DNA of 64,000 bases, taken from positions 3,596,001 to 3,660,000 of the forward strand of contig NZ_CP017990.1 of NCBI RefSeq assembly GCF_002208095.1, written 5' to 3'. This stretch comes from Enterobacter cloacae complex sp. ECNIH7. GTDB taxonomy: Bacteria > Pseudomonadota > Gammaproteobacteria > Enterobacterales > Enterobacteriaceae. Below the pieces are notes generated by a model. That model was not told the DNA's origin. It worked only from the letters and a program-made list of their open reading frames with translations, and did not search any database. The position numbers and the translations under genes were made by a program. Positions 1-64,000 of this stretch are shown one piece after another (position 1 is the first letter of the stretch; each line of letters starts with the position of its first letter).

Positions 1-724
1 CCGCGTACGCCGCTTTGGTTTCCGCCATGTTCGGCTCGCGGTCTTTATAGATAACGCCTTTGGAGTCGCAGACCACAATGTTGTGTTTCTGCATACCCAG
101 CGCCACCAGCAGGTTCATACAGGCGATGGCCGCGGCGCCTGCGCCAGAGACCACCATGCGCACGTCGGAGAGATTTTTCTCTACCACGCGCAGGCCATTC
201 AGAATCGCGGCGGTGCTGATAATCGCGGTCCCGTGCTGGTCATCGTGGAACACGGGAATGTTCATACGCTCGCGCAGCTTCTGCTCGATATAGAAACATT
301 CCGGCGCTTTGATGTCTTCCAGGTTGATCCCGCCGAAGGTCGGCTCCAGCGCGGCCACCACGTTGATGAATTTGTCAGGATCGAGTTCGTCCACCTCGAT
401 ATCGAACACGTCGATACCGGCGAATTTCTTGAACAGTACCCCCTTCCCTTCCATCACCGGCTTACCAGCCAGCGCGCCGATGTTGCCCAGCCCCAGCACC
501 GCCGTGCCGTTAGAGATCACGGCGACAAGGTTGCCACGCGCGGTGTATTTGTAGGCCGCCAGCGGGTCTTTTTCGATTTCCAGACACGGTGCAGCCACGC
601 CCGGCGAATAGGCCAGCGCCAGATCGCGCTGGGTTGCCAGCGGCTTGGTTGGGGAGACCTGGATTTTCCCCGGGACAGGAAACTCGTGAAAATCGAGGGC
701 ACTCTGTTTCAACTGCTCATCCAT
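1..724 (-). CDS. maeB: NADP-dependent malic enzyme MaeB, N-terminal part (cut by window edge)
   Basis: Cytoplasmic enzyme that converts malate to pyruvate with CO2 release and NADPH production. The minus-strand frame from ATG at 722-724 runs open to the window edge, giving about 241 residues that begin [20 protein letters not shown]. They cover the malic-enzyme N-terminal domain and the start of the NAD(P)-binding domain, including [13 protein letters not shown] in its dinucleotide fold. MaeB proteins also carry a C-terminal phosphotransacetylase-like domain, which would lie outside the window. It is divergent from talA, as in E. coli. The missing 3' end is due only to the window boundary. 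Confidence 0.95.
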
Positions 725-1013
725 CTTATTTTTCCTTTCACGTATCGGTCAAAAGGGTGACGTAAGCGATCCTGATGCACACCCTGGTGTGCCGCCTAGT
801 ATCGCCTCAGGCCGCCTCCTAAACTTTGAAGGCAGCCAAACTCTCACCATCACACATTAAAAATTGTTATCAATTTATAACAGCCATGTTACCCGTCTCA
901 AAAGCAATGCCTCCCCCGTCTGCTATGCTTTTTTGTTAAGTCCATCATGATTTTTTCAGAAGTGTGAACTAACGCACTCATCTAACTCTTTTATTTCCAA
1001 GGAGTAATCATTT
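725..1013. promoter_or_regulatory. maeB/talA divergent intergenic region
   Basis: 289 bp without a convincing gene. It is AT-rich near 850-960 and must hold the promoters for maeB (leftward) and talA-tktB (rightward). AAGGAG at 1000-1005 lies 8 bases before the talA ATG and is a good ribosome binding site. Confidence 0.6.
922..932 (+). promoter_or_regulatory. Candidate sigma-S type -10 element for talA-tktB
   Basis: GCTATGCTTTT resembles the extended -10 KCTAYRCTTAA preferred by RpoS, matching nine of eleven positions. It lies about 80 bases before the talA start. In E. coli talA and tktB are known as stationary-phase genes, which fits, but the assignment rests on motif likeness only. Confidence 0.45.
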
Positions 1014-1964
1014 ATGAACCAGCTAGACGGCATCAAAAAATTCACCACCGTGGTTGCAGACAGCGGCGATATCGAGTCGATTCGCCACTATCAGCCGGAG
1101 GACGCGACCACCAACCCTTCGCTACTGCTCAAAGCGGCCGGGCTTGCCCATTTTAGCCATCTGATTGATGACGCCATTGCCTACGGTAAACAGCGCGGGA
1201 AAACGCAGGAGCAGCAGGTCGCCGAAGCCAGCGACAAGCTGGCGGTTAATTTTGGTGCGGAAATTCTTAAAAGCATCCCGGGCCGCGTCTCGACCGAAGT
1301 CGACGCCCGCCTCTCGTTTGATAAAGAAAAAAGCATTAACAAAGCCCGCCGCCTGGTGGAACTGTACGAGGAGCAGGGGATCGATAAATCACGCATTCTG
1401 ATCAAGCTGGCCTCCACCTGGGAAGGCATCCGCGCGGCAGAGGTGCTGGAGAAAGAAGGCATCCACTGCAACCTGACGCTGCTGTTCTCGTTTGCCCAGG
1501 CGCGCGCCTGCGCTGAGGCGGGTGTGTTCCTCGTCTCGCCGTTTGTCGGGCGCATCTACGACTGGTATCAGGCGAAACAGCCGATGGATCCATACGTGGT
1601 GGAAGAGGATCCGGGCGTGAAATCGGTCCGTAATATCTACGACTACTACAAACAGCACCGCTACGAAACCATCGTGATGGGGGCCAGCTTCCGCCGTACC
1701 GAGCAGATCCTCGCCCTGGCAGGCTGCGACCGTCTGACCATCTCCCCTAACCTGCTTCAGGAGCTACAGGACAAAGAAGAAACGGTGATACGCAAGCTGG
1801 TGCCGACCTCCACCGTTCTGCCAAAACCAAAATCCATGACCGAAGCGGAGTTCCGCTGGGAGCACAATCAGGACGCCATGGCCGTGGAAAAACTGGCGGA
1901 CGGCATCCGCCAGTTCGCCGTCGACCAGCGCAAACTTGAAGATCTTCTCGCCGCCAAACTTTAA
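1014..1964 (+). CDS. talA: Transaldolase A
   Basis: Class I transaldolase of the non-oxidative pentose phosphate pathway. It moves a dihydroxyacetone unit between sedoheptulose-7-phosphate and glyceraldehyde-3-phosphate. The 316-residue length is normal for the family. The Schiff-base lysine is K131 in [12 protein letters not shown], and the DATTNPSLL segment near residue 30 is the usual substrate-binding stretch. The ATG at 1014 follows AAGGAG at good spacing. tktB starts 19 bases downstream, so the two genes almost certainly form an operon and supply the stationary-phase isozymes of the pathway. Confidence 0.97.
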
Positions 1965-1983
1965 CCTTGCCACGGAGTGAACT

Positions 1984-3972
1984 ATGTCCCGTAAAGAGCT
2001 AGCCAATGCCATTCGCGCCCTCAGCATGGATGCCGTGCAAAAAGCCAATTCCGGCCACCCCGGCGCGCCGATGGGCATGGCTGATATTGCCGAAGTGCTG
2101 TGGAACGACTTTCTGAAGCACAACCCCAATGACCCGACCTGGTACGATCGCGACCGCTTTATTCTCTCCAACGGTCACGCCTCAATGCTGCTCTACAGCC
2201 TGCTGCACCTTTCCGGCTACGATCTGCCGCTTGAGGAGCTGAAAAACTTCCGCCAGCTGCACTCCAAAACGCCGGGGCACCCTGAGATTGGCTATACGCC
2301 AGGGGTGGAGACCACCACCGGGCCGCTCGGTCAGGGGCTGGCCAATGCGGTTGGGCTGGCAATTGCCGAACGCACGCTGGCGGCGCAGTTTAACCAGCCG
2401 GACCACGAAATTGTCGACCACTATACCTACGTGTTTATGGGTGACGGCTGCCTGATGGAGGGGATTTCCCATGAGGTCTGCTCCCTGGCGGGCACGCTGG
2501 GGCTCGGCAAGCTGATTGGCTTCTACGATCACAACGGCATCTCCATCGACGGGGAGACCGAAGGCTGGTTTACCGACGACACGGCAAAACGCTTTGAAGC
2601 CTATCACTGGCACGTGGTGCACGAGATCGATGGCCACGACCCTGAGGCGGTGAAAAAAGCGATTCAGGAAGCGCAGAGCGTGAAGGACAAACCGTCCCTG
2701 ATTATCTGCCGCACGGTCATCGGCTTCGGCTCGCCGAACAAGGCGGGCAAAGAGGAGGCGCACGGCGCGGCGCTGGGCGAGGAGGAAGTCGCGCTGACCC
2801 GGCAAAAGCTGGGCTGGAAATATCCGCCGTTTGAGATCCCCAAAGAGATCTACAGAGCCTGGGATGCCCGTGAGGCGGGTGAAAAGGCCCAGCAGTCCTG
2901 GAACGAGAAGTTTGCCGCCTACAAAAAAGCGCACCCGGATCTCGCCGCCGAGTTCTCCCGCCGCATGAGCGGCGGCCTGCCGGAGGACTGGGACGATAAA
3001 ACCCAGGCGCTGATTGAAAACCTGCAGTCCAACCCGGCGAAAATCGCCACCCGCAAGGCGTCGCAAAATACCCTCAACGCAATCGGCCCTCTTCTGCCCG
3101 AACTGCTCGGCGGCTCGGCGGACCTGGCACCGAGTAACCTGACCATCTGGTCGGGCTCAAAATCGCTTAAAGAGGACATTGCCGGGAACTACATCCACTA
3201 CGGCGTGCGCGAGTTCGGGATGACCGCCATTGCCAACGGCATCGCCCATCACGGCGGGTTTGTGCCGTATACCGCCACCTTCCTGATGTTCGTCGAGTAC
3301 GCCCGCAACGCGGCGCGCATGGCGGCACTGATGAAGGCGCGGCAGATTATGGTCTACACCCATGACTCCATCGGGCTGGGGGAAGACGGGCCTACGCACC
3401 AGGCGGTTGAACAGCTGGCAAGCCTGCGTCTGACGCCGAACTTCAGCACCTGGCGTCCGTGCGATCAGGTCGAAGCGGCGGTGGGCTGGAAGCTGGCGGT
3501 AGAACGCCACAATGGCCCAACGGCACTGATTCTGTCACGCCAGAACCTGGCGCAGATTGAGCGAACCCCGGAGCAGGTGAAGAACATCGCCCGCGGCGGC
3601 TACATCCTGAAGGACAGCGGCGGCAAGCCGGACGTGATCCTGATTGCGACCGGCTCCGAGGTGGAAATTACGGTGAAAGCGGCGGAGAAACTGACTGCCG
3701 AAGGACACGCGGTGCGCGTGGTGTCCCTGCCCTCAACGGATATTTTTGATGCCCAGGACGAGGCGTATCGTGAATCGGTCCTGCCGTCCAGCGTCGCGGC
3801 TCGCGTAGCGGTGGAAGCCGGTATTGCCGACTACTGGTACAAGTATGTCGGGCTCAAAGGGGCGATTGTCGGCATGCGGGGCTACGGTGAATCCGCCCCT
3901 GCCGATAAGCTGTTCCCGTACTTCGGCTTTACCGTTGAGAACGTGGTGGAGAAGGCGCTGAGCGTGATTTAG
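1984..3972 (+). CDS. tktB: Transketolase 2
   Basis: Thiamine-diphosphate enzyme that transfers two-carbon units in the pentose phosphate pathway, acting with transaldolase. It has 662 residues, slightly shorter than E. coli TktB (667). The ThDP/metal motif GDGCLMEG starts at residue 153, and the substrate-binding [11 protein letters not shown] lies at residues 23-33. The downstream pyrimidine-binding and C-terminal transketolase domains are complete. A GGAG ribosome binding site lies just before ATG 1984. Its tight spacing behind talA supports co-transcription. It is convergent with ypfG, and a BIME separates the two. Confidence 0.97.
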
Positions 3973-3985
3973 TGCGGTGTGCGTT

Positions 3986-4063
3986 GCCGGGTGGCGGCTA
4001 CGCCTTACCCGGCCTACAAAACCGCCAAACCGTAGGCCGGGTAAGCAACAGCGCCACCCGGCA
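3986..4063. repeat. REP pair (BIME) between tktB and ypfG
   Basis: Two inverted REP units: 3986-4017, beginning GCCGGGTGGCGGCTACGCC, and its inverted partner at 4032-4062, containing GTAGGCCGGGTAAGC. They sit between two convergent genes, the usual position for REP elements, where they can act in mRNA end protection, termination or DNA gyrase binding. Confidence 0.85.
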
Positions 4064-4068
4064 TAAAA

Positions 4069-5121
4069 CTACCGCGTGATCCATAGCGTGGGCCAGGCAT
4101 CTGGCCCGTTCCAGTTGTCGCAGCTGGGCTCCTCGGCGTACCGCACCAGGCGGAAACGCTGGCCGTCAAAACGCCAGCGCGTCTGGATCCCGCAATCGCC
4201 CAAACCGCGCCCCAGCGCGAGCGTTGTCAGCTCGCGCGTCTTTTCATCGAAGCTGGCGTTCATCAACTCCATTTCGCTCCCGTCGCCTGACGGCGTAAAC
4301 GGCAGACGCAGCCTGACGCTGCGTGCGGTGAACGGTTTTTTACGCGATACCAGCCACGCCAGATCGACCGTGTTATAGGCCCCCGCCTCGCAGCTGACGA
4401 TCAGCAGCGCTTTGTCATCGGTTAACGCGGTGACGCGTACTTCCCGACGGTTAGGATCCAGCGAGCACTGGCTGGCGTTCATCCGCCCGGTGCCATAGTC
4501 CAGCAGGTCGTTCAGTTCGGCGTGGGAGAGCGGCGTCGGGGTCGGGTTGACGACCGCCACCTTTTTAAGGGCGGGAGCAGGCGGAACGCTTAACGGCGGA
4601 TCGTCACCTTTCTTGATCCACGCGGTTTCGCTACCGACGCGCTTTTGCTGCGCATCAATGAACAGCAGCGCGGCTTTCAGACCGCTCAGTGAAATAACCT
4701 GCTTACCGTCGCGCAGGGTCAGGGCCTTCCCTTCCTGGATGTTTTTCAGAAAGGCGGTGATGGTGGCCGCATCGTCCGTTTTCAGATGCCAGGGCGTGAG
4801 CTGCCAGCGCTGTTTGTCCAGCTTCAGGGGAACGTTATCCAGCAGCAGTCGGGGGGCAATCTCTGGCTCTTTGACCGAGGGCGCATCAAGACCGCCGAGA
4901 TCGATACGCAGCGTGGCGTCCGTTTTCGCCCCGGCGCTACGGGTGAGCGTCATGACCAGACCACGGTGTTCACCGGTATTGCGTGCGAGGCAAAAATTCT
5001 GGTTATTGCAGGTTACCTGCCAGTCGGAGAAGGCTTGCTGGGCAGGTGCAGCCCGCACCTGCGGCGCGAGGAGCACACAAAACAGGTAAAACAAAAAGAC
5101 GCTGTAGCGCATGAATGACAC
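4069..5121 (-). CDS. ypfG: Secreted DUF1176 protein YpfG
   Basis: 350-residue protein of unknown function matching E. coli YpfG in length and context. The N-terminus MSFMRYSVFLFYLFCVLLA is a clear signal peptide with cleavage likely near ARAAPA, so the mature protein should be periplasmic. Two cysteine pairs (CNNQNFC near residue 38, and C-terminal cysteines in LGDCGIQ and EEPSCDNW) suggest disulfides. No catalytic motif is recognised. An internal methionine at residue 4 is an equally possible start. Confidence 0.85.
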   Translation of the reverse strand: MSFMRYSVFLFYLFCVLLAPQVRAAPAQQAFSDWQVTCNNQNFCLARNTGEHRGLVMTLTRSAGAKTDATLRIDLGGLDAPSVKEPEIAPRLLLDNVPLKLDKQRWQLTPWHLKTDDAATITAFLKNIQEGKALTLRDGKQVISLSGLKAALLFIDAQQKRVGSETAWIKKGDDPPLSVPPAPALKKVAVVNPTPTPLSHAELNDLLDYGTGRMNASQCSLDPNRREVRVTALTDDKALLIVSCEAGAYNTVDLAWLVSRKKPFTARSVRLRLPFTPSGDGSEMELMNASFDEKTRELTTLALGRGLGDCGIQTRWRFDGQRFRLVRYAEEPSCDNWNGPDAWPTLWITR

Positions 5122-5213
5122 AATCCCGGAACGAAAACGCTTAACTGGGCAGTATCTTCGTGTTCCCGACGGGGCTGCTCAATCGGATTTATCAGATATA
5201 CCCGAAAAACAGG

Positions 5214-5807
5214 CTATATCCGTTCGAAAGTGGTGTTCATCAGCCCGGTTGTCTGTAAATACTGCAGTAATATCACCGCTTTACCATCCCTGATTTCGCC
5301 TGAACGCATCATCTCCAGCGCCCGGGCAAAAGGAAGCTCCAGCACTTCGATATCTTCATCCTCCACGCCACCGCCGCGGTGAGTGCGCTGCGCGTCGCTG
5401 TATTCCGCGATGAAGAAATGCACAATTTCCGTTACGCCGCCCGGCGACATAAACAGCTCGAAGACCTTTTTGACCTCGCCCACTTCGAAGCCGGTTTCTT
5501 CCACGGCCTCTTTGCGGATACAAACTTCCGGCTCATCATCATCGAGGAGGCCCGCGCAGGTTTCAATCAGACGTCCGTCAGGGTTGCCATTAACCCATGT
5601 CGCCACCCTGAACTGACGGATCAGCACCACGCTCTGCTTTTCACGGTTATAGAGCAGAATGGTTGCCCCGTTGCCGCGGTCGTAGACCTCGCGTTTGTGG
5701 CGGATCACCTCACCGTTGTTACGCGTAAGGTCATAGGTGATGTTACGCAGGACAAAGTAGTTTTCAGAAAGAATTTTGTCTTTGATAACGTCAATTTTCA
5801 GGGTCAT
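5214..5807 (-). CDS. nudK: GDP-mannose pyrophosphatase NudK (YffH), Nudix hydrolase
   Basis: Cytoplasmic Nudix hydrolase that splits GDP-mannose and related nucleotide sugars into GMP and sugar-1-phosphate. The Nudix box is present as [20 protein letters not shown] followed by G, with the REAVEET-type core acids that bind Mg2+. The ATG at 5807 ([18 protein letters not shown]) aligns with the E. coli start, whereas an upstream ATG at 5825 would add six residues of poor likeness. At 197 residues it is a few longer than the E. coli protein because the C-terminus extends as [11 protein letters not shown]. It stands alone between ypfG and aegA. Confidence 0.93.
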
Positions 5808-5873
5808 ACGGGCTCCACAACACAATGAGTCGTCCTATACTACGCCGTGAATCCCGCTTTGTCGCCCGCCGGT

Positions 5874-7850
5874 TTAATGATGTTTTGGCGCGTTAACTCC
5901 AAGCCAGTCGAGTATCCCCTGCGCCGCATGACGTCCTTCCGCCATTGCGGTCACCACAAGATCCGCACCGCGTACCGCATCGCCTCCGGCGAAGATCTGT
6001 GGGTTAGTCGTCTGATAACGGTAGCGGCTCTCAACCGAAGCAACGATCCGCCCCCGGTCATCCGTTTCGACACCCTGCGCCTGCAGCCACGGCATCGCGT
6101 GCGGGTTAAAACCAAACGCCATGATGACCGCATCTGCCGCCATCACGAACTCGCTGCCCGCTACCGGAACGGGCCGACGCCGTCCCTGCGCGTCCGGTTC
6201 ACCGAGCTCGGTACGCAGCATCCGGATACCGTTGACCTTACCGTTCGGATCCAGCGTCAGCTCAACCGGCTGAACGTTAAATTCAAACGCCGCGCCCTCT
6301 TCTCGGGCGTTCTTCACCTCTTTCTTCGAGCCCGGCATGTTGGCCTCATCCCGACGATAGGCGCAGGTTACCTTCGCCGCGCCGTGGCGTAACGCGGTGC
6401 GGACGCAGTCCATCGCGGTATCGCCGCCGCCAAGCACCACCACGTTTAAGCCATGGGTGTCGATGAACGGTTCGCTGGCCGTCGCCTCCAGCCCCATAAC
6501 GTGTCGCGTGTTGCCCACCAGGAAAGGCAGCGCGTCATAGACCCCAGGCGCGTCCTCGTGCGGGATACCTGCCTTCATCGAGCGATAGGTTCCCACGCCA
6601 ATAAACAGGGCGTCGTAATCCTGCTTTAACTGAGACATCGACACGTCCTGACCCACCTCGCAGTTCAGCTCGAAGCGGATCCCCATCGCGGTAAATATCT
6701 CTCTGCGCCTCGCGAGCAGCGATTTGTCCAGCTTGAATGCCGGGATGCCAAAGGTCAGCAATCCGCCAATTTCCGGATGCCGGTCATAGACCGTCACGCT
6801 CGCTCCGCGGCGCGCCAGCACGTCGGCGCACGCCAGCCCGGCGGGCCCGGCGCCGACGATCGCGACACGTTTACCTGTCGGCGTGACGGCGGACATATCC
6901 GGCCGCCAGCCCATCGCCAGCGCGCGATCGGAGATATAGCGCTCGATGTTACCGATGGTCACGGACCCCGCCTCGTCACGTATTGTACAAGCGCCCTCGC
7001 ATAATCGGTCCTGCGGACAGACGCGACCGGTAATTTCAGGTAAACAGTTGGTCTGATGAGAAAGCTCGACCGCGCCGGCGATATCCCCCGCGTTGAGGCG
7101 CTCGATCCACTGCGGGATGTGGTTATGCAGCGGGCAGGTCCATTCGCAAATGCTGTGCTCGCCGCATTTCAGGCAGCGCGACGCCTCGCGGGCGGCCTGT
7201 TCGGCCCGAAACGGCAGGTAAATTTCGTTAAAATGGCCCACGCGCTCTGCGGCAGAGAGTTTATCGGGCTCGCCGCGTGGCGGGGTTGTTTGCATCTGCT
7301 GCAGTTTGGTGCGCGAAGCGTCTTCTCTGACGGCCTCCGCATGCCAGGGCTGCGCTTCCAGGCAGGCCGTGCGCTGGCGGCGCGATTTTGCCAGATTATC
7401 AAGGACAGCAGGCGTCGCCAGGGAGAGAACGTCTGCAGGGCAATTTACGATACAGGCCGGGCCGCGTGGCCGCGTCAGACAGAGATCGCATTTATTCGCC
7501 GAGGCCTTCACGCCGCCGCTGTCGAGCGGGGTGACGATAATCTCCATCGTGCCAAACGGGCAGGCCACCGCGCAGGCTTTACAGCCGATGCATTTTTGTT
7601 GATTCACCTGTACGCTGTCATCGCATTTGCTGATGGCGCCGTTCGGGCAGCTTTGCGCGCAGGGCGCCTTTTCACATTGATGGCAGGTGACGGGGCTACT
7701 CTTCTCGCCGGCTCGCAGGACCGTAATACGGGGATGAAAATGGCGCTCGCTCAGGACGTGCTGCTCATCGTTGTGCGCCATCACGCAGGCCACTTCGCAG
7801 GCGCGACACCCGATGCACTGCTGGCTGTTAGCCATAATAAAACGATTCAT
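5874..7850 (-). CDS. aegA: Putative oxidoreductase AegA (ferredoxin + GltD-like)
   Basis: 658-residue protein. The N-terminal ferredoxin region has several CxxCxxCxxxC 4Fe-4S motifs (CIGCRACEVAC near residue 11, CIGCKACAVAC near 84). A GltD-like half follows, with CLKCGEHSICEWTCPL, an FAD-binding GAGPAGLACADVL and an NADPH-binding GGGDTAMDC. This architecture suits electron transfer from NAD(P)H through flavin to iron-sulfur clusters. E. coli AegA has been linked to anaerobic urate use, so a redox role there is an inference here. Start ATG 7850 (MNRFIMANSQQCIGC) matches E. coli; the frame stays open upstream to 7928. It is divergent from narQ. Confidence 0.93.
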   Translation of the reverse strand: MNRFIMANSQQCIGCRACEVACVMAHNDEQHVLSERHFHPRITVLRAGEKSSPVTCHQCEKAPCAQSCPNGAISKCDDSVQVNQQKCIGCKACAVACPFGTMEIIVTPLDSGGVKASANKCDLCLTRPRGPACIVNCPADVLSLATPAVLDNLAKSRRQRTACLEAQPWHAEAVREDASRTKLQQMQTTPPRGEPDKLSAAERVGHFNEIYLPFRAEQAAREASRCLKCGEHSICEWTCPLHNHIPQWIERLNAGDIAGAVELSHQTNCLPEITGRVCPQDRLCEGACTIRDEAGSVTIGNIERYISDRALAMGWRPDMSAVTPTGKRVAIVGAGPAGLACADVLARRGASVTVYDRHPEIGGLLTFGIPAFKLDKSLLARRREIFTAMGIRFELNCEVGQDVSMSQLKQDYDALFIGVGTYRSMKAGIPHEDAPGVYDALPFLVGNTRHVMGLEATASEPFIDTHGLNVVVLGGGDTAMDCVRTALRHGAAKVTCAYRRDEANMPGSKKEVKNAREEGAAFEFNVQPVELTLDPNGKVNGIRMLRTELGEPDAQGRRRPVPVAGSEFVMAADAVIMAFGFNPHAMPWLQAQGVETDDRGRIVASVESRYRYQTTNPQIFAGGDAVRGADLVVTAMAEGRHAAQGILDWLGVNAPKHH

Positions 7851-8002
7851 AACCACACCTGTTTTTGGTTCAATAACCTTATTCTTTATATGAATATGGT
7901 ATTTACGCATCACGGCGCGATCGGGCAATGTTCAAATGCCCGGAATGCCGAATTATTTACAGTGAACCTGTAGCAGATCAATTTTATTCAGAGAGCCGTT
8001 CT

Positions 8003-9697
8003 GTGACCGTCAAACGACCCGTTTCCGGAAGCCTTGCCTGGGCTTTCTTTTCGATAATTGCCTTATCCGTGCTGACCAGCACCGTCGCGCTGCTGACGCT
8101 TGCCAGCAGCCAGCGTGACGCCGAAGCCATTAATATCGCGGGTTCGCTGCGCATGCAGAGCTATCGTCTGGGCTACGAGATGCAGCGCAACAGCCCTTCC
8201 CTTGCCGCGCATCGCGACAGCTGGCAACGGACGCTGAACGCGCCTGCCCTGCAGAAGCTGAACCGCTGGTACGTCCCGGACGATGTAAAAGCGCGCTACC
8301 AGCAGCTGCACGTGGCGTGGCTGGAAATGGATGCTCGCATCGCCCGCGGCGACAGCGCGTGGTATCAAACCCATATTGAGGATTTTGTCGGCCGCATTGA
8401 TGCCTTTGTGCTCGCCCTTCAGCACTACACCGAACATAAAATTCAGACGGTGACCCTGCTCTCGCTGGCGGGCGCTCTCGGGATCCTGCTGCTGACGCTG
8501 TTTACCCTGCGACGCATCCGTCGCCAGGTGGTGTTGCCGCTTAACAATCTGGTTGCGGCCAGCGAACGGGTTGAGCGTGGCGAATTTACAACCCCGGCGC
8601 CGGATACCGCCCTGCCGAACGAGCTGGGCCAACTCTCCCGCTCCTTCAACCACATGTCCGCCGAACTGGCTACGCTCTACCGTTCGCTCGAAGCCTCGGT
8701 CGCGGAAAAGACGCGGCATTTGCATGAAGCCCACCAGCAGCTCGACATGCTGTTCAAATGCTCTCAGGCGCTGAATACCGGCCAGATAGACAGCCACTGC
8801 TTCCGGCATATCCTGCAGATTGTCCATGACTATACGCAGATGAATTATCTCGAACTGCGCACCAGCGACGACTGGCGGCTGTCTGAAGGGACGGAGTCAC
8901 ATGGCATTCCTCTGCAGCACCTGCCGGTACTGATGCAGGACACCCTTTATGGCGAGCTGCGCTGGCAAAGCGAGACGGACAGCGTTCCCCTTCCGCTGAT
9001 GAGAAGCGTGGCGACCATGCTCGGGCGCGGGCTGTACTTTAACCAGGCGCAAAAACATTACCAGCAGCTGCTGCTGATGGAAGAGCGCGCCACTATTGCC
9101 CGCGAGCTGCACGATTCGCTGGCGCAGGTCCTGTCATATCTGCGCATTCAGCTTGCGCTGCTCAAACGCGCAGTGCCCGAGGAAAATATCCCGGCGCAGA
9201 CCATCATCACCGACTTCTCCCGCGAGCTGAACAATGCCTGGCAGCAGCTTCGCGAGCTGCTCACCACCTTCCGCCTGACGCTGAACCACGCGAACTTACC
9301 CGCGGCGCTGCAGGAGTCTCTCGACGTCCTTAAGAGCCAGACGCAGGCGAAGCTGCATCTCGACTGCCGTCTCTCCTCGCTGGCGCTGGACGCGCAAAAG
9401 CAGGTGCATTTGCTGCAGATCGTGCGTGAGGCCGTGCTGAACGCCATTAAGCACGCGCAGGCCAGCGAGATCACCGTCAGCTGCGTGACCGCCATGGACG
9501 GTACGCACAGCGTCAGCATTCGTGACAACGGCATCGGGATTGGCGAAGCCAGCGAGCCGCCGGGACACTATGGGCTGAACATTATGCGCGAACGCGCGCA
9601 ACGGCTCGGCGGGATGCTGCACTTCTCGCAGCCGCAAAACGGCGGCACGCTGGTCAGCGTGACGTTCCCGGCGCACGCGCCGTTAACGGGTAAATAA
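8003..9697 (+). CDS. narQ: Nitrate/nitrite sensor histidine kinase NarQ
   Basis: Inner-membrane sensor that phosphorylates NarL and NarP in response to nitrate or nitrite. It has two membrane segments (residues about 13-35 and 147-168), and the periplasmic P-box is visible as RDAEAINIAGSLRMQSYRLG. HAMP, cysteine-poor linker, HisKA_3 (ARELHDSLAQVLSYLR, His near residue 370) and ATPase (DNGIGIG, GLNIMRERA) regions follow. I chose GTG 8003 (MTVKRPVSGS) because it matches the E. coli N-terminus and gives 564 residues. An in-frame ATG at 7928 would add 25 hydrophilic residues and overlap the divergent aegA promoter region. Confidence 0.93.
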   Translation: MTVKRPVSGSLAWAFFSIIALSVLTSTVALLTLASSQRDAEAINIAGSLRMQSYRLGYEMQRNSPSLAAHRDSWQRTLNAPALQKLNRWYVPDDVKARYQQLHVAWLEMDARIARGDSAWYQTHIEDFVGRIDAFVLALQHYTEHKIQTVTLLSLAGALGILLLTLFTLRRIRRQVVLPLNNLVAASERVERGEFTTPAPDTALPNELGQLSRSFNHMSAELATLYRSLEASVAEKTRHLHEAHQQLDMLFKCSQALNTGQIDSHCFRHILQIVHDYTQMNYLELRTSDDWRLSEGTESHGIPLQHLPVLMQDTLYGELRWQSETDSVPLPLMRSVATMLGRGLYFNQAQKHYQQLLLMEERATIARELHDSLAQVLSYLRIQLALLKRAVPEENIPAQTIITDFSRELNNAWQQLRELLTTFRLTLNHANLPAALQESLDVLKSQTQAKLHLDCRLSSLALDAQKQVHLLQIVREAVLNAIKHAQASEITVSCVTAMDGTHSVSIRDNGIGIGEASEPPGHYGLNIMRERAQRLGGMLHFSQPQNGGTLVSVTFPAHAPLTGK

Positions 9698-9719
9698 CGG
9701 TAAAGGAGGACGCGCAGGA

Positions 9720-9768
<49 letters not shown>

Positions 9769-9839
9769 CTGGGCCTTACCGCTAAAGTTATGCGGGCAAT
9801 AAACAATAATGACGTGCAGCAAAACGAGGTCACTCTTTC

Positions 9840-12800
9840 ATGGCGAATTTTTTCATCGATCGCCCCATTTTTGCCTGGGTGCTTGCCATCCTGTTGTGTC
9901 TTACAGGTGTCCTGGCGATTACTTCACTTCCTGTTGAGCAATACCCCGATCTGGCACCGCCTAACGTGCGCGTAACAGCAAACTACCCCGGCGCTTCCGC
10001 ACAAACGCTGGAAAACACCGTGACGCAGGTTATCGAGCAGAACATGACGGGTCTGGATAACCTGATGTACATGTCCTCGCAAAGTAGCGCCACGGGTCAG
10101 GCGACGGTGACCCTGAGCTTTAAGGCGGGCACCGACCCGGACGAAGCGGTACAGCAGGTGCAAAACCAGCTGCAGTCGGCCATGCGCAAGCTACCCCAGG
10201 CGGTGCAGAATCAGGGCGTGACCGTGCGTAAAACCGGCGATACCAACATTTTGACCATCGCGTTTGTCTCGACGGATGGCTCGATGGATAAACAGGACAT
10301 CGCGGACTACGTCGCCAGTAATATTCAGGATCCCATCAGCCGGATTAACGGCGTCGGGGATATCGACGCCTACGGCTCACAATACTCCATGCGCATCTGG
10401 CTCGATCCCAACAAGCTCAACAGCTACCAGATGACGGCAACCGACGTGACGGATGCCATAAAGGCCCAGAACGCCCAGATTGCCGTGGGGCAACTGGGGG
10501 GAACGCCTTCCGTCGATAAGCAGGCCCTGAACGCCACCATTAATTCGCAATCCCTGCTGCAGACGCCGGACCAGTTCCGCAACATCACCCTGCGCGTGAA
10601 TCAGGACGGATCGGAAGTGCGTCTGGGCGATGTCGCCACGGTGGAAATGGGTGCGGAGAAATACGACTACCTGAGCCGCTTTAACGGCAATCAGGCCTCC
10701 GGTCTGGGGATAAAGCTTGCCTCCGGCGCGAACGAAATGGCCACGGCGAAACTGGTGCTGGACCGTCTGGACGAGCTTTCACAGTATTTCCCGCACGGGC
10801 TGGAGTATAAAGTCGCCTATGAAACCACCTCCTTCGTTAAAGCGTCGATCGAGGACGTGGTGAAGACCCTGCTGGAAGCCATCGCGCTGGTGTTCCTGGT
10901 GATGTACCTGTTCCTGCAAAATTTCCGTGCGACGCTGATCCCAACCATTGCCGTCCCCGTGGTGCTGCTGGGGACTTTTGCGGTGCTTTACGCGTTCGGG
11001 TACAGCATTAACACCCTGACGATGTTTGCGATGGTGCTGGCGATTGGCCTTCTGGTGGATGATGCCATCGTGGTGGTTGAAAACGTCGAGCGCATCATGA
11101 GCGAAGAAGGACTCTCGCCGCGCCAGGCGACGCGCAAATCCATGGGACAAATTCAGGGGGCGTTAGTCGGTATTGCGATGGTGCTGTCGGCGGTCTTTAT
11201 CCCGATGGCCTTCTTTGGCGGCACAACCGGGGCGATCTACCGCCAGTTCTCGATAACCATCGTCTCGGCAATGGTGCTCTCCGTGCTGGTCGCATTGATC
11301 CTCACCCCCGCGCTCTGCGCCACAATCCTGAAGCCGCTGCACAAAGGGGAGCATCACGGCCAAAAAGGGTTCTTCGGCTGGTTTAACCGGATGTTCAACC
11401 GCAATGCCGCGCGATATGAATCTGCCGTCGGGCGAGTGCTTCACCGCAGCCTGCGCTGGATGATGATTTACGTTGTGCTGCTGGGCGGCATGGTCTGGCT
11501 GTTTATGCATCTCCCCACCTCGTTCCTGCCGATGGAAGACCGGGGCATGTTCACCACCTCGGTGCAGCTTCCGAGCGGCGCAACGCAACAGCAGACGCTG
11601 AAAGTGGTTCAGAAAGTAGAGCAGTATTTCTTCACGAAAGAGAAGGATAACGTTGTATCGGTCTTCTCCACCGTCGGTTCCGGCCCTGGCGGAAACGGGC
11701 AGAACGTCGCCCGCATGTTTGTTCGTCTGAAGGACTGGGACGAGCGCGATACCAAAACCGGAACGTCATTCGCCATCATTGAACGTGCGACAAAAGCCTT
11801 TGCGCATATTAAAGAGGCGCGCGTCTTCGCCAGCAGCCCGCCGGCGATAAGCGGTCTGGGCAGTTCTGCCGGGTTTGATATGGAGCTGCAGGATCACGCT
11901 GGTGCGGGCCACACGGCGCTGATGGCGGCACGCGATAAGCTGTTAGCGCTGGCGGGCAACGATCCTGACCTGACCCGCGTTCGCCACAACGGTCTTGACG
12001 ACAGCCCGCAGCTGCAGGTGGATATCGATCAGCGTAAGGCGCAGGCGCTGGGCGTCTCGATCAACGATATCAACGACACCCTGCAAACGGCGTGGGGCTC
12101 GAGCTATGTGAATGACTTTATGGATCGCGGCCGCGTGAAAAAAGTGTATGTCCAGTCCGCCGCGCCGTTCCGCATGCTGCCGGACGATATTAACCGCTGG
12201 TTTGTCAGGAATAACGCTGGCGGCATGGTGCCGTTCTCTGCCTTTGCGACCTCGCACTGGGAGAGCGGTTCGCCGCGTCTGGAGCGCTATAACGGCTACT
12301 CTGCGGTTGAAATCGTCGGGGAAGCCGCGCCGGGCGTCAGTACCGGTACCGCCATGGATACCATGGAAAAACTGGTGCAGCAGCTGCCCGCCGGTTTTGG
12401 TCTGGAGTGGACGGCCATGTCCTACCAGGAGCGTCTCTCCGGAGCACAGGCTCCCGCACTTTACGCGCTCTCTCTGCTGGTGGTCTTCCTCTGCCTTGCC
12501 GCACTGTATGAGAGCTGGTCAGTCCCGTTCTCCGTCATGCTGGTCGTGCCGCTTGGGGTTATCGGTGCGCTGCTGGCGACCTGGATGCGCGGCCTCGAGA
12601 ACGACGTTTATTTCCAGGTGGGTCTGCTCACCGTAATTGGGCTATCGGCGAAAAACGCCATTCTGATCGTTGAATTTGCCAACGAGATGAATGCCAAAGG
12701 CCACGAGCTGATGGCCGCCACGCTGCACGCCTGCCGTCAGCGCTTACGCCCGATCCTGATGACGTCGCTGGCGTTCATCTTTGGCGTACTGCCGATGGCA

Positions 12801-12953
12801 ACCAGTACGGGCGCAGGCTCCAGCAGCCAGCATGCCGTCGGGACGGGGGTGATGGGCGGCATGATTTCGGCCACCATTCTGGCCATTTACTTCGTGCCGT
12901 TGTTCTTTGTGCTGGTGCGTCGTCGCTTCCCGCTAAAGGAACGCGCTGAGTAA
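9840..12953 (+). CDS. acrD: Aminoglycoside/multidrug RND efflux pump AcrD
   Basis: Inner-membrane RND transporter that works with AcrA and TolC and exports aminoglycosides and other polar or amphiphilic compounds using the proton gradient. The length of 1037 residues equals E. coli AcrD, and identity is high throughout. The TM4 proton-relay acids lie in [15 protein letters not shown] and the TM10 lysine in [13 protein letters not shown]. The two large periplasmic loops are complete. It stands alone with no linked membrane-fusion gene, as usual for acrD. A strong terminator follows. Confidence 0.97.
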
Positions 12954-12964
12954 GTGATTGAAAT

Positions 12965-12996
12965 AAAAAAAGGCGGCATTATCGGCCGCCTTTTTA
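12965..12996 (+). terminator. Rho-independent terminator of acrD
   Basis: AAGGCGGC-ATTATC-GGCCGCCTT forms a strong GC stem starting 17 bases after the acrD stop, followed by a T run. The A run on the other side makes it potentially bidirectional, so it could also end ypfM transcripts. Confidence 0.9.
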
Positions 12997-13062
12997 TTGT
13001 GTGATTAATTCACACTATGGTTATTTTACTTATTTTAGTGCTCTTGCAATTCTTACTGAATG

Positions 13063-13122
13063 TCATTTACGAAGCATGCCTTCGATAAAATCTTTCCAGT
13101 TCCCCAGTTCACGTTCAATCAT
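13063..13122 (-). CDS. ypfM: Small protein YpfM (19 aa)
   Basis: A 60-base minus-strand reading frame encodes MIERELGNWKDFIEGMLRK, which differs from the E. coli small protein YpfM, as I recall it, by a single residue (Gly for Val at position 15). A clear ribosome binding site, GAGAGG, lies 6 bases before the ATG. It sits downstream of and convergent with acrD, as in E. coli. Function is unknown; the peptide is probably an amphipathic helix. Conservation against surrounding divergent intergenic DNA is the main evidence that it is real. Confidence 0.85.
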   Translation of the reverse strand: MIERELGNWKDFIEGMLRK

Positions 13123-13509
13123 AACAACCTCTCTTATTATTATGCGCATTCTACAAAAACGGACCATCATTGTGAAGACTATTTAACCAATTGCTGTGAT
13201 TGTACCCCACGTCCTGCGGGGATTTATGATAAATATGAACGGAGAGGCCTCAATTTTTTGTGACGGCTGGCAATATTTTGAAATAACCCTCCAAACGGGT
13301 GAGTATTATTTTACCCGCTGAGTTTATTCGAAATTTAAACTTTATGGACATCTATGCTTAAATGATGAAAGAATATTCAGCGTACAGATGTGAGTTGAAT
13401 TAATAAGAAGTGTAAATCCAGACGATTCCTGAATGTGTTATATTCCACTTAAGGATATATCTTCGAATTTACTGAACATTTAATCATCATTAGGTCAAAA
13501 GGATTCACC
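13123..13509. other. AT-rich intergenic region upstream of yffB
   Basis: About 390 bp of AT-rich sequence holding the leftward ypfM promoter and the rightward yffB-dapE promoter. No open frame with family likeness, RNA gene or strong palindrome is seen. AAAGGATTC at 13497-13505 precedes the yffB ATG. Confidence 0.5.
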
Positions 13510-13860
13510 ATGATTGTGATGTACGGCATTAAAAATTGCGACACCATCAAAAAAGCCCGCCGCTGGCTGGAAGCAAACGGCGTGGAGTATCGCTTCCACG
13601 ATTACCGTGCCGACGGGCTTGATGCAGAATTTCTGCATAGCGCGATCGGCGAACTGGGGTGGGAAGCACTGCTGAACACGCGCGGCACCACCTGGCGTAA
13701 GCTGGACGAATCTCTGCGCGCCAGCATCAACGACGCCGACAGCGCGGCAAAACTGATGCTCGAGATGCCGGCAATTATCAAACGCCCATTGCTCTGCGCG
13801 CCAGGGCAGCCTATGCTGCTGGGTTTCAGTGAAACCCTTTATTCCGACTTTTTTCGTTGA
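13510..13860 (+). CDS. yffB: ArsC/Spx-family thioredoxin-fold protein YffB
   Basis: 116-residue thioredoxin-fold protein of the ArsC/Spx type. The N-terminal [16 protein letters not shown] carries the single redox-type cysteine in NCDTIK instead of the C-X5-R of true arsenate reductases, and RPLL near residue 94 is the family cis-proline region. Function is unclear in E. coli, where glutathione-dependent thiol reductase activity has been suggested. It starts 10 bases before dapE, so the two genes are co-transcribed. Confidence 0.92.
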
Positions 13861-13870
13861 GGTGTAGTTT

Positions 13871-14998
13871 ATGTCATGCCCGGTCATTGAGCTGACTCAG
13901 CAGCTTATTCGCCGTCCTTCCCTTAGCCCGGACGACGCAGGTTGTCAGGCACTTATGATTGAGCGCCTGCGTGCCATCGGTTTTACCGTTGAACGCATGG
14001 ATTTTGGCGATACCCAGAACTTCTGGGCGTGGCGCGGCCAGGGTGAAACGCTGGCCTTTGCCGGGCATACTGACGTCGTTCCCGCCGGTGACGCGGATCG
14101 CTGGATCAACCCGCCGTTTGAGCCGACTATCCGCGACGGCATGCTGTTTGGTCGCGGCGCGGCAGACATGAAAGGCTCGCTGGCGGCGATGGTCGTGGCG
14201 GCAGAACGCTTTGTGGCTCAGCATCCAAACCACAAAAACCGTCTGGCGTTTTTAATCACCTCCGACGAAGAAGCCAGCGCCCATAACGGTACCGTGAAGG
14301 TCGTTGAAGCGCTGATGGCGCGTAACGAGCGTCTCGACTACTGTCTGGTTGGTGAGCCGTCCAGTACCGAAGTGGTGGGCGATGTCGTCAAAAACGGGCG
14401 CCGCGGCTCGCTGACCTGTAACCTGACCATTCACGGCGTTCAGGGGCACGTTGCTTATCCGCATCTGGCCGATAACCCGGTTCATCGCGCTGCGCCGATG
14501 CTGAGCGAGCTGGTGGGCATCGAGTGGGATAAAGGCAACGAATTCTTCCCGCCGACCAGCATGCAGATCGCGAACGTCAAGGCCGGGACCGGCAGCAACA
14601 ACGTGATCCCGGGTGATTACTTCGTCCAGTTTAACTTCCGCTTCAGCACCGAACTGACCGATGAGACGATCAAGGCGCGCGTCGTCGCCCTGCTGGAAAA
14701 ATATCATCTGCGCTACACCGTGGAGTGGTGGCTTTCCGGCCAGCCGTTCCTGACGCAGCGTGGCAAACTGGTGGATGCGGTGGTGAACGCCATCGAGCAC
14801 TATAATGAAATTAAGCCACAGCTGCTGACAACGGGTGGCACCTCAGACGGACGCTTTATCGCCCGTATGGGCGCCCAGGTTGTCGAACTGGGTCCAGTGA
14901 ACGCAACCATTCATAAAATCAATGAGTGTGTCAATGCGGCAGATTTGCAACTGCTGGCCCGTATGTATCAACGTATTATGGAGCAACTCGTCGCCTGA
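13871..14998 (+). CDS. dapE: Succinyl-diaminopimelate desuccinylase
   Basis: Cytoplasmic zinc hydrolase of the lysine/diaminopimelate pathway, making LL-diaminopimelate and succinate. It has 375 residues, the normal length. Metal ligands and catalytic acids of the M20 fold are visible: H66 and D68 in GHTDVV, D99 in [10 protein letters not shown]133-E134 in [10 protein letters not shown], and a C-terminal His in [15 protein letters not shown] lies just before ATG 13871. The gene follows yffB at 10 bases and is followed by ypfN at 24 bases, the same operon order as E. coli. Confidence 0.97.
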
Positions 14999-15022
14999 CG
15001 AACGCTCTGAGAGGAATAGCGA

Positions 15023-15220
15023 ATGGATTGGCTTTCAAAGTACTGGTGGATTCTGGTGTTAGTTTTTCTGGTTGGCGTACTGCTGAACGTGATTAAAGAT
15101 CTTAAGCGCGTTGACCATAAAAAATTTCTCGCCAACAAACCGGATCTTCCCCCGCACCGTGATTTTAACGACAAGTGGGACGATGACGACGACTGGCCGA
15201 ACAAGGACCAAAAGAAGTAA
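15023..15220 (+). CDS. ypfN: UPF0370 small membrane protein YpfN
   Basis: 65-residue protein. One N-terminal membrane segment ([17 protein letters not shown], residues about 7-24) is followed by a short charged tail rich in Asp and Lys ([16 protein letters not shown]). Its function is unknown. It matches the UPF0370 family found after dapE in Enterobacterales, and AGAGG lies before the ATG. The hairpin just downstream probably ends the yffB-dapE-ypfN transcript. Confidence 0.9.
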
Positions 15221-15227
15221 TCGTTAA

Positions 15228-15256
15228 GTTTCCCCTCTCCCCGGGAGAGGGGGAAA
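15228..15256. terminator. Bidirectional hairpin between ypfN and ypfH
   Basis: GTTTCCCC-TCTCCC/GGGAGA-GGGGGAAAC forms a long, nearly perfect stem with one bulged G, between two convergent genes. It has no strong T run, so termination efficiency is uncertain. It belongs to the CCCTCTCC/GGAGAGGG repeat family also seen at 22.95 and 58.6 kb. Confidence 0.6.
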
Positions 15257-15258
15257 CC

Positions 15259-15954
15259 TCACATAAACTCTACAATATCATCGTTATCCGGCTTACCGCC
15301 GCTGAGCGCTTCATCAAAGTAGTGCTTCGGTACGGTATAGCGCAAACGATCGAGCGCGAACTGCATGCTACGGTCGTCAATCGCGTGGCCCAGATCGTCC
15401 ACGATATCCAGCGTCACGTCCCCACCTTCGCGAATCAGCGCTTCCTGGGCGGCAACCGCATGCGAGAGCTCAATCACCCGGTCTTCACCACCGTGGATCA
15501 GGTGGATCGTGGTCTGCGTGGTCGCGCTTGTCGGTAACGTCGCAAAGCGGCCGTTAAACGCAATGACGCGTGACGCCAGACCCGGCTTCGCTTTTACGCT
15601 TTCCAGCGACATGATTGACCCCTGCGAGAAGCCAATCAGCGCGGTCGCGTCGGCACCCACGCCGCTCTGCTGCTGCCAGTAGCGGACGATGTCGATAAAG
15701 GTGGGCATGATGGCGTCGATGCGAGCCTGACGATTCTCTTCCGTCACGCCCTGAACAGAGAACCACTGGCGTCCGTTCGGACCGCATGGCTCTACGCCAC
15801 CGATGCTGACAATCAATGCCTCCGGAAAAACGGGCGCAAACCAGCTGCCAATCTGACCCATATTGACGGCATTATCGCCTACGCCATGAAACAGAAGCAG
15901 TAACTGTTTAGCCGGTTTGTCAGGGCTTTGAACAACAAAATGGTCGTGTTTCAT
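15259..15954 (-). CDS. ypfH: Carboxylesterase YpfH (alpha/beta hydrolase)
   Basis: 231-residue cytoplasmic esterase of the phospholipase/carboxylesterase family. The nucleophile elbow is GFSQGS, the oxyanion region is LLLFHGVGDN near residue 22, and the likely catalytic His lies in DLGHAID. I chose ATG 15954 (MKHDHFVVQSPDKP), which matches E. coli and has GGAGAC before it; the frame extends upstream to 16014 without family likeness. It follows tmcA on the minus strand by 73 bases, so it may be read with ypfJ-tmcA. Confidence 0.93.
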   Translation of the reverse strand: MKHDHFVVQSPDKPAKQLLLLFHGVGDNAVNMGQIGSWFAPVFPEALIVSIGGVEPCGPNGRQWFSVQGVTEENRQARIDAIMPTFIDIVRYWQQQSGVGADATALIGFSQGSIMSLESVKAKPGLASRVIAFNGRFATLPTSATTQTTIHLIHGGEDRVIELSHAVAAQEALIREGGDVTLDIVDDLGHAIDDRSMQFALDRLRYTVPKHYFDEALSGGKPDNDDIVEFM

Positions 15955-16027
15955 GGTGGTCTCCTTAATAGATGACCTGGATTCTACGCCTCCCGACGTG
16001 AATGACCATGCCACTTTACTGATGAAG

Positions 16028-17974
16028 TCATTGAAAAAATTGCCATTGCAAAATGTCTTCTTTCAACTGCTGGCAGCGCGGATAGTCAAGGCTTTCAATC
16101 GCTTGCGCAGTTTCACTCCGCAACGTTGCCAGCAACGCTTTTCGCCCGACGTCTTCAACTTTCCCTTCCATTTTCCCTCGCAGGGCCGGAAGCGGCATGT
16201 CCACGGTTAACAACAGCCGCGTCAGTGCGGCAACCGAGGTTGAAAACGCCCGATGCGCAAAAGCAAACCCCGCCAGCTCCAGCCAGTCGTCATTATTAAG
16301 GGTAGCTTCCCAGCCGTCTTCCACGGGGATCTTTTCACCGTTCCAGGCCGATAGCACCCGCGCATCGCGCTTCAGACGCCGCTGCGCCTGCTCGCACAGC
16401 TGACGCCCAGCCTCGCTCTGCGGCAGCAACGCCATCGCGGTGTAGCAGCCGCTGCTGGCTTCACGATGGCTGCCCATCCGCACCAGCACAAAGCCGCACT
16501 GCTGCCAGAAACGCCAAAGCTCATCGGTATAGCCGAAGCTCACCGACAGATAATCTTCGCCGCTGGCGCTGCGAACAAGCGCCTGGCCAATCCCTTCCCG
16601 CTGACGGTGAGGATGTACGGCAATGCGGGTGACCCGTCGTCCTCTGAGCGTCGCCGCCAGCGGAGAGCCGCCGTGCGCCGCCAGGGACTGCGCCACCAGG
16701 TTACCGCGCGGACGCCGGTATCCTGCCCACACGGCGCGGCTAAGCTCAGGGGAGAGCCCGCCCTCCTCCACCAGCCAGAGCGCCCCGGCGATATCCGGGT
16801 CCGTTTCGGCAACGGCAAACCGCTGCCCGGGCGCGTCCATCATGCGGCGTAAATCGAGCGGCGAGGTGCGATAATGCGCCGCGCAGAGGAGTTCGTATAC
16901 GCTCGCTGCAAGCGCCGGGCGGCGTTCCCAGGCCTCCGGGGTCAGGGAGGTTAAACGCACCTCTCCCTCCGGGCGGCGGTCGATCAGCGTATCGTCAAAC
17001 AGCAGCGCGCTGGCGACAACCCGCTCAAGCGGGCAGCTCGCCGCCCAGCGTACCGGTGTAGATAAGCTGTAGCGCTGCAGCCCGGTAAACCGACCGCAGA
17101 ATTTAAGCAGGAATCCCCGGCCCGTCCCTTCATAGCCCTGCACCGTGGTGGTCAACAACACGCGAGGGAAACGGACAGCCAGCTTTTCCAGCAGAGGTCC
17201 GGGGATAGCAGCGGCTTCATCAACAATCAGCCAGTCAGCCCCGCGTGAAGAGGCAAGCAGCGCGTCCGGGGCCATAAAATGAAAACGCTCTCCGGCGAAG
17301 CGGGCGATGATATCCGTCGCCCCTTTCGACGGCGCGGTAACCACGGCGCTGCCCGCAATGCGGTTCAGCAACATGCCTGCCAGGGCTGATTTTCCGCGCC
17401 CGCGCGCGGCGGTAACGGCCACGATGCCCTCCGCCATCCCCTGCAGCACGTCCAGGATCTCAGCCTGCTCGCGCTGCGGTGCGCCGCTGGCAGGCTGCCA
17501 GTCTGGCGCGTCGGGTAAAGGCGGAAGGGAAAACGCGCGGCCCTGAAGCCAGACAATCGCGTCGGGATCGACGGCAATCGTCCGGCAGAAATGGTGGACA
17601 AAATGCGGCGTGGCTATCGCTTCTGCGCTGTCGCTCCAGCGCAGTGAATCGCTGTCTGGCAACCCGGACCACGCGTCGAGCGGCGGAACCCGCAGCACCA
17701 GAAGGCTTCCGGCGCTTAGCGTTCCGCTCAGGGCGGCAAACGCGGCGACATCAAACCCGGCGCTGGCGTCAAAAACGGCATGCCGGAACTCGCGTCCCAG
17801 CAGACCGCTGATGGCTTTTGAAGGATGTTCGTCAAGCCTTACCCAGTCTCCGGGCAAGGCGTCACGCAGGGCAAGCGCCTGGGTTAACGTCCACTGCGCC
17901 TCGCCGCTGAGCACCACCAGCCGACGATGGCCGGTGCGCTCAAGCTCGCTTATCAGCTGTTCAAACTGCAGCAT
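16028..17974 (-). CDS. tmcA: tRNA(Met) cytidine acetyltransferase TmcA
   Basis: Makes N4-acetylcytidine at the wobble base of elongator tRNA-Met, using acetyl-CoA and ATP/GTP. It has 648 residues, slightly shorter than E. coli (671). Order of parts: an N-terminal DUF1726-type domain, a RecD-like helicase fold with Walker A (RGRGKSAL near residue 192) and Walker B (LIVDEAAAIPGPLL), a GNAT domain (RIAVHPHRQREGIGQALV), and a C-terminal tRNA-binding tail. Its ATG overlaps the stop of ypfJ by one base (TAATG), so translation is probably coupled. Confidence 0.95.
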   Translation of the reverse strand: MLQFEQLISELERTGHRRLVVLSGEAQWTLTQALALRDALPGDWVRLDEHPSKAISGLLGREFRHAVFDASAGFDVAAFAALSGTLSAGSLLVLRVPPLDAWSGLPDSDSLRWSDSAEAIATPHFVHHFCRTIAVDPDAIVWLQGRAFSLPPLPDAPDWQPASGAPQREQAEILDVLQGMAEGIVAVTAARGRGKSALAGMLLNRIAGSAVVTAPSKGATDIIARFAGERFHFMAPDALLASSRGADWLIVDEAAAIPGPLLEKLAVRFPRVLLTTTVQGYEGTGRGFLLKFCGRFTGLQRYSLSTPVRWAASCPLERVVASALLFDDTLIDRRPEGEVRLTSLTPEAWERRPALAASVYELLCAAHYRTSPLDLRRMMDAPGQRFAVAETDPDIAGALWLVEEGGLSPELSRAVWAGYRRPRGNLVAQSLAAHGGSPLAATLRGRRVTRIAVHPHRQREGIGQALVRSASGEDYLSVSFGYTDELWRFWQQCGFVLVRMGSHREASSGCYTAMALLPQSEAGRQLCEQAQRRLKRDARVLSAWNGEKIPVEDGWEATLNNDDWLELAGFAFAHRAFSTSVAALTRLLLTVDMPLPALRGKMEGKVEDVGRKALLATLRSETAQAIESLDYPRCQQLKEDILQWQFFQ

Positions 17975-18843
17975 TACATCGCTTTGCCGAAGGTATTACA
18001 CTGCGCCGGATCGCCGCTGTCGAAGCCGCGTTTAAACCAGCTATAGCGCTGCTGTGAGGTACCGTGAGTGAAGCTGTCCGGCACGACGCGCCCCTGGCTT
18101 TGCTGCTGAAGGCGGTCGTCACCGATAGCCTGAGCGGCATTTAACGCCTCTTCAAGATCGCCGGATTCCAGCACGCCCTGCTGCTGCATGCTGTGGCCCC
18201 AGACGCCCGCGAAGCAGTCCGCCTGCAGCTCCATTTTAACGGAAAGGCGGTTCACTTCCGCCTGAGACGCATTTTGCTGGAGCTGGCGCACTTTTGGCTC
18301 AATCCCCAGCAGCTTTTGCACGTGATGACCGACTTCATGCGCGATCACGTAGCCCTGGGCAAAATCACCGTCGGCGCCAAGCTTGCGTTTCATGTCATCG
18401 TAAAAAGAGAGATCGATATAGACGGTGCCGTCTGCCGGGCAGTAGAACGGCCCCATCACAGATTGCCCGGTACCGCATCCGGTGCGGGTTGCCCCCCGGT
18501 ACATCACCAGCTTCGGCTGCTGGTAGGTACGCCCCATCTTCTCAAACAGCTGACTCCAGGTGTCTTCTGTTGTGGCGAGAATAACGGAGGTAAATTTGGC
18601 CGCTTCATCTTCATTCGGGCTGATGGAGCGCTGAGAATGCTGCTGCTGTTGCAGCGGCTGACCGGTCATTAAACCGGTGAGATCGACGCCGTAGTACCCC
18701 GCGACTAAAACCACAATCAGCAGGATTATCCCGCCCTTGCCGCTGGGTAACCGGAAGCCTGGCCCACCCATTGAAGGACCGCCGCCGCCATCACTGCGTC
18801 TGTCTTCTACATTGTCACTTTCACGACGCCCTTGCCAGCGCAT
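17974..18843 (-). CDS. ypfJ: Membrane-anchored zinc metalloprotease-like protein YpfJ
   Basis: 289-residue protein of the putative neutral zinc metallopeptidase family. After a charged N-terminus ([15 protein letters not shown]) comes one membrane segment (about residues 37-55, [17 protein letters not shown]). The periplasmic-type domain carries the zinc motif HEVGHH, and [11 protein letters not shown] supplies the third ligand. Substrate unknown. ATG 18843 gives [11 protein letters not shown] as in E. coli; a GTG at 18849 is an alternative. It is translationally coupled to tmcA. Confidence 0.92.
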
Positions 18844-18927
18844 AACCACCTCGAACTATTCCATTTATAATAGCTATGATCGTAGGCGGTTAACGGCAAG
18901 ATTACCATAGGAAACAAAGGTAAGACG

Positions 18928-18952
18928 CCAAAGGATGCAAACATCCTTTGGC
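18928..18952 (-). terminator. Hairpin after purC
   Basis: GCCAAAGGATG-CAAA-CATCCTTTGGC is a perfect 11-base inverted repeat 12 bases beyond the purC stop. The following T tract on the minus strand is weak, so it may act as a terminator or as an mRNA end stabiliser. Confidence 0.6.
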
Positions 18953-18963
18953 AAGTGAGGAAG

Positions 18964-19677
18964 TTAGTCGAGCTTAACGCCTAAACGGTGAGCAACCGCT
19001 TCGTACGCTTCAATCAGACCACCCAGGCTCTGACGGAAACGGTCTTTGTCCATTTTATCCAGGGTTTCTTTATCCCACAGGCGGCTACCGTCCGGTGAGA
19101 ACTCATCGCCCAGCACCACTTCACCTTTGAACAGACCAAACTCCAGCTTGAAGTCGACGAGGATCAGGCCCGCGTCATCAAACAGTTTTTTCAACACGTC
19201 GTTGGCTTTGTAGGTCAGCTCTTTCATGCGTGCCAGGTTCTCCTGATTCACCCAGCCGAAGGTTTCGCAGTAGGATTCGTTGACCATCGGGTCGTGCATG
19301 GCATCGTTTTTCAGGAACAGGTCGAACAGCGGTGGATTCAGTTCGATACCTTCTTCAATGCCGAGACGCTTCACCAGGGAGCCCGCCGCACGGTTACGAA
19401 TAACGCACTCAACCGGAACCATATCCAGTTTTTTCACCAGACATTCCGTATCGGACAGCAACGCTTCCATCTGGGTCGGGATGCCCGCTTCGGCCAGTTT
19501 GGTCATAATGAAGTGGTTAAACTTGTTGTTCACCATGCCTTTACGATCGAACTGCTCAATGCGTGCGCCATCCCCTGCTGACGTATCATTGCGGAACTCG
19601 AGCACCAACAGATCCGGGTTTTCCGTGCTGTATACGGTCTTCGCTTTGCCACGATACAACTCAGCTTGCTTCTGCAT
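18964..19677 (-). CDS. purC: SAICAR synthetase
   Basis: Phosphoribosylaminoimidazole-succinocarboxamide synthase of purine synthesis: joins aspartate to CAIR with ATP use. The 237-residue protein is nearly identical to E. coli PurC, including [10 protein letters not shown] near the N-terminus and VDFKLEFG and [14 protein letters not shown] in the active site. I chose ATG 19677 because AGGAG at 19686-19690 then has an 8-base spacing; the ATG two codons upstream would leave only 2 bases. A PurR-box match upstream indicates purine repression independent of dapA-bamC. Confidence 0.97.
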
Positions 19678-19729
19678 CTTCATTACTCCTGGTGTGATGA
19701 TTTGTGTTCAAAACTGGGGATATTATGCC

Positions 19730-19745
19730 ACGCACACGTTTGCGT
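19730..19745. promoter_or_regulatory. PurR box upstream of purC
   Basis: ACGCACACGTTTGCGT matches 15 of 16 bases of the PurR operator ACGCAAACGTTTGCGT. It sits about 53-68 bases before the purC ATG, where a repressor would block the promoter. In the pur regulon PurR binds with hypoxanthine or guanine as co-repressor. Confidence 0.85.
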
Positions 19746-19756
19746 AGCACTAAAAT

Positions 19757-19781
19757 AAAAAGGGCTGGATTCACCAGCCCT
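19757..19781 (-). terminator. Terminator of dapA-bamC
   Basis: AGGGCTGG-ATTC-ACCAGCCCT stem just after the bamC stop, followed on the minus strand by TTTTTATTTTAG. A typical rho-independent terminator separating bamC from purC. Confidence 0.85.
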
Positions 19782-19786
19782 CGTAT

Positions 19787-20821
19787 TTATTTGCTGAATG
19801 CTGCCTGGAAGACAGCGACCAGCGCATCGTTCTGCGACTGGGTCAGCGTGTGACCTTTTGGATCGATAAACTGCAGACTGCTGCGGTTATCAAGGTCGCC
19901 TACCTGAATCTTGTAGTCACCGGAGGCAAGCTGAGGATCTTTCGCGCCCAGTTCCTGCCATGCGCTGTCGGAGAGCGGCTTATACGTTGCCGTCATGCTG
20001 CCGGTTGAACGCGTGCTGTCGGTCACTTTCATGCCCACTTTTTCCAGCGTCGCTGGCAGACGCTGCCAGGTCTGGTTAAACGGTGCACGCACCACCAGCA
20101 TTGGCAGGCCGGTATCATCCGCACCGCTTTGTACATCGAAGGTCGCGCCGTTGCGGCTCTGCGCGGCGTTGGCGGCATCGGTAGCGGTCTTATCCAGACC
20201 CGCGGCAATCACGTTCAGCATTTCGGTGCTGTAACGCTGCAGGGACGCGGCATCCGCAACCGGTTTACCCGCCTGCTCCAGGTTCAACAGCTTAACGTTA
20301 ACCGCCTGCTGGTAACCCTGTGGTTTTACGGAGACTTGATAGCGACCGCGGTACTGCTGGTCTTCATCCAGACGGTTCCATTCGACCCAGTCGGTGGTTA
20401 ACGTCTGGCTGGCGTCATCGCGTTTATCGATAGTGTAGTTCTTCGACTGAATGACGCTGACAACCTGCGGCCACAGCGAGCTACCGCGCGCGCTCTCAAC
20501 CATCAGAGACGCCGTATCACCGGTGAACTGGGTACGCGCCCCGCTGACCAGCGCCAGAGGTTGTGCTGGCGGACGAATATCAAGCGCTTTACCGACCAGG
20601 CCGCTGCCGTTGGTCACGGGAATATTATAATCGCCGTTCTGAATCGGCAGGATCATACCAGCCGGTGCGTGAAGTTCAGCAAGCGGGGTCGCATCCAGAT
20701 AGGATTCATCACCGCTCACCTGGCGCTTGTAGCGCGAATCTGAACTACAGGCAGCGAGCAGCATAACAAGCGAAACACTCGCAACCTTCGCCAGGCGCGA
20801 CTTCTGTACTGAATAAGCCAT
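19787..20821 (-). CDS. bamC: Outer-membrane assembly lipoprotein BamC (NlpB)
   Basis: Lipoprotein subunit of the BAM complex, which folds beta-barrel proteins into the outer membrane. The N-terminus has a signal sequence with lipobox LLAAC and lipidated Cys25. The unstructured BamD-binding segment and two helix-grip domains follow, for 344 residues in all, the same as E. coli. ATG 20821 is used rather than the TTG codon before it. It starts 16 bases after the dapA stop, so dapA-bamC form an operon, as in E. coli. Confidence 0.96.
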
Positions 20822-20837
20822 CAAATCTCCCTAAACT

Positions 20838-21716
20838 CTACAGCAAACCGGCATGCTTCAGCGCCGCCCTGACGATGTCACGACCGTGGTCGGTAATCGG
20901 TGTCATTGGCAGACGCAGCGTGTCGGATGCTACAAGTCCCAACTCCTTACATGCCCATTTCACTGGGATCGGATTGGGTTCGACAAATAATTTATTGTGC
21001 AGCGGCATCAGACGCTGATTAATGACACGCGCTTCATCAAAGTGACCGGCTGCGGCCAGTTTGCACATTTCTGCCATATCGCGCGCCGCAACGTTTGCCG
21101 TTACGGAGATCACGCCATGACCACCGAGCTGCATAAAGTCCAGCGCGGTCGCATCATCACCACTCAACAGGATAAAGTCGTCTGAAACCAGCTCTTTGAT
21201 CTGATGAACGCGGCTTAAGTTCCCTGTCGCCTCTTTAATACCGATAATATTTTTTACTTCCGAGAGACGACCAACGGTTTCCGGCAGCATATCGCAACCG
21301 GTACGGGACGGCACATTATACAGAATTTGTGGCAAGTCAGTATGTTCAGCGATGGCTTTGAAGTGCTGGAACAAACCTTCCTGAGTAGGACGGTTGTAGT
21401 AAGGAGTCACCGTCAGACAGCCAACGATGCCGCTGTCGTTAAAACGTTTGGTCAGGCTGATAGCTTCTGCGGTTGCATTAGCCCCTGTGCCCGCGATGAC
21501 CGGAATACGTCCGTCAGCCAGTTCCAGGGTCAGCATCACCACATCGCCGTGCTCGTCGTGGCTCAGCGTTGCGGATTCACCGGTAGTCCCTACCGAAACG
21601 ATCGCCGAGGTTCCGTTGGCGACATGGTAATCAATGAGCTTCTTCATGCTTGACCGGCAGACATTACCTTTTTCATCCATCGGTGTAACAAGCGCGACAA
21701 TACTTCCCGTGAACAT
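20838..21716 (-). CDS. dapA: 4-hydroxy-tetrahydrodipicolinate synthase
   Basis: First committed enzyme of the lysine/diaminopimelate branch, condensing pyruvate and aspartate semialdehyde. It is 292 residues, a TIM barrel, with Schiff-base lysine K161 (GIKEATG), Tyr133 in YNVPSRTG and the TTGESAT motif near residue 44. In E. coli it is feedback-inhibited by lysine. It heads the dapA-bamC operon and is divergent from gcvR. Confidence 0.97.
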
Positions 21717-21861
21717 GAGCCATCCTCTGTGCGAACAAGAGCCTCAATGTTACGTTTGGAACTGTAATAAAAGCAAGCGACCTGAGGCTCTCAGGCGGTT
21801 GTATGCATGTTTTTTTTATGCTTTCCTTAGGAAGACTTAACCATGCAAAGGAAGAACAGGT

Positions 21862-22431
21862 TTGACAACCTCATCACAACATTACCTGGTTATCACTGCG
21901 CTGGGTGCCGACAGGCCGGGTATCGTGAACACCATCACCCGTCACGTAAGCAGCTGCGGCTGTAATATCGAAGACAGCCGTCTGGCGATGCTTGGCGAAG
22001 AGTTCACATTTATTATGTTGCTTTCCGGGACATGGAACGCCATTACGTTGATTGAATCGACCCTGCCGCTGAAAGGGGCCGAACTGGATTTGCTGATTGT
22101 CATGAAGCGCACCACCGCGCGTCCGCGTCCGGCACTGCCTTCTACCGTCTGGGTACAGGTTGAAGTGCCTGATTCTCCGCATCTGATTGAGCGTTTCACG
22201 GCGCTTTTTGACAGCCATCAGATGAATATTGCCGAACTGGTATCCCGTACGCAGACAAGCGATGACCATGGTCTTCCGGTGCTGTTTATTCAAATTACCG
22301 CGCACAGCCCTGCCTCACAGGATGCGTCAAATATCGAGCAAGCGTTCAAAGCCCTCTGTACAGAATTAAACGCGCAGGGCAGTATAAGCGTCGTCAATTA
22401 TTCGCAGCACGAACAGGATGGAGTTGAGTAA
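21862..22431 (+). CDS. gcvR: Glycine cleavage system regulatory protein GcvR
   Basis: 189-residue protein made of two ACT domains (residues about 8-85 and 95-175). In E. coli it binds GcvA and, without glycine, converts it into a repressor of gcvTHP. The start is TTG at 21862 after AAGGAAGAACAGG; no in-frame ATG fits, since ATG 21843 is in another frame. The stop overlaps the bcp start (TAATG), so the two genes are translationally coupled. Confidence 0.94.
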   Translation: MTTSSQHYLVITALGADRPGIVNTITRHVSSCGCNIEDSRLAMLGEEFTFIMLLSGTWNAITLIESTLPLKGAELDLLIVMKRTTARPRPALPSTVWVQVEVPDSPHLIERFTALFDSHQMNIAELVSRTQTSDDHGLPVLFIQITAHSPASQDASNIEQAFKALCTELNAQGSISVVNYSQHEQDGVE

Positions 22432-22901
22432 TGAACCCACTGAAAGCCGGTGACATCGCACCGAAATTTAGCTTACCGGATCAAGACGGCGAGCAAGTAA
22501 ATTTGACCGACTTCCAGGGACAGCGTGTTCTGGTCTATTTCTACCCGAAAGCCATGACCCCCGGCTGCACCGTACAGGCCTGCGGCTTACGCGACAACAT
22601 GGACGACTTGAAAAAAGTCGGCGTGGAAGTGCTGGGTATCAGCACGGATAAACCAGAAAAGCTGTCACGATTTGCTGAAAAAGAGCTGCTGAACTTCACG
22701 CTGCTTTCTGATGAAGACCATCAGGTATGCGAGCAGTTCGGCGTCTGGGGCGAGAAGACGTTTATGGGTAAAACCTACGACGGCATTCACCGTATCAGCT
22801 TCCTGATTGACGCCGACGGTAAAGTTGAACATGTGTTTGACGACTTTAAAACCAGCAACCACCACGACGTGGTGTTGAACTGGCTGAAAGAGAACGCCTG
22901 A
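22431..22901 (+). CDS. bcp: Thiol peroxidase Bcp (peroxiredoxin)
   Basis: 156-residue thioredoxin-dependent peroxiredoxin that reduces peroxides and organic hydroperoxides in the cytoplasm. The peroxidatic Cys46 is in AMTPGCTVQACGLRD with resolving Cys51 five residues on, the pattern of the Bcp/PrxQ class. Start ATG overlaps the gcvR stop. A strong terminator follows. In E. coli K-12 the hyf hydrogenase-4 genes come next, but here perM follows directly. Confidence 0.96.
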   Translation: MNPLKAGDIAPKFSLPDQDGEQVNLTDFQGQRVLVYFYPKAMTPGCTVQACGLRDNMDDLKKVGVEVLGISTDKPEKLSRFAEKELLNFTLLSDEDHQVCEQFGVWGEKTFMGKTYDGIHRISFLIDADGKVEHVFDDFKTSNHHDVVLNWLKENA

Positions 22902-22908
22902 TAAACAG

Positions 22909-22936
22909 CAAAACGGCAACCCAGGTTGCCGTTTTT
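22909..22936 (+). terminator. Terminator of gcvR-bcp
   Basis: AAAACGGCAACC-CA-GGTTGCCGTTTTT: perfect stem with an A run before and a T run after, 8 bases beyond the bcp stop. Confidence 0.9.
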
Positions 22937-22944
22937 AGTGTTTT

Positions 22945-22980
22945 CCCCCTCTTCCATAGGAGAGGGTCGGAGTGAGAGCA
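22945..22980. repeat. Imperfect CCCTCTCC/GGAGAGGG repeat unit
   Basis: CCCCCTCTTCCATAGGAGAG followed by GGTCGGAGTGAGAG. It forms a hairpin and shares its arm and tail with the units at 58.6 kb, between the bcp and perM stops. Confidence 0.5.
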
Positions 22981-22996
22981 TCGGGCCGCACAAAAA

Positions 22997-24061
22997 CTAC
23001 TTCTCTTCCACCGCCGGCACATCCGGCCACGCGTGCACCACGGCTTTAATCAGCGTCGCCAGCGGAATCGCAAAGAACACGCCCCAGAATCCCCACAGCC
23101 CGCCGAAAATCACCACGGATAAGATAATCACGAGCGGATGCAGGTTCACCGCTTCGGAGAACAGCACCGGCACCAGCAGGTTACCGTCCAGGCCCTGAAT
23201 AATCAGGTACACCGCAAAGCAGCTCCAGAACTCTGTCCCCAGCCCAAACTGGAACAGCGCGACCCCAACAACCGGAATGGTCACCACAAACGCGCCGATG
23301 TACGGAATCAGGACCGACAGCCCCACCAGCACCGCCAGCAGCAGCGAGTAGTTCAGCCCGAAAATAAGGAAGCCAATCCAGGTGGCTACCCCCACGACAA
23401 TCATCTCCAGCACCTTGCCGCGAATGTAGTTGGTGATCTGCTGGTTCATCTCTTCCCAGACCTGCCCTGCCAGCCCGCGGTTACGCGGCAGAATACGGCG
23501 TACGGCATTGAGCATCTGATCTTTATCCTTCACGAGGAAGAAGACCATCAGCGGCACGAGCACAAGGTAAACCGCGAGCGTGAGCAGACCGACCAGCGAG
23601 GCCAGAGAGTACTTCACCACCGAATCGCCCATCGTCATGATGCGGGCGCGCATATTTTCAGCCATCGCGTCGATAATCCCGGCATCCATCAGGGCCGGGT
23701 AACGGCGCGGCAGCGTGGCGGCGAAATCAGACAGCTTGTTCAGCATACCTGGCATGTCGCGGATCAGGTTAATTCCCTGCTGCCAGGCAACCGGCATCAC
23801 CACAAAGGCCATCAACAGCAGGATGCCGACAAACAGCACCAGCACGATGCTGGTCGCCCAGCGCCGGGAACAGCCGATATGTTCCAGGCGCGCCGTGGGC
23901 CACTCCAGCAGGTACGCCAGCACAATCGCCACCAGCAGGGGAGCGAGCAGGCCGCTGAAGAAGAACAGAATACCGAACCCGGCAACCAGAATAACCAACA
24001 AAGCAATGGCTTCCGGGTCGCTGAACCGACGCCGGTACCACTGCATTAACATTTCGAGCAT
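22997..24061 (-). CDS. perM: AI-2E-family membrane transporter PerM
   Basis: 354-residue inner-membrane protein of the AI-2 exporter/PerM family, with roughly seven to eight membrane segments (for example residues 16-50 and 60-90) and a conserved C-terminal PxxxGLSVLIPYIGAF region. The substrate is not established for PerM. The name comes from E. coli, where the gene was called a permease by likeness. It is divergent from bepA and convergent with bcp. Confidence 0.9.
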   Translation of the reverse strand: MLEMLMQWYRRRFSDPEAIALLVILVAGFGILFFFSGLLAPLLVAIVLAYLLEWPTARLEHIGCSRRWATSIVLVLFVGILLLMAFVVMPVAWQQGINLIRDMPGMLNKLSDFAATLPRRYPALMDAGIIDAMAENMRARIMTMGDSVVKYSLASLVGLLTLAVYLVLVPLMVFFLVKDKDQMLNAVRRILPRNRGLAGQVWEEMNQQITNYIRGKVLEMIVVGVATWIGFLIFGLNYSLLLAVLVGLSVLIPYIGAFVVTIPVVGVALFQFGLGTEFWSCFAVYLIIQGLDGNLLVPVLFSEAVNLHPLVIILSVVIFGGLWGFWGVFFAIPLATLIKAVVHAWPDVPAVEEK

Positions 24062-24282
24062 ACAACCCTTCCCTGAATCGAATGGCGGGAGTGAGACGGT
24101 GAATTGTATCTAACTGTCACAAAAAAGACTTTCGCTTTTTGTATCCCGATCGCAATCCGCAAAAGCCTGATGAATGGGATTTTCTTCATGCTGTAACACG
24201 GCTACACTCGCAGAGCAGCAGAGATGAACGTTATGCCGGTTCATCGGTCAAATTAGCACATCCAACATACAGGACAGTGGTT

Positions 24283-25746
24283 ATGTTCAGGCAGTTGAGA
24301 AAAACACTGGTTGCAACACTGATTGCCGCGGTGACGGTCGGTCAGGTGTTGCCCGCTTTTGCTGACTCGTCCGATTCATTGCCGGACATGGGCACCACAG
24401 CAGGAAGCACGCTCTCTATTGGGCAAGAGATGCAAATGGGGGATTACTATGTTCGCCAGCTGCGCGGCAGCGCCCCGCTGATTAACGACCCTTTGCTGGT
24501 ACAGTACATTAACGGGCTGGGGATGCGTCTGGTTTCGCACGCCGACTCGGTAAAAACGCCCTTCCACTTCTATTTAATCAATAATGACGAAATCAACGCC
24601 TTCGCCTTCTTTGGCGGTAACGTGGTGCTGCATTCGGCGTTATTCCGTTACTCTGACAACGAAAGCCAGCTGGCCTCGGTAATGGCGCACGAAATTTCGC
24701 ACGTCACCCAGCGCCACCTGGCGCGTGCGATGGAAGACCAGAAACGTAACGCCCCCCTCACCTGGGTGGGCGCGCTGGGCTCTATTCTGCTGGCGATGGC
24801 CAGCCCGCAGGCCGGGATGGCGGCCCTGACCGGTACGCTGGCGGGAACGCGCCAGGGGATGATCAGTTTTACCCAGCAAAACGAACAGGAAGCTGACCGC
24901 ATCGGGATTCAGGTGCTGCAGCGCTCGGGCTTTGACCCGCAGGCCATGCCGAGTTTCCTCGAAAAACTGCTCGATCAGGCGCGTTACTCTTCCCGTCCGC
25001 CGGAAATTCTGTTGACCCACCCGCTGCCGGAAAGCCGCCTGTCGGACGCCCGTAACCGTGCCAACCAGATGCGTCCGGTCGTGGTCCAGTCTTCGCAGGA
25101 TTTCTACATGGCGAAGGTGAGAACGCTTGGGATGTACAATTCCGGGCGTAACCAGCTCACCAGCGACCTGCTGGATACCCTGGCGAAAGGCAACGTGCGT
25201 GAGAAAAACGCCGCGCAGTATGGTCAGGCGCTCCAGGCGATGGAAGCCAGCAAATACGACGAGGCGCGCAAAGCGCTGCAACCGCTTCTGGCTGCCGACC
25301 CGAACAACCCGTGGTACCTCGATCTGTCGACGGATATCGATCTGGGCCAGAAGAAAACGGCCGATGCGATTAACCGTCTGAAGGGGGCGAAAGACGTCCG
25401 TACCAACCCGGTGCTGCAGCTTAACCTGGCGAACGCTTACTTACAGGGCGGCCAGCCTGGCGAAGCGGTGACCATTCTGAACCGCTATACCTTTAACAAT
25501 AAAGACGATCAAAACGGCTGGGATTTGCTCGCTCAGGCGCAAGCCCAGCTCGGCAACCGCGATCAGGAGCTGGCGGCGCGTGCCGAAGGTTTTGCCCTGG
25601 TGGGCCGCCTCGATCAGGCGATTTCCGCGCTCAGCAGCGCCAGCTCGCAGGTCAAGCTCGGCAGCCTCCAGCAGGCCCGTTACGACGCGCGTATCGATCA
25701 GCTGCGCGGCCTGCAGCAGCGCTTTAAGCCGTACGAGAAGATGTAA
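24283..25746 (+). CDS. bepA: Beta-barrel assembly-enhancing protease BepA
   Basis: Periplasmic zinc metalloprotease and chaperone that helps LptD and other outer-membrane proteins mature, or degrades them when stalled. The signal peptide is residues 1-28 (ending PAFADS), the M48 motif HEISH is at 136-140 with the third ligand region EADRIG, and a C-terminal TPR domain covers about residues 310-480. ATG 24283 ([10 protein letters not shown]) gives 487 residues, the E. coli length. The frame is open 48 codons upstream but without family likeness. yfgD follows at 18 bases. Confidence 0.96.
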
Positions 25747-25764
25747 TAAAGGAGAATTCACGTC

Positions 25765-26121
25765 ATGACAGACGCCGTAAAAATTTATCACAACCCTCGC
25801 TGCTCCAAGAGCCGCGATACCCTGAGCCTGCTGAAGTCTAACGGCGTTGAGCCGGAAGTGGTGCTGTACCTCGACACCCCACCTGACGCGCAAACCCTCC
25901 GCCAGCTGCTGCACATGCTGGGAATGGGCAGTGCAAGAGAGCTGATGCGCCAGAAAGAAGATCTGTATAAGTCGCTTAACCTGGATGACAGCCGCCTCAC
26001 CGAGGCTGAGCTGATCCAGGCGATGGTTGAAAATCCAAAGCTGATTGAGCGCCCGATTGTGGTGGCGAACGGCCAGGCGCGCATTGGACGCCCGCCGGAA
26101 GACGTGCTCGAGATCCTCTAG
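25765..26121 (+). CDS. yfgD: Arsenate-reductase-like protein YfgD
   Basis: 118-residue ArsC-fold protein. The N-terminal YHNPRCSKSRDTLSLL has the catalytic-type Cys13 with the CX5R-like arrangement (CSKSRDT), and RPIVV near residue 95 is the typical ArsC region. A glutathione/glutaredoxin-dependent arsenate reductase activity is plausible, but there is no ars operon here and the native role is unknown. GGAG precedes the ATG. Its TAG stop shares the CTAG palindrome with the stop of the convergent gene that follows. Confidence 0.9.
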   Translation: MTDAVKIYHNPRCSKSRDTLSLLKSNGVEPEVVLYLDTPPDAQTLRQLLHMLGMGSARELMRQKEDLYKSLNLDDSRLTEAELIQAMVENPKLIERPIVVANGQARIGRPPEDVLEIL

Positions 26122-26942
26122 TTCTTATGCCGCAGCGCTTCCAGAAAGGCCTGCGGCGTACTCTCTCCCAGCTTTTTCTGCGCTTTTCCCCGGTTGTAAA
26201 ATTCGCACAGCTGGATCAACAGTTCGCCTGCCGGTTCACTGTTCAGACGTGGGATGATTTCACATAGCGGCAGAGCAACCTGAACGGCGCGGTACTGCTG
26301 CGGATGCGCTGTCACGGTGGTATTACGCTCCTCAAGCTTCACCTCAAAACCAAAAGTCTCAACAGATTGGATATCAGCCGGACAGGCTGCCAGCGCGTCG
26401 TTCGCCCAGTGGGCCAGCAGCTGCGGAGAAATGCCCGCGTACAGCCGGGCGTAGCACCAGCCGCTCACGGGTTCACGCGCCCACAGCAGATGCTGTTCCC
26501 CGCCATCGTCCATATGCAGCGACAGAGGCTGATGATGTAACAGGAGTTTTTGCGGCACGATGCCTGCCTTCAGCGCCTTTTTTCCCTGCAACGTCGCGCC
26601 CTTCTGCTTTACCGAAGCCGGTTTGAGATAGCGATTCAGGGTCGCGCGGGACACGGCGATCCCGAGTCCGCTATTGACCATCTGCAGCAGTTCGTCCAGC
26701 GGGGCGCCAGTGATATCCCGCAGGGCATTGACCAGCGCAACCTGCTCCTGTCTCAATGCTTTGTGTATCACTTTTGGCGTCGTATGGTTATCCGAAACCT
26801 GCTCGCGGTTGCGCCAGCGCCTGACGGTAGTGACCGAAATACCCAGCTCGGTAGCAAGCTCTCTGTCGCTTTTATCTGACTGCTGAAGATAGCGACGGAT
26901 GCGCGGCGTCGTGGTTGCATTAGCATGCAGTTTAATTTCCAT
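26118..26942 (-). CDS. Transposase-derived HTH protein (IS481-like, catalytic residues lost)
   Basis: 274 residues. The N-terminus HANATTTPRIRRYLQQSDKS plus a helix-turn-helix (about 24-46, RELATELGISVTTVRRWRNR) and the following region (PLDELL, VSRATLNRYL) resemble the DNA-binding half of IS481-family transposases. The rest keeps the outline of the integrase core: HMDD with a first Asp, GWCYARLYAG in place of WVYLEIYAD, and a C-terminal CEFYNRGKAQKKLGESTPQA. The second Asp (DNG motif) and the Glu are missing, so transposition is unlikely. It faces the EIIC-asparaginase-aminopeptidase operon. A domesticated regulator is my inference. Confidence 0.7.
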   Translation of the reverse strand: MEIKLHANATTTPRIRRYLQQSDKSDRELATELGISVTTVRRWRNREQVSDNHTTPKVIHKALRQEQVALVNALRDITGAPLDELLQMVNSGLGIAVSRATLNRYLKPASVKQKGATLQGKKALKAGIVPQKLLLHHQPLSLHMDDGGEQHLLWAREPVSGWCYARLYAGISPQLLAHWANDALAACPADIQSVETFGFEVKLEERNTTVTAHPQQYRAVQVALPLCEIIPRLNSEPAGELLIQLCEFYNRGKAQKKLGESTPQAFLEALRHKN

Positions 26943-26959
26943 CGCAGGATCCTCAGAAC

Positions 26960-26968
26960 CAATCTTGT
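26960..26968. repeat. Direct repeat copy 1, CAATCTTGT
   Basis: CAATCTTGT occurs here and again at 27068-27076, close to the two ends of the 146-bp divergent region between the transposase-like gene and the EIIC gene. It could be an operator half-site. A 9-base exact match within this region is suggestive only. Confidence 0.3.
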
Positions 26969-26996
26969 GAGATTTATACTACAACAGCGATTGCTT

Positions 26997-27012
26997 TGTG
27001 ACCGATTTCACC
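26997..27012 (+). promoter_or_regulatory. CRP site upstream of the EIIC operon
   Basis: TGTGA-CCGATT-TCACC matches nine of ten conserved CRP positions (TGTGA-N6-TCACA). Its centre is 84 bases before the EIIC start codon, a position suited to activation. It implies carbon-catabolite control of the operon, as expected for a nutrient-uptake system. Confidence 0.65.
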
Positions 27013-27067
27013 TTTCGCTCGCCACGCTTCACTGATAATCCCCAGACATAACACAAACAACACCCCT

Positions 27068-27076
27068 CAATCTTGT
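27068..27076. repeat. Direct repeat copy 2, CAATCTTGT
   Basis: Second exact copy of CAATCTTGT, directly before the GGAG ribosome binding site of the EIIC gene. Binding here could block transcription or translation initiation. Confidence 0.3.
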
Positions 27077-27088
27077 ACGGAGTTCACA

Positions 27089-28408
27089 ATGAACAATGTT
27101 CTGGGATTTCTTGAAGCAAAACTGATGCCGCTGGCGGCCAAAACGGCCCAGCAGCGCCATCTCGGGGCCATTCGCGGCGCCTACGTGTCATTCATGCCGT
27201 TTATCATCGTCGGCTCTATTCTGCTGGTGATCTCTTCGTTCCCGAATCAAGCCTATCAGCAGTTTATGTCTCAGGCCTTTGGTGAGAGCTGGAGCGCCAT
27301 TATTGAAATCCCGTTCAACGCGGTGTTCTCCACCATGTCGCTGTTCATCAGCTTCCTGGTCGCCTTCCGCCTGGCGGAACACTATGACGAGGATCGCATC
27401 TCCTGCGGCATCCTGGCGCTGGTCGCCTTTCTCATCCTGACACCCTTTATCAAAGTGGCGGAAAACGGCGGTATCACCGTCATTCCGGTGGAGTGGATTG
27501 GCAGCAAAGGGCTGTTCGTGGCGATGATCGGTTCCCTGCTGTGGACGGAGCTGTTCTGCTGGCTCAAGCGCAAAAAGCTGGTGATCAAAATGCCGGACGG
27601 CGTGCCTCCGGCGGTGCAGGAGTCGTTCGCCGCGCTGATCCCGGCCCTGCTGGTAATGATTCTGGTGCTGGGTATCCGCATCGTGTTTGAAAACACCCAC
27701 TACAACACCATCCACCAGTTTATTTACGAAGTGGTTGCCACGCCGGTGCGCCACTACGGCACCTCTTACTTTGGCGCGCTGATGACGGTGTTCAGCATCA
27801 CCATTCTGTGGTCAGTGGGCATTAACTCCGGCTCGATGATCAACGGCATCATTCGCCCACTGTGGATGGAGAACCAGACCGACAACATCGCCGCGATTCA
27901 GGCAGGCGCGACGCCGCCGCACATTATTACTGAACAGTTTTTTGACATGATCTGGATGGGCGGCGCGGGGGCCACGCTGTCGCTGGTGATTGCGATGCTG
28001 ATTTTCGCCCGCAGCAAAAACATGCGTGAAGTGGCGCGCCTCGGCGCCGGGGCATCGGTGTTTAACATCAACGAACCGATCCTGTTTGGCCTGCCGGTGA
28101 TCATGAACCCGATCATGCTCATCCCGTTCAACCTGGTGCCGCTGGTGCTGGTCACCGTGCAGTATGCGGCGATGAAGATTGGCGCGGTTGCCGTCACCAC
28201 CGGGGTGTTTATTCCCTGGACGCTGCCGCCGGTCATCAGCGGTTTTATCGTTACCGGACACCTGAGCGGCAGCGTCATGCAGCTTATCAACCTGCTGATT
28301 GGCGCCATGCTGTATCTGCCTTTTATGCGTATCGTGGACAAACAGTACCGCGCGGCGGAAATGGCCACCGTTACGCAAACCGACACCACCCTTGCAAAAC
28401 AGGAGTAA
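27089..28408 (+). CDS. PTS EIIC permease, cellobiose/chitobiose type (orphan)
   Basis: 439-residue membrane protein of the lactose/cellobiose-family EIIC group. About ten hydrophobic segments are seen. MPDGVPPAVQESFAALIPA lies at residues 168-186, and the family signature FNINEPILFGLPVIMNP at 325-341 holds Glu329. The motif where I expect a conserved GIHG reads GINSGS (residues 244-249), so Asn246 stands where His is usual. No EIIA or EIIB gene is nearby, so either partners act in trans or transport does not need phosphorylation. GGAG precedes the ATG. The asparaginase gene follows 3 bases after the stop. Confidence 0.88.
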   Translation: MNNVLGFLEAKLMPLAAKTAQQRHLGAIRGAYVSFMPFIIVGSILLVISSFPNQAYQQFMSQAFGESWSAIIEIPFNAVFSTMSLFISFLVAFRLAEHYDEDRISCGILALVAFLILTPFIKVAENGGITVIPVEWIGSKGLFVAMIGSLLWTELFCWLKRKKLVIKMPDGVPPAVQESFAALIPALLVMILVLGIRIVFENTHYNTIHQFIYEVVATPVRHYGTSYFGALMTVFSITILWSVGINSGSMINGIIRPLWMENQTDNIAAIQAGATPPHIITEQFFDMIWMGGAGATLSLVIAMLIFARSKNMREVARLGAGASVFNINEPILFGLPVIMNPIMLIPFNLVPLVLVTVQYAAMKIGAVAVTTGVFIPWTLPPVISGFIVTGHLSGSVMQLINLLIGAMLYLPFMRIVDKQYRAAEMATVTQTDTTLAKQE

Positions 28409-28411
28409 AGC

Positions 28412-29368
28412 ATGTGGGGAATTATCGCGACCTGGAGAATGGCGCTTGAAGGCGTTACGGAATCTGCGTCAGCGCTGGCTGCGGGTAAACCGGTCTCTGC
28501 AGCGGTGGTGGATGCCGTCGCCGCCGTCGAAGACTTTCCGTTTTATAAATCCGTCGGCTACGGCGGGCTGCCCACCGAAAATGGCGAAGTGGAGCTGGAC
28601 GCCGCCTACATGGACGGCGATACGCTGGCGTTTGGCGCCGTGGGCAACCTGGTGGATATCGCCAACCCGGTGCGCGTGGCGCATGCGTTAAGCCGTCAGC
28701 GCTACAACAGCCTGCTTGTCGGCCAGGGCGCGCGGGAATGGGCGCTGAGCCAGGGCTTCGCCGACAAAACCATGCTCACCGAGCGCGCCATGCAGCACTA
28801 CCGCAAACGCTGCCGCGAGACGCTGGATAAGGGCTTAAGCCCTTACGACGGGCATGACACCGTCGGCATTATCGGACTCGATAAACAAGGGTCAATGAGC
28901 GTCGCCACCTCCACCAGCGGCCTGTTCATGAAGAAACGTGGTCGACTCGGGGATTCGCCCATTATTGGTTCCGGATTTTACTGCGACAGTGAAACCGGCG
29001 CCGCCACCGCCACGGGCGTCGGTGAAGATCTGATGAAAGGCTGCACCAGCTACGAAATTGTCCGCCGAATGGCGCAGGGTATGACGCCGCAGCAGGCGGC
29101 GGATTCAGTGGTGTTCGAGCTGGAGGACAAGCTGATGTCGCGCTTTGGCCGTGCGGGCGATCTTTCCGTGGTGTGCATGAACAAGAGAGGCGAGTTCGGG
29201 GCCGCCACCAACATCAAAACGTTCTCGTTTGTGGTGGCGACGGCTCGCCAGCCCCTCACCGTTTTTCGTACCGAACGCCTGCGGGAGAAAACGCATTATT
29301 ACGCCGTAGACGATGAGTGGATGCAGGCCTATGCCGCGCGGATCCGCGCGCCGATTGAGGAATCATGA
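28412..29368 (+). CDS. N4-(beta-N-acetylglucosaminyl)-L-asparaginase (Ntn hydrolase)
   Basis: 318 residues. It matches the glycosylasparaginase family: SVGYGGLPTENGEVELDAAY and MDGDTLAFGAVG in the N-terminal half, HDTVGIIGLD at 148-157 with nucleophile Thr150, and the substrate-binding RLGDSPIIGSGFY. Such enzymes self-cleave before this Thr (D149-T150) into alpha and beta chains and split GlcNAc-Asn into aspartate and amino-sugar. There is no signal peptide, so it should act in the cytoplasm on imported substrate. It starts just after the EIIC gene and overlaps the aminopeptidase start (ATGA), which marks an operon. Confidence 0.88.
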   Translation: MWGIIATWRMALEGVTESASALAAGKPVSAAVVDAVAAVEDFPFYKSVGYGGLPTENGEVELDAAYMDGDTLAFGAVGNLVDIANPVRVAHALSRQRYNSLLVGQGAREWALSQGFADKTMLTERAMQHYRKRCRETLDKGLSPYDGHDTVGIIGLDKQGSMSVATSTSGLFMKKRGRLGDSPIIGSGFYCDSETGAATATGVGEDLMKGCTSYEIVRRMAQGMTPQQAADSVVFELEDKLMSRFGRAGDLSVVCMNKRGEFGAATNIKTFSFVVATARQPLTVFRTERLREKTHYYAVDDEWMQAYAARIRAPIEES

Positions 29369-30789
29369 TGATTACATATCAGTTTATCAACGCGCTTTCT
29401 GACGCGGCTCCGCAAAGCCATTTTATTGCGTCCACCTCCTGTTCGCATTTACCCGAAACGGCGCTTGTCGCGGAAATGCGCGAGTCTGCCAGCATCGCTG
29501 ACACCCGCTTTGGCTGCGCCCCGTTTGCCCGGATCACCCTGCTGCCGGATGCCCACTGGCAGGATAGCCTGACCGAAGGATTGCTGACGGCGCTGCGCCC
29601 GCTGCTGGCCTCGCCCGTCAGCCCCGAGCTGATACTGGACGTTACTGCTATCGACGATGTGGTGCTGGCGCAGGTGCTGCGCTTTCTCTTTAATCAGGCG
29701 CACAGGCTGAGCGACCTCAAGCTAAAGAAAACGGATGAATCGACGGTGCGCCTTACGCACATCACCGCCCTCTGCCTGCCGGAACAGCAGGCAAAACTGG
29801 AGGGGGTCTTCCGCCAGCAGCAGGCCATCGCCCAGGGCATGATCGCGGCGCGACGGCTGGCGGATATCCCGTCGGACCAATGCACGCCGCAGTTTGTGGT
29901 GGAAGAGGCGCAAAGGCACTGTGCCGCCTTCCCCGCCCTGCGCTGCGAAGTGCTGAACGAAAAGGCTATTGCTGAGCAGGGTCTGGGGCTGCTGCAGGCC
30001 GTTGGCAAAGGGGCGACCTGTCCGCCGCGCCTGCTGGCTATTCATTATGACGGCGTCAACGACGGCCCGGTGCGCTGCTATGTGGGTAAAGGCATTACCT
30101 TCGATACCGGAGGCCTGTGGCTGAAGGAAGGCGCGGGCATGTACACCATGAAATACGACATGTGCGGTGCGGCTAACGTGCTGGGCCTGATGCTGACCGT
30201 CGCAGAGCTGGCGCTGCCCGTGCGCATCATGGGCGTGCTGGCGCTGGCGGAAAACGCCATCGGCCCGGACGCCATGCAGCCCGGCACGGTAGCGACGGCC
30301 TGCAACGGCACCACGGTTGAAATCAACAACACCGATGCCGAAGGCCGACTGGTGCTGGCGGACGCCATCGCCTGGGCCAGCCAGCGCCATCCGCAGGCGC
30401 GCTATATTATTGATATGGCGACCTTAACCGGCGCGGTCGTGAAGGCGCTGGGGTATGAATTGAGCGGATTAATGACGCAGGATGAACCGCTGCGCGCGGC
30501 GCTGACGCTGGCGGGCAAGCAGAGCGGCGATGAAGTGTGGTCCCTGCCGCTGGATGCGCGGCTGAAAAAACAGACCGACAGCGCCATCGCCGATCTGTGC
30601 AACACGCCGACCAACAATGCGGCGATCAGCGCCTCGGCGGCGTGGCTGCTGCACCACTTTTGCCCGCCGACGATCCCGTGGGCGCATCTGGATATCAGCG
30701 GTACGGCGCTGTGGCGCGAAAACGGACGGAGCGTGGCGTCGGGGAGACCAATTCCGCTTTTGGTTGAGCACTTGCTGGGGGATGTCTAA
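29365..30789 (+). CDS. M17-family leucyl aminopeptidase
   Basis: 474-residue cytoplasmic metallo-aminopeptidase. The catalytic domain carries the two-metal site: Lys242 and Asp247 in GKGITFDTGGLW, Asp265 in MKYDMCGAA, Asp324 and Glu326 in NNTDAEGRLVLADA, and Arg328. The N-terminal macro-like domain (about residues 1-150) is poorly conserved, as usual. The ATG overlaps the asparaginase stop, so translation is coupled. Its place suggests trimming of peptides released from, or attached to, glycosyl-asparagine. It is distinct from PepA and PepB, which lie elsewhere in E. coli. Confidence 0.87.
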   Translation: MMITYQFINALSDAAPQSHFIASTSCSHLPETALVAEMRESASIADTRFGCAPFARITLLPDAHWQDSLTEGLLTALRPLLASPVSPELILDVTAIDDVVLAQVLRFLFNQAHRLSDLKLKKTDESTVRLTHITALCLPEQQAKLEGVFRQQQAIAQGMIAARRLADIPSDQCTPQFVVEEAQRHCAAFPALRCEVLNEKAIAEQGLGLLQAVGKGATCPPRLLAIHYDGVNDGPVRCYVGKGITFDTGGLWLKEGAGMYTMKYDMCGAANVLGLMLTVAELALPVRIMGVLALAENAIGPDAMQPGTVATACNGTTVEINNTDAEGRLVLADAIAWASQRHPQARYIIDMATLTGAVVKALGYELSGLMTQDEPLRAALTLAGKQSGDEVWSLPLDARLKKQTDSAIADLCNTPTNNAAISASAAWLLHHFCPPTIPWAHLDISGTALWRENGRSVASGRPIPLLVEHLLGDV

Positions 30790-30794
30790 TTTTC

Positions 30795-30826
30795 GTAGGC
30801 CCGGTAAGGCGTAGCCGCCACCGGGC
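30795..30826. repeat. Single REP unit between the aminopeptidase gene and hda
   Basis: GTAGGCCCGGTAAGGCGTAG followed by CCGCCACCGGGC: one palindromic REP unit between the two convergent genes. Confidence 0.8.
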
Positions 30827-30834
30827 GAACAAAC

Positions 30835-31536
30835 TCAAAGCTTGAGAATATCTTTCACAAACGGAATGGTCAGCTTGCGCTGGGCGGTAATGGAGGCGCG
30901 ATCGAGCTGATCGAGCGTGTCAAACAGCGTGCGCATTTCGCGATCCAGCCGCTTGAGCAGGAAGCGCCCCACGTCCTCCGGCAGCTCAAACCCGCGCTGC
31001 TTTGCGCGCAGCTGTAACGCCTGAAGCTTATCTTCATCCGACAGCGGCTGGAGCTTGTAGATTTGCCCCCAGTCCAGACGAGACGCCAGGTCCGGCAGCC
31101 CCAGATTGAGCTGTCTCGGCGGACGATCGCCGGTGATCAGCAGCCGGGTTTTGCCCGACTCCAGAATGCGGTTGTAGAGGTTAAAGATCGCCATTTCCCA
31201 CGGCTCGTCCCCCGCCACGCATTCGATATTATCGATGCAGACCAGCGAGAGATGTTCCATTCCCTCCAGCACCTCAGGTACGAACCAGGTGCGTTTATCC
31301 AGCGGCACGTAGCCTACCGCATCTCCGCGCGCGGAAAGCTCCGCGCAGGCGGCATGCAGCAGGTGGCTGCGCCCCGCGCCTTCGCGTGACCAGATATAGA
31401 TGTATCCGCTGTGATCCTGGCGCAGCACGTTTTGCAGTGCAGCCAGTAAAGAGGGGTTATCACCCGGCCAGAAACTCGCAAACGTTTCGTCGTCAGGGAG
31501 ATAGAGTGGCAGAGAGAGCTGTGCCGGTCCGTTCAG
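30835..31536 (-). CDS. hda: DnaA regulatory inactivator Hda
   Basis: AAA+ protein that binds the DNA-loaded sliding clamp and stimulates DnaA-ATP hydrolysis, preventing re-initiation. The N-terminal clamp-binding motif QLSLPL is at residues 6-11, and an ATPase fold follows ([19 protein letters not shown]). I chose the CTG at 31536 (then AAC GGA CCG), because E. coli Hda is reported to start at a CTG in this place and this gives 233 residues, the same length. GAGGT lies 4 bases before it. An in-frame ATG at 31560 is the alternative. Confidence 0.88.
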
Positions 31537-31600
31537 AAGTACCTCAACCAGATCTGACATAAAATCGGCATGGAGTTTAACACGGAACCTGCAAGGAGAG

Positions 31601-31626
31601 AACCGGGCGGATCGTCCGCCCGGTTA
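31601..31626 (-). terminator. Hairpin between uraA and hda
   Basis: AACCGGGCGGA-TCGT-CCGCCCGGTT-like stem of 10-11 bp just after the uraA stop. The minus-strand tail TTCTCTCC has few Ts, so termination may be partial and let some transcripts run into hda. Confidence 0.6.
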
Positions 31627-31631
31627 TAGGA

Positions 31632-32921
31632 TCAGTGTGACGCTTTTTCGCTTTCGTCAGCGTCCAGCACCACCTCTTCCGGACGGATCACGGAGATCAG
31701 CTTGAAAATCAGGCTCAGGCCCACGCCGACGATGGTTGCCAGCGCCATGCCTTTCAGCTCAGCCGCGCCGATGTGCACCTTCGCGCCGCTCACGCCGATA
31801 ATCAGGATAACGGAGGTCAGGATCAGGTTTTGCGCCTTGCTGTAATCCACTTTGGATTCAATCAGCACGCGAATACCGGAGGCGCCGATCACGCCGTACA
31901 GCAGCAGAGAAACGCCGCCCATTACCGGTACCGGAATGATCTGAATCGCTGCCGCCAGTTTACCGACGCAGGAGAGCAGAATGGCGATAATCGCCGCGCC
32001 GCCGATAACCCAGGTACTGTAGACGCGGGTAATCGCCATCACGCCGATGTTCTCACCGTAGGTGGTGTTTGGCGTCGAGCCGAAGAAACCGGAGATGATG
32101 GTGGAGAAACCGTTCGCAAACATGGAGCGGTGCAGACCCGGGTCGCGGATTAAATCGCGCTTAACGATGTTCGCCGTCACCACCAGGTGGCCGACGTGCT
32201 CCGCAATCACCACCAGCGCCGCAGGCAGAATGGTGAAAATAGCAAACCATTCAAAGCGTGGCGTATAGAAGGTTGGCAGCGCGAACCAGTGGGCCTGAGC
32301 GATCGGGGTGGTATCCACCACGCCCATCGCGAAGGAGAGCGCATAGCCCGCCAGCACGCCGATCAGGATCGGGATAATCGCCATGAAGCCGCGGAACAGC
32401 ACGGAGCCAAACACCGTTACGCCCAGCGTTACCAGCGAGATGATAATGGTTTTGGAATCCGGTGACTGACCGTCAGCAGGCAGCAGACCGGCCATATTCG
32501 CCGCGACGCCCGCCAGCTCAAGACCGATGACCGCAACGATGGCGCCCATCGCCGCAGGGGGGAACATCACGTCCAGCCAGCCGGTACCGGCTTTCTTCAC
32601 AATGAAGGACACCACGCAGAACAGGACGCCACACATGATAAAGCCGCCCAGCGCGACTTCATAACCCAGCGGCAGCAGCAGCAACACCGGCGAGATAAAG
32701 GCGAAGCTCGACCCGAGATACGCCGGGATTTTGCCTTTACAGATAAAGAGGTACAGCAGCGTACCAATGCCGTTGAACAGCAGCACGGTGGCTGGGTTAA
32801 TGTGGAACAGGATTGGCACCAGCACGGTTGCGCCAAACATGGCGAACAGGTGCTGCAAACTAAGCGGGATAGTCTGTAAAAGCGGCGGTCTTTCACTCAC
32901 CCCGATAGCACGGCGCGTCAT
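31632..32921 (-). CDS. uraA: Uracil:proton symporter UraA
   Basis: Inner-membrane NAT/NCS2 uracil permease of 429 residues with the usual 14 spans. The uracil and proton-binding acids are at the same numbers as in E. coli: Glu241 and His245 in IAEHVGHLV, Glu290 in TTYGENIGVMAIT. It follows upp by about 83 bases, with a hairpin between. Together they bring in uracil and trap it as UMP. Confidence 0.97.
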   Translation of the reverse strand: MTRRAIGVSERPPLLQTIPLSLQHLFAMFGATVLVPILFHINPATVLLFNGIGTLLYLFICKGKIPAYLGSSFAFISPVLLLLPLGYEVALGGFIMCGVLFCVVSFIVKKAGTGWLDVMFPPAAMGAIVAVIGLELAGVAANMAGLLPADGQSPDSKTIIISLVTLGVTVFGSVLFRGFMAIIPILIGVLAGYALSFAMGVVDTTPIAQAHWFALPTFYTPRFEWFAIFTILPAALVVIAEHVGHLVVTANIVKRDLIRDPGLHRSMFANGFSTIISGFFGSTPNTTYGENIGVMAITRVYSTWVIGGAAIIAILLSCVGKLAAAIQIIPVPVMGGVSLLLYGVIGASGIRVLIESKVDYSKAQNLILTSVILIIGVSGAKVHIGAAELKGMALATIVGVGLSLIFKLISVIRPEEVVLDADESEKASH

Positions 32922-32959
32922 AGTGTTTTCCTCTGTGTAGTATTGTTGGTGTTTTATTC

Positions 32960-32990
32960 AAAAAAAAGCCGACTATCAAAGTCGGCTTAT
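32960..32990 (-). terminator. Hairpin between upp and uraA
   Basis: AAGCCGACT-TTGAT-AGTCGGCTTTTTTTT as read on the minus strand: a terminator-like stem and T run within the upp-uraA operon. It is likely an attenuator or partial terminator lowering uraA expression relative to upp. Confidence 0.75.
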
Positions 32991-33004
32991 TTATCGTTAT
33001 TCGA

Positions 33005-33631
33005 TTATTTCGTACCAAAGATCTTATCGCCGGCATCGCCGAGCCCCGGGATGATGTACCCGTGCTCGTTCAGCCCCTGGTCGATAGAGGCGGTATACAG
33101 CTCAACGTCCGGGTGCGCTTTTTCCAGCGCCGCGATCCCTTCCGGAGCAGCAACCAATACCAGCACCTTAATGCTGTTACAGCCCGCGTTTTTCAGCAGG
33201 TCGATGGTGGCGATCATAGAGCCACCGGTCGCGAGCATTGGGTCAACCACCAGCGCCATACGCTCGTCGATGTTAGACACCAGCTTCTGGAAGTAAGGAA
33301 CAGGCTCAAGGGTTTCTTCGTTACGGTAGATACCCACCACGCTGATACGCGCGCTTGGCACGTGCTCCAGCACGCCTTCCATCATGCCGAGACCGGCACG
33401 CAGGATTGGCACCACGGTAATTTTCTTACCTTTGATCTGCTCAACCTGCACCGGGCCGTTCCAGCCTTCGATGGTGACTTTTTCTGTTTCCAGATCAGAG
33501 GTCGCTTCGTAGGTCAGCAGGCTGCCGACTTCAGATGCCAGTTCGCGAAAACGCTTCGTGCTGATGTCATGCTCACGCATCAGGCCCAACTTGTGTTTAA
33601 CGAGTGGGTGTTTCACTTCCACAATCTTCAT
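33005..33631 (-). CDS. upp: Uracil phosphoribosyltransferase
   Basis: Salvage enzyme that makes UMP from uracil and PRPP in the cytoplasm. 208 residues, the E. coli length. The PRPP loop is [13 protein letters not shown] and the uracil site is near the C-terminal [14 protein letters not shown] chose ATG 33631 ([14 protein letters not shown]), with AGGAGA just before it; the frame stays open upstream to 33727. It is the first gene of upp-uraA. Confidence 0.97.
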
Positions 33632-33713
33632 TCTCTTTCTCCTCTGAGGTGGCGTCCGCAAAAAAATCGCGGGATTATACCGCTTTTTTCGGATTAGGCC
33701 ATACCCATGTTGC

Positions 33714-33727
33714 TTGACGTATATCAA
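33714..33727. promoter_or_regulatory. FNR-like palindrome upstream of upp
   Basis: TTGAC-GTAT-ATCAA matches nine of ten bases of the FNR/CRP-family half-sites TTGAT-N4-ATCAA. It lies 83-96 bases before upp and next to the terminator of the glucosidase gene. Function is unknown. Confidence 0.35.
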
Positions 33728-33743
33728 GCAAAGTGATTAGAGA

Positions 33744-33769
33744 CAAAAAAACCGGAGGCGAGACTCCGG
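33744..33769 (-). terminator. Terminator of the 6-phospho-beta-glucosidase gene
   Basis: Minus-strand CCGGAG-TCTCGC-CTCCGG stem followed by TTTTTTTGTC: a good rho-independent terminator 89 bases after the gene, beyond the BIME. Confidence 0.8.
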
Positions 33770-33786
33770 CCTGGGGGCGGGGTTCT

Positions 33787-33855
33787 GCCCGGTGGCGCTG
33801 CGCTTACGCGGGCCTACGTGTAGTGTAGGTCGGGTAAGCGTTAGCGCCACCCGAC
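33787..33855. repeat. REP pair (BIME) after the glucosidase gene
   Basis: REP unit at 33787-33817 (GCCCGGTGGCGCTGCGCTT...) and inverted partner at 33825-33855 (GTAGGTCGGGTAAGCGTTAG...), between the glucosidase stop and its terminator. Confidence 0.85.
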
Positions 33856-33857
33856 AA

Positions 33858-35327
<1,470 letters not shown>

Positions 35328-35331
35328 TTAC

Positions 35332-35345
35332 AGAAACCGGTTTCA
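35332..35345. promoter_or_regulatory. AscG-like operator 1 (LacI/GalR type)
   Basis: AGAAACCGGTTTCA, a near-perfect palindrome that differs in one base from the AscG consensus TGAAACCGGTTTCA as I recall it. It lies 44-57 bases before the glucosidase ATG. Confidence 0.65.
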
Positions 35346-35388
35346 GTTCGATGATGTGCAAAGGGCATAGCTGTTGCAAGCAGTTCTC

Positions 35389-35402
35389 AGAAACCGGTTT
35401 CA
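35389..35402. promoter_or_regulatory. AscG-like operator 2 (LacI/GalR type)
   Basis: A second identical AGAAACCGGTTTCA, 57 bases centre-to-centre from the first. Two sites about 5.4 helical turns apart suit cooperative binding or looping by a LacI-family repressor encoded elsewhere. Confidence 0.65.
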
Positions 35403-35477
35403 TTTTCGTGAACAGAGTCAAGTTTGGCTGCATTCATAAGGCACACAGAAAAAAAGATCCCCACCTCCAGAATAGGC

Positions 35478-35493
35478 TCGCAAACGTTTGCCT
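35478..35493. promoter_or_regulatory. PurR box upstream of purMN
   Basis: TCGCAAACGTTTGCCT carries the full CGCAAACGTTTGC core of the PurR operator. It lies 62-77 bases before purM, as expected for purine repression of purMN. Confidence 0.85.
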
Positions 35494-35551
35494 GGACTGT
35501 TAGAATTGCGCCGATTTTTCTTACTAGCTATGCAATCGCGTGGGGATTTAA

Positions 35552-37230
<1,679 letters not shown>

Positions 37231-37238
37231 TTTGTTAT

Positions 37239-37273
37239 GTCGGGTGGCGCTGCTGTGCTTACCCGACCTGTAC
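37239..37273. repeat. REP-like unit between purN and ppk
   Basis: GTCGGGTGGCGCTGCTGTGC followed by TTACCCGACCTGTAC: one somewhat degenerate REP unit after the purMN operon. Confidence 0.7.
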
Positions 37274-37331
37274 ATTGCATTACCCGATATCCCCTTCTCC
37301 AACCTTCTAAAATCCCCAACAAAAAAAATAA

Positions 37332-37352
37332 CTGTCATACTTTTCTGGCACT
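37332..37352 (+). promoter_or_regulatory. Possible Pho-box half site upstream of ppk
   Basis: CTGTCAT at 37332-37338 is a perfect PhoB half-site, but the following TTCTGGC is a poor second repeat. It lies about 100 bases before ppk, a gene reported to belong to the phosphate regulon in related species. Weak evidence. Confidence 0.3.
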
Positions 37353-37437
37353 GTTGGACATATCGTGGAATTGCTCGCCATAATAAGGACGAGACGGATT
37401 TACCACGTCCTGTGATTGAACTGGAGTGTGAGCTGTA

Positions 37438-39498
37438 ATGGGTCAGGAAAAGTTATATATCGAGAAAGAGCTAAGCTGGTTAGCATTCAACGAACGTGTA
37501 CTCCAGGAAGCGGCAGACAAAAGTAACCCGCTTATCGAGCGCATGCGTTTTTTGGGCATTTATTCCAACAACCTGGATGAGTTCTACAAGGTTCGCTTTG
37601 CCGAGCTGAAAAGACGCATCATCATCAGCGAAGAACAGGGCTTAAACTCGCACTCGCGGCATCTGCTGGGCAAAATCCAGTCCCGCGTGCTGAAAGCCGA
37701 TCAGGAATTTGACGGCCTGTATAACGAACTGCTGCTGGAGATGGCGCGCAATCAAATCTTCCTGATTAACGAACGCCAGCTTTCCGTTAACCAACAAAAC
37801 TGGCTGCGCCACTACTTCAAACACTACCTGCGCCAGCACATTACCCCGATTCTCATCAACCGCGAAACCGATCTGGTTCAGTTCCTGAAAGATGATTACA
37901 CCTACCTGGCGGTGGAAATTATTCGCGGTGAGTCTATCCGTTACGCGCTGCTGGAGATCCCGTCCGACAAGGTGCCGCGCTTTGTGAACCTGCCGCCGGA
38001 AACCCCGCGCAGACGCAAGCCGATGATCCTGCTGGACAACATCCTGCGCTACTGTCTGGACGACATCTTCAAAGGCTTCTTCGATTACGATGCGTTAAAC
38101 GCCTATTCGATGAAGATGACCCGTGACGCCGAATATGACCTGGTACACGAGATGGAGGCCAGCCTGATGGAGCTGATGTCCTCCAGCCTGAAACAGCGCC
38201 TGACGGCCGAGCCGGTGCGCTTTGTCTATCAGCGCGATATGCCGGACGCCATGGTGGAGATGCTGCGCGATAAACTGACCATTTCGCGCTATGACTCCAT
38301 CGTGCCGGGCGGTCGTTACCACAACTTTAAAGACTTTATTGGCTTCCCGAACGTCGGCAAAGCCAATCTGGTGAACAAGCCGCTGCCGCGCCTGCGCCAT
38401 CTGTGGTTCGATAAATTCCGCAACGGATTCGACGCCATTCGCGAACGCGACGTGCTGCTTTACTATCCGTATCACACGTTTGAGCACGTGCTCGAACTGC
38501 TGCGTCAGGCCTCGTTCGATCCGAGCGTGCTGGCGATCAAAATCAACATCTACCGCGTGGCAAAAGATTCCCGCATCATCGACGCGATGATCCACGCGGC
38601 GCACAACGCCAAAAAAGTCACCGTGGTGGTTGAGCTGCAGGCGCGCTTCGACGAAGAGGCCAACATTCACTGGGCGCGCCGTCTGACGGAAGCCGGTGTG
38701 CACGTAATCTTCTCCGCGCCGGGGCTGAAAATTCACGCCAAGCTGTTCCTGATTTCCCGTAAAGAGGGTGACGATGTGGTGCGCTATGCCCACATCGGTA
38801 CCGGGAACTTTAACGAGAAAACGGCGCGAATTTATACCGACTACTCGCTCTTAACCGCCGACGCCCGCATTACTAACGAAGTGCGCCGGGTCTTTAACTT
38901 TATCGAAAACCCGTACCGTCCGGTGAGCTTTGACTATCTGCTGGTCTCGCCGCAGAACTCGCGCCGCCTGCTGTACGATATGATCGATAAAGAGATCGCC
39001 AATGCCCAGAAAGGGCTGTCGTCCGGCATCACGCTGAAGCTTAACAACCTGGTCGACAAAGGGCTGGTGGACAGGCTGTACGCGGCGTCCAGCTCAGGCG
39101 TGCCGGTTAACCTGCTGATCCGCGGCATGTGCTCGCTGATCCCGGAACTGGAAGGCATCAGCGACAATATTCGTGTGATCAGCATTGTTGACCGTTACCT
39201 GGAACACGATCGGATCTATATTTTTGATAATGCGGGTGATAAACAGGTCTATCTCTCTTCGGCAGACTGGATGACGCGCAATATTGACTACCGTATTGAA
39301 GTCGCGGCACCGCTGCTGGATCCGCGTCTGAAGCAGCAGATCCTCGACATCATCGAGATTCTGTTCAGCGATACCGTGAAAGCACGCTATATCGACAAAG
39401 AACTCAGTAACCGCTATGTACCGCGCGGCAACCGCCGTAAAGTGCGGTCGCAACTGGCGATTTACGACTATATCAAATCACTCGAGCAACCCGATTAA
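37438..39498 (+). CDS. ppk: Polyphosphate kinase PPK1
   Basis: Membrane-associated enzyme that makes polyphosphate reversibly from ATP. It has 686 residues, two fewer than E. coli because two residues are missing in WFDKFRNGF. The autophosphorylated histidine is H433 in [10 protein letters not shown] and the second catalytic histidine is H452 in [13 protein letters not shown]. The four-domain PPK1 layout is complete. ppx follows after 3 bases, so synthesis and breakdown of polyphosphate are encoded in one operon. Confidence 0.97.
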
Positions 39499-39501
39499 CC
39501 T

Positions 39502-41040
39502 ATGCCGATAAATGATAAGACCCCACGCCCGCAGGAATTCGCCGCGGTCGATCTTGGCTCTAACAGTTTCCACATGGTCATCGCCCGTGAGGTGGATGGC
39601 GCGCTGCAGATCATCGGTCGTCTGAAGCAGCGCGTACACCTGGCGGATGGTCTTGATGAACGCAGCATGCTCAGCGAAGAGGCGATGGAGCGCGGGTTAA
39701 ACTGCCTGTCGCTGTTTGCTGAACGCCTGCAGGGCTTCTCGCCCTCCAGCGTGTGCATCGTGGGCACTCATACCCTGCGCCAGGCCCTGAACGCCCCGGA
39801 GTTCCTTAAGCGGGCAGAAAAAGTGATCCCCTACCCGATTGAGATCATCTCCGGCAACGAGGAAGCGCGTCTGATTTTCATGGGCGTTGAGCACACCCAG
39901 CCGGAAAAAGGCCGCAAGCTGGTTATCGATATCGGCGGTGGCTCAACGGAGCTGGTGATCGGCGAAGACTTTGAGCCGCGCCTGGTGGAAAGCCGCCGTA
40001 TGGGCTGCGTCAGCTTCGCGCAGATGTATTTCCCGGGCGGCACCATCACCCGCGAGAACTTCCAGCGCGCGCGTATGGCGGCTGTCCAGAAGCTGGAAAA
40101 CCTGGCCTGGCAGTACCGTATTCAGGGCTGGAACGTGGCGCTGGGCGCGTCGGGCACCATCAAGGCGGCGCATGAAGTGCTGCTGGCGATGGGTGAAAAA
40201 GACGGGTTTATCACGCCCGAACGCCTGACGTTGCTGACCGAAGAGGTGCTGAAGCATAAAAGTTTTGACGCCTTAAGCCTGCCGGGTCTTTCCGACGAGC
40301 GCAAGGCGGTCTTCGTGCCGGGGCTGGCTATTCTCTGCGGCGTGTTTGATGCCCTCGCCATAAAAGAGCTGCGTCTGTCGGACGGCGCGCTGCGTGAAGG
40401 CGTGCTGTATGAGATGGAAGGCCGCTTCCGCCATCAGGATATTCGCAGCCGCACCGCGCAAAGCCTGGCCAACCAGTACAACATCGACCGTGAACAGGCG
40501 AAGCGCGTGCTGGACACCACGGTACAGATGTATGAACAGTGGCAGGAGCAAAATCCTAAGCTGGCGCACCCGCAGCTTGCCGCGCTGTTGAAATGGGCCG
40601 CGATGCTGCACGAGGTGGGGCTGAACATCAACCACAGCGGGATGCACCGCCATTCGGCCTATATTCTGCAAAACAGCGATCTGCCTGGCTTCAACCAGGA
40701 GCAGCAAACCATGATGGCGACCCTGGTGCGTTATCACCGCAAAGCCATCAAGCTCGACGACCTGCCGCGCTTTACGCTGTTCAAGAAAAAACAGTTCCTG
40801 CCGCTTATTCAGCTCCTGCGCCTTGGCGTATTGCTCAATAACCAGCGTCAGGCGACAACCACACCGCCCACGCTGAAGCTTAAAACCGACGACCATCACT
40901 GGACGCTGAGCTTCCCGCACGACTGGTTCAGCCAGAACGCGCTGGTCCTGCTGGATCTGGAAAAAGAGCAGCAGTACTGGGAAGCGGTCACCGGCTGGCT
41001 GCTTAAGATTGAAGAAGAGAGCGCTGACGTCGCCGCGTAA
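39502..41040 (+). CDS. ppx: Exopolyphosphatase
   Basis: Cuts orthophosphate from polyphosphate ends and, in E. coli, also acts on pppGpp. 512 residues. The ASKHA ATPase-like N-terminus shows [12 protein letters not shown] (phosphate 1) and [12 protein letters not shown] (phosphate 2), and an HD-type C-terminal domain contains MLHEVGL and YHRKA. It starts 3 bases after ppk. It is convergent with pdeF, only 4 bases between stops. Confidence 0.97.
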
Positions 41041-41044
41041 CGGT

Positions 41045-43285
41045 TCAGGCGTCCGCGCAGGACGCCTCTGCTTCCGGCAGTGACTCAAGCGGCACCGGTC
41101 TGCCAATCAGATAGCCCTGCACATAATCGATGCCTAGCGCGTGAACCGCGCTACGTATCTCTTCGCTTTCAACATACTCCGCCACCACCAGCATCTTTTT
41201 CATGCGCGCCAGATGGCAGATAGACGCCACAATCTGATAATCCAGACTGTTATTGACGATATTGCGAATAAAGCTGCCGTCAATCTTGAGAATATCCGCA
41301 TCCACGCTTTTCAGCCGCGCATAGCTCGCATAGCCGGTGCCAAAATCATCAATCGCAATACGTACCCCCATTTTCTGCAGCTGCCGGAGGATGTGTTGCG
41401 CCTGCTCCGCATTGCAAAAGGTGCTGCACTCCGTCACTTCAAAGATTAGCTGCCACGGCTCAATGGCGTATTTCGCCAGCAGGCGGCTCACCTCAAGCGG
41501 AAACTGCACCCGACACACGGTCGACGGGGCCAGATTAATGGCAAAGCGCTGGCCGGGCAGTCTTTCGCGATGCGCAGACAGGAAGCGTAAGGTATGCTCC
41601 AGCACCCACAAATCTACCCGCGAGGACAGACCAAACTCCTGCGCGACGGGCAGGAACTGGTCGGGGGAGATCAATAGCCCGTTTACATCCGGCATCCGGA
41701 GCAGGACTTCGTGATAGCAATCGCCACGCAGGCCGCGAACGGGTTGAACCAGCAGGGTGAATTCGTCGTTATCAAGCGCCTGTTGCAGGCGGCCCATCAT
41801 CGCGACCTTATCCTTCAGGTTGCGCTGCAAATGGACGGCACCCCGCTGCTGAAGATTTTCCGGATGGTTGGAGGAGAGCGACAGGTCGGCAACCACGCCC
41901 AGCTCGCCCAGCACCAGATAAAGATGGTTAACCGGGGACCGGACATAGCAATAGCTCACGCCCACCTGCGGCTGCAGCGGCATGCCGTCCCAGACAAAGC
42001 GGAACTGCTTGATATGCTCGTCCAGGGCTTCAATCCGCTGCTGGTGCGATTCCGCGTTGAGCCGTACCGCCAGGTCATACCCGGTCAGGTGATACACCAG
42101 CTCATTGGGCTGGAGAATGCCATTCACCCACTGCGCCAGCTGCTGCTTGTACTGAATCCGCAGCAACACGCCGTAATTTCGGCCCAGAATTTCCAGCTCC
42201 GGAATGCGCAGCAGGCAGAGCGCCGACCACGGGTTTTTCGCCAGATCGCGCGACAGCGCCCGCAGGTTAGGCATATGGACGACCGGGTCGAGCAGCGCCA
42301 GCCTGCGGGAGCGTTTGTTCGCCGCGCGCTGCCGTGTTGCCAGCATCGACATATAAATCACCACGAAGGAGAAGACCAGGTAACTGGAAGAGGTGATCGC
42401 CAGCTGAATGTCATACCCCGGATTTACCGGGATATAGCGATAAAAATAGTGAATAGACACCAGCAGTATCGGCGTCCAGATAAGCGAAATCAGCTTATAG
42501 CCAAAACGCATCGCGCCCCAGAGCATCACCGGCATCAGCAGGGAAAGAGTGTAGTTGGTGGTGAAAATGGAGCTGTTCTCATTCATCGGAATCAGCAGCA
42601 GCGAAAGCAGCACGCCAAGCGCGATAGCCCACACCAGCAACTCAACGACCGTCACCTTTTTGTCTATCTCGGAACGGATCTGCGAGAGAAGGCTTTTGAT
42701 ATAGCGCGGATGTCGAAGCAGGCGGATCAGCAGATAGCTCAGCGGCACGCCCGTTAGCCCGCTGACCAGCAGCGTCTGATAGTTGATGAGCGTGCGAATA
42801 TTGAGGGGATTTAATCCCGCAAGGCTCTGACGGCTCTCATACACGCCTAAATACACCGCAAACTGAAACAGCACCAGAAATAGCGTCGCGGGGCAGAACG
42901 CCTGCCAGAAGATGCGCTGCGCCATCAGCCGCACGTCGCCGTACGCGGTCATATTCCGTCTGGGCGCAAACACCCGGTAGCCACCCCAGCTGAGCACTAA
43001 AGGGACGACAAAATGGAGGATCCCCGCGACGGTTTCAAACATCCCGACCGACGGGTAATAGCGGATAAACAGCGACAATACGATCCCGGGCAGCGCTTCC
43101 AAACCAAAGAACATCATCAGCGAAAGCAAAAATGAGAGGGGTAAATAATAGAGTGCCGCAATGCCGTCGCCCAGCTGCGTGAATGTATTCGCGATGCTCA
43201 GCACGGGAAGTAAAACCACAGGCAAAATAAGCGGTAATGCCCACCAGCGGTTTTCATTTTTTTTCAGGAAAGCCAGAATGTTCAT
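41045..43285 (-). CDS. pdeF: Cyclic-di-GMP phosphodiesterase PdeF (YfgF)
   Basis: Inner-membrane protein that degrades c-di-GMP. The N-terminal half is a MASE1-type sensor with about eight membrane segments. A degenerate GGDEF domain follows (TGYDLAVRL in place of GGDEF), then an EAL domain with HEVLLRM as the EAL motif, NLAPS, EVTE, and DDFGTGYASYARL. These catalytic acids are intact, so phosphodiesterase activity is expected. ATG 43285 (MNILAFLKKNENRWW) gives 746 residues, close to E. coli (747); an ATG at 43336 would add 17. Neither has a strong ribosome binding site. Confidence 0.92.
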   Translation of the reverse strand: MNILAFLKKNENRWWALPLILPVVLLPVLSIANTFTQLGDGIAALYYLPLSFLLSLMMFFGLEALPGIVLSLFIRYYPSVGMFETVAGILHFVVPLVLSWGGYRVFAPRRNMTAYGDVRLMAQRIFWQAFCPATLFLVLFQFAVYLGVYESRQSLAGLNPLNIRTLINYQTLLVSGLTGVPLSYLLIRLLRHPRYIKSLLSQIRSEIDKKVTVVELLVWAIALGVLLSLLLIPMNENSSIFTTNYTLSLLMPVMLWGAMRFGYKLISLIWTPILLVSIHYFYRYIPVNPGYDIQLAITSSSYLVFSFVVIYMSMLATRQRAANKRSRRLALLDPVVHMPNLRALSRDLAKNPWSALCLLRIPELEILGRNYGVLLRIQYKQQLAQWVNGILQPNELVYHLTGYDLAVRLNAESHQQRIEALDEHIKQFRFVWDGMPLQPQVGVSYCYVRSPVNHLYLVLGELGVVADLSLSSNHPENLQQRGAVHLQRNLKDKVAMMGRLQQALDNDEFTLLVQPVRGLRGDCYHEVLLRMPDVNGLLISPDQFLPVAQEFGLSSRVDLWVLEHTLRFLSAHRERLPGQRFAINLAPSTVCRVQFPLEVSRLLAKYAIEPWQLIFEVTECSTFCNAEQAQHILRQLQKMGVRIAIDDFGTGYASYARLKSVDADILKIDGSFIRNIVNNSLDYQIVASICHLARMKKMLVVAEYVESEEIRSAVHALGIDYVQGYLIGRPVPLESLPEAEASCADA

Positions 43286-43637
43286 AGATGCCCGGTTAAA
43301 CCCCTTTCGCTCCAGAGGGAAAATAAAGACAGGCATCCAACCTGACGTACGCGCCGCCCGGCGGCGTGCGGGGCGAACAGTATGGAGGAAGGATTTTAAA
43401 TATCAGGGCCGGGAAGCCGTTGACTTAAATCAAACTACTTTACGCCAATAACTTTTTGCGGCATTTTTTTGAAATTATTTTCTTCATATTATCAATATGG
43501 TAAATGCATTAATTAATTTCAATAACATTAATCAATGTAAACATTGACGGTTATTTACACACTTCAGAATTGACCCCATCTTCCCGCTGTGCCTTAATAT
43601 CCTTGTCGCCCAAAAGGGCTTATCCAGGAAAAACAGA
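43286..43637. other. AT-rich intergenic region pdeF/yfgG
   Basis: 352 bp, AT-rich at about 43430-43560, divergent promoter region. TTTACGCC and a stretch of ATTAAT/CATTAAT steps are seen, but no gene, RNA or clear operator is supported. Confidence 0.5.
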
Positions 43638-43826
43638 GTGAGTCAGGTCACGCGTATGCGAAAACGACATCAATTTAATACCCGAATGACCCGCATCATA
43701 CTGCTCATCAGCTTCCTGTTTTTCTTTGGCCGCTTCGTTTACTCTTCAATTGGCGCCTGGTACCACCATCAGGACAAAACCCAGTCGCAGCAATCCAGCC
43801 TGACCGTCGACACCACCGCTCGCTAA
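43638..43826 (+). CDS. yfgG: Small membrane protein YfgG
   Basis: 62-residue protein with a basic N-terminus (RKRHQFNTRMTR) and one membrane segment (IILLISFLFFFGRFVYSSI, about residues 20-38). E. coli YfgG has been tied to nickel and cobalt tolerance; the mechanism is unknown. The start is GTG at 43638 with AGGA eight bases before it. Its TAA stop overlaps the stop of the convergent LysR gene. It marks the last backbone gene before the accessory block. Confidence 0.87.
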   Translation: MSQVTRMRKRHQFNTRMTRIILLISFLFFFGRFVYSSIGAWYHHQDKTQSQQSSLTVDTTAR

Positions 43827-44713
43827 ACAGCCGCAGGATGTTGCACGAGCCGAATAATGGCCGCGATCCCTTTGCTGAGGATTTTATCCTGTCGCATTAC
43901 CACCGCCAGCTGCCGCTGGAGCATGGGCGTAAGCGACATCACGCATAGCCCCTCGCGATCGGCATCCTGTTCGACCGCCATTCGCGGCACAATACTGTAG
44001 CCCAGCCCCGCGCGAACCATGCGTTTGATCGCCTCGATGCTGCCAAACTGCATCACCGGTGCGATCGCTAATCCATTAGCCGCAAACCAGCCATCGATCA
44101 GCGCCCGGGTACCGCTGCCTGATTCAAAGGCAATCAGCGGCTGAGCGTGCAGCGCCTCCGGGGTAAAGTCCCTGAAAGCATCCTGCTGCTCCCGCGACGC
44201 GATAAAGACAAACTCTTCGTCCATCACTGGCATGACGTCCAGCGCTCTGCCGCTCACCGGCAGCGTCACCAGCCCCATATCGAGCCGGTTCTCTTCGATG
44301 GCCCTGACGATGTCGAGGGTGTTGCCCGTCGTCACCCCCACGCTCAGGAGCGGATAGTCCTGGCGCAGCTTCTCCAGCAGCGGCGGCAGAAGATGGATGC
44401 AGGCCGTTGCCCCCGTGCCAAGCGTAATGGTGCCGCTCACATCGTGGCTGAATGCGCTCACGGACCGAATGGCGTCATCCACCGCCTGCTGAATACGCTC
44501 CCCATGCGCCAGCAACGCTTCCCCGGCAGCCGTAGCCTTAATCCCTCGCCCGGTACGCTCCACCAGCCGCGTTTGCAGAAATTGCTCCAGCTGGCGTATT
44601 TGCAGGCTGACGGCGGGCTGGGAAATACCCAGCACATCCGCTGCCGCTGAAAAGCTGCCGCGCTGGATCACCAGACGGAACGTGGCGAGATAGCCCAGAT
44701 TAAGCGTTGTCAT
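43823..44713 (-). CDS. LysR-family transcriptional regulator
   Basis: 296 residues with an N-terminal winged helix (SFSAAADVLGISQPAVSLQIRQLE, 20-44) and a C-terminal effector-binding domain with the usual alternating strand-helix pattern (IAFESGSGTRALID, GLGYSIVPRMAVEQ). It is divergent from an MFS transporter gene 97 bases away, the classic arrangement for a LysR regulator and its target. Effector unknown. No LysR T-N11-A box is certain in the gap. Confidence 0.88.
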   Translation of the reverse strand: MTTLNLGYLATFRLVIQRGSFSAAADVLGISQPAVSLQIRQLEQFLQTRLVERTGRGIKATAAGEALLAHGERIQQAVDDAIRSVSAFSHDVSGTITLGTGATACIHLLPPLLEKLRQDYPLLSVGVTTGNTLDIVRAIEENRLDMGLVTLPVSGRALDVMPVMDEEFVFIASREQQDAFRDFTPEALHAQPLIAFESGSGTRALIDGWFAANGLAIAPVMQFGSIEAIKRMVRAGLGYSIVPRMAVEQDADREGLCVMSLTPMLQRQLAVVMRQDKILSKGIAAIIRLVQHPAAV

Positions 44714-44810
44714 TCAAAGTTTCTCTTATACCGCGCATAAGGTTGCTGCCCTGCCAGCACAATAGCGCGCGAGTTATGCTCAGGACAACTGCATAACGGA
44801 ATGAAAAACA

Positions 44811-46040
44811 ATGGAAACACCCGCCCTGCCACGCCGCCTCGCCCTCACGGCGGGATGTAATCAGCTTATCAACTGGGGGATCTCGTTTTATATGCCCGGC
44901 ACCTTTGCAATGGCGATTTCAGCCGACCGGGGATGGTCATCACCGCAGATTTACCTCGGCCTGACGCTGGCGATGCTGGTGATGGCGGCGGTTTCTCCGT
45001 TTGTCGCCCGCCTGCTGGCACGCTTTGGCGGTCAGAAAGTGGTGATGAGCGGCACGTTGCTGATCGCCGCAGGCTGCGCAGGGATGGCGTATACCCAGAC
45101 GCTTTTTGGCTGGTACTGCGCCTGGCTTATCGGCGGCACAGGGATGCGCCTGTCGCTGTACGACGCGCTGTTCGCCGCTCTGGTAAACCTCTACGGGCAG
45201 CAGGCGCGAAGAACGATCTCACGCGTCACGCTGGCGGGCGGGCTGGCCTCCGCCGTTTTCTGGCCGCTGGGTGATGCCCTGCTTCAGGTCATGAGCTGGC
45301 AGGAGGCGCTGCGCGTCTATGCTCTTTTCGGCCTGCTGAGCGCGATGCTGATTCGAACGCTTCCCCGGCAAAGGCTGACGGTGACGACAAAGGTCACTGC
45401 GCCGCCGCTGAACAACGAGCGGCATAACGCCTGGCTTTATGCCGCCTTCATTGCCCTCATCACCTTTGTCTCTAACGGCACATCCACCCATCTGCCGGAG
45501 TTTATTGCCCACTTTGGCCTGCCGGTCGCCATCGGCATGCTGTGGGGGATCGGCCAGACGGGCGCCCGCTCGCTGGAAGTGCTGGCGGGTGCCCGCTTAA
45601 CCCCCTTCAAACTGACGCTTTTTACCGCGCTCGCCATGCCGCTCTGCTTTCTTCTGGGGATGAGCAGCGCCCTGTTTGCGTGGTGTGCAGCCGGTTTTGT
45701 GCTGGGCTACGGCGCCATCAACGGGCTGGTCACCATCGTAAAAGCCACCCTGCCGCTGGAGCTGTTTAGCACCGAAAGCTATGCCCGCCGCACGGGGATG
45801 CTGCTGATCCCAGGCCAGCTAATGGCGGCAGCCTCACCGTTTGCCTATGCGTGGCTGAATAAAACCCTGGGGATCGCGGGTGCAATGTGGGTTTCAACGG
45901 GGCTGACGCTGGTGATTGCCGGGCTGGCGATAGCGATTGTGCGCCGTCCAGGCAGGCAAACTGTATCGCACTGTATCCAGAGCGCCACGCTGACAAACGG
46001 GTACAAAACGCCGCCTCCGGCAAATATCTCCGATACATAA
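44811..46040 (+). CDS. Major facilitator superfamily transporter
   Basis: 409 residues, about twelve membrane segments in two halves with a central charged loop near residues 190-210 (TLPRQRLTVTTK). It lacks a signature that gives the substrate. It is probably controlled by the divergent LysR gene. The C-terminal 20 or so residues after PGRQTVSHC are polar and may be poorly conserved. Confidence 0.87.
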   Translation: METPALPRRLALTAGCNQLINWGISFYMPGTFAMAISADRGWSSPQIYLGLTLAMLVMAAVSPFVARLLARFGGQKVVMSGTLLIAAGCAGMAYTQTLFGWYCAWLIGGTGMRLSLYDALFAALVNLYGQQARRTISRVTLAGGLASAVFWPLGDALLQVMSWQEALRVYALFGLLSAMLIRTLPRQRLTVTTKVTAPPLNNERHNAWLYAAFIALITFVSNGTSTHLPEFIAHFGLPVAIGMLWGIGQTGARSLEVLAGARLTPFKLTLFTALAMPLCFLLGMSSALFAWCAAGFVLGYGAINGLVTIVKATLPLELFSTESYARRTGMLLIPGQLMAAASPFAYAWLNKTLGIAGAMWVSTGLTLVIAGLAIAIVRRPGRQTVSHCIQSATLTNGYKTPPPANISDT

Positions 46041-46090
46041 AAATGGTTTTCTTTCCCTGTCGCCATTCAGAACCGATGAGGAGAGAACCC

Positions 46091-46558
46091 ATGATTCGTC
46101 GTTATGCACTTATCCCCCTGCTTGTCCTGGCATCTGTAGCCCATGCCCGGGCCACACCGCTGGACAGCCTGAGCGCCGCGGACGTGAACGGCCCCGCCGC
46201 CGTTGCGCCGCTGGCGCAGCCGCAGCCGCCCGCAAAGCTGATAGTCGATCCCCCGCTTGCCGGGCCGCTGAGCAAAGGCGCGGTTTTTATTCAGTACCGT
46301 GCCGAAAACCTGCGCATCGAGCCGGTATTCGGCCCCGAAGCGCTCAAGGTTACCCCGCGCATCGGGCACATTCACGTGGTGGTGGATGACGCGCCGTGGC
46401 ACTGGGCTGACGCCAGCGGAGAGCCGGTGATCCTGGTGGGGCTGCCCGCCGGTAAACACAAGGTGACAATTATTCTGGCCGACCCGACGCACAAGCCGCT
46501 CGACCACAAAACCGTTGAATTCACCGTCCCGCCCCACGCGGCGGTCCACCATTTTTAA
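46091..46558 (+). CDS. Secreted DUF6130-like protein
   Basis: 155 residues with a signal peptide (MIRRYALIPLLVLASVAHA). The mature part holds RIGHIHVVVDDAPWHWADAS, VILVGLPAGKHKVTIILADPTHK and a His at the end (AAVHHF). The histidine-rich HIHVVVDD-WHW motif recalls metal-binding beta-sandwich proteins of the DUF6130 group. I do not know its function. GAGGAGAG is just before ATG 46091; the frame is open upstream into the MFS gene, but that is not used. The alpha/beta hydrolase gene follows 11 bases later, probably co-transcribed. Confidence 0.8.
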   Translation: MIRRYALIPLLVLASVAHARATPLDSLSAADVNGPAAVAPLAQPQPPAKLIVDPPLAGPLSKGAVFIQYRAENLRIEPVFGPEALKVTPRIGHIHVVVDDAPWHWADASGEPVILVGLPAGKHKVTIILADPTHKPLDHKTVEFTVPPHAAVHHF

Positions 46559-46569
46559 GGAGTCTGAAG

Positions 46570-47313
46570 ATGAAAGCACTGTCTGTAGTGACGGCAGGCC
46601 TGCTGGCGCTTTCCGCCAGCGCCTTTGCACAGAGTAAAACCAGCGTGGTGCTGGTCCACGGCGCGTTTGCCGACGGCAGCAGCTGGAATAAGGTGATTAC
46701 CCTGCTGCAGAAACAGCACGCCGAGGTCATTGCCGTCCAGCTCCCGCTCACGTCGCTTAAGGATGACGTTGCGGCCACGCGGCGGGCCATCGCCCGCGCC
46801 GAGGGTGACGTGGTGCTGGTGGGCCACTCCTGGGGAGGTACCGTGATTAGCGAGGCGGGCAACGATGCGCGGGTAAAATCGCTGGTGTACGTGGCGGCGT
46901 TCGCGCCGGATTCCGGCCAGTCGACGGCGGATCTGGCAGGAAGCTACCCTGCACCGCCGGGCAGCGCGGGCATTGCTAAATCGGCGGACGGCTATTTATA
47001 CCTGCCGACAGGAGCCGTCAGAAAGGACTTCGCGCCTGACGTGAAGCCAGCCATTCAAGATACGATTGCAGCCACGCAGGGGCCGATTAAGGCCGAGGCG
47101 TTTGGTGAAAAGGTCGCCCACGCGGCGTGGCATGATAAACCGAGCTGGTATGTGGTCAGCAAGAATGACCGTATGATCAACCCCGATCTTGAACGGGCAA
47201 TGGCGAAGACGATCCATGCGAAAACCGCCGAGGTGGCGGCAAGCCACGTGTCGATGGTCAGCCAGCCGCAGATCGTTGCCCGGACGATTGAGCAGGCGAT
47301 AGGCGGTAATTAA
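46570..47313 (+). CDS. Secreted alpha/beta hydrolase
   Basis: 247 residues with a signal peptide (MKALSVVTAGLLALSASAFA). The fold is a small alpha/beta hydrolase of the salicylate-esterase/hydroxynitrile-lyase kind: VLVHGAFADGSSW oxyanion region, nucleophile Ser87 in GHSWGG, Asp in KNDRMINPD, His in ASHVSMVSQP. An esterase or amidase role in the periplasm is likely; the substrate is unknown. It follows the DUF6130-like gene by 11 bases with AAGGAG at the start. Confidence 0.88.
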   Translation: MKALSVVTAGLLALSASAFAQSKTSVVLVHGAFADGSSWNKVITLLQKQHAEVIAVQLPLTSLKDDVAATRRAIARAEGDVVLVGHSWGGTVISEAGNDARVKSLVYVAAFAPDSGQSTADLAGSYPAPPGSAGIAKSADGYLYLPTGAVRKDFAPDVKPAIQDTIAATQGPIKAEAFGEKVAHAAWHDKPSWYVVSKNDRMINPDLERAMAKTIHAKTAEVAASHVSMVSQPQIVARTIEQAIGGN

Positions 47314-47323
47314 CCGGAGTGAC

Positions 47324-47767
47324 TCATTCGATCTTCTGCACTTCCGTATCCACCGGCAGCAGCGCAGTGCCGTCATGCGCTGCTGGCGCCATAAAGGGAA
47401 CCGGCCTGCCCGTCCGCCTGTCGACCAGCAGCGAGTGACGCTCGCCCTGCGCAAACAGATTTTGCTCTCCCCACTGACGCAGCGCCACGATCACGGGGAA
47501 AAGACGTTCGCCTTTGTCGGTCAGAACATATTCCTGATAAGCCGTGCCGTCCGATGCTCCCTGTAACGTCAGGATTTCCGCCTCAACCAGCTTGCGAAGC
47601 CGGTCAGAAAGGATGTTGCGCGCCACCCCAAGGCTGCGCTGAAAATCCCCAAAGCGCGTCATGCCGTCAAACGCATTACGCACAATAAGAAGCGACCAGC
47701 GATCCCCGAGAAGGTCAACGCTGCGGGCAACGGGACAATATTCCTCTTTTACCGTATTTCGGGACAT
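47324..47767 (-). CDS. HxlR-family transcriptional regulator
   Basis: 147-residue winged-helix protein with the family start CPVARSVDLLGDRWSLLIVR and recognition-helix region LGVARNILSDRLRKLVEAEIL. HxlR proteins often sense redox or reactive carbonyl stress through a conserved Cys, here Cys11. ATG 47767 (MSRNTVKEEYCPV) gives the family N-terminus; an ATG at 47836 would add 23 unlike residues. Its product probably binds the repeats in the divergent region and controls the MFS gene and itself. Confidence 0.9.
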   Translation of the reverse strand: MSRNTVKEEYCPVARSVDLLGDRWSLLIVRNAFDGMTRFGDFQRSLGVARNILSDRLRKLVEAEILTLQGASDGTAYQEYVLTDKGERLFPVIVALRQWGEQNLFAQGERHSLLVDRRTGRPVPFMAPAAHDGTALLPVDTEVQKIE

Positions 47768-47801
47768 CACCTGTTTTCCTCGCAAAGGCCAACCTATAAC
47801 T

Positions 47802-47855
47802 AGTTGCATTTTAAAACTGCTTAGCCTAGCATTCAACCAGTTTCATTTTAAAACC
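47802..47855. promoter_or_regulatory. Direct-repeat operator in the HxlR/MFS divergent region
   Basis: AGTTGCATTTTAAAACT (47802-47818) and AGTTTCATTTTAAAACC (47839-47855) match at 15 of 17 positions, are spaced 37 bases start-to-start, and contain the TTTTAAAA palindrome. They sit between the two start codons, so I infer an HxlR operator. Confidence 0.6.
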
Positions 47856-47882
47856 AGGTTATCACAGGCGAGGATTTTGAAT

Positions 47883-49097
47883 ATGTCACTGACGTCAGCC
47901 CTTCCTTCAGCCGACATGCCGCGCAGCATGGTCTGGCTGTTCGCCACCGCCAGCGGCCTAAGCGTGGCAAACGTCTATTACGCCCAGCCTTTGCTTGACG
48001 CGCTGGCGAACGATTTCGGCATCAGCCATGCGGCCGTGGGTGGCGTGGTGACCGCGACACAAATTGGCTGCGCGCTGGCTCTTTTGCTTGTCGTTCCTCT
48101 GGGTGACAAAGTGGATCGTCGACGACTCATGGCAGTACAGCTGATTGCTCTGGTGGTGGCGCTGGTTTCCGTCAGCATGGCACAGTCCTCTTCAGCGCTG
48201 CTTATCGGTATGCTTGCGACCGGTATGCTGGGCACGGCCATGACGCAGGGGCTGATCGCCTACGCCGCCAGCGCCGCGTCGCCCCATGAACAGGGGCGCG
48301 TTGTCGGCGCGGCACAGGGCGGCGTGTTCACAGGTTTGCTGCTCGCTCGCGTCTTTGCCGGTGGCATCAGCGATATCGCGGGCTGGCGCGGGGTTTATCT
48401 TTGTGCTGCCGCGCTGATGCTTATGATTGCGTTACCTCTGTGGTGGCGACTCCCCGCCCTGCCAGCCGTCACTGCCACGATGAGCTATCCGCGCCTGATT
48501 GGCTCAATGCTCACGCTGCTGCGGCAGGAAAAAGTGCTGCAGATACGCGGCGTGCTGGCGCTGCTGATGTTTGCATCGTTCAACATTTTCTGGAGCGCGC
48601 TGGTGCTGCCGCTGAGCGCACCGCCGTTTAACTTTTCGCATACAGCGATTGGCGCGTTTGGGCTGGCTGGCGCGGTGGGCGCGCTGGCGGCTGGCCGGGC
48701 AGGACGCTGGGCCGATCGGGGATATGCCCAACGCACCAGCGCGGCGGCGCTGAGTATCTTACTGTTAGCCTGGTGGCCCTTGTCGCTGATGGACCGTTCA
48801 CTCGGGATCTTGCTTATCGGCATCATACTGCTCGATTTGGGCGGTCAGGCGCTGCACGTCACTAATCAGAGCATGATTTTCCGCACCCGTCCCGAGGCGC
48901 ACAGCCGGCTGGTCGGGCTTTACATGCTGTTTTATGCCGTCGGCAGCGGACTCGGCGCGCTCGGCACAACGATGGCGTATGCCTGTGCCGGCTGGCCGGG
49001 CGTCTGCCTGCTTGGCGCCTCGGTCAGCCTGCTGGCGCTGGTGTTCTGGTGGCTAACCCGCGCTAGCCACCGCTGTCCGCGGGATAATCCCGATTAA
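47883..49097 (+). CDS. Major facilitator superfamily exporter
   Basis: 404 residues, about twelve membrane segments. The NVYYAQPLLDALANDF start and GDKVDRRRLM loop fit the sugar/drug-exporter group that includes Bcr/CmlA- and YnfM-like proteins. It is likely a drug or metabolite efflux pump. ATG 47883 follows GAGG nine bases upstream. Its last 12 codons overlap the end of iolB on the other strand (35 bases), so the C-terminal tail HRCPRDNPD may be shaped by iolB. Confidence 0.87.
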   Translation: MSLTSALPSADMPRSMVWLFATASGLSVANVYYAQPLLDALANDFGISHAAVGGVVTATQIGCALALLLVVPLGDKVDRRRLMAVQLIALVVALVSVSMAQSSSALLIGMLATGMLGTAMTQGLIAYAASAASPHEQGRVVGAAQGGVFTGLLLARVFAGGISDIAGWRGVYLCAAALMLMIALPLWWRLPALPAVTATMSYPRLIGSMLTLLRQEKVLQIRGVLALLMFASFNIFWSALVLPLSAPPFNFSHTAIGAFGLAGAVGALAAGRAGRWADRGYAQRTSAAALSILLLAWWPLSLMDRSLGILLIGIILLDLGGQALHVTNQSMIFRTRPEAHSRLVGLYMLFYAVGSGLGALGTTMAYACAGWPGVCLLGASVSLLALVFWWLTRASHRCPRDNPD

Positions 49098-49887
49098 TCC
49101 ACGCGTGGTCCTCTTCCCAGGTGAACATCCATTTGCGCACCGGGCCGGCCATCACGTTGAGATAGTAGCTGTCATACCCGGCCATCGTCGCCACCGGGTG
49201 GTAGCCCTTCGGCACCATCACCACGTCACGGTTATAGACCGCCATACACTCATCCAGCGTTCTGTCATCGGTGTAGACGCGCTGCATGCAGAACCCCTGC
49301 TCCGGGTTAAGGCGATGATAGTAGGTCTCCTCCAGGTAGGTCTCCTGAGGCGGGTTATCCGTGTCATGCTTGTGGCTCGGGTACGAGCTGGTGCAGCCCT
49401 CGTTGGTCCACACCTCCACCACCAGCAGGCTATCGGCGGGCCTGTCTTCCGGCAAAATGTTGTGCACGTAGCGCTGGTTGTGGCCTTTGCCGCGCGCTTC
49501 ACCGTCGATATCCTGCGGGGCAATCAGCCGCGTCGGATAGGTGCCCTTGCCCGGCGCGGCGCAGACCGCCAGCTCCAGCGTCGTCAGCGCCTTCACCTGC
49601 ACCGTCTCCTGCGGGGTGACGTACACCGCCCAGGGCTTGATGCGCTCGAACGGGCTCATCCGCTCGCCGATATCGTTAAACTGCGCGGAAGGCGTGCTGA
49701 TGGAGGCCCGCCCGGCAACCAGCACCAGGCAGCGCTCTTCGCTGACGGCGGGCAGCGTCAGCGTCTGCCCCTCCTGCAGCTCATACGCCTCAAAGCCGAC
49801 GTAGCCCCACCCCGCGCTTTCCGGCGTAACAGACTGGGTGCGCCCCTCCGCGTTCGGCTGCTGCCAGCGTGATAACAGACGTGACAT
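49063..49887 (-). CDS. iolB: 5-deoxy-glucuronate isomerase
   Basis: Cupin-type isomerase in inositol degradation: turns 5-deoxy-D-glucuronate into 2-deoxy-5-keto-gluconate. 274 residues. The metal-binding histidines are in SYPSHKHDT, and the C-terminal PKGYHPVATMAGYDSYYLN and GPVRKWMF are typical. It is the last gene of the long iol operon, 9 bases after iolE, and overlaps the MFS gene from the other strand. Confidence 0.94.
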   Translation of the reverse strand: MSRLLSRWQQPNAEGRTQSVTPESAGWGYVGFEAYELQEGQTLTLPAVSEERCLVLVAGRASISTPSAQFNDIGERMSPFERIKPWAVYVTPQETVQVKALTTLELAVCAAPGKGTYPTRLIAPQDIDGEARGKGHNQRYVHNILPEDRPADSLLVVEVWTNEGCTSSYPSHKHDTDNPPQETYLEETYYHRLNPEQGFCMQRVYTDDRTLDECMAVYNRDVVMVPKGYHPVATMAGYDSYYLNVMAGPVRKWMFTWEEDHAWINRDYPADSGG

Positions 49888-49896
49888 GTTCCCTCC

Positions 49897-50787
49897 TTAA
49901 ATCAGTCCGGCGTCGCGGGCCAGACAGCTCAGGTTGTTATACCCCAGACGGGCGTAGGTCAGCGGATGGGCAATCGCCGGATCCTGCTCGGCCTCGACCA
50001 CCAGCCAGCCGTGATAATCCTGCGCCTTCAACAGCCGCATAATCGGCGGGTAATCGACGCAGCCGTCGCCCGGCACGGTAAACACGCCGCTCAGCACCGC
50101 ATCGAGGAAGCTGGTTTTGCGGTTTTTCACGTCCGCCAGCACGTCGGCGCGCACGTCTTTACAGTGAACGTGGTTGATGCGCGACGCCCAGCGCTGCGCC
50201 ACCGCCAGCGGATCGGCCCCGGCAAAGGTGAGATGGCCGGTATCCAGCAGCAGTCCGACCGCCTCCCCGGTGTGGATCATCAGGTTGTCCACGTCCTCGG
50301 CGGACTCAATCACCGTGCCCATATGGTGATGGTAGGCAATCTGCACGCCCTGCTGCTGCGTATAGCGGGCAAATTCGGTAAGCTTTTCACCGTATTCTTT
50401 CCAGCGTTCCTGCGGGAAGCGCGGGCGCAGATGCACCGGGGTCTGCTGCTCGCCGTGAATGCAGCCGCTCACTTCCGCAAACACCAGCACCTTCGCCCCC
50501 AGCTCGCGCAGCAGCGTCAGGTGGGACTGCACGGCGGCTATCTCCTCCTCCACGCTGCGCTCCAGCAGGCGACCGGAGTACCAGCCGGAGACCAGCTGCA
50601 GGCCATGGCGCTGCAGGATGGGGCCAAGCAGCCGCGCTTCGCGCGGGAATTTATTGCCCAGCTCGAAGCCGGCAAAACCGGCCTCTTTCCCTTCGCTCAG
50701 ACAGGTCTCCAGCGAGGTTTCCGCGCCGAGAGAAGGCAGATCGTCGTTCGTCCAGGTCAGCGGGTTAATGCCTAATTGCACACTCAT
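49897..50787 (-). CDS. iolE: Inosose dehydratase
   Basis: Removes water from 2-keto-myo-inositol to give 3D-trihydroxycyclohexane-1,2-dione. 296 residues, a TIM-barrel of the AP-endonuclease 2 family, with metal ligands in YHHHMGTVIES, DTGHLTFAGAD and VHCKDVR. ATG 50787 is chosen because GGAG lies 6 bases before it; a second ATG at 50799 overlaps the iolC stop. Confidence 0.94.
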   Translation of the reverse strand: MSVQLGINPLTWTNDDLPSLGAETSLETCLSEGKEAGFAGFELGNKFPREARLLGPILQRHGLQLVSGWYSGRLLERSVEEEIAAVQSHLTLLRELGAKVLVFAEVSGCIHGEQQTPVHLRPRFPQERWKEYGEKLTEFARYTQQQGVQIAYHHHMGTVIESAEDVDNLMIHTGEAVGLLLDTGHLTFAGADPLAVAQRWASRINHVHCKDVRADVLADVKNRKTSFLDAVLSGVFTVPGDGCVDYPPIMRLLKAQDYHGWLVVEAEQDPAIAHPLTYARLGYNNLSCLARDAGLI

Positions 50788-50798
50788 TGTCGTCTCCA

Positions 50799-52703
50799 TT
50801 ATGCGTGTCCGCGCTCGCGCCACCAGGCGATAAGCTGCAAGTAGTTGTCCCGGATGCGCGTCACCAGCTGCGCATCGTCAATATCGTGCTTCAGCCACGC
50901 GCGGGAGGCATCGCCAAACAGCGTGCGCCCCACGGCGAAGCCTTTTACCAGCGTCTGCCCCGCTGCGGCTTTGAAGTCCGCGCGCAGCTGTTCCGCCGGG
51001 GCGTCCAGGCCGAGGATCACCACCCCGCGGCAGTGCGGATCGCGGCGTTCGATAATCTCGCTCAGCGCCGTCCAGCCGTCAGCCGAGAGCGGCGGCAGCT
51101 TCCACCAGTCCGGGTAAATGCCCAGGTTGTAGAAGCGGGAGATGGCGCGCAGGTAGAGCTCGTCGCTGCGCGGCATGCTGGCGGGCAGGATCACCTCCAG
51201 CAGCAGCTCGTGCCCGGACCGGCAGCAGGCGTGGTACACCTCGGCGATTTTCTGCTCCTGCTCCAGGCGCAGGCCGTGGGCATCTTCCGGGTGGAAGAAG
51301 ACCAGGCACTTCACCACGTGCTCCTGCGGCCAGCTGATAAGCTGGGTGCCGATGTTGCCGTGCTCCATCTCCAGCGGCCGGGAGCCCGGCAGCTCGATGG
51401 GACGCCCAATCCACCACCCTTCCCCGGTGATCGCGTTCAGCGCGTCCTGACCAAAGGTGCCGTCGCACAGCAGACCGGCTTTGCCCTCCAGCCCGGCGCG
51501 GCTCGCCGCCTCGCGGCTGGCCTGCAGGATCAGCTGCTTCAGCGCGGGAATGCGCTTAAGCGACGCGCCGCACTGCATCGCCATATCCTCAAGCTGGCTG
51601 CGGTGGTCGAAGGCCATCACGCACAGCTCCGGCCACTCGCGGCGTCGGGTGGTCACCCGGTGGAGATGGTTAAGACGCGGGTCAAGATCCGGGCGCGGCA
51701 CCATCGCGGCGCGTGAAAGATAGTCATCCAGCTCGATTTTGCTCGGCATCGCCGGGGCGCAGCCGTGACGCGAGACCACCAGCGCGCCGCAGGCGTTGGC
51801 GTAGCGGCACGCCTGCTCCCAGCCCTCGTCGTTCAGGTAGCCGCGCAGCAGGCCGGACATAAACGCGTCCCCCGCCCCAAGAACGTTCAGCACCTCCACG
51901 CGCACGCCGGTCACCGTCAGGCCGTCGTCCAGCCGGGACGGAATGGCGTCGGTATAGACCGAGCAGCCGAGTGCGCCGCGTTTGCAGACCAGCGCAGCGT
52001 CACTGACGGCGCGCACCTGCTCCAGCGCCTGCAGGGTATCCGTGCTGCCGCCCGCAATGTGAAACTCCTCTTCGGTGCCGACAATGACGTCGAAGAGGTG
52101 CAGCACCTCCTGCAGCTCGCGGGTGACCTTATCGGCGGCGATAAAGCGCGTTTCCCCGTCGCCTAAGGCGGTGAGCCCCCATAGCACCGGACGGTAGTCG
52201 ATGTCCAGCACCGTGCGCACGCCGTGACGGCGGGCGTAGCCCAGCGCCGTCAGCACCGCCTCGCGGGTCTGCGGATGAGAAAGGTGAGTCCCGGTGATGG
52301 CAAGACAACGTGCGGAGGCAATGTAGCTTTCGTCCACATCGCTGGCGGTAATCGCCATATCCGCGCAGTTATCGCGATAAAAAATCAGTGGAAAGGTGTC
52401 CCGGTCTTTAATGCCGAGCAGCACCAGCGCCGTGAGGCGTTGTTTATCGGTAATCAGATGGCTGGTATCGCAGCCCACCTGGTTGAGCTCTTCCCGCAGG
52501 AAGCGGCCCATATGTTCATCGCCGACGCGCGCCAGCATCGACGAACGTAAACCCTGGCGCGCGGTGCCGTACGCCACGTTGCCCGACGACCCGCCGAGAT
52601 ATTTGGCGAAGCTCGACGCGTCCTCCAGGCGGGCACCAATCTGCTGACTGTAGAGGTCTACCGCCACGCGGCCCATGCATATCACATCAAACTGCTTTTC
52701 CAC
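50799..52703 (-). CDS. iolC: Fused 5-dehydro-2-deoxygluconokinase / aldolase-type domain (IolC-IolJ)
   Basis: 634 residues. The N-terminal PfkB kinase domain (about 1-330) has GGSSGNVAYGTARQG and the catalytic GAGDAF (Asp279). The C-terminal DUF2090 domain (about 335-634) shows AFDHRSQLEDMA, LLCDGTFGQDAL and KCLVFFHPED, and probably takes the place of the separate IolJ aldolase that yields dihydroxyacetone phosphate and malonate semialdehyde. This fusion is common in Enterobacterales inositol clusters. It is followed closely by iolE (TAATG). Confidence 0.93.
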   Translation of the reverse strand: MEKQFDVICMGRVAVDLYSQQIGARLEDASSFAKYLGGSSGNVAYGTARQGLRSSMLARVGDEHMGRFLREELNQVGCDTSHLITDKQRLTALVLLGIKDRDTFPLIFYRDNCADMAITASDVDESYIASARCLAITGTHLSHPQTREAVLTALGYARRHGVRTVLDIDYRPVLWGLTALGDGETRFIAADKVTRELQEVLHLFDVIVGTEEEFHIAGGSTDTLQALEQVRAVSDAALVCKRGALGCSVYTDAIPSRLDDGLTVTGVRVEVLNVLGAGDAFMSGLLRGYLNDEGWEQACRYANACGALVVSRHGCAPAMPSKIELDDYLSRAAMVPRPDLDPRLNHLHRVTTRRREWPELCVMAFDHRSQLEDMAMQCGASLKRIPALKQLILQASREAASRAGLEGKAGLLCDGTFGQDALNAITGEGWWIGRPIELPGSRPLEMEHGNIGTQLISWPQEHVVKCLVFFHPEDAHGLRLEQEQKIAEVYHACCRSGHELLLEVILPASMPRSDELYLRAISRFYNLGIYPDWWKLPPLSADGWTALSEIIERRDPHCRGVVILGLDAPAEQLRADFKAAAGQTLVKGFAVGRTLFGDASRAWLKHDIDDAQLVTRIRDNYLQLIAWWRERGHA

Positions 52704-52715
52704 GTTGATACCTCA

Positions 52716-53849
52716 TCAGACAATGTCGTTCACGTTCAGCCAGCGGCCTTCCTGGTGAGAGAGCGCGATCGCGTCCAGCACGCGCGACACCTTCCAGCCC
52801 TCTTCGAAGTCCGGCCACATCGGCGCGTCGGCGGCAATCCCGTCCACCAGGTCGCGCACCTCCACCGTTTTTTGATCGTTAAAGCCAATCCCGTGGCCCG
52901 CGCCCATGCAGAACGCGGCGTAGTCCGGGTGCGCCGGGCCGACGAGAAGAGTCCGGAACCCCTGACGATTCACCGGCTCGTCATGCAGATAGAGCTTCAG
53001 CTCGGCCATGCGCTCCTGGGTGAAGCTGATGGCGCCTTTCGTCCCGGTGATGACGTACGACAGCCCCATCTTGCGGCCGCAGGCAACGCGGGAGGTTTCA
53101 ATAACCCCTTGCGCGCCGCCCGCAAAGCGCACCATCGCGTGGGCCTGATCCTCGTTTTCGACGGCAATCATCTCTGACGATCCGGCCTTCGCCGGGCGCG
53201 CCGGAACCACGATCTTCAGGTCGCCGCAGACCTGCTCGATCTCCCCGACTAGGTACTGGGCCATATTGACGATATGCGCCGCGAGGTCGCCCAGCGCGCC
53301 CAGCCCGGCGGTCTCTTTAAAGCAGTGCCAGTGAATGGGCGAGAGCGGGTCGGCCATATAGTCTTCGTTGTGGGTGCCGTAGAAGTGGATCACCTCGCCA
53401 ATCTCGCCGCGGGCGATAATCTCCTTCGCCAGCTGCGCCGTCGGGTTTTTCATGTAGTTGAACCCCACCAGCGTTTTCACCCCGGCCCGCTTCGCGGCGT
53501 CGACCATCTCCCGCGCGTCGTGGGCGTTAAGCGCCAGCGGCTTCTCCGAGTAGACGTGCTTGCCGTGGCGGATCGCCTCCAGCGCCATCTCCTTATGCAG
53601 GTGGTTGGGTGAACAAATATCCACCACGTCAATAGCAGGGTCGGCCACCAGCGCCCGCCAGTCGCCGGTGGAGCGGTTGAAGCCAAACGCCCGCGCGCGC
53701 TCTGCCGCCAGCTCCGGCGTGACTTCCGCCACCATCTCGCGCACCAGCCTGCCGCGCAGGTTGAACACCGTCGGGGCCTGGGCGTAGGCGATAGCGTGCG
53801 CCTTGCCGATATACCCGGTGCCAATTAATCCAATACGAACCTCTTTCAT
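52716..53849 (-). CDS. Gfo/Idh/MocA-family dehydrogenase
   Basis: 377 residues. It has an N-terminal Rossmann fold (GLIGTGYIGKAHA), the EKPLALNAHDAREM motif with catalytic-type Lys, and HWHCFKETAGLGALGDLAAH in the substrate domain. Its place in the iol operon suggests a second inositol, scyllo-inositol or inosose dehydrogenase, beside IolG; the true substrate is open. ATG 53849 is preferred over GTG 53861 since AGGA lies just before it. Confidence 0.88.
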   Translation of the reverse strand: MKEVRIGLIGTGYIGKAHAIAYAQAPTVFNLRGRLVREMVAEVTPELAAERARAFGFNRSTGDWRALVADPAIDVVDICSPNHLHKEMALEAIRHGKHVYSEKPLALNAHDAREMVDAAKRAGVKTLVGFNYMKNPTAQLAKEIIARGEIGEVIHFYGTHNEDYMADPLSPIHWHCFKETAGLGALGDLAAHIVNMAQYLVGEIEQVCGDLKIVVPARPAKAGSSEMIAVENEDQAHAMVRFAGGAQGVIETSRVACGRKMGLSYVITGTKGAISFTQERMAELKLYLHDEPVNRQGFRTLLVGPAHPDYAAFCMGAGHGIGFNDQKTVEVRDLVDGIAADAPMWPDFEEGWKVSRVLDAIALSHQEGRWLNVNDIV

Positions 53850-53857
53850 CGTGATCC

Positions 53858-54886
53858 TCACAGTGCGCCGCGACGGCTTTTGGCATAGGTATCGAATGCC
53901 ACCGCCAGAACGATAATTAATCCGGTGATAATCTGCTGGTAGTAGGCCGAGACGTTCATCAGCACCAGGCCGTTAATCAGAATCCCCATGATGATGGAGC
54001 CGATAATGGTGCCGCCGATGCGCCCGTAGCCGCCCATCAGCGAGGTGCCGCCGATCACCACCGAGGCGATGACGCGCAGCTCAAAGGAGATCCCGGCCAC
54101 CGCCTCGGCGCTCCCCAGACGCGCGCTCAGGATGAAGCCCGCCAGCCCCGCCAGACAGCCAATCAGCACGTAGACGCTGACCAGCACGCGCTTGACGTTC
54201 ACCCCCGCCAGGCGCGCCGCCTCTGGGTTACCGCCGATGGCGTAGACGAAGCGGCCCCAGCGGGTTTTGTGCAGCGCCAGATAGCCGCCGAGGGCGACGA
54301 TGGCGAAGATCCAGATCGGAATGGAGATGCCGAGCAGCTCCCCGCGACCCCACCAGCGGTAGCCCTGATCGAAACCGGCGATGGGCGCGCCGTCGTTGAT
54401 CACCAGCGTCAGGCCGCGCCAGATGGTCATCCCGCCGAGGGTGACGATGAACGGAGGCAGGCGCAGACGGGTCACGCCCAGGCCGTGCAGGAAGCCGATC
54501 GCCGTGCCCATGGCCAGACAAATCCCCAGACCAATCAGCCAGCTCATGCCGCCCCAGGCGTTCGGATCGACGGTGGTGAAGTTGTCGCCCTTGATCACGT
54601 ACGCCGCGGTCATGGCGCAGACCGCCAGAATGGAGCCCACGGAGAGGTCAATCCCGGCGGTCAGGATGACGAAGGTCATCCCCACGGCCATGATCCCGTA
54701 GATGGAGACTTCGGTCAGGATGTTGAAAATATTGCGTTCAGAGAAAAAGTTGCTGTTCTGCGACTGGAAGAAGATCAGCAGCAGGATCATGAAAATCAGC
54801 ACCCCGAAGCGCTCGAAGAAGGCGATGGGATCGATGCGTCCGGCGCGTTTGACCGGGGCCTGCGTTTTAGAAATCATCTGCGTCAT
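53858..54886 (-). CDS. Sugar/inositol ABC transporter permease
   Basis: 342-residue RbsC-type permease with about nine to ten membrane segments. The conserved EAA-like loop GGNPEAARLAGVNVKRV and the GGTSLMGGYGRIGGT segment are present. With the ATPase and binding protein it should import myo-inositol. The start is ATG 54886; the next gene, the ATPase, ends 11 bases upstream. Confidence 0.9.
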   Translation of the reverse strand: MTQMISKTQAPVKRAGRIDPIAFFERFGVLIFMILLLIFFQSQNSNFFSERNIFNILTEVSIYGIMAVGMTFVILTAGIDLSVGSILAVCAMTAAYVIKGDNFTTVDPNAWGGMSWLIGLGICLAMGTAIGFLHGLGVTRLRLPPFIVTLGGMTIWRGLTLVINDGAPIAGFDQGYRWWGRGELLGISIPIWIFAIVALGGYLALHKTRWGRFVYAIGGNPEAARLAGVNVKRVLVSVYVLIGCLAGLAGFILSARLGSAEAVAGISFELRVIASVVIGGTSLMGGYGRIGGTIIGSIIMGILINGLVLMNVSAYYQQIITGLIIVLAVAFDTYAKSRRGAL

Positions 54887-54897
54887 GAGAAACTCCG

Positions 54898-56445
54898 TTA
54901 TGCCGCGTTCAGGGCGTTGTGGTTGATGGCCATCATCGTCATCAGCCGTTCTTCGTTAGCGTCGTCACCGTGGATCTCGCCGGTCACCCGCCCTTCGCTC
55001 AGGGTGATGATCCGGTCTGACACCGCCATCACTTCAGGCAGATCGGAGGAGATCACGATCACCGCCACGCCCTTTTTCGCCATGTCAAACAGCACCTGGT
55101 GCACTTCTGATTTGGTCCCCACGTCGATGCCGCGCGTCGGCTCATCAACGATCAGCACCCGCGGGTTGAGCGCCATGCAGCGCGCGAGGATCACCTTCTG
55201 CTGGTTACCACCGGAGAGCTTGCGCACCTCCTGCGCGCTGTTGACCATTTTGATCTGCAGCGCCTTGCGGTAGGACTCGATCAGATCGTCCTCTTTGCGG
55301 GTATTCACGAACCAGCGCCACTGCAGCAGCGAGGAGAGGCAGGAGAGCGACAGGTTGTCGCGAATGGACAGCCCCAGCACCGCCCCCTCTTTTTTGCGGT
55401 CTTCCGGCACCAGCGCCACGCCCTGGTCAAGGGCATACAGCGGGTCGCGCGGCTGGTAGGGCACGCCGTCCAGCTCAAAGCTGCCCGAGGTAAACGCGTC
55501 TGCGCCAAAGAGGCAGCGGGCCACCTCGGTGCGCCCGGCGCCTACCAGTCCGGCAATGCCTAAGACCTCCCCGGCGTGGACGTGGAAGCTGATGTCGTGC
55601 AGGGCGATGCCGTGCGGATCCAGCGGCGGCTTTTCGCGGCTCAGCCCCTTCACCGCCAGGCGGACGGGTTTGTCCTCATGATGCGTTTCGCTGGCGGGAC
55701 GGCGATTAAAGGCCACGTCGCGCCCGACCATCAGGCGGATCAGCTGTTCGACGTTGGTCTCCGCCACCGCGCCGGTGCCGGTGAAACGGCCGTCCTGGAA
55801 AACGGTGAAGCGGTCGCAGAGCTGGAAAACCTCGTGCAGGCGGTGGGTGACATAGATAATGCTCACGCCGCGGTTTTTAAGCTCGCGCACCACGCGGTGC
55901 AGGCTTTCCACCTCGCTGTCGCTCAGCGCGGCGGAAGGTTCGTCCATAATGATGAGCCTGGCGTTGAGGGTCAGCGCCCGGGCGATCTCCACCATCTGCT
56001 GCTGGGCCACGCTCAGGCGGGCGACCGCGGTGGTCGGCGCAACGTTCAGCTGCAGATAGTCGAGAATGACCTGCGCCTCCTGGTTTACCGCCTTTTCGTC
56101 GACGATCAGGTTACGTTTACGCGGCTCGCGCCCGAGAAACATGTTTTCCGCGACGGTCATGTTGGGCAGCAGGTTGAATTCCTGATAGATGGTGATAATG
56201 CCCTTGTTCTGGCGCTCCACCGGGGAGTCGTCCACCGGCAGCGTTTCGCCGTTGAACCAGATCTCCCCGCGGGTTTGCGGCTGCGCCCCCGCGAGCGCCT
56301 TCAGCAGCGTGGATTTACCCGCCCCGTTTTCCCCCAGCAGAGCGTGAATTTCGCCGCTGCCGACGGTTAGCTGAGCGCTGCTCAGCGCCCAGACGCCGGA
56401 AAAGCTTTTTGCCAGGTCGGTCACTTTCAGTAAGGGTTGCGACAT
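54898..56445 (-). CDS. Sugar/inositol ABC transporter, double ATPase
   Basis: 515 residues, two ABC domains as in RbsA. The first has Walker A GENGAGKST (near residue 37), signature LSVAQQQMVEIARAL and Walker B LIIMDEPSAALS. The second has the usual degenerate Walker A (GLVGAGRTEVARC), signature LSGGNQQKVILAR and LIVDEPTRGID. It energises inositol import with the adjacent permease. Confidence 0.92.
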   Translation of the reverse strand: MSQPLLKVTDLAKSFSGVWALSSAQLTVGSGEIHALLGENGAGKSTLLKALAGAQPQTRGEIWFNGETLPVDDSPVERQNKGIITIYQEFNLLPNMTVAENMFLGREPRKRNLIVDEKAVNQEAQVILDYLQLNVAPTTAVARLSVAQQQMVEIARALTLNARLIIMDEPSAALSDSEVESLHRVVRELKNRGVSIIYVTHRLHEVFQLCDRFTVFQDGRFTGTGAVAETNVEQLIRLMVGRDVAFNRRPASETHHEDKPVRLAVKGLSREKPPLDPHGIALHDISFHVHAGEVLGIAGLVGAGRTEVARCLFGADAFTSGSFELDGVPYQPRDPLYALDQGVALVPEDRKKEGAVLGLSIRDNLSLSCLSSLLQWRWFVNTRKEDDLIESYRKALQIKMVNSAQEVRKLSGGNQQKVILARCMALNPRVLIVDEPTRGIDVGTKSEVHQVLFDMAKKGVAVIVISSDLPEVMAVSDRIITLSEGRVTGEIHGDDANEERLMTMMAINHNALNAA

Positions 56446-56468
56446 CGGTCTGCTCCTCCTTTAGAGTG

Positions 56469-56490
56469 AGCCGCCGCGCCAGCGGCGGCT
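56469..56490 (-). other. Perfect hairpin between binding-protein and ATPase genes
   Basis: AGCCGCCGC-GCCA-GCGGCGGCT, 9-base perfect stem, in the 54-bp gap after the binding-protein stop. No T run follows, so it looks like an mRNA stabiliser or processing site that raises binding-protein output over the membrane parts. Confidence 0.7.
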
Positions 56491-56499
56491 GCGGATAAA

Positions 56500-57429
56500 T
56501 CAGTTACCGGCCTCACCGATACGCTCAGCCTGCTGCAGGTTCTCTTTGGTGATCAGCGTCGGCGGGTAGTCGGCCCCGGTGATGGCTTTCTTCTCGCGCA
56601 CGTTGGCCACCAGCTGGCTCATTGCCGTCTGCACCGCAAAGCCCGGACGCTGATCCGCCGTCACCGCCAGCCAGCCGTCGCGCACGCGGGCCAGCGCTTC
56701 CGGCACCGCATCAAACCCGGTCACGAGGATTTCGCCCGGCTTCACGCCCTGGCTCTGCAGCGCTTCAATCGCGCCCAGCGCCATATCGTCGTTGGCGGAG
56801 AGGATCACCTGCGGGCGTTTCGGCAGCGAAGGCAGAACGCTTTCAACAATGCGCATCCCTTCAGAACGCATCCAGTTGCCGGTCTGATCGGCGACGATCT
56901 TGTATTTATCCCCGCCCGCCTTCAGGCTGTCGCGGATCCCTTTGGTACGTTCGATGTTGGAGGAGGAGCCCGGCTGGCCGGTGAGGAGAATGATGTCCGC
57001 GCCGTTAGGGAATTTGGTTTTAACGAAGTCGCCAATCGCCTGGCCGCCCTTGTAGTTGTTGGCGCCAAAGTGCGGCACTTTTTTCTGGCTGTCGACGGAT
57101 CGGTCAAGGGTGACCACCGGCAGCTTCGCATCCTGAATTTCATCCACCGCGCTGGAGACCGCGTTGACGTCGTTCGGGGAGACGATAAAGCCCTGGGCCC
57201 CGCGTGTGATAGCGTTTTCCAGGTCAGCTACCTGCTTCGGCGAGCTGCCCTGCCCGTCCAGCACCTGAAGCTTCACGCCCATCTCTTTTGCGGCTTTCAC
57301 CGCCGTGCGCTGCATGTGAACTTCAAACGGCATGGCCAGGTTTGGCGTACTGAAAACAATTTGCTCGTTTTCGGCGAGGGCGGCCCCGGACGTCATGGCG
57401 ATGAGGGCGGCTACGATCAGTTTTTTCAT
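56500..57429 (-). CDS. Inositol/sugar ABC transporter periplasmic binding protein
   Basis: 309 residues with a signal peptide (MKKLIVAALIAMTSGAALA) and a type I periplasmic binding fold like RbsB: VSPNDVNAVSSAVDEI, VVTLDRSVD and NDDMALGAIEALQ. It is likely specific for myo-inositol by its place between iolG and the transporter genes. ATG 57429 follows AGAGAGAC; the same frame is open upstream into iolG but without a signal-peptide start. Confidence 0.92.
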   Translation of the reverse strand: MKKLIVAALIAMTSGAALAENEQIVFSTPNLAMPFEVHMQRTAVKAAKEMGVKLQVLDGQGSSPKQVADLENAITRGAQGFIVSPNDVNAVSSAVDEIQDAKLPVVTLDRSVDSQKKVPHFGANNYKGGQAIGDFVKTKFPNGADIILLTGQPGSSSNIERTKGIRDSLKAGGDKYKIVADQTGNWMRSEGMRIVESVLPSLPKRPQVILSANDDMALGAIEALQSQGVKPGEILVTGFDAVPEALARVRDGWLAVTADQRPGFAVQTAMSQLVANVREKKAITGADYPPTLITKENLQQAERIGEAGN

Positions 57430-57460
57430 TATTATGTCTCTCTGTGTAGGGTTGTGGTGT

Positions 57461-58447
57461 TTAGAGGACGATCTCGCGCTGGCTGCGCAGCGACTCCAGC
57501 GCTTTATCCGCAAGGTACAGCGCACGTTCACCATCATCGCCGCTGCAGTCAGGCACCGCTTCGCCGCGCAGGACCGCGACAAAGTGTTCCCATTCCGCGG
57601 CGTAAGCGGATTTGTAGCGCTGCAGGAAGAAGTGTTCCGGCAGCGCGCTGGTGCAGCCCTGTTTGCCGTAGTGCTGCACCTGGTTTTCCAGAATGTTGCC
57701 CGCGCACAGCAGCCCTTCGGAGCCGTGCAGCTCCAGGCGCTGGTCGTAGCCATACGAGGAGCGGCGGCTGTTGACGATGGTCGCCATCGCGCCGGAAGCG
57801 TATTTCAGGACGATAAACGCGGTATCGATGTCGCCTGCCTCGCCAATCGCCGGATCCACCAGGTTGCTGCCCTGGGCATACACCGACACCGGCTCTTCGC
57901 CCATGATGAAGCGGGCCATGTCAAAATCGTGAATGGTCATATCGCGGAACATGCCGCCGGAGACGCGCACGTACTCCGCAGGCGGCGGGGACGGGTCGCG
58001 GGAAACGATCAGCAGCGATTCCGGCTTGCCGATGCGCCCGGCCTGCGCGTCGGTTTTCACGCGGCGGAACTGCGGGTCAAAGCGGCGGTTAAAGCCGATA
58101 AACAGCGGCACATCGTACTCTTTGACCACCTTCAGGCAGTCGCGCACGCGGGCGAGGTCGAGGTGGACCGGCTTTTCACAGAAGATGGCCTTGCCGTGGC
58201 GGGCGGCCATTTCAATCAGGTCCGCGTGGGTATCGGTCGCGGAGGCGATCAGCACGGCGTGAACGTTAGGGTCGGTCATCGCCTCATCCAGGCTCTGCTG
58301 GCGGGCCTGATAGTGCGTGGCGAGGCGGGTGGCAAATTCCTGATTCGGGTCAACTACGGACCAGAGCGTGGTCGCGCCGTGGCTGGCGATGTTAGCTGCA
58401 TGTACCTGGCCAATTCGGCCAGCGCCCAGTAAAGCAATGTTAAACAT
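57461..58447 (-). CDS. iolG: Myo-inositol 2-dehydrogenase
   Basis: NAD-dependent enzyme, first step of inositol breakdown (myo-inositol to 2-keto-myo-inositol). 328 residues. Rossmann motif GAGRIGQVHAANI at 8-20, EKPVHLDLARV with the catalytic-type Lys, and the substrate-domain MFRDMTIHDFDMARF with Asp and His of the family. It heads the long operon that runs through to iolB. Confidence 0.95.
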   Translation of the reverse strand: MFNIALLGAGRIGQVHAANIASHGATTLWSVVDPNQEFATRLATHYQARQQSLDEAMTDPNVHAVLIASATDTHADLIEMAARHGKAIFCEKPVHLDLARVRDCLKVVKEYDVPLFIGFNRRFDPQFRRVKTDAQAGRIGKPESLLIVSRDPSPPPAEYVRVSGGMFRDMTIHDFDMARFIMGEEPVSVYAQGSNLVDPAIGEAGDIDTAFIVLKYASGAMATIVNSRRSSYGYDQRLELHGSEGLLCAGNILENQVQHYGKQGCTSALPEHFFLQRYKSAYAAEWEHFVAVLRGEAVPDCSGDDGERALYLADKALESLRSQREIVL

Positions 58448-58495
58448 AACGGCTCCCGGTGTTGGTGAATGCTGTGAACTAACGACCCTATAAAT

Positions 58496-58511
58496 AAAAC
58501 ATTTATTTCAT
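58496..58511. promoter_or_regulatory. Putative IolR site upstream of iolG
   Basis: On the minus strand ATGAAATAAATGTTTT, which fits ATGAAAYAAAYRTT as seen at 62253-62266 before iolA. It lies 49-64 bases before the iolG start. Confidence 0.5.
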
Positions 58512-58579
58512 TTTTATAAGTAGTGAAAATTATATTTTTGAGTGCAGGTTAACACTTTTGAGATGAATGAGATAAATTT

Positions 58580-58595
58580 TGTTATCAATCTCACA
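58580..58595. promoter_or_regulatory. Possible CRP site upstream of iolG
   Basis: TGTTA-TCAATC-TCACA matches nine of ten CRP core bases with the right 6-base spacer. It lies about 140 bases before iolG and would add catabolite control to the inositol genes. Confidence 0.5.
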
Positions 58596-58617
58596 ACATG
58601 GGAGGACATACAGCAGC

Positions 58618-58713
58618 TCCCCTCACCCCGGCCCTCTCCCCAAAGGGGCGAGGGAGAAAAGAGTGCACCACACCATCCCCTCTCCCCTTTGGGGAGAGGG
58701 TTAGGATGAGGGG
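58618..58713. repeat. Inverted pair of CCCTCTCC-type repeats
   Basis: Two facing units, 58619-58656 (CCCCTCACCCCGGCCCTCTC...) and 58676-58713 (TCCCCTCTCCCCTTTGGGGA...), each able to form its own hairpin and complementary to each other. They lie between the iolD stop and iolG promoter. A related unit is at 22945-22980 and a hairpin of the same arms at 15228-15256. Confidence 0.7.
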
Positions 58714-58748
58714 AAAATGAAATGAAAATTTCGTTACGACGGAATAAC

Positions 58749-60674
58749 TTAATACTGACGGGCTTTTTTCACCTGGGCCTGCGTTTGCTCGGCGGCTTCA
58801 CGCACGGCAGACGACGCCGCCACCTGCGCATCACCGGTTCGCCACCAGGAGGCGTAATCGTGGGTCATGGTCTTCGGCAATACCTTGATGTCCAGCAGCG
58901 TCGGGCCCGGATGCGCCCGCGACGCCTCAAGCGCCGCCAGCAGGCTTTGCTCATCGTTCACCCGCCACGCTCGGCAGCCGTAGCTCTCCGCGTTTTGCGC
59001 AAAGTCGACCTTCACCAGCGGCCCGTCAAGCCGCCCGGTTTCCGGGTTGCGATGGCGGTTTTCCGTGCCAAAGCTGCCCATGCCGTGCCCCATCTGCAGG
59101 TTGTTAATGCAGCCGAAGCTGGCGTTATCAAACAGCAGAACGGTGATCTTAATGCCCTCCTGAACGGCGGTTTGCAGCTCGGAGTGCAGCATCATGTAGG
59201 AGCCATCCCCCACCATGGCGTACACCGGCAGTTCGGGTCTGGCGAGCTTCGCGCCGATGGGCGCCGCAATCTCGTAGCCCATGCAGGAGTAGCCGTACTC
59301 CAGGTGATAGCTGTCCGGCGTTTTGACCTGCCAGAGGCGCTGTAAATCCCCCGGCAGCGAACCGGCCGCGCCCACCACAACGGCGCTATCTTCAATATGC
59401 TGGTTGATCAGCCCCAGCACCCGCGTCTGGGTCAGGCGGGTGTTGAGCGTCTCGCCGTATTCCGCCAGCTGCGCGTCCAGATGCCCCGCCACTTCGGGCG
59501 CGTCGTCAGGGCGCCACTGGCGATCCCACAGGCGGCGGCACTCGTCGCGCCAGGCGGACTTCACCTCGGCTATCGCCTCTCCCCAGCCGCTGCGGTAATC
59601 CCCAAGCGCGTGGGTCAATGCCTGGAGCCCGGTTTGGGCATCGGCAACTAGCGCGGTGGCGTCCAGCTTCAGGGCGTCAAACTCGGCCACGTTCAGCAGC
59701 AGGAATTCGACGTCCGGGTGGGAAAAGAGCGCCTTGGAGCCGGTGGTAAAGTCGGTCAGGCGCGTGCCGACGCCAATCACTAAATCCGCCTGCGGTGCGA
59801 GCTGGTTGGCGGCCATTCCCCCCGTCACTCCTACGCCGCCCAGGTTAAGTGGGTGGTCACTTACCAGCGCCCCCTTTCCGGCCTGGGTTTCGGCAAACGG
59901 CAGCCGCAGCGTCTCGACAAATTCGCGAAACGCTTCATGCGCGCCGGAATAGCGCACGCCGCCGCCACACACCACCAGCGGACGACGCTTGCGGGCGATC
60001 AGCGCCCGCGCCTGCGCCAGACGCTGCGGATCGGGCGGACGGCGTTCGATGTGATGCACGCGCCGCGCGAAGAAGCTCAGCGGGTAGTCCCAGGCCTCCC
60101 CCTGCACGTCCTGCGGCAGGCAGATGGTCACCGCGCCGGTATTGGCGGGGTCAGTAAGCGTTCGCATCGCGCTTAGCATGGCGCTCATCAGCTGCTCAGG
60201 GCGGTTAATCCGGTCCCAGTAGCGGGAGACCGGACGGAAGCAGTCGTTGGTACTGATGCTGAGATCGTGATACTGCTCGATCTGCTGCAGCACTGGGTCC
60301 GGCTGGCGACTGGCGTAGATATCGCCCGGCAGCAGCAGCAGCGGGATGCGGTTCGCCGTGGCGGTGGCCGCCGCCGTGACCATATTGGCGGCGCCCGGCC
60401 CGACGGAGGAGGTGACGGCAAAAATGCGCTGACGGCGGTGCTGTTTGGCGAATCCCGTCGCCATATGGGCAATGCCCTGCTCGTTGCAGCCCTGCATGAT
60501 CTGCAGATGACCGGGGTCCTGCTCCAGCGCCTGGCCGATACCCAGCACGTTGCCGTGACCAAAGATGGTGGCGACGCCCTCTACGAAGGGCGTTTCGTTG
60601 CCGTCCACGCTGACGTACTGTTGATTAAGGAACCGGACCAGCGCCTGGGCCATGGTCATACGTTCGGTTTGCAT
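58749..60674 (-). CDS. iolD: 3D-(3,5/4)-trihydroxycyclohexane-1,2-dione hydrolase
   Basis: ThDP-dependent ring-opening enzyme that makes 5-deoxy-glucuronate. 641 residues with the three-domain layout of the acetolactate-synthase family: the N-terminal Glu region [28 protein letters not shown], and C-terminal ThDP motif GDGSYMM with [20 protein letters not shown] lies before the ATG. It starts 11 bases after iolA, so the two form an operon. Confidence 0.95.
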
Positions 60675-60685
60675 AAAACCTCCTG

Positions 60686-62191
60686 TCAGCCCAGCGTTGG
60701 CATAGAGAACGCAGCGCCTGTCTCCTGCTGCATTTCCGGCCAGCGCGCGGTGATGGTTTTCATTCGGGTGTAGAAGCGCACGCCGTCGCTGCCGTGAACG
60801 TTGAGCGCGCCAAAGATAGAACGCTTCCAGCCGCCGAAGCTGTGGAATGCCATCGGCACCGGGATCGGCACGTTGACGCCCACCATGCCCGCCTGCACCT
60901 CTTCGCAGAAGCGGCGCGCGCAGCCGCCGTCGCGGGTGAAGATCGCTGAACCATTACCATATTCATGGCGGTTAATCAGATCCACCGCGCTGGCGTAATC
61001 TGCTACGCGCACCACAGAAAGCACCGGGCCAAAAATCTCTTCTTTATAGATGGTCATCTCAGGGGTGACGCTATCGAACAGCGTCGGCCCGACGAAGTAG
61101 CCCTGCTCGTGGCCCTTCACGCTGAAGCCGCGACCGTCCACGCGAAGCTTCGCCCCCTGCGCTTCCCCGCTGTCAATGTAGCCCAGCACCTTGCTGCGGT
61201 GCGCGGAGGAGATGAGCGGCCCCATTTCGTTTTCCGGCGACTGGTCCAGGCCCGGCCCGACGCGCAGCGCGGCAATCTGTTTTTCGAGCCGGGCGCAGAG
61301 GTCATCGGCGGTTTTATCTCCCACCGCCAGCACTACCGAGAGCGCCATGCAGCGCTCGCCCGCCGCGCCGTAGGCCGCGCCCATGATGGCGTTGGTCGCC
61401 ATCTCCATGTCGGCATCCGGCATTAAAATGCAGTGGTTTTTCGCGCCGCCCAGCGCCTGACAGCGCTTACCATGGGCGGACGCGGTCTGGTAAATGTATT
61501 CAGCAATCGGCGTGGAGCCGACAAAGCTCACCGCCTGCACGCGCGGGTCGGTCAGGAGCACGTCAACGGACTCCTTATCGCCCTGCACCACGTTGAACAC
61601 GCCGTCCGGCAGGCCGGCCTCTTTCAGCAGCTGCGCCAGCGCGAGCGCCAGCGAAGGGTCTTTTTCCGACGGCTTCAGCACGAAGGTGTTGCCGGTCGCC
61701 AGCGCAATCGGGAACATCCACATCGGCACCATCGCCGGGAAGTTAAACGGGGTGATCCCGGCGCAGACGCCGAGCGGCTGCATCAGCGAGTGGCTGTCGA
61801 CGCCCGTGCCGACGTTCGCAGAGTGTTCACCCTTTTGCAGATGCGGGATGCCGCAGGCAAACTCCACCACTTCCAGGCCGCGGGTCAGTTCGCCCACCGC
61901 GTCGGAGAAGACCTTGCCGTGCTCTTCGCTGATGATGCGGGCCAGGCGCTCCATGTTCTCCTCCAGCAGCGCCTTGAAGCGAAACATCACGCGCGCGCGC
62001 TTCAGCGGAGCATGGCGCGCCCACGCCGGAAACGCCTGCTGCGCGGCGGCAATCGCCTGCTCCGTTTCCTGCGCCGTACTCATCACCACCTGGCGGATCT
62101 GCTCGCCGGTGGCCGGGTTGAAGATCGCCTGAACGCGCTGGCCTGAACCGGTGACACATTCGCCGTGAATAAAATTCGCTACCGTCTCCAT
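60686..62191 (-). CDS. iolA: Malonate-semialdehyde / methylmalonate-semialdehyde dehydrogenase
   Basis: CoA-dependent aldehyde dehydrogenase: malonate semialdehyde to acetyl-CoA and CO2, the last inositol step. 501 residues. Catalytic Cys281 is in [10 protein letters not shown], the NAD-site [16 protein letters not shown] at 146-161, and the Glu-less pattern of the MMSDH group. It is the first gene after the promoter facing iolR; GAGAGG precedes it. Confidence 0.94.
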
Positions 62192-62252
62192 CCTTAACCT
62201 CTCGCTGTTGATACGTGACTGTTACCTGAACACTGTGTACTGAACACTATAT

Positions 62253-62266
62253 ATGAAACAAACATT
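62253..62266. promoter_or_regulatory. Putative IolR site upstream of iolA
   Basis: ATGAAACAAACATT, matching ATGAAAYAAAYRTT shared with the iolG upstream region. It lies 62-75 bases before the iolA start and may be an operator for iolAD. Confidence 0.5.
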
Positions 62267-62390
62267 CCATTTTAAGTTGAAATAAAATAAATGATGATTA
62301 TTGTGATCAAGGATGGATTTTTATGTTAACAGCCAACAACACTGGTGCAGCGTGCGCTATTAAGGATTTCGGGCGAGGAAATGACTGAAG

Positions 62391-62402
62391 TTTCTGTTTC
62401 AT
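62391..62402. promoter_or_regulatory. Third possible IolR half-site before iolR
   Basis: On the minus strand ATGAAACAGAAA, close to the sites before iolA and iolG. It lies 81-92 bases before iolR and would fit autoregulation. Confidence 0.35.
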
Positions 62403-62482
62403 TTTTGCTGCCAGATGGATGGCCGACATTTAAAAGACGCGGTTTTGCGTTTAGAATCATAAGACTGTATTTGGGGGATAAG

Positions 62483-63313
62483 ATGACGACAGCAACCAGC
62501 CTGAACGAACTGCAGCAGCAAATCCGCGATCGCTACGATAGCCTGAGCAAGAGGCTGCAGCAGGTCTCCCGCTACGTGCTGGATAACACCAACAGCGTGG
62601 CCTTTGATACGGTTGCCGTCATTGCCGAGCGTGCCGACGTGCCGCCCTCGACGCTGATCCGCTTTGCCAACGCCTTTGACTTCACCGGCTTCAACGAAAT
62701 GAAACAGCTGTTTCGCATGAACCTGGTGGAGGAGACCGCCAGCTACAGCGACCGCGCCCGGCTGTTCCGCGAGATGGAGAGCGAGGCCGTGCCGGAAACG
62801 CCGCTCGATATCCTGCAGGAGTTCGCCCGCTCGAACGCGCAGGCGCTGCAGCAGCTGGCCGCCCGCGCCGAACCGGAAATGCTGGAGCGCGCGGTGCAGC
62901 TATTGGTCGACGCCGACACCATCTACATCGCCGGACTGCGCCGCTCCTTCAGCGTCGCGGCCTACCTCACCTACGCCCTGAGCCACCTCGAGTGCCGCCC
63001 TATCCTGCTCGACGGCATGGGCGGCATGCTGCGCGAGCAGATCAGCCGCATTAAGGCGCGCGACATCGTGGTGTCGATCAGCTTCTCGCCGTACGCGGAA
63101 GAGACGGTGATGGTCAGCGAAACCGCCGCCAGCGTCGGCGCGCGGCAGATCGTGATTACGGACAGCCAGATTAGCCCGCTGGCGACGTTCAGCGATCTCT
63201 GCTTTGTGGTGAAGGAGGCGCAGGTGGATGCGTTTCGCTCGCAGTCGGCGACGCTGTGCCTGGTGCAGTCGCTGGTGGTGGCTCTGGCGTATCGGCTGGG
63301 AGAGGGGAAGTAA
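62483..63313 (+). CDS. iolR: RpiR/MurR-family regulator of inositol genes
   Basis: 276 residues. The N-terminal HTH_6 domain (about 1-77, with VIAERADVPPSTLIRFANAF) precedes a SIS sugar-isomerase domain (about 120-265, DADTIYIAGLRRSF, SISFSPYAEETVMVSE), which binds a phosphorylated sugar effector. It is divergent from iolA, the arrangement of Salmonella/Klebsiella iolR, where it represses the iol genes. ATG 62483 (MTTATSLNELQQQIRDRY) is the natural start, with GGGGATAAG before it. Confidence 0.9.
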   Translation: MTTATSLNELQQQIRDRYDSLSKRLQQVSRYVLDNTNSVAFDTVAVIAERADVPPSTLIRFANAFDFTGFNEMKQLFRMNLVEETASYSDRARLFREMESEAVPETPLDILQEFARSNAQALQQLAARAEPEMLERAVQLLVDADTIYIAGLRRSFSVAAYLTYALSHLECRPILLDGMGGMLREQISRIKARDIVVSISFSPYAEETVMVSETAASVGARQIVITDSQISPLATFSDLCFVVKEAQVDAFRSQSATLCLVQSLVVALAYRLGEGK

Positions 63314-63318
63314 GGCAA

Positions 63319-63348
63319 TAAAAAACCCCCTGCACAGGCAGAGGGTTT
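63319..63348 (-). terminator. Terminator between iolR and guaA
   Basis: AACCCCCTGC-ACAG-GCAGAGGGTT stem with one mismatch. The T run on the minus strand (TTTTTTAT) makes it a good terminator for guaA, and the hairpin can also serve iolR. Confidence 0.8.
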
Positions 63349-63369
63349 GGTTGTTAATTCAGCGGGGAA

Positions 63370-64000
63370 TTATTCCCATTCAATCGTAGCCGGTGGCTTA
63401 CCGCTGATGTCATATACGACTCGCGATATCCCATTGACTTCATTGATTATTCTGTTAGACACGCGGCCTAAGAAGTCATAAGGCAGATGTGCCCAGTGCG
63501 CGGTCATGAAGTCGATGGTTTCCACCGCACGCAGGGAAACCACCCAGTCGTACTTGCGGCCATCGCCCATCACACCAACGGAGCGAACCGGCAGGAACAC
63601 GGTGAACGCCTGGCTTACCTTGTTGTACAGGTCAGCTTTGTGCAGCTCTTCGATGAAGATCGCGTCCGCGCGACGCAGCAGGTCGCAGTACTCTTTCTTC
63701 ACTTCGCCCAGCACGCGCACGCCCAGACCCGGACCCGGGAACGGGTGACGGTAGAGCATATCGTACGGCAGACCCAGTTCCAGACCGATCTTACGCACTT
63801 CGTCTTTGAACAGCTCGCGCAGCGGTTCAACCAGGCCCATCTTCATCTCTTTCGGCAGGCCACCCACGTTGTGGTGAGATTTGATGACGTGTGCTTTACC
63901 GGTTGCAGAGGCCGCGGATTCGATCACGTCAGGGTAGATGGTGCCCTGCGCCAGCCACTTCACGTCTTCCAGCTTCAGCGCCTCTTCGTCGAACACTTCC
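63370..64000 (-). CDS. guaA: GMP synthase (glutamine-hydrolysing), C-terminal part (cut by window edge)
   Basis: Makes GMP from XMP, glutamine and ATP. The last 210 or so residues are inside the window and cover the end of the ATP-pyrophosphatase domain and the dimerisation domain: [40 protein letters not shown], and the family end KPPATIEWE. The reading frame continues past 64000. The Val codon GTG at 63994-63996 is internal, not a start. It marks the return to E. coli-like backbone after the inositol island. Confidence 0.95.

Follow-up and report, generated by a model that had tools for sequence, protein, structure and literature searches.

A phosphotransferase-type operon in Enterobacter, probably for glycosylated asparagine, with an apparently dead IS481 transposase as its putative regulator

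The window, a stretch of 64,000 nucleotides from Enterobacter cloacae complex sp. ECNIH7, carries four accessory genes between yfgD and hda (26118-30789), where the first-pass annotation had placed them. This locus is probably an operon of the phosphotransferase system (PTS) type through which glycosylated asparagine is taken up and degraded, the likeliest substrates being GlcNAc-beta-Asn and short peptides bearing it, with a dead IS481 transposase as regulator. Gene set, recurrence, residues, motif and spacing are read from the sequence (Table 1), and from them we infer the substrate, its phosphorylation, DNA binding and the direction of regulation.

Table 1. Features of the locus, with positions in the window.
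Feature	Position	Strand	Basis
yfgD	25765-26121	+	first-pass annotation and position, without family search
Regulator candidate (HTH and integrase/RNase H fold), 274 aa	26118-26942	-	apparently a catalytically dead IS481-family transposase
Operator candidate CAATCTTGTGAGATTTATA, 19 bp	26960-26978	+	motif co-occurrence
CRP-type site TGTGACCGATTTCACC	26997-27012	+	core-base match
-10 box candidate GATAAT	27034-27039	+	TGTGA spacing
PTS EIIC, lactose/cellobiose family	27089-28408	+	profile matches
Glycosylasparaginase (GA), Ntn hydrolase	28412-29368	+	Pfam and PDB matches, motifs
M17 leucyl-aminopeptidase-type peptidase	29365-30789	+	profile match and NTDAEGRL signature
hda	30835-31560	-	first-pass annotation and position, without family search

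The EIIC, GA and M17 genes form a tight operon (27089-30789), with a gap of 3 bases between the first two and an ATGA overlap at the GA/M17 junction, and the gene for the helix-turn-helix (HTH) protein is divergent to it. This layout, the three enzyme and transporter families (all over their profile cut-offs) and a candidate CRP-type site between the HTH gene and the operon agree with the first-pass annotation, and the linkage that it raised, whose absence from other genomes would have counted against its reading, recurs across Enterobacterales. GA is present in 32 of 295 genomes of the same family, never without the genes for EIIC, M17 and the HTH protein (raw counts, relatedness ignored). 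Because the full set is likewise found in 31 of 31 further loci of the family (GA identity at least 64%; EIIC frame split in two pieces in one locus, L174), it is not a chance arrangement. Among 80 named loci kept from 346 relatives found, 71 are of the gammaproteobacterial type, 69 have the regulator and 67 the M17 gene. Linkage within the GA cluster recurs in Enterobacterales, Vibrionaceae and Endozoicomonas and also in Bacillota, there with other peptidases or none. A megablast search of 5,426 E. coli genomes gave no match, a search that homologues under ~85% identity would escape.

GA contains an Ntn-hydrolase domain (Asparaginase_2 profile, 211.4 bits; cut-off 27), and its best PDB matches are the glycosylasparaginases 1p4k and 9gaa (E 2.9e-55). 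Its motifs comprise W8, the autocleavage motif HDT at 148-150, GRLGDSP at 177 and ATG at 200-202, by which Thr150 is the nucleophile. W8, HDT, R178, D181 and T201-G202 align to both structures; presumably autocleavage occurs at Asp-Thr and the substrate is bound by Trp, Arg, Asp and Thr-Gly. The N-terminus, MWGIIATW, already belongs to the catalytic domain and leaves no space for a signal peptide, in line with the earlier reading. The protein shares 50-61% identity with PTS-linked GAs of Bacillota, and in 3 of 3 loci fetched for GAs outside the subfamily (31-36% identity) PTS genes are absent. GA is best read as a cytoplasmic glycosylasparaginase, predicted to hydrolyse GlcNAc-Asn. The accessible part of PMC11633334 holds nothing on a GA of this type, its sole term match being another enzyme.

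The third gene of the operon encodes an M17 peptidase (Peptidase_M17 PF00883, 343.4 bits; cut-off 25) that retains NTDAEGRL, which we take to be the family signature. Its scores stay below the cut-offs of the 13 equivalogs listed for leucyl aminopeptidase and PepB, and it is thus assigned to neither PepA nor PepB. The non-homologous peptidases M17, M20 and M42 share the GA-cluster neighborhood across relatives. A peptidase is not obligatory for the cluster, since none of the three families has a match in any of the 4 Vibrionaceae loci or in 5 of the 8 Bacillota clusters sampled.

EIIC matches PTS_EIIC (202 bits; cut-off 30.7) and the lactose/cellobiose model TIGR00410 (439.4 bits; cut-off 236), passes the cellobiose equivalog cut-off (439.4 bits against 434.45) and falls short of the N,N'-diacetylchitobiose ChbC equivalog NF007634 (222 bits against 760). 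Asn takes the place of the conserved His of the GIHG motif in the window EIIC and in every one of the 97 GA-cluster EIICs read, five of which came from a sample taken once the pattern was known, while 46 of 48 other lactose/cellobiose-type EIICs keep His. The Glu of the NINE motif is retained in 16 of 16 EIICs. We take the replaced residue to correspond to His250 of bcChbC, with Glu334 one of the presumed catalytic residues, at the place where the chitobiose EIIC presumably handles the C6 hydroxyl; our literature search found no paper on bcChbC residue roles. The change could mean altered or lost phosphorylation. The same Asn occurs, however, in operons that keep EIIA and EIIB (Vibrionaceae, the Hafnia group and Clostridia), and it was therefore discarded as a mark of lost phosphorylation. 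A single origin of GA-linked EIICs is neither rejected (AU test, p 0.31) nor proven, so that the Asn could have been inherited or have arisen by convergence.

The first-pass annotation called the EIIC an orphan. This holds for the window operon, which has no EIIA or EIIB gene, but not as a general state, as several genera have EIIB and EIIA inside the operon, among them all 7 loci of the Hafnia group and all 4 of Vibrionaceae. Since Hafnia-type relatives keep both, the arrangement in the window is, judged by gene content, a reduced form of the operon. Of the 32 GA genomes, 28 have the unlinked EIIB, and in the remaining 4 the operon itself encodes EIIB and EIIA; searched alone, the unlinked EIIB was also found in 38 genomes without GA. 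In the window's own genome an unlinked EIIB-EIIA pair lies at 251407-252005, with no operator in its promoter. Compared with the Vibrionaceae GA-linked EIIB, the unlinked and cel-type EIIBs are about equally close and both closer than chb, and for EIIA the chb, cel-type and unlinked proteins are about equal. The pair is thus only a candidate partner of EIIC, since its promoter lacks the operator and its proteins are not clearly closer to the GA-linked ones than those of cel-type and chb.

In Bacillota the same GA subfamily is mostly accompanied by EIIABC and CutC, sometimes by M20 or M42 and once by NagA/NagB. CutC is present in 8 of 8 GA genomes and in 19 of 291 others (Bacillota sample; relatedness ignored). 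In one locus (L288) CutC-NagA-NagB follow the GA cluster (nagA, 393 bits against a cut-off of 226; nagB, 307 against 237), another (L198) combines EIICB, a NagB-like gene and GA, and in two (L100, L101) the cluster has genes for ChbF-type GH4 and ChbG-like proteins next to it. These neighbors, though few, point to GlcNAc. Read by eye, a GH1-type gene adjoins the L108 cluster, and a Dpp-like ABC transporter lies upstream in L092 and L108.

The proposed substrate is the stub left once endoglycosidases and proteases have acted on N-glycoproteins, perhaps those of host or gut that the first-pass annotation suggested. EIIC, together with EIIB and EIIA from elsewhere in the genome, would import it and phosphorylate the sugar at position 6. 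M17, in an accessory role, may trim an N-terminal residue and so free the Asn alpha-amino group that glycosylasparaginases require. GA would then cut the amide bond to give aspartate and 1-amino-GlcNAc(-6-P); amide cleavage to aspartate and a 1-amino sugar is the established chemistry of this family. The amino sugar would open to ammonia and GlcNAc(-6-P), which NagA/NagB would feed into glycolysis, and aspartate would enter the TCA cycle. CRP and the divergently encoded dead transposase, the latter bound to the 19-bp site, would both be required for transcription. The linkage, the complete PTS in relatives, the GlcNAc-related neighbors, the EIIC Asn mark, the occurrence of non-homologous peptidases in one neighborhood and the data on the putative regulator and its operator support this reading, as does the related intracellular glycosylasparaginase AsnA2, proven on GlcNAc-Asn (PMC6960285). 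It is weakened by the missing EIIA/EIIB in the window operon, the lost EIIC His, the frequent absence of peptidases and the small number of Nag/Chb neighbors, as well as by the dispensability of pepV for growth on 6'FN-Asn in L. casei (PMC6960285) and the loss of the second CRP half-site in most Hafnia-group promoters.

The same machinery might instead serve another N-glycosyl-asparagine, glucosyl-Asn or chitobiosyl-Asn (GlcNAc2-Asn). The EIIC score above the cellobiose and below the chitobiose cut-off, the GH1-type gene beside L108 and the fact that lactose/cellobiose EIICs mostly transport disaccharides would fit such a substrate. The GlcNAc-related neighbors in four relatives speak against it, and the window operon has no gene for a glycosidase, such as would be expected for a chitobiosyl substrate; we regard this alternative as unlikely. 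It is still less likely that the EIIC of reduced operons (Enterobacter and others) has become a phosphorylation-free permease after loss of EIIA/EIIB. Both that loss and the universal Asn are compatible with this, but the residue is the same where EIIA and EIIB remain, and every GA genome has EIIB either unlinked or in the operon. It is improbable that GA is a beta-aspartyl (isoaspartyl) peptidase that scavenges peptides beside the aminopeptidase, with an incidental EIIC. GA-family enzymes also cleave beta-aspartyl peptides, which weakens the GlcNAc-Asn reading, GA distantly matches the beta-aspartyl-peptidase model, an aminopeptidase sits within the tight operon and Dpp-like transporters occur upstream in two relatives. 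That match reaches only 113.8 of the 567 bits of the IaaA equivalog (NF007589), however, the best structural matches are glycosylasparaginases, and GA has a sugar PTS beside it in two phyla, which is missing in the 3 loci fetched for GAs outside the subfamily.

Of 82 distinct EIIC upstream regions from loci with the regulator, 78 contain the core of the operator candidate, against 0 of 4 from GA loci without the regulator and 0 of 50 from EIICs called unlinked (controls). The window site is the sole exact match of CAATCTTGTGAGATTTATA in the whole genome, and a wider regulon was rejected, since the scan gave three further sites, each of them 2 mismatches away, and its reversed-pattern control gave 1. 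The CRP-type site is centered ~41.5 bp upstream of the inferred start of transcription, which is class II spacing, and the operator is centered ~35 bp further upstream at about -77, suggesting an activator role for the putative regulator. The TGTGA half-site is found at a fixed distance in 22 of 22 regions; the distance from TGTGA to NATAATC is 37 in 18 of these and 18 in one, with no pattern match in 3. At least 8 of 10 core bases of the CRP-type site are present in all 15 regions of the window's group, while the Hafnia group has a site at the same place in no more than 2 of its 6 regions (L078, L079), and 3 of the 6 aligned Vibrionaceae/Cedecea/Buttiauxella regions have one there.

The HTH protein (HTH_3, 29.8 bits; cut-off 23) is colinear with IS481 transposases along its length, HTH and integrase fold included, which argues for descent from them, as the first-pass label "transposase-like" implied; over the N-terminal 107 residues, five regulators share 33-47% identity with four IS481 transposases. 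It is not itself a member, scoring 43 bits with NF033577, well below 224, and 0 of 20 regulators retain the DDE triad. Thus, it is apparently an IS481 transposase without catalysis and a putative exapted DNA-binding regulator. The only other strong match to its gene in the 295 genomes is an IS481 transposase, and the seven class-wide matches outside the operon that were opened, out of a larger number (L359-L362, L364, L365, L369), are all IS481-type transposases. Full-length homology would also fit a decaying insertion-sequence remnant without function here. This is very improbable, given that the gene is single-copy and free of internal stops in 32 of 32 GA genomes, that 14 divergent members share 40 invariant positions, all but two within the first 107 residues, that the operator core follows the regulator's presence, and that the gene is retained in both orders, divergent or at the operon 3' end. 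An origin of the operator from transposon ends was rejected, the terminal repeats of the IS pairs L361/L384 and L362/L385 being dissimilar by eye.

The window system is best read as a variant, built around a PTS, of the alf-2 pathway found in L. casei (AlfH, AlfC, AsnA2, PepV, SugK), which is characterized for fucosyl-GlcNAc-Asn (Becerra, 2020; PMC6960285). Both have an intracellular GA without signal peptide and a linked peptidase gene, and a glycoamino acid is the carbon source in alf-2 and, as proposed, in the window system. Unlike the window locus, alf-2 has an MFS permease and a fucosidase in place of the PTS, phosphorylates free GlcNAc by SugK, and has a GntR regulator and an M20 peptidase instead of M17; AlfH, AlfC and SugK have no counterpart among the window locus genes. 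PTS is among the abbreviations for the gene neighborhoods in the legend of Fig. 7 of that paper (PMC6960285). Our literature search, which reached few subscription papers, found alf-2 as the only characterized bacterial N-glycan-stub pathway and no precedent for an exapted-transposase regulator. The first-pass remark that no characterized bacterial system with this gene set was known must be qualified, since alf-2 is a characterized pathway for glycosyl-asparagine.

By record annotation, Latilactobacillus and Enterococcus megaplasmid clusters (L119-L121) likewise combine GA, a lactose/cellobiose-type EIIC and a peptidase (Sapep dipeptidase), but have a GntR regulator, an M20 peptidase and, in L. 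curvatus, a GrdB-like protein. The chbBCARFG operon, of which the genome has its own copy (L122), resembles the window locus in employing a lactose/cellobiose-family PTS for a GlcNAc compound (proposed for the window); its ChbC keeps His, it has a glycosidase and a deacetylase but no GA or peptidase, and its regulator ChbR is AraC-type. Elizabethkingia and human glycosylasparaginase (aspartylglucosaminidase) share by alignment the Ntn domain, autocleavage site and main substrate-binding residues with GA, though the human enzyme is lysosomal and that of Elizabethkingia secreted (PMC6960285). Window-type regulators differ from IS481-family transposases, whose N-terminal 107 residues and integrase fold they share, in lacking the DDE triad and in being single copies at one operon.

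It seems doubtful that the wider picture holds in all its parts, namely a GlcNAc-6-P-Asn PTS pathway in Gammaproteobacteria and Bacillota marked by the EIIC His-to-Asn change, an exapted IS481 activator partnered with CRP in Gammaproteobacteria, and a CutC that handles the glycosylamine (phosphate) from GA or another amino-sugar phosphate. Its association with GA offers a clue to the metabolic role of CutC. The regulator seems to be a clear example of how a bacterial transposase can become a dedicated transcription factor, and an operator is predicted for it. Asparagine-linked N-glycan stubs could plausibly be eaten in the gut, in food and in other protein-rich settings, and the operon, if read correctly, would add a phosphotransferase route to their use that may be recognized in genomes by the EIIC residue mark.

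The four genes proposed in the first-pass annotation and their coordinates are borne out in the window (see table). Family models assign the EIIC to the lactose/cellobiose type, the glycosylasparaginase (GA) to the Asparaginase_2 proteins and the third operon gene to the M17 peptidases, and the HTH protein resembles IS481, IS630 and IS21 transposases at scores far under their cut-offs. Structure matching ranks the glycosylasparaginases 1p4k and 9gaa first for the GA (E 2.9e-55), ahead of asparaginases and isoaspartyl peptidases at 8e-35 or weaker. Residues W8, HDT 148-150, R178, D181 and T201-G202 are kept and an N-terminal extension is absent, in line with the predicted lack of a signal peptide.

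A GA orthologue (at least 64% identity) is present in 32 of 295 same-family genomes. We read 31 of the GA loci and one further locus at 46% GA identity; with the window added, all 32 GA genomes are covered. The recurrent linkage of the four families on which the earlier proposal depended is found in each of these 32 genomes, EIIC, M17 and the HTH regulator being present in 32/32. Of the 31 fetched family loci, 22 occupy the same genomic site as in the window, flanked by bepA or yfgD and, in 21 of these, by hda on the opposite side; the other nine lie at other genomic sites. A profile built from 14 regulators (295 genomes, at most eight candidates scored per genome) gave full-length matches in exactly the 32 GA genomes, one copy each. 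The three remaining matches (G158, G151, G248) are weak or partial, that in G158 being an intact IS481 transposase. Scanning named genomes yielded 346 relatives; among the best 80, kept for reading, 71 loci are gammaproteobacterial (regulator in 69, M17 in 67) and 9 clostridial. One locus counted as gammaproteobacterial, L085, has the record title Chryseobacterium and a contig that reads as Citrobacter-type. In 4/9 clostridial loci (L103-L106, one fragmented genome) EIIC was not seen on the contig. Linkage counts are raw, related genomes each being counted. The EIIC reading frame is split in two pieces in L005 and L174 (both genome G134), which may reflect operon decay or an assembly error.

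The EIIC had been termed an orphan. The window operon indeed holds no EIIB or EIIA, but the operons of relatives keep them, so that it is not a true orphan: the order is EIIC-GA-M17-EIIB-EIIA in 7/7 Hafnia-group loci (L074, L076-L081) and EIIC-GA-EIIB-EIIA in 4/4 Vibrionaceae loci, and EIIB alone is retained in 4/5 Buttiauxella loci. The window's own genome encodes five EIICs, three EIIAs and nine EIIB-domain matches (any PTS type), including an EIIB-EIIA pair without EIIC, flanked, as read by eye, by rpoC and thiH. The EIIB of this pair occurs in 66/295 family genomes (at least 85% identity). As 28 of the 32 GA genomes hold it and the other four (G126, G228, G287, G171) all carry EIIB and EIIA in the operon, the distribution fits borrowing of the unlinked pair by the GA-operon EIIC. 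Yet this EIIB is also present in 38 genomes without GA, the genera concerned are related, and sequence and promoter comparison found nothing distinguishing the pair as a partner.

A sample of 299 Bacillota genomes, drawn from the phylum of G295, contains the GA subfamily (at least 57% identity) in eight genomes, the query's own included, and weak GA matches in four more; PTS genes are absent from the three fetched loci with such weak matches, whose GAs share 31-36% identity with that of the window. The eight clusters hold EIIC in 6, EIIA in 7, EIIB in 7 and a peptidase in 3. The order is GntR-M20-GA-EIIB-EIIC-EIIA on Enterococcus megaplasmids and GA-GntR-GrdB-like-EIIC-M20 in L. curvatus. The GrdB-like protein recurs next to EIIC in Bacillota clusters; the L107 copy matches NF041545 (244 bits, cut-off 175). 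Upstream in L100 and L101 lie GH4 and ChbG-like genes. Locus L198, from the window's family, represents a separate GA-PTS type, with a GA 44-46% identical, a glucose/maltose-type EIICB and a NagB-like protein, the latter two below NCBIfam equivalog cut-offs; a LacI-type gene adjoins by eye. Since three non-homologous peptidase families (M17, M20, M42) occupy the same neighbourhood, peptide-bearing substrates are suggested. The peptidases are often missing and are thus treated as accessory.

CutC is present in 8/8 Bacillota GA genomes versus 19/291 others (27 above cut-off in all 299; Fisher p 1.5e-9, kinship among genomes ignored) and lies within about 5.5 kb of GA in 6/8 clusters. In L288, CutC-NagA-NagB adjoins the PTS-GA operon, NagA and NagB scoring above NCBIfam cut-offs. 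In some GA-less genomes CutC adjoins NagA or ROK-type kinases (NagA in L329 by model; either in L330, L333, L347 and L351 by eye). The copper phenotype of E. coli cutC is ascribed to the MicL sRNA. One published account places micL at cutC (PMC8216713).

Sequence features of the window and related loci
Feature	Locus	Coordinates	Remarks
Operator candidate	Window	26960-26978	Upstream of EIIC; window form CAATCTTGTGAGATTTATA, near AATCATATGAGACTTATA
-10 candidate	Window	27034-27039	GATAAT
Operator-like sequence	Window	26348(-)	CCAATCTGTTGAGACTTTT; inside HTH gene coding sequence
HTH gene	Window	26118-26942(-)	
EIIC	Window	27089-28408(+)	
GA	Window	28412-29368(+)	
M17	Window	29365-30789(+)	
EIIB-EIIA pair	Own genome	251407-252005	L126 3887-4512
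CutC in GA cluster	L107	10061-10735	
CutC in GA cluster	L092	8954-9694	
CutC in GA cluster	L100, L101, L109, L288-L290, L292, L293		
GrdB-like	L107	7389-7907	Stand-alone, no selenocysteine
GrdB-like	L100	5062-5586	As L107
GrdB-like	L101	7376-7900	As L107
GrdB-like	L120	10695-11219	As L107
GA-PTS, separate type	L198	1665-4933	
IS481-family transposase	L328	5672-6577	Intact; adjoins beta-lactamase-like gene (by eye)

GA-linked EIICs carry a mark in the G(I/V/L)(H/N) motif. Among 140 distinct EIICs (loci L031-L270; linkage called within 5 kb), Asn occupies the last position in 90/90 called GA-linked; the 50 called unlinked have 46 His and 4 Asn. Two of these four are cluster members: L110, with GA past the 5-kb limit, and L214, in the fragmented KNHs214 assembly, whose EIIC is the same as that of L221, where GrdB-like and M20 genes adjoin. 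L227 and L252 are true exceptions outside GA clusters. L227 (L270) and L252 are clostridial EIICs with VNGT, adjoining a ~210-aa protein. Five more cluster EIICs from the Bacillota sample, outside the 140, all have Asn, giving Asn in 97/97 GA-cluster EIICs and His in 46/48 others. The NINE motif keeps its Glu in 16/16 EIICs. In a tree of 45 representatives, the EIICs linked to GA fall into two clades, each well supported and each from a different phylum; an AU test does not reject their union in one clade (p 0.31). In the solved structure of chitobiose EIIC, the motif His is close to the C6 hydroxyl, a detail for which our literature search found no paper.

The operator core occurs in 78/82 distinct regulator-bearing upstream regions (missing from L038, L088, L102 and L182), in 0/4 GA loci without regulator and in 0/50 regions upstream of EIICs scored as unlinked; two of these 50 are from clostridial cluster members. 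Enterovibrio has its regulator gene at the 3' end, and copies of the motif stand both before EIIC and 33 bp ahead of the regulator gene. The pattern has one exact match across the window's whole genome. The core lies 35-36 bp from TGTGA in 22/22 regions examined and TGTGA 37 bp from NATAATC in 18/22; the spacing to the start codon is variable, 54 to 111 in the regions scored. The full CRP palindrome is well retained in 15/15 regions of the window's group and in only 2/6 Hafnia-group regions. With GATAAT as -10, the centre of the CRP-type site would fall near -41.5, a class II position, and that of the operator candidate near -77, which speaks for the regulator acting as an activator, with all binding predicted from sequence. 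An operator-like sequence also lies within the regulator coding sequence in 9 of 13 divergent-type loci compared, probably through coding constraint, possibly as a second site.

The nearest tested enzyme found, as judged from its published description, is L. casei AsnA2, an intracellular glycosylasparaginase with proven activity on GlcNAc-Asn; the same paper describes 1-amino-GlcNAc as unstable at acid pH and pepV as dispensable for 6'FN-Asn (PMC6960285). An alf-2-like Bacillota cluster, L294 (GA, ROK kinase, M20), has a GA 53% identical to the window's. A literature search with most subscription papers outside its scope found no description of a window-type operon, a GA-CutC link or an IS481-derived bacterial regulator, which, given that scope, is weak evidence that all three are new. 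The best reading of the sequences is that the PTS would bring in GlcNAc-Asn or short glycopeptides, which would then be cleaved in the cytoplasm.
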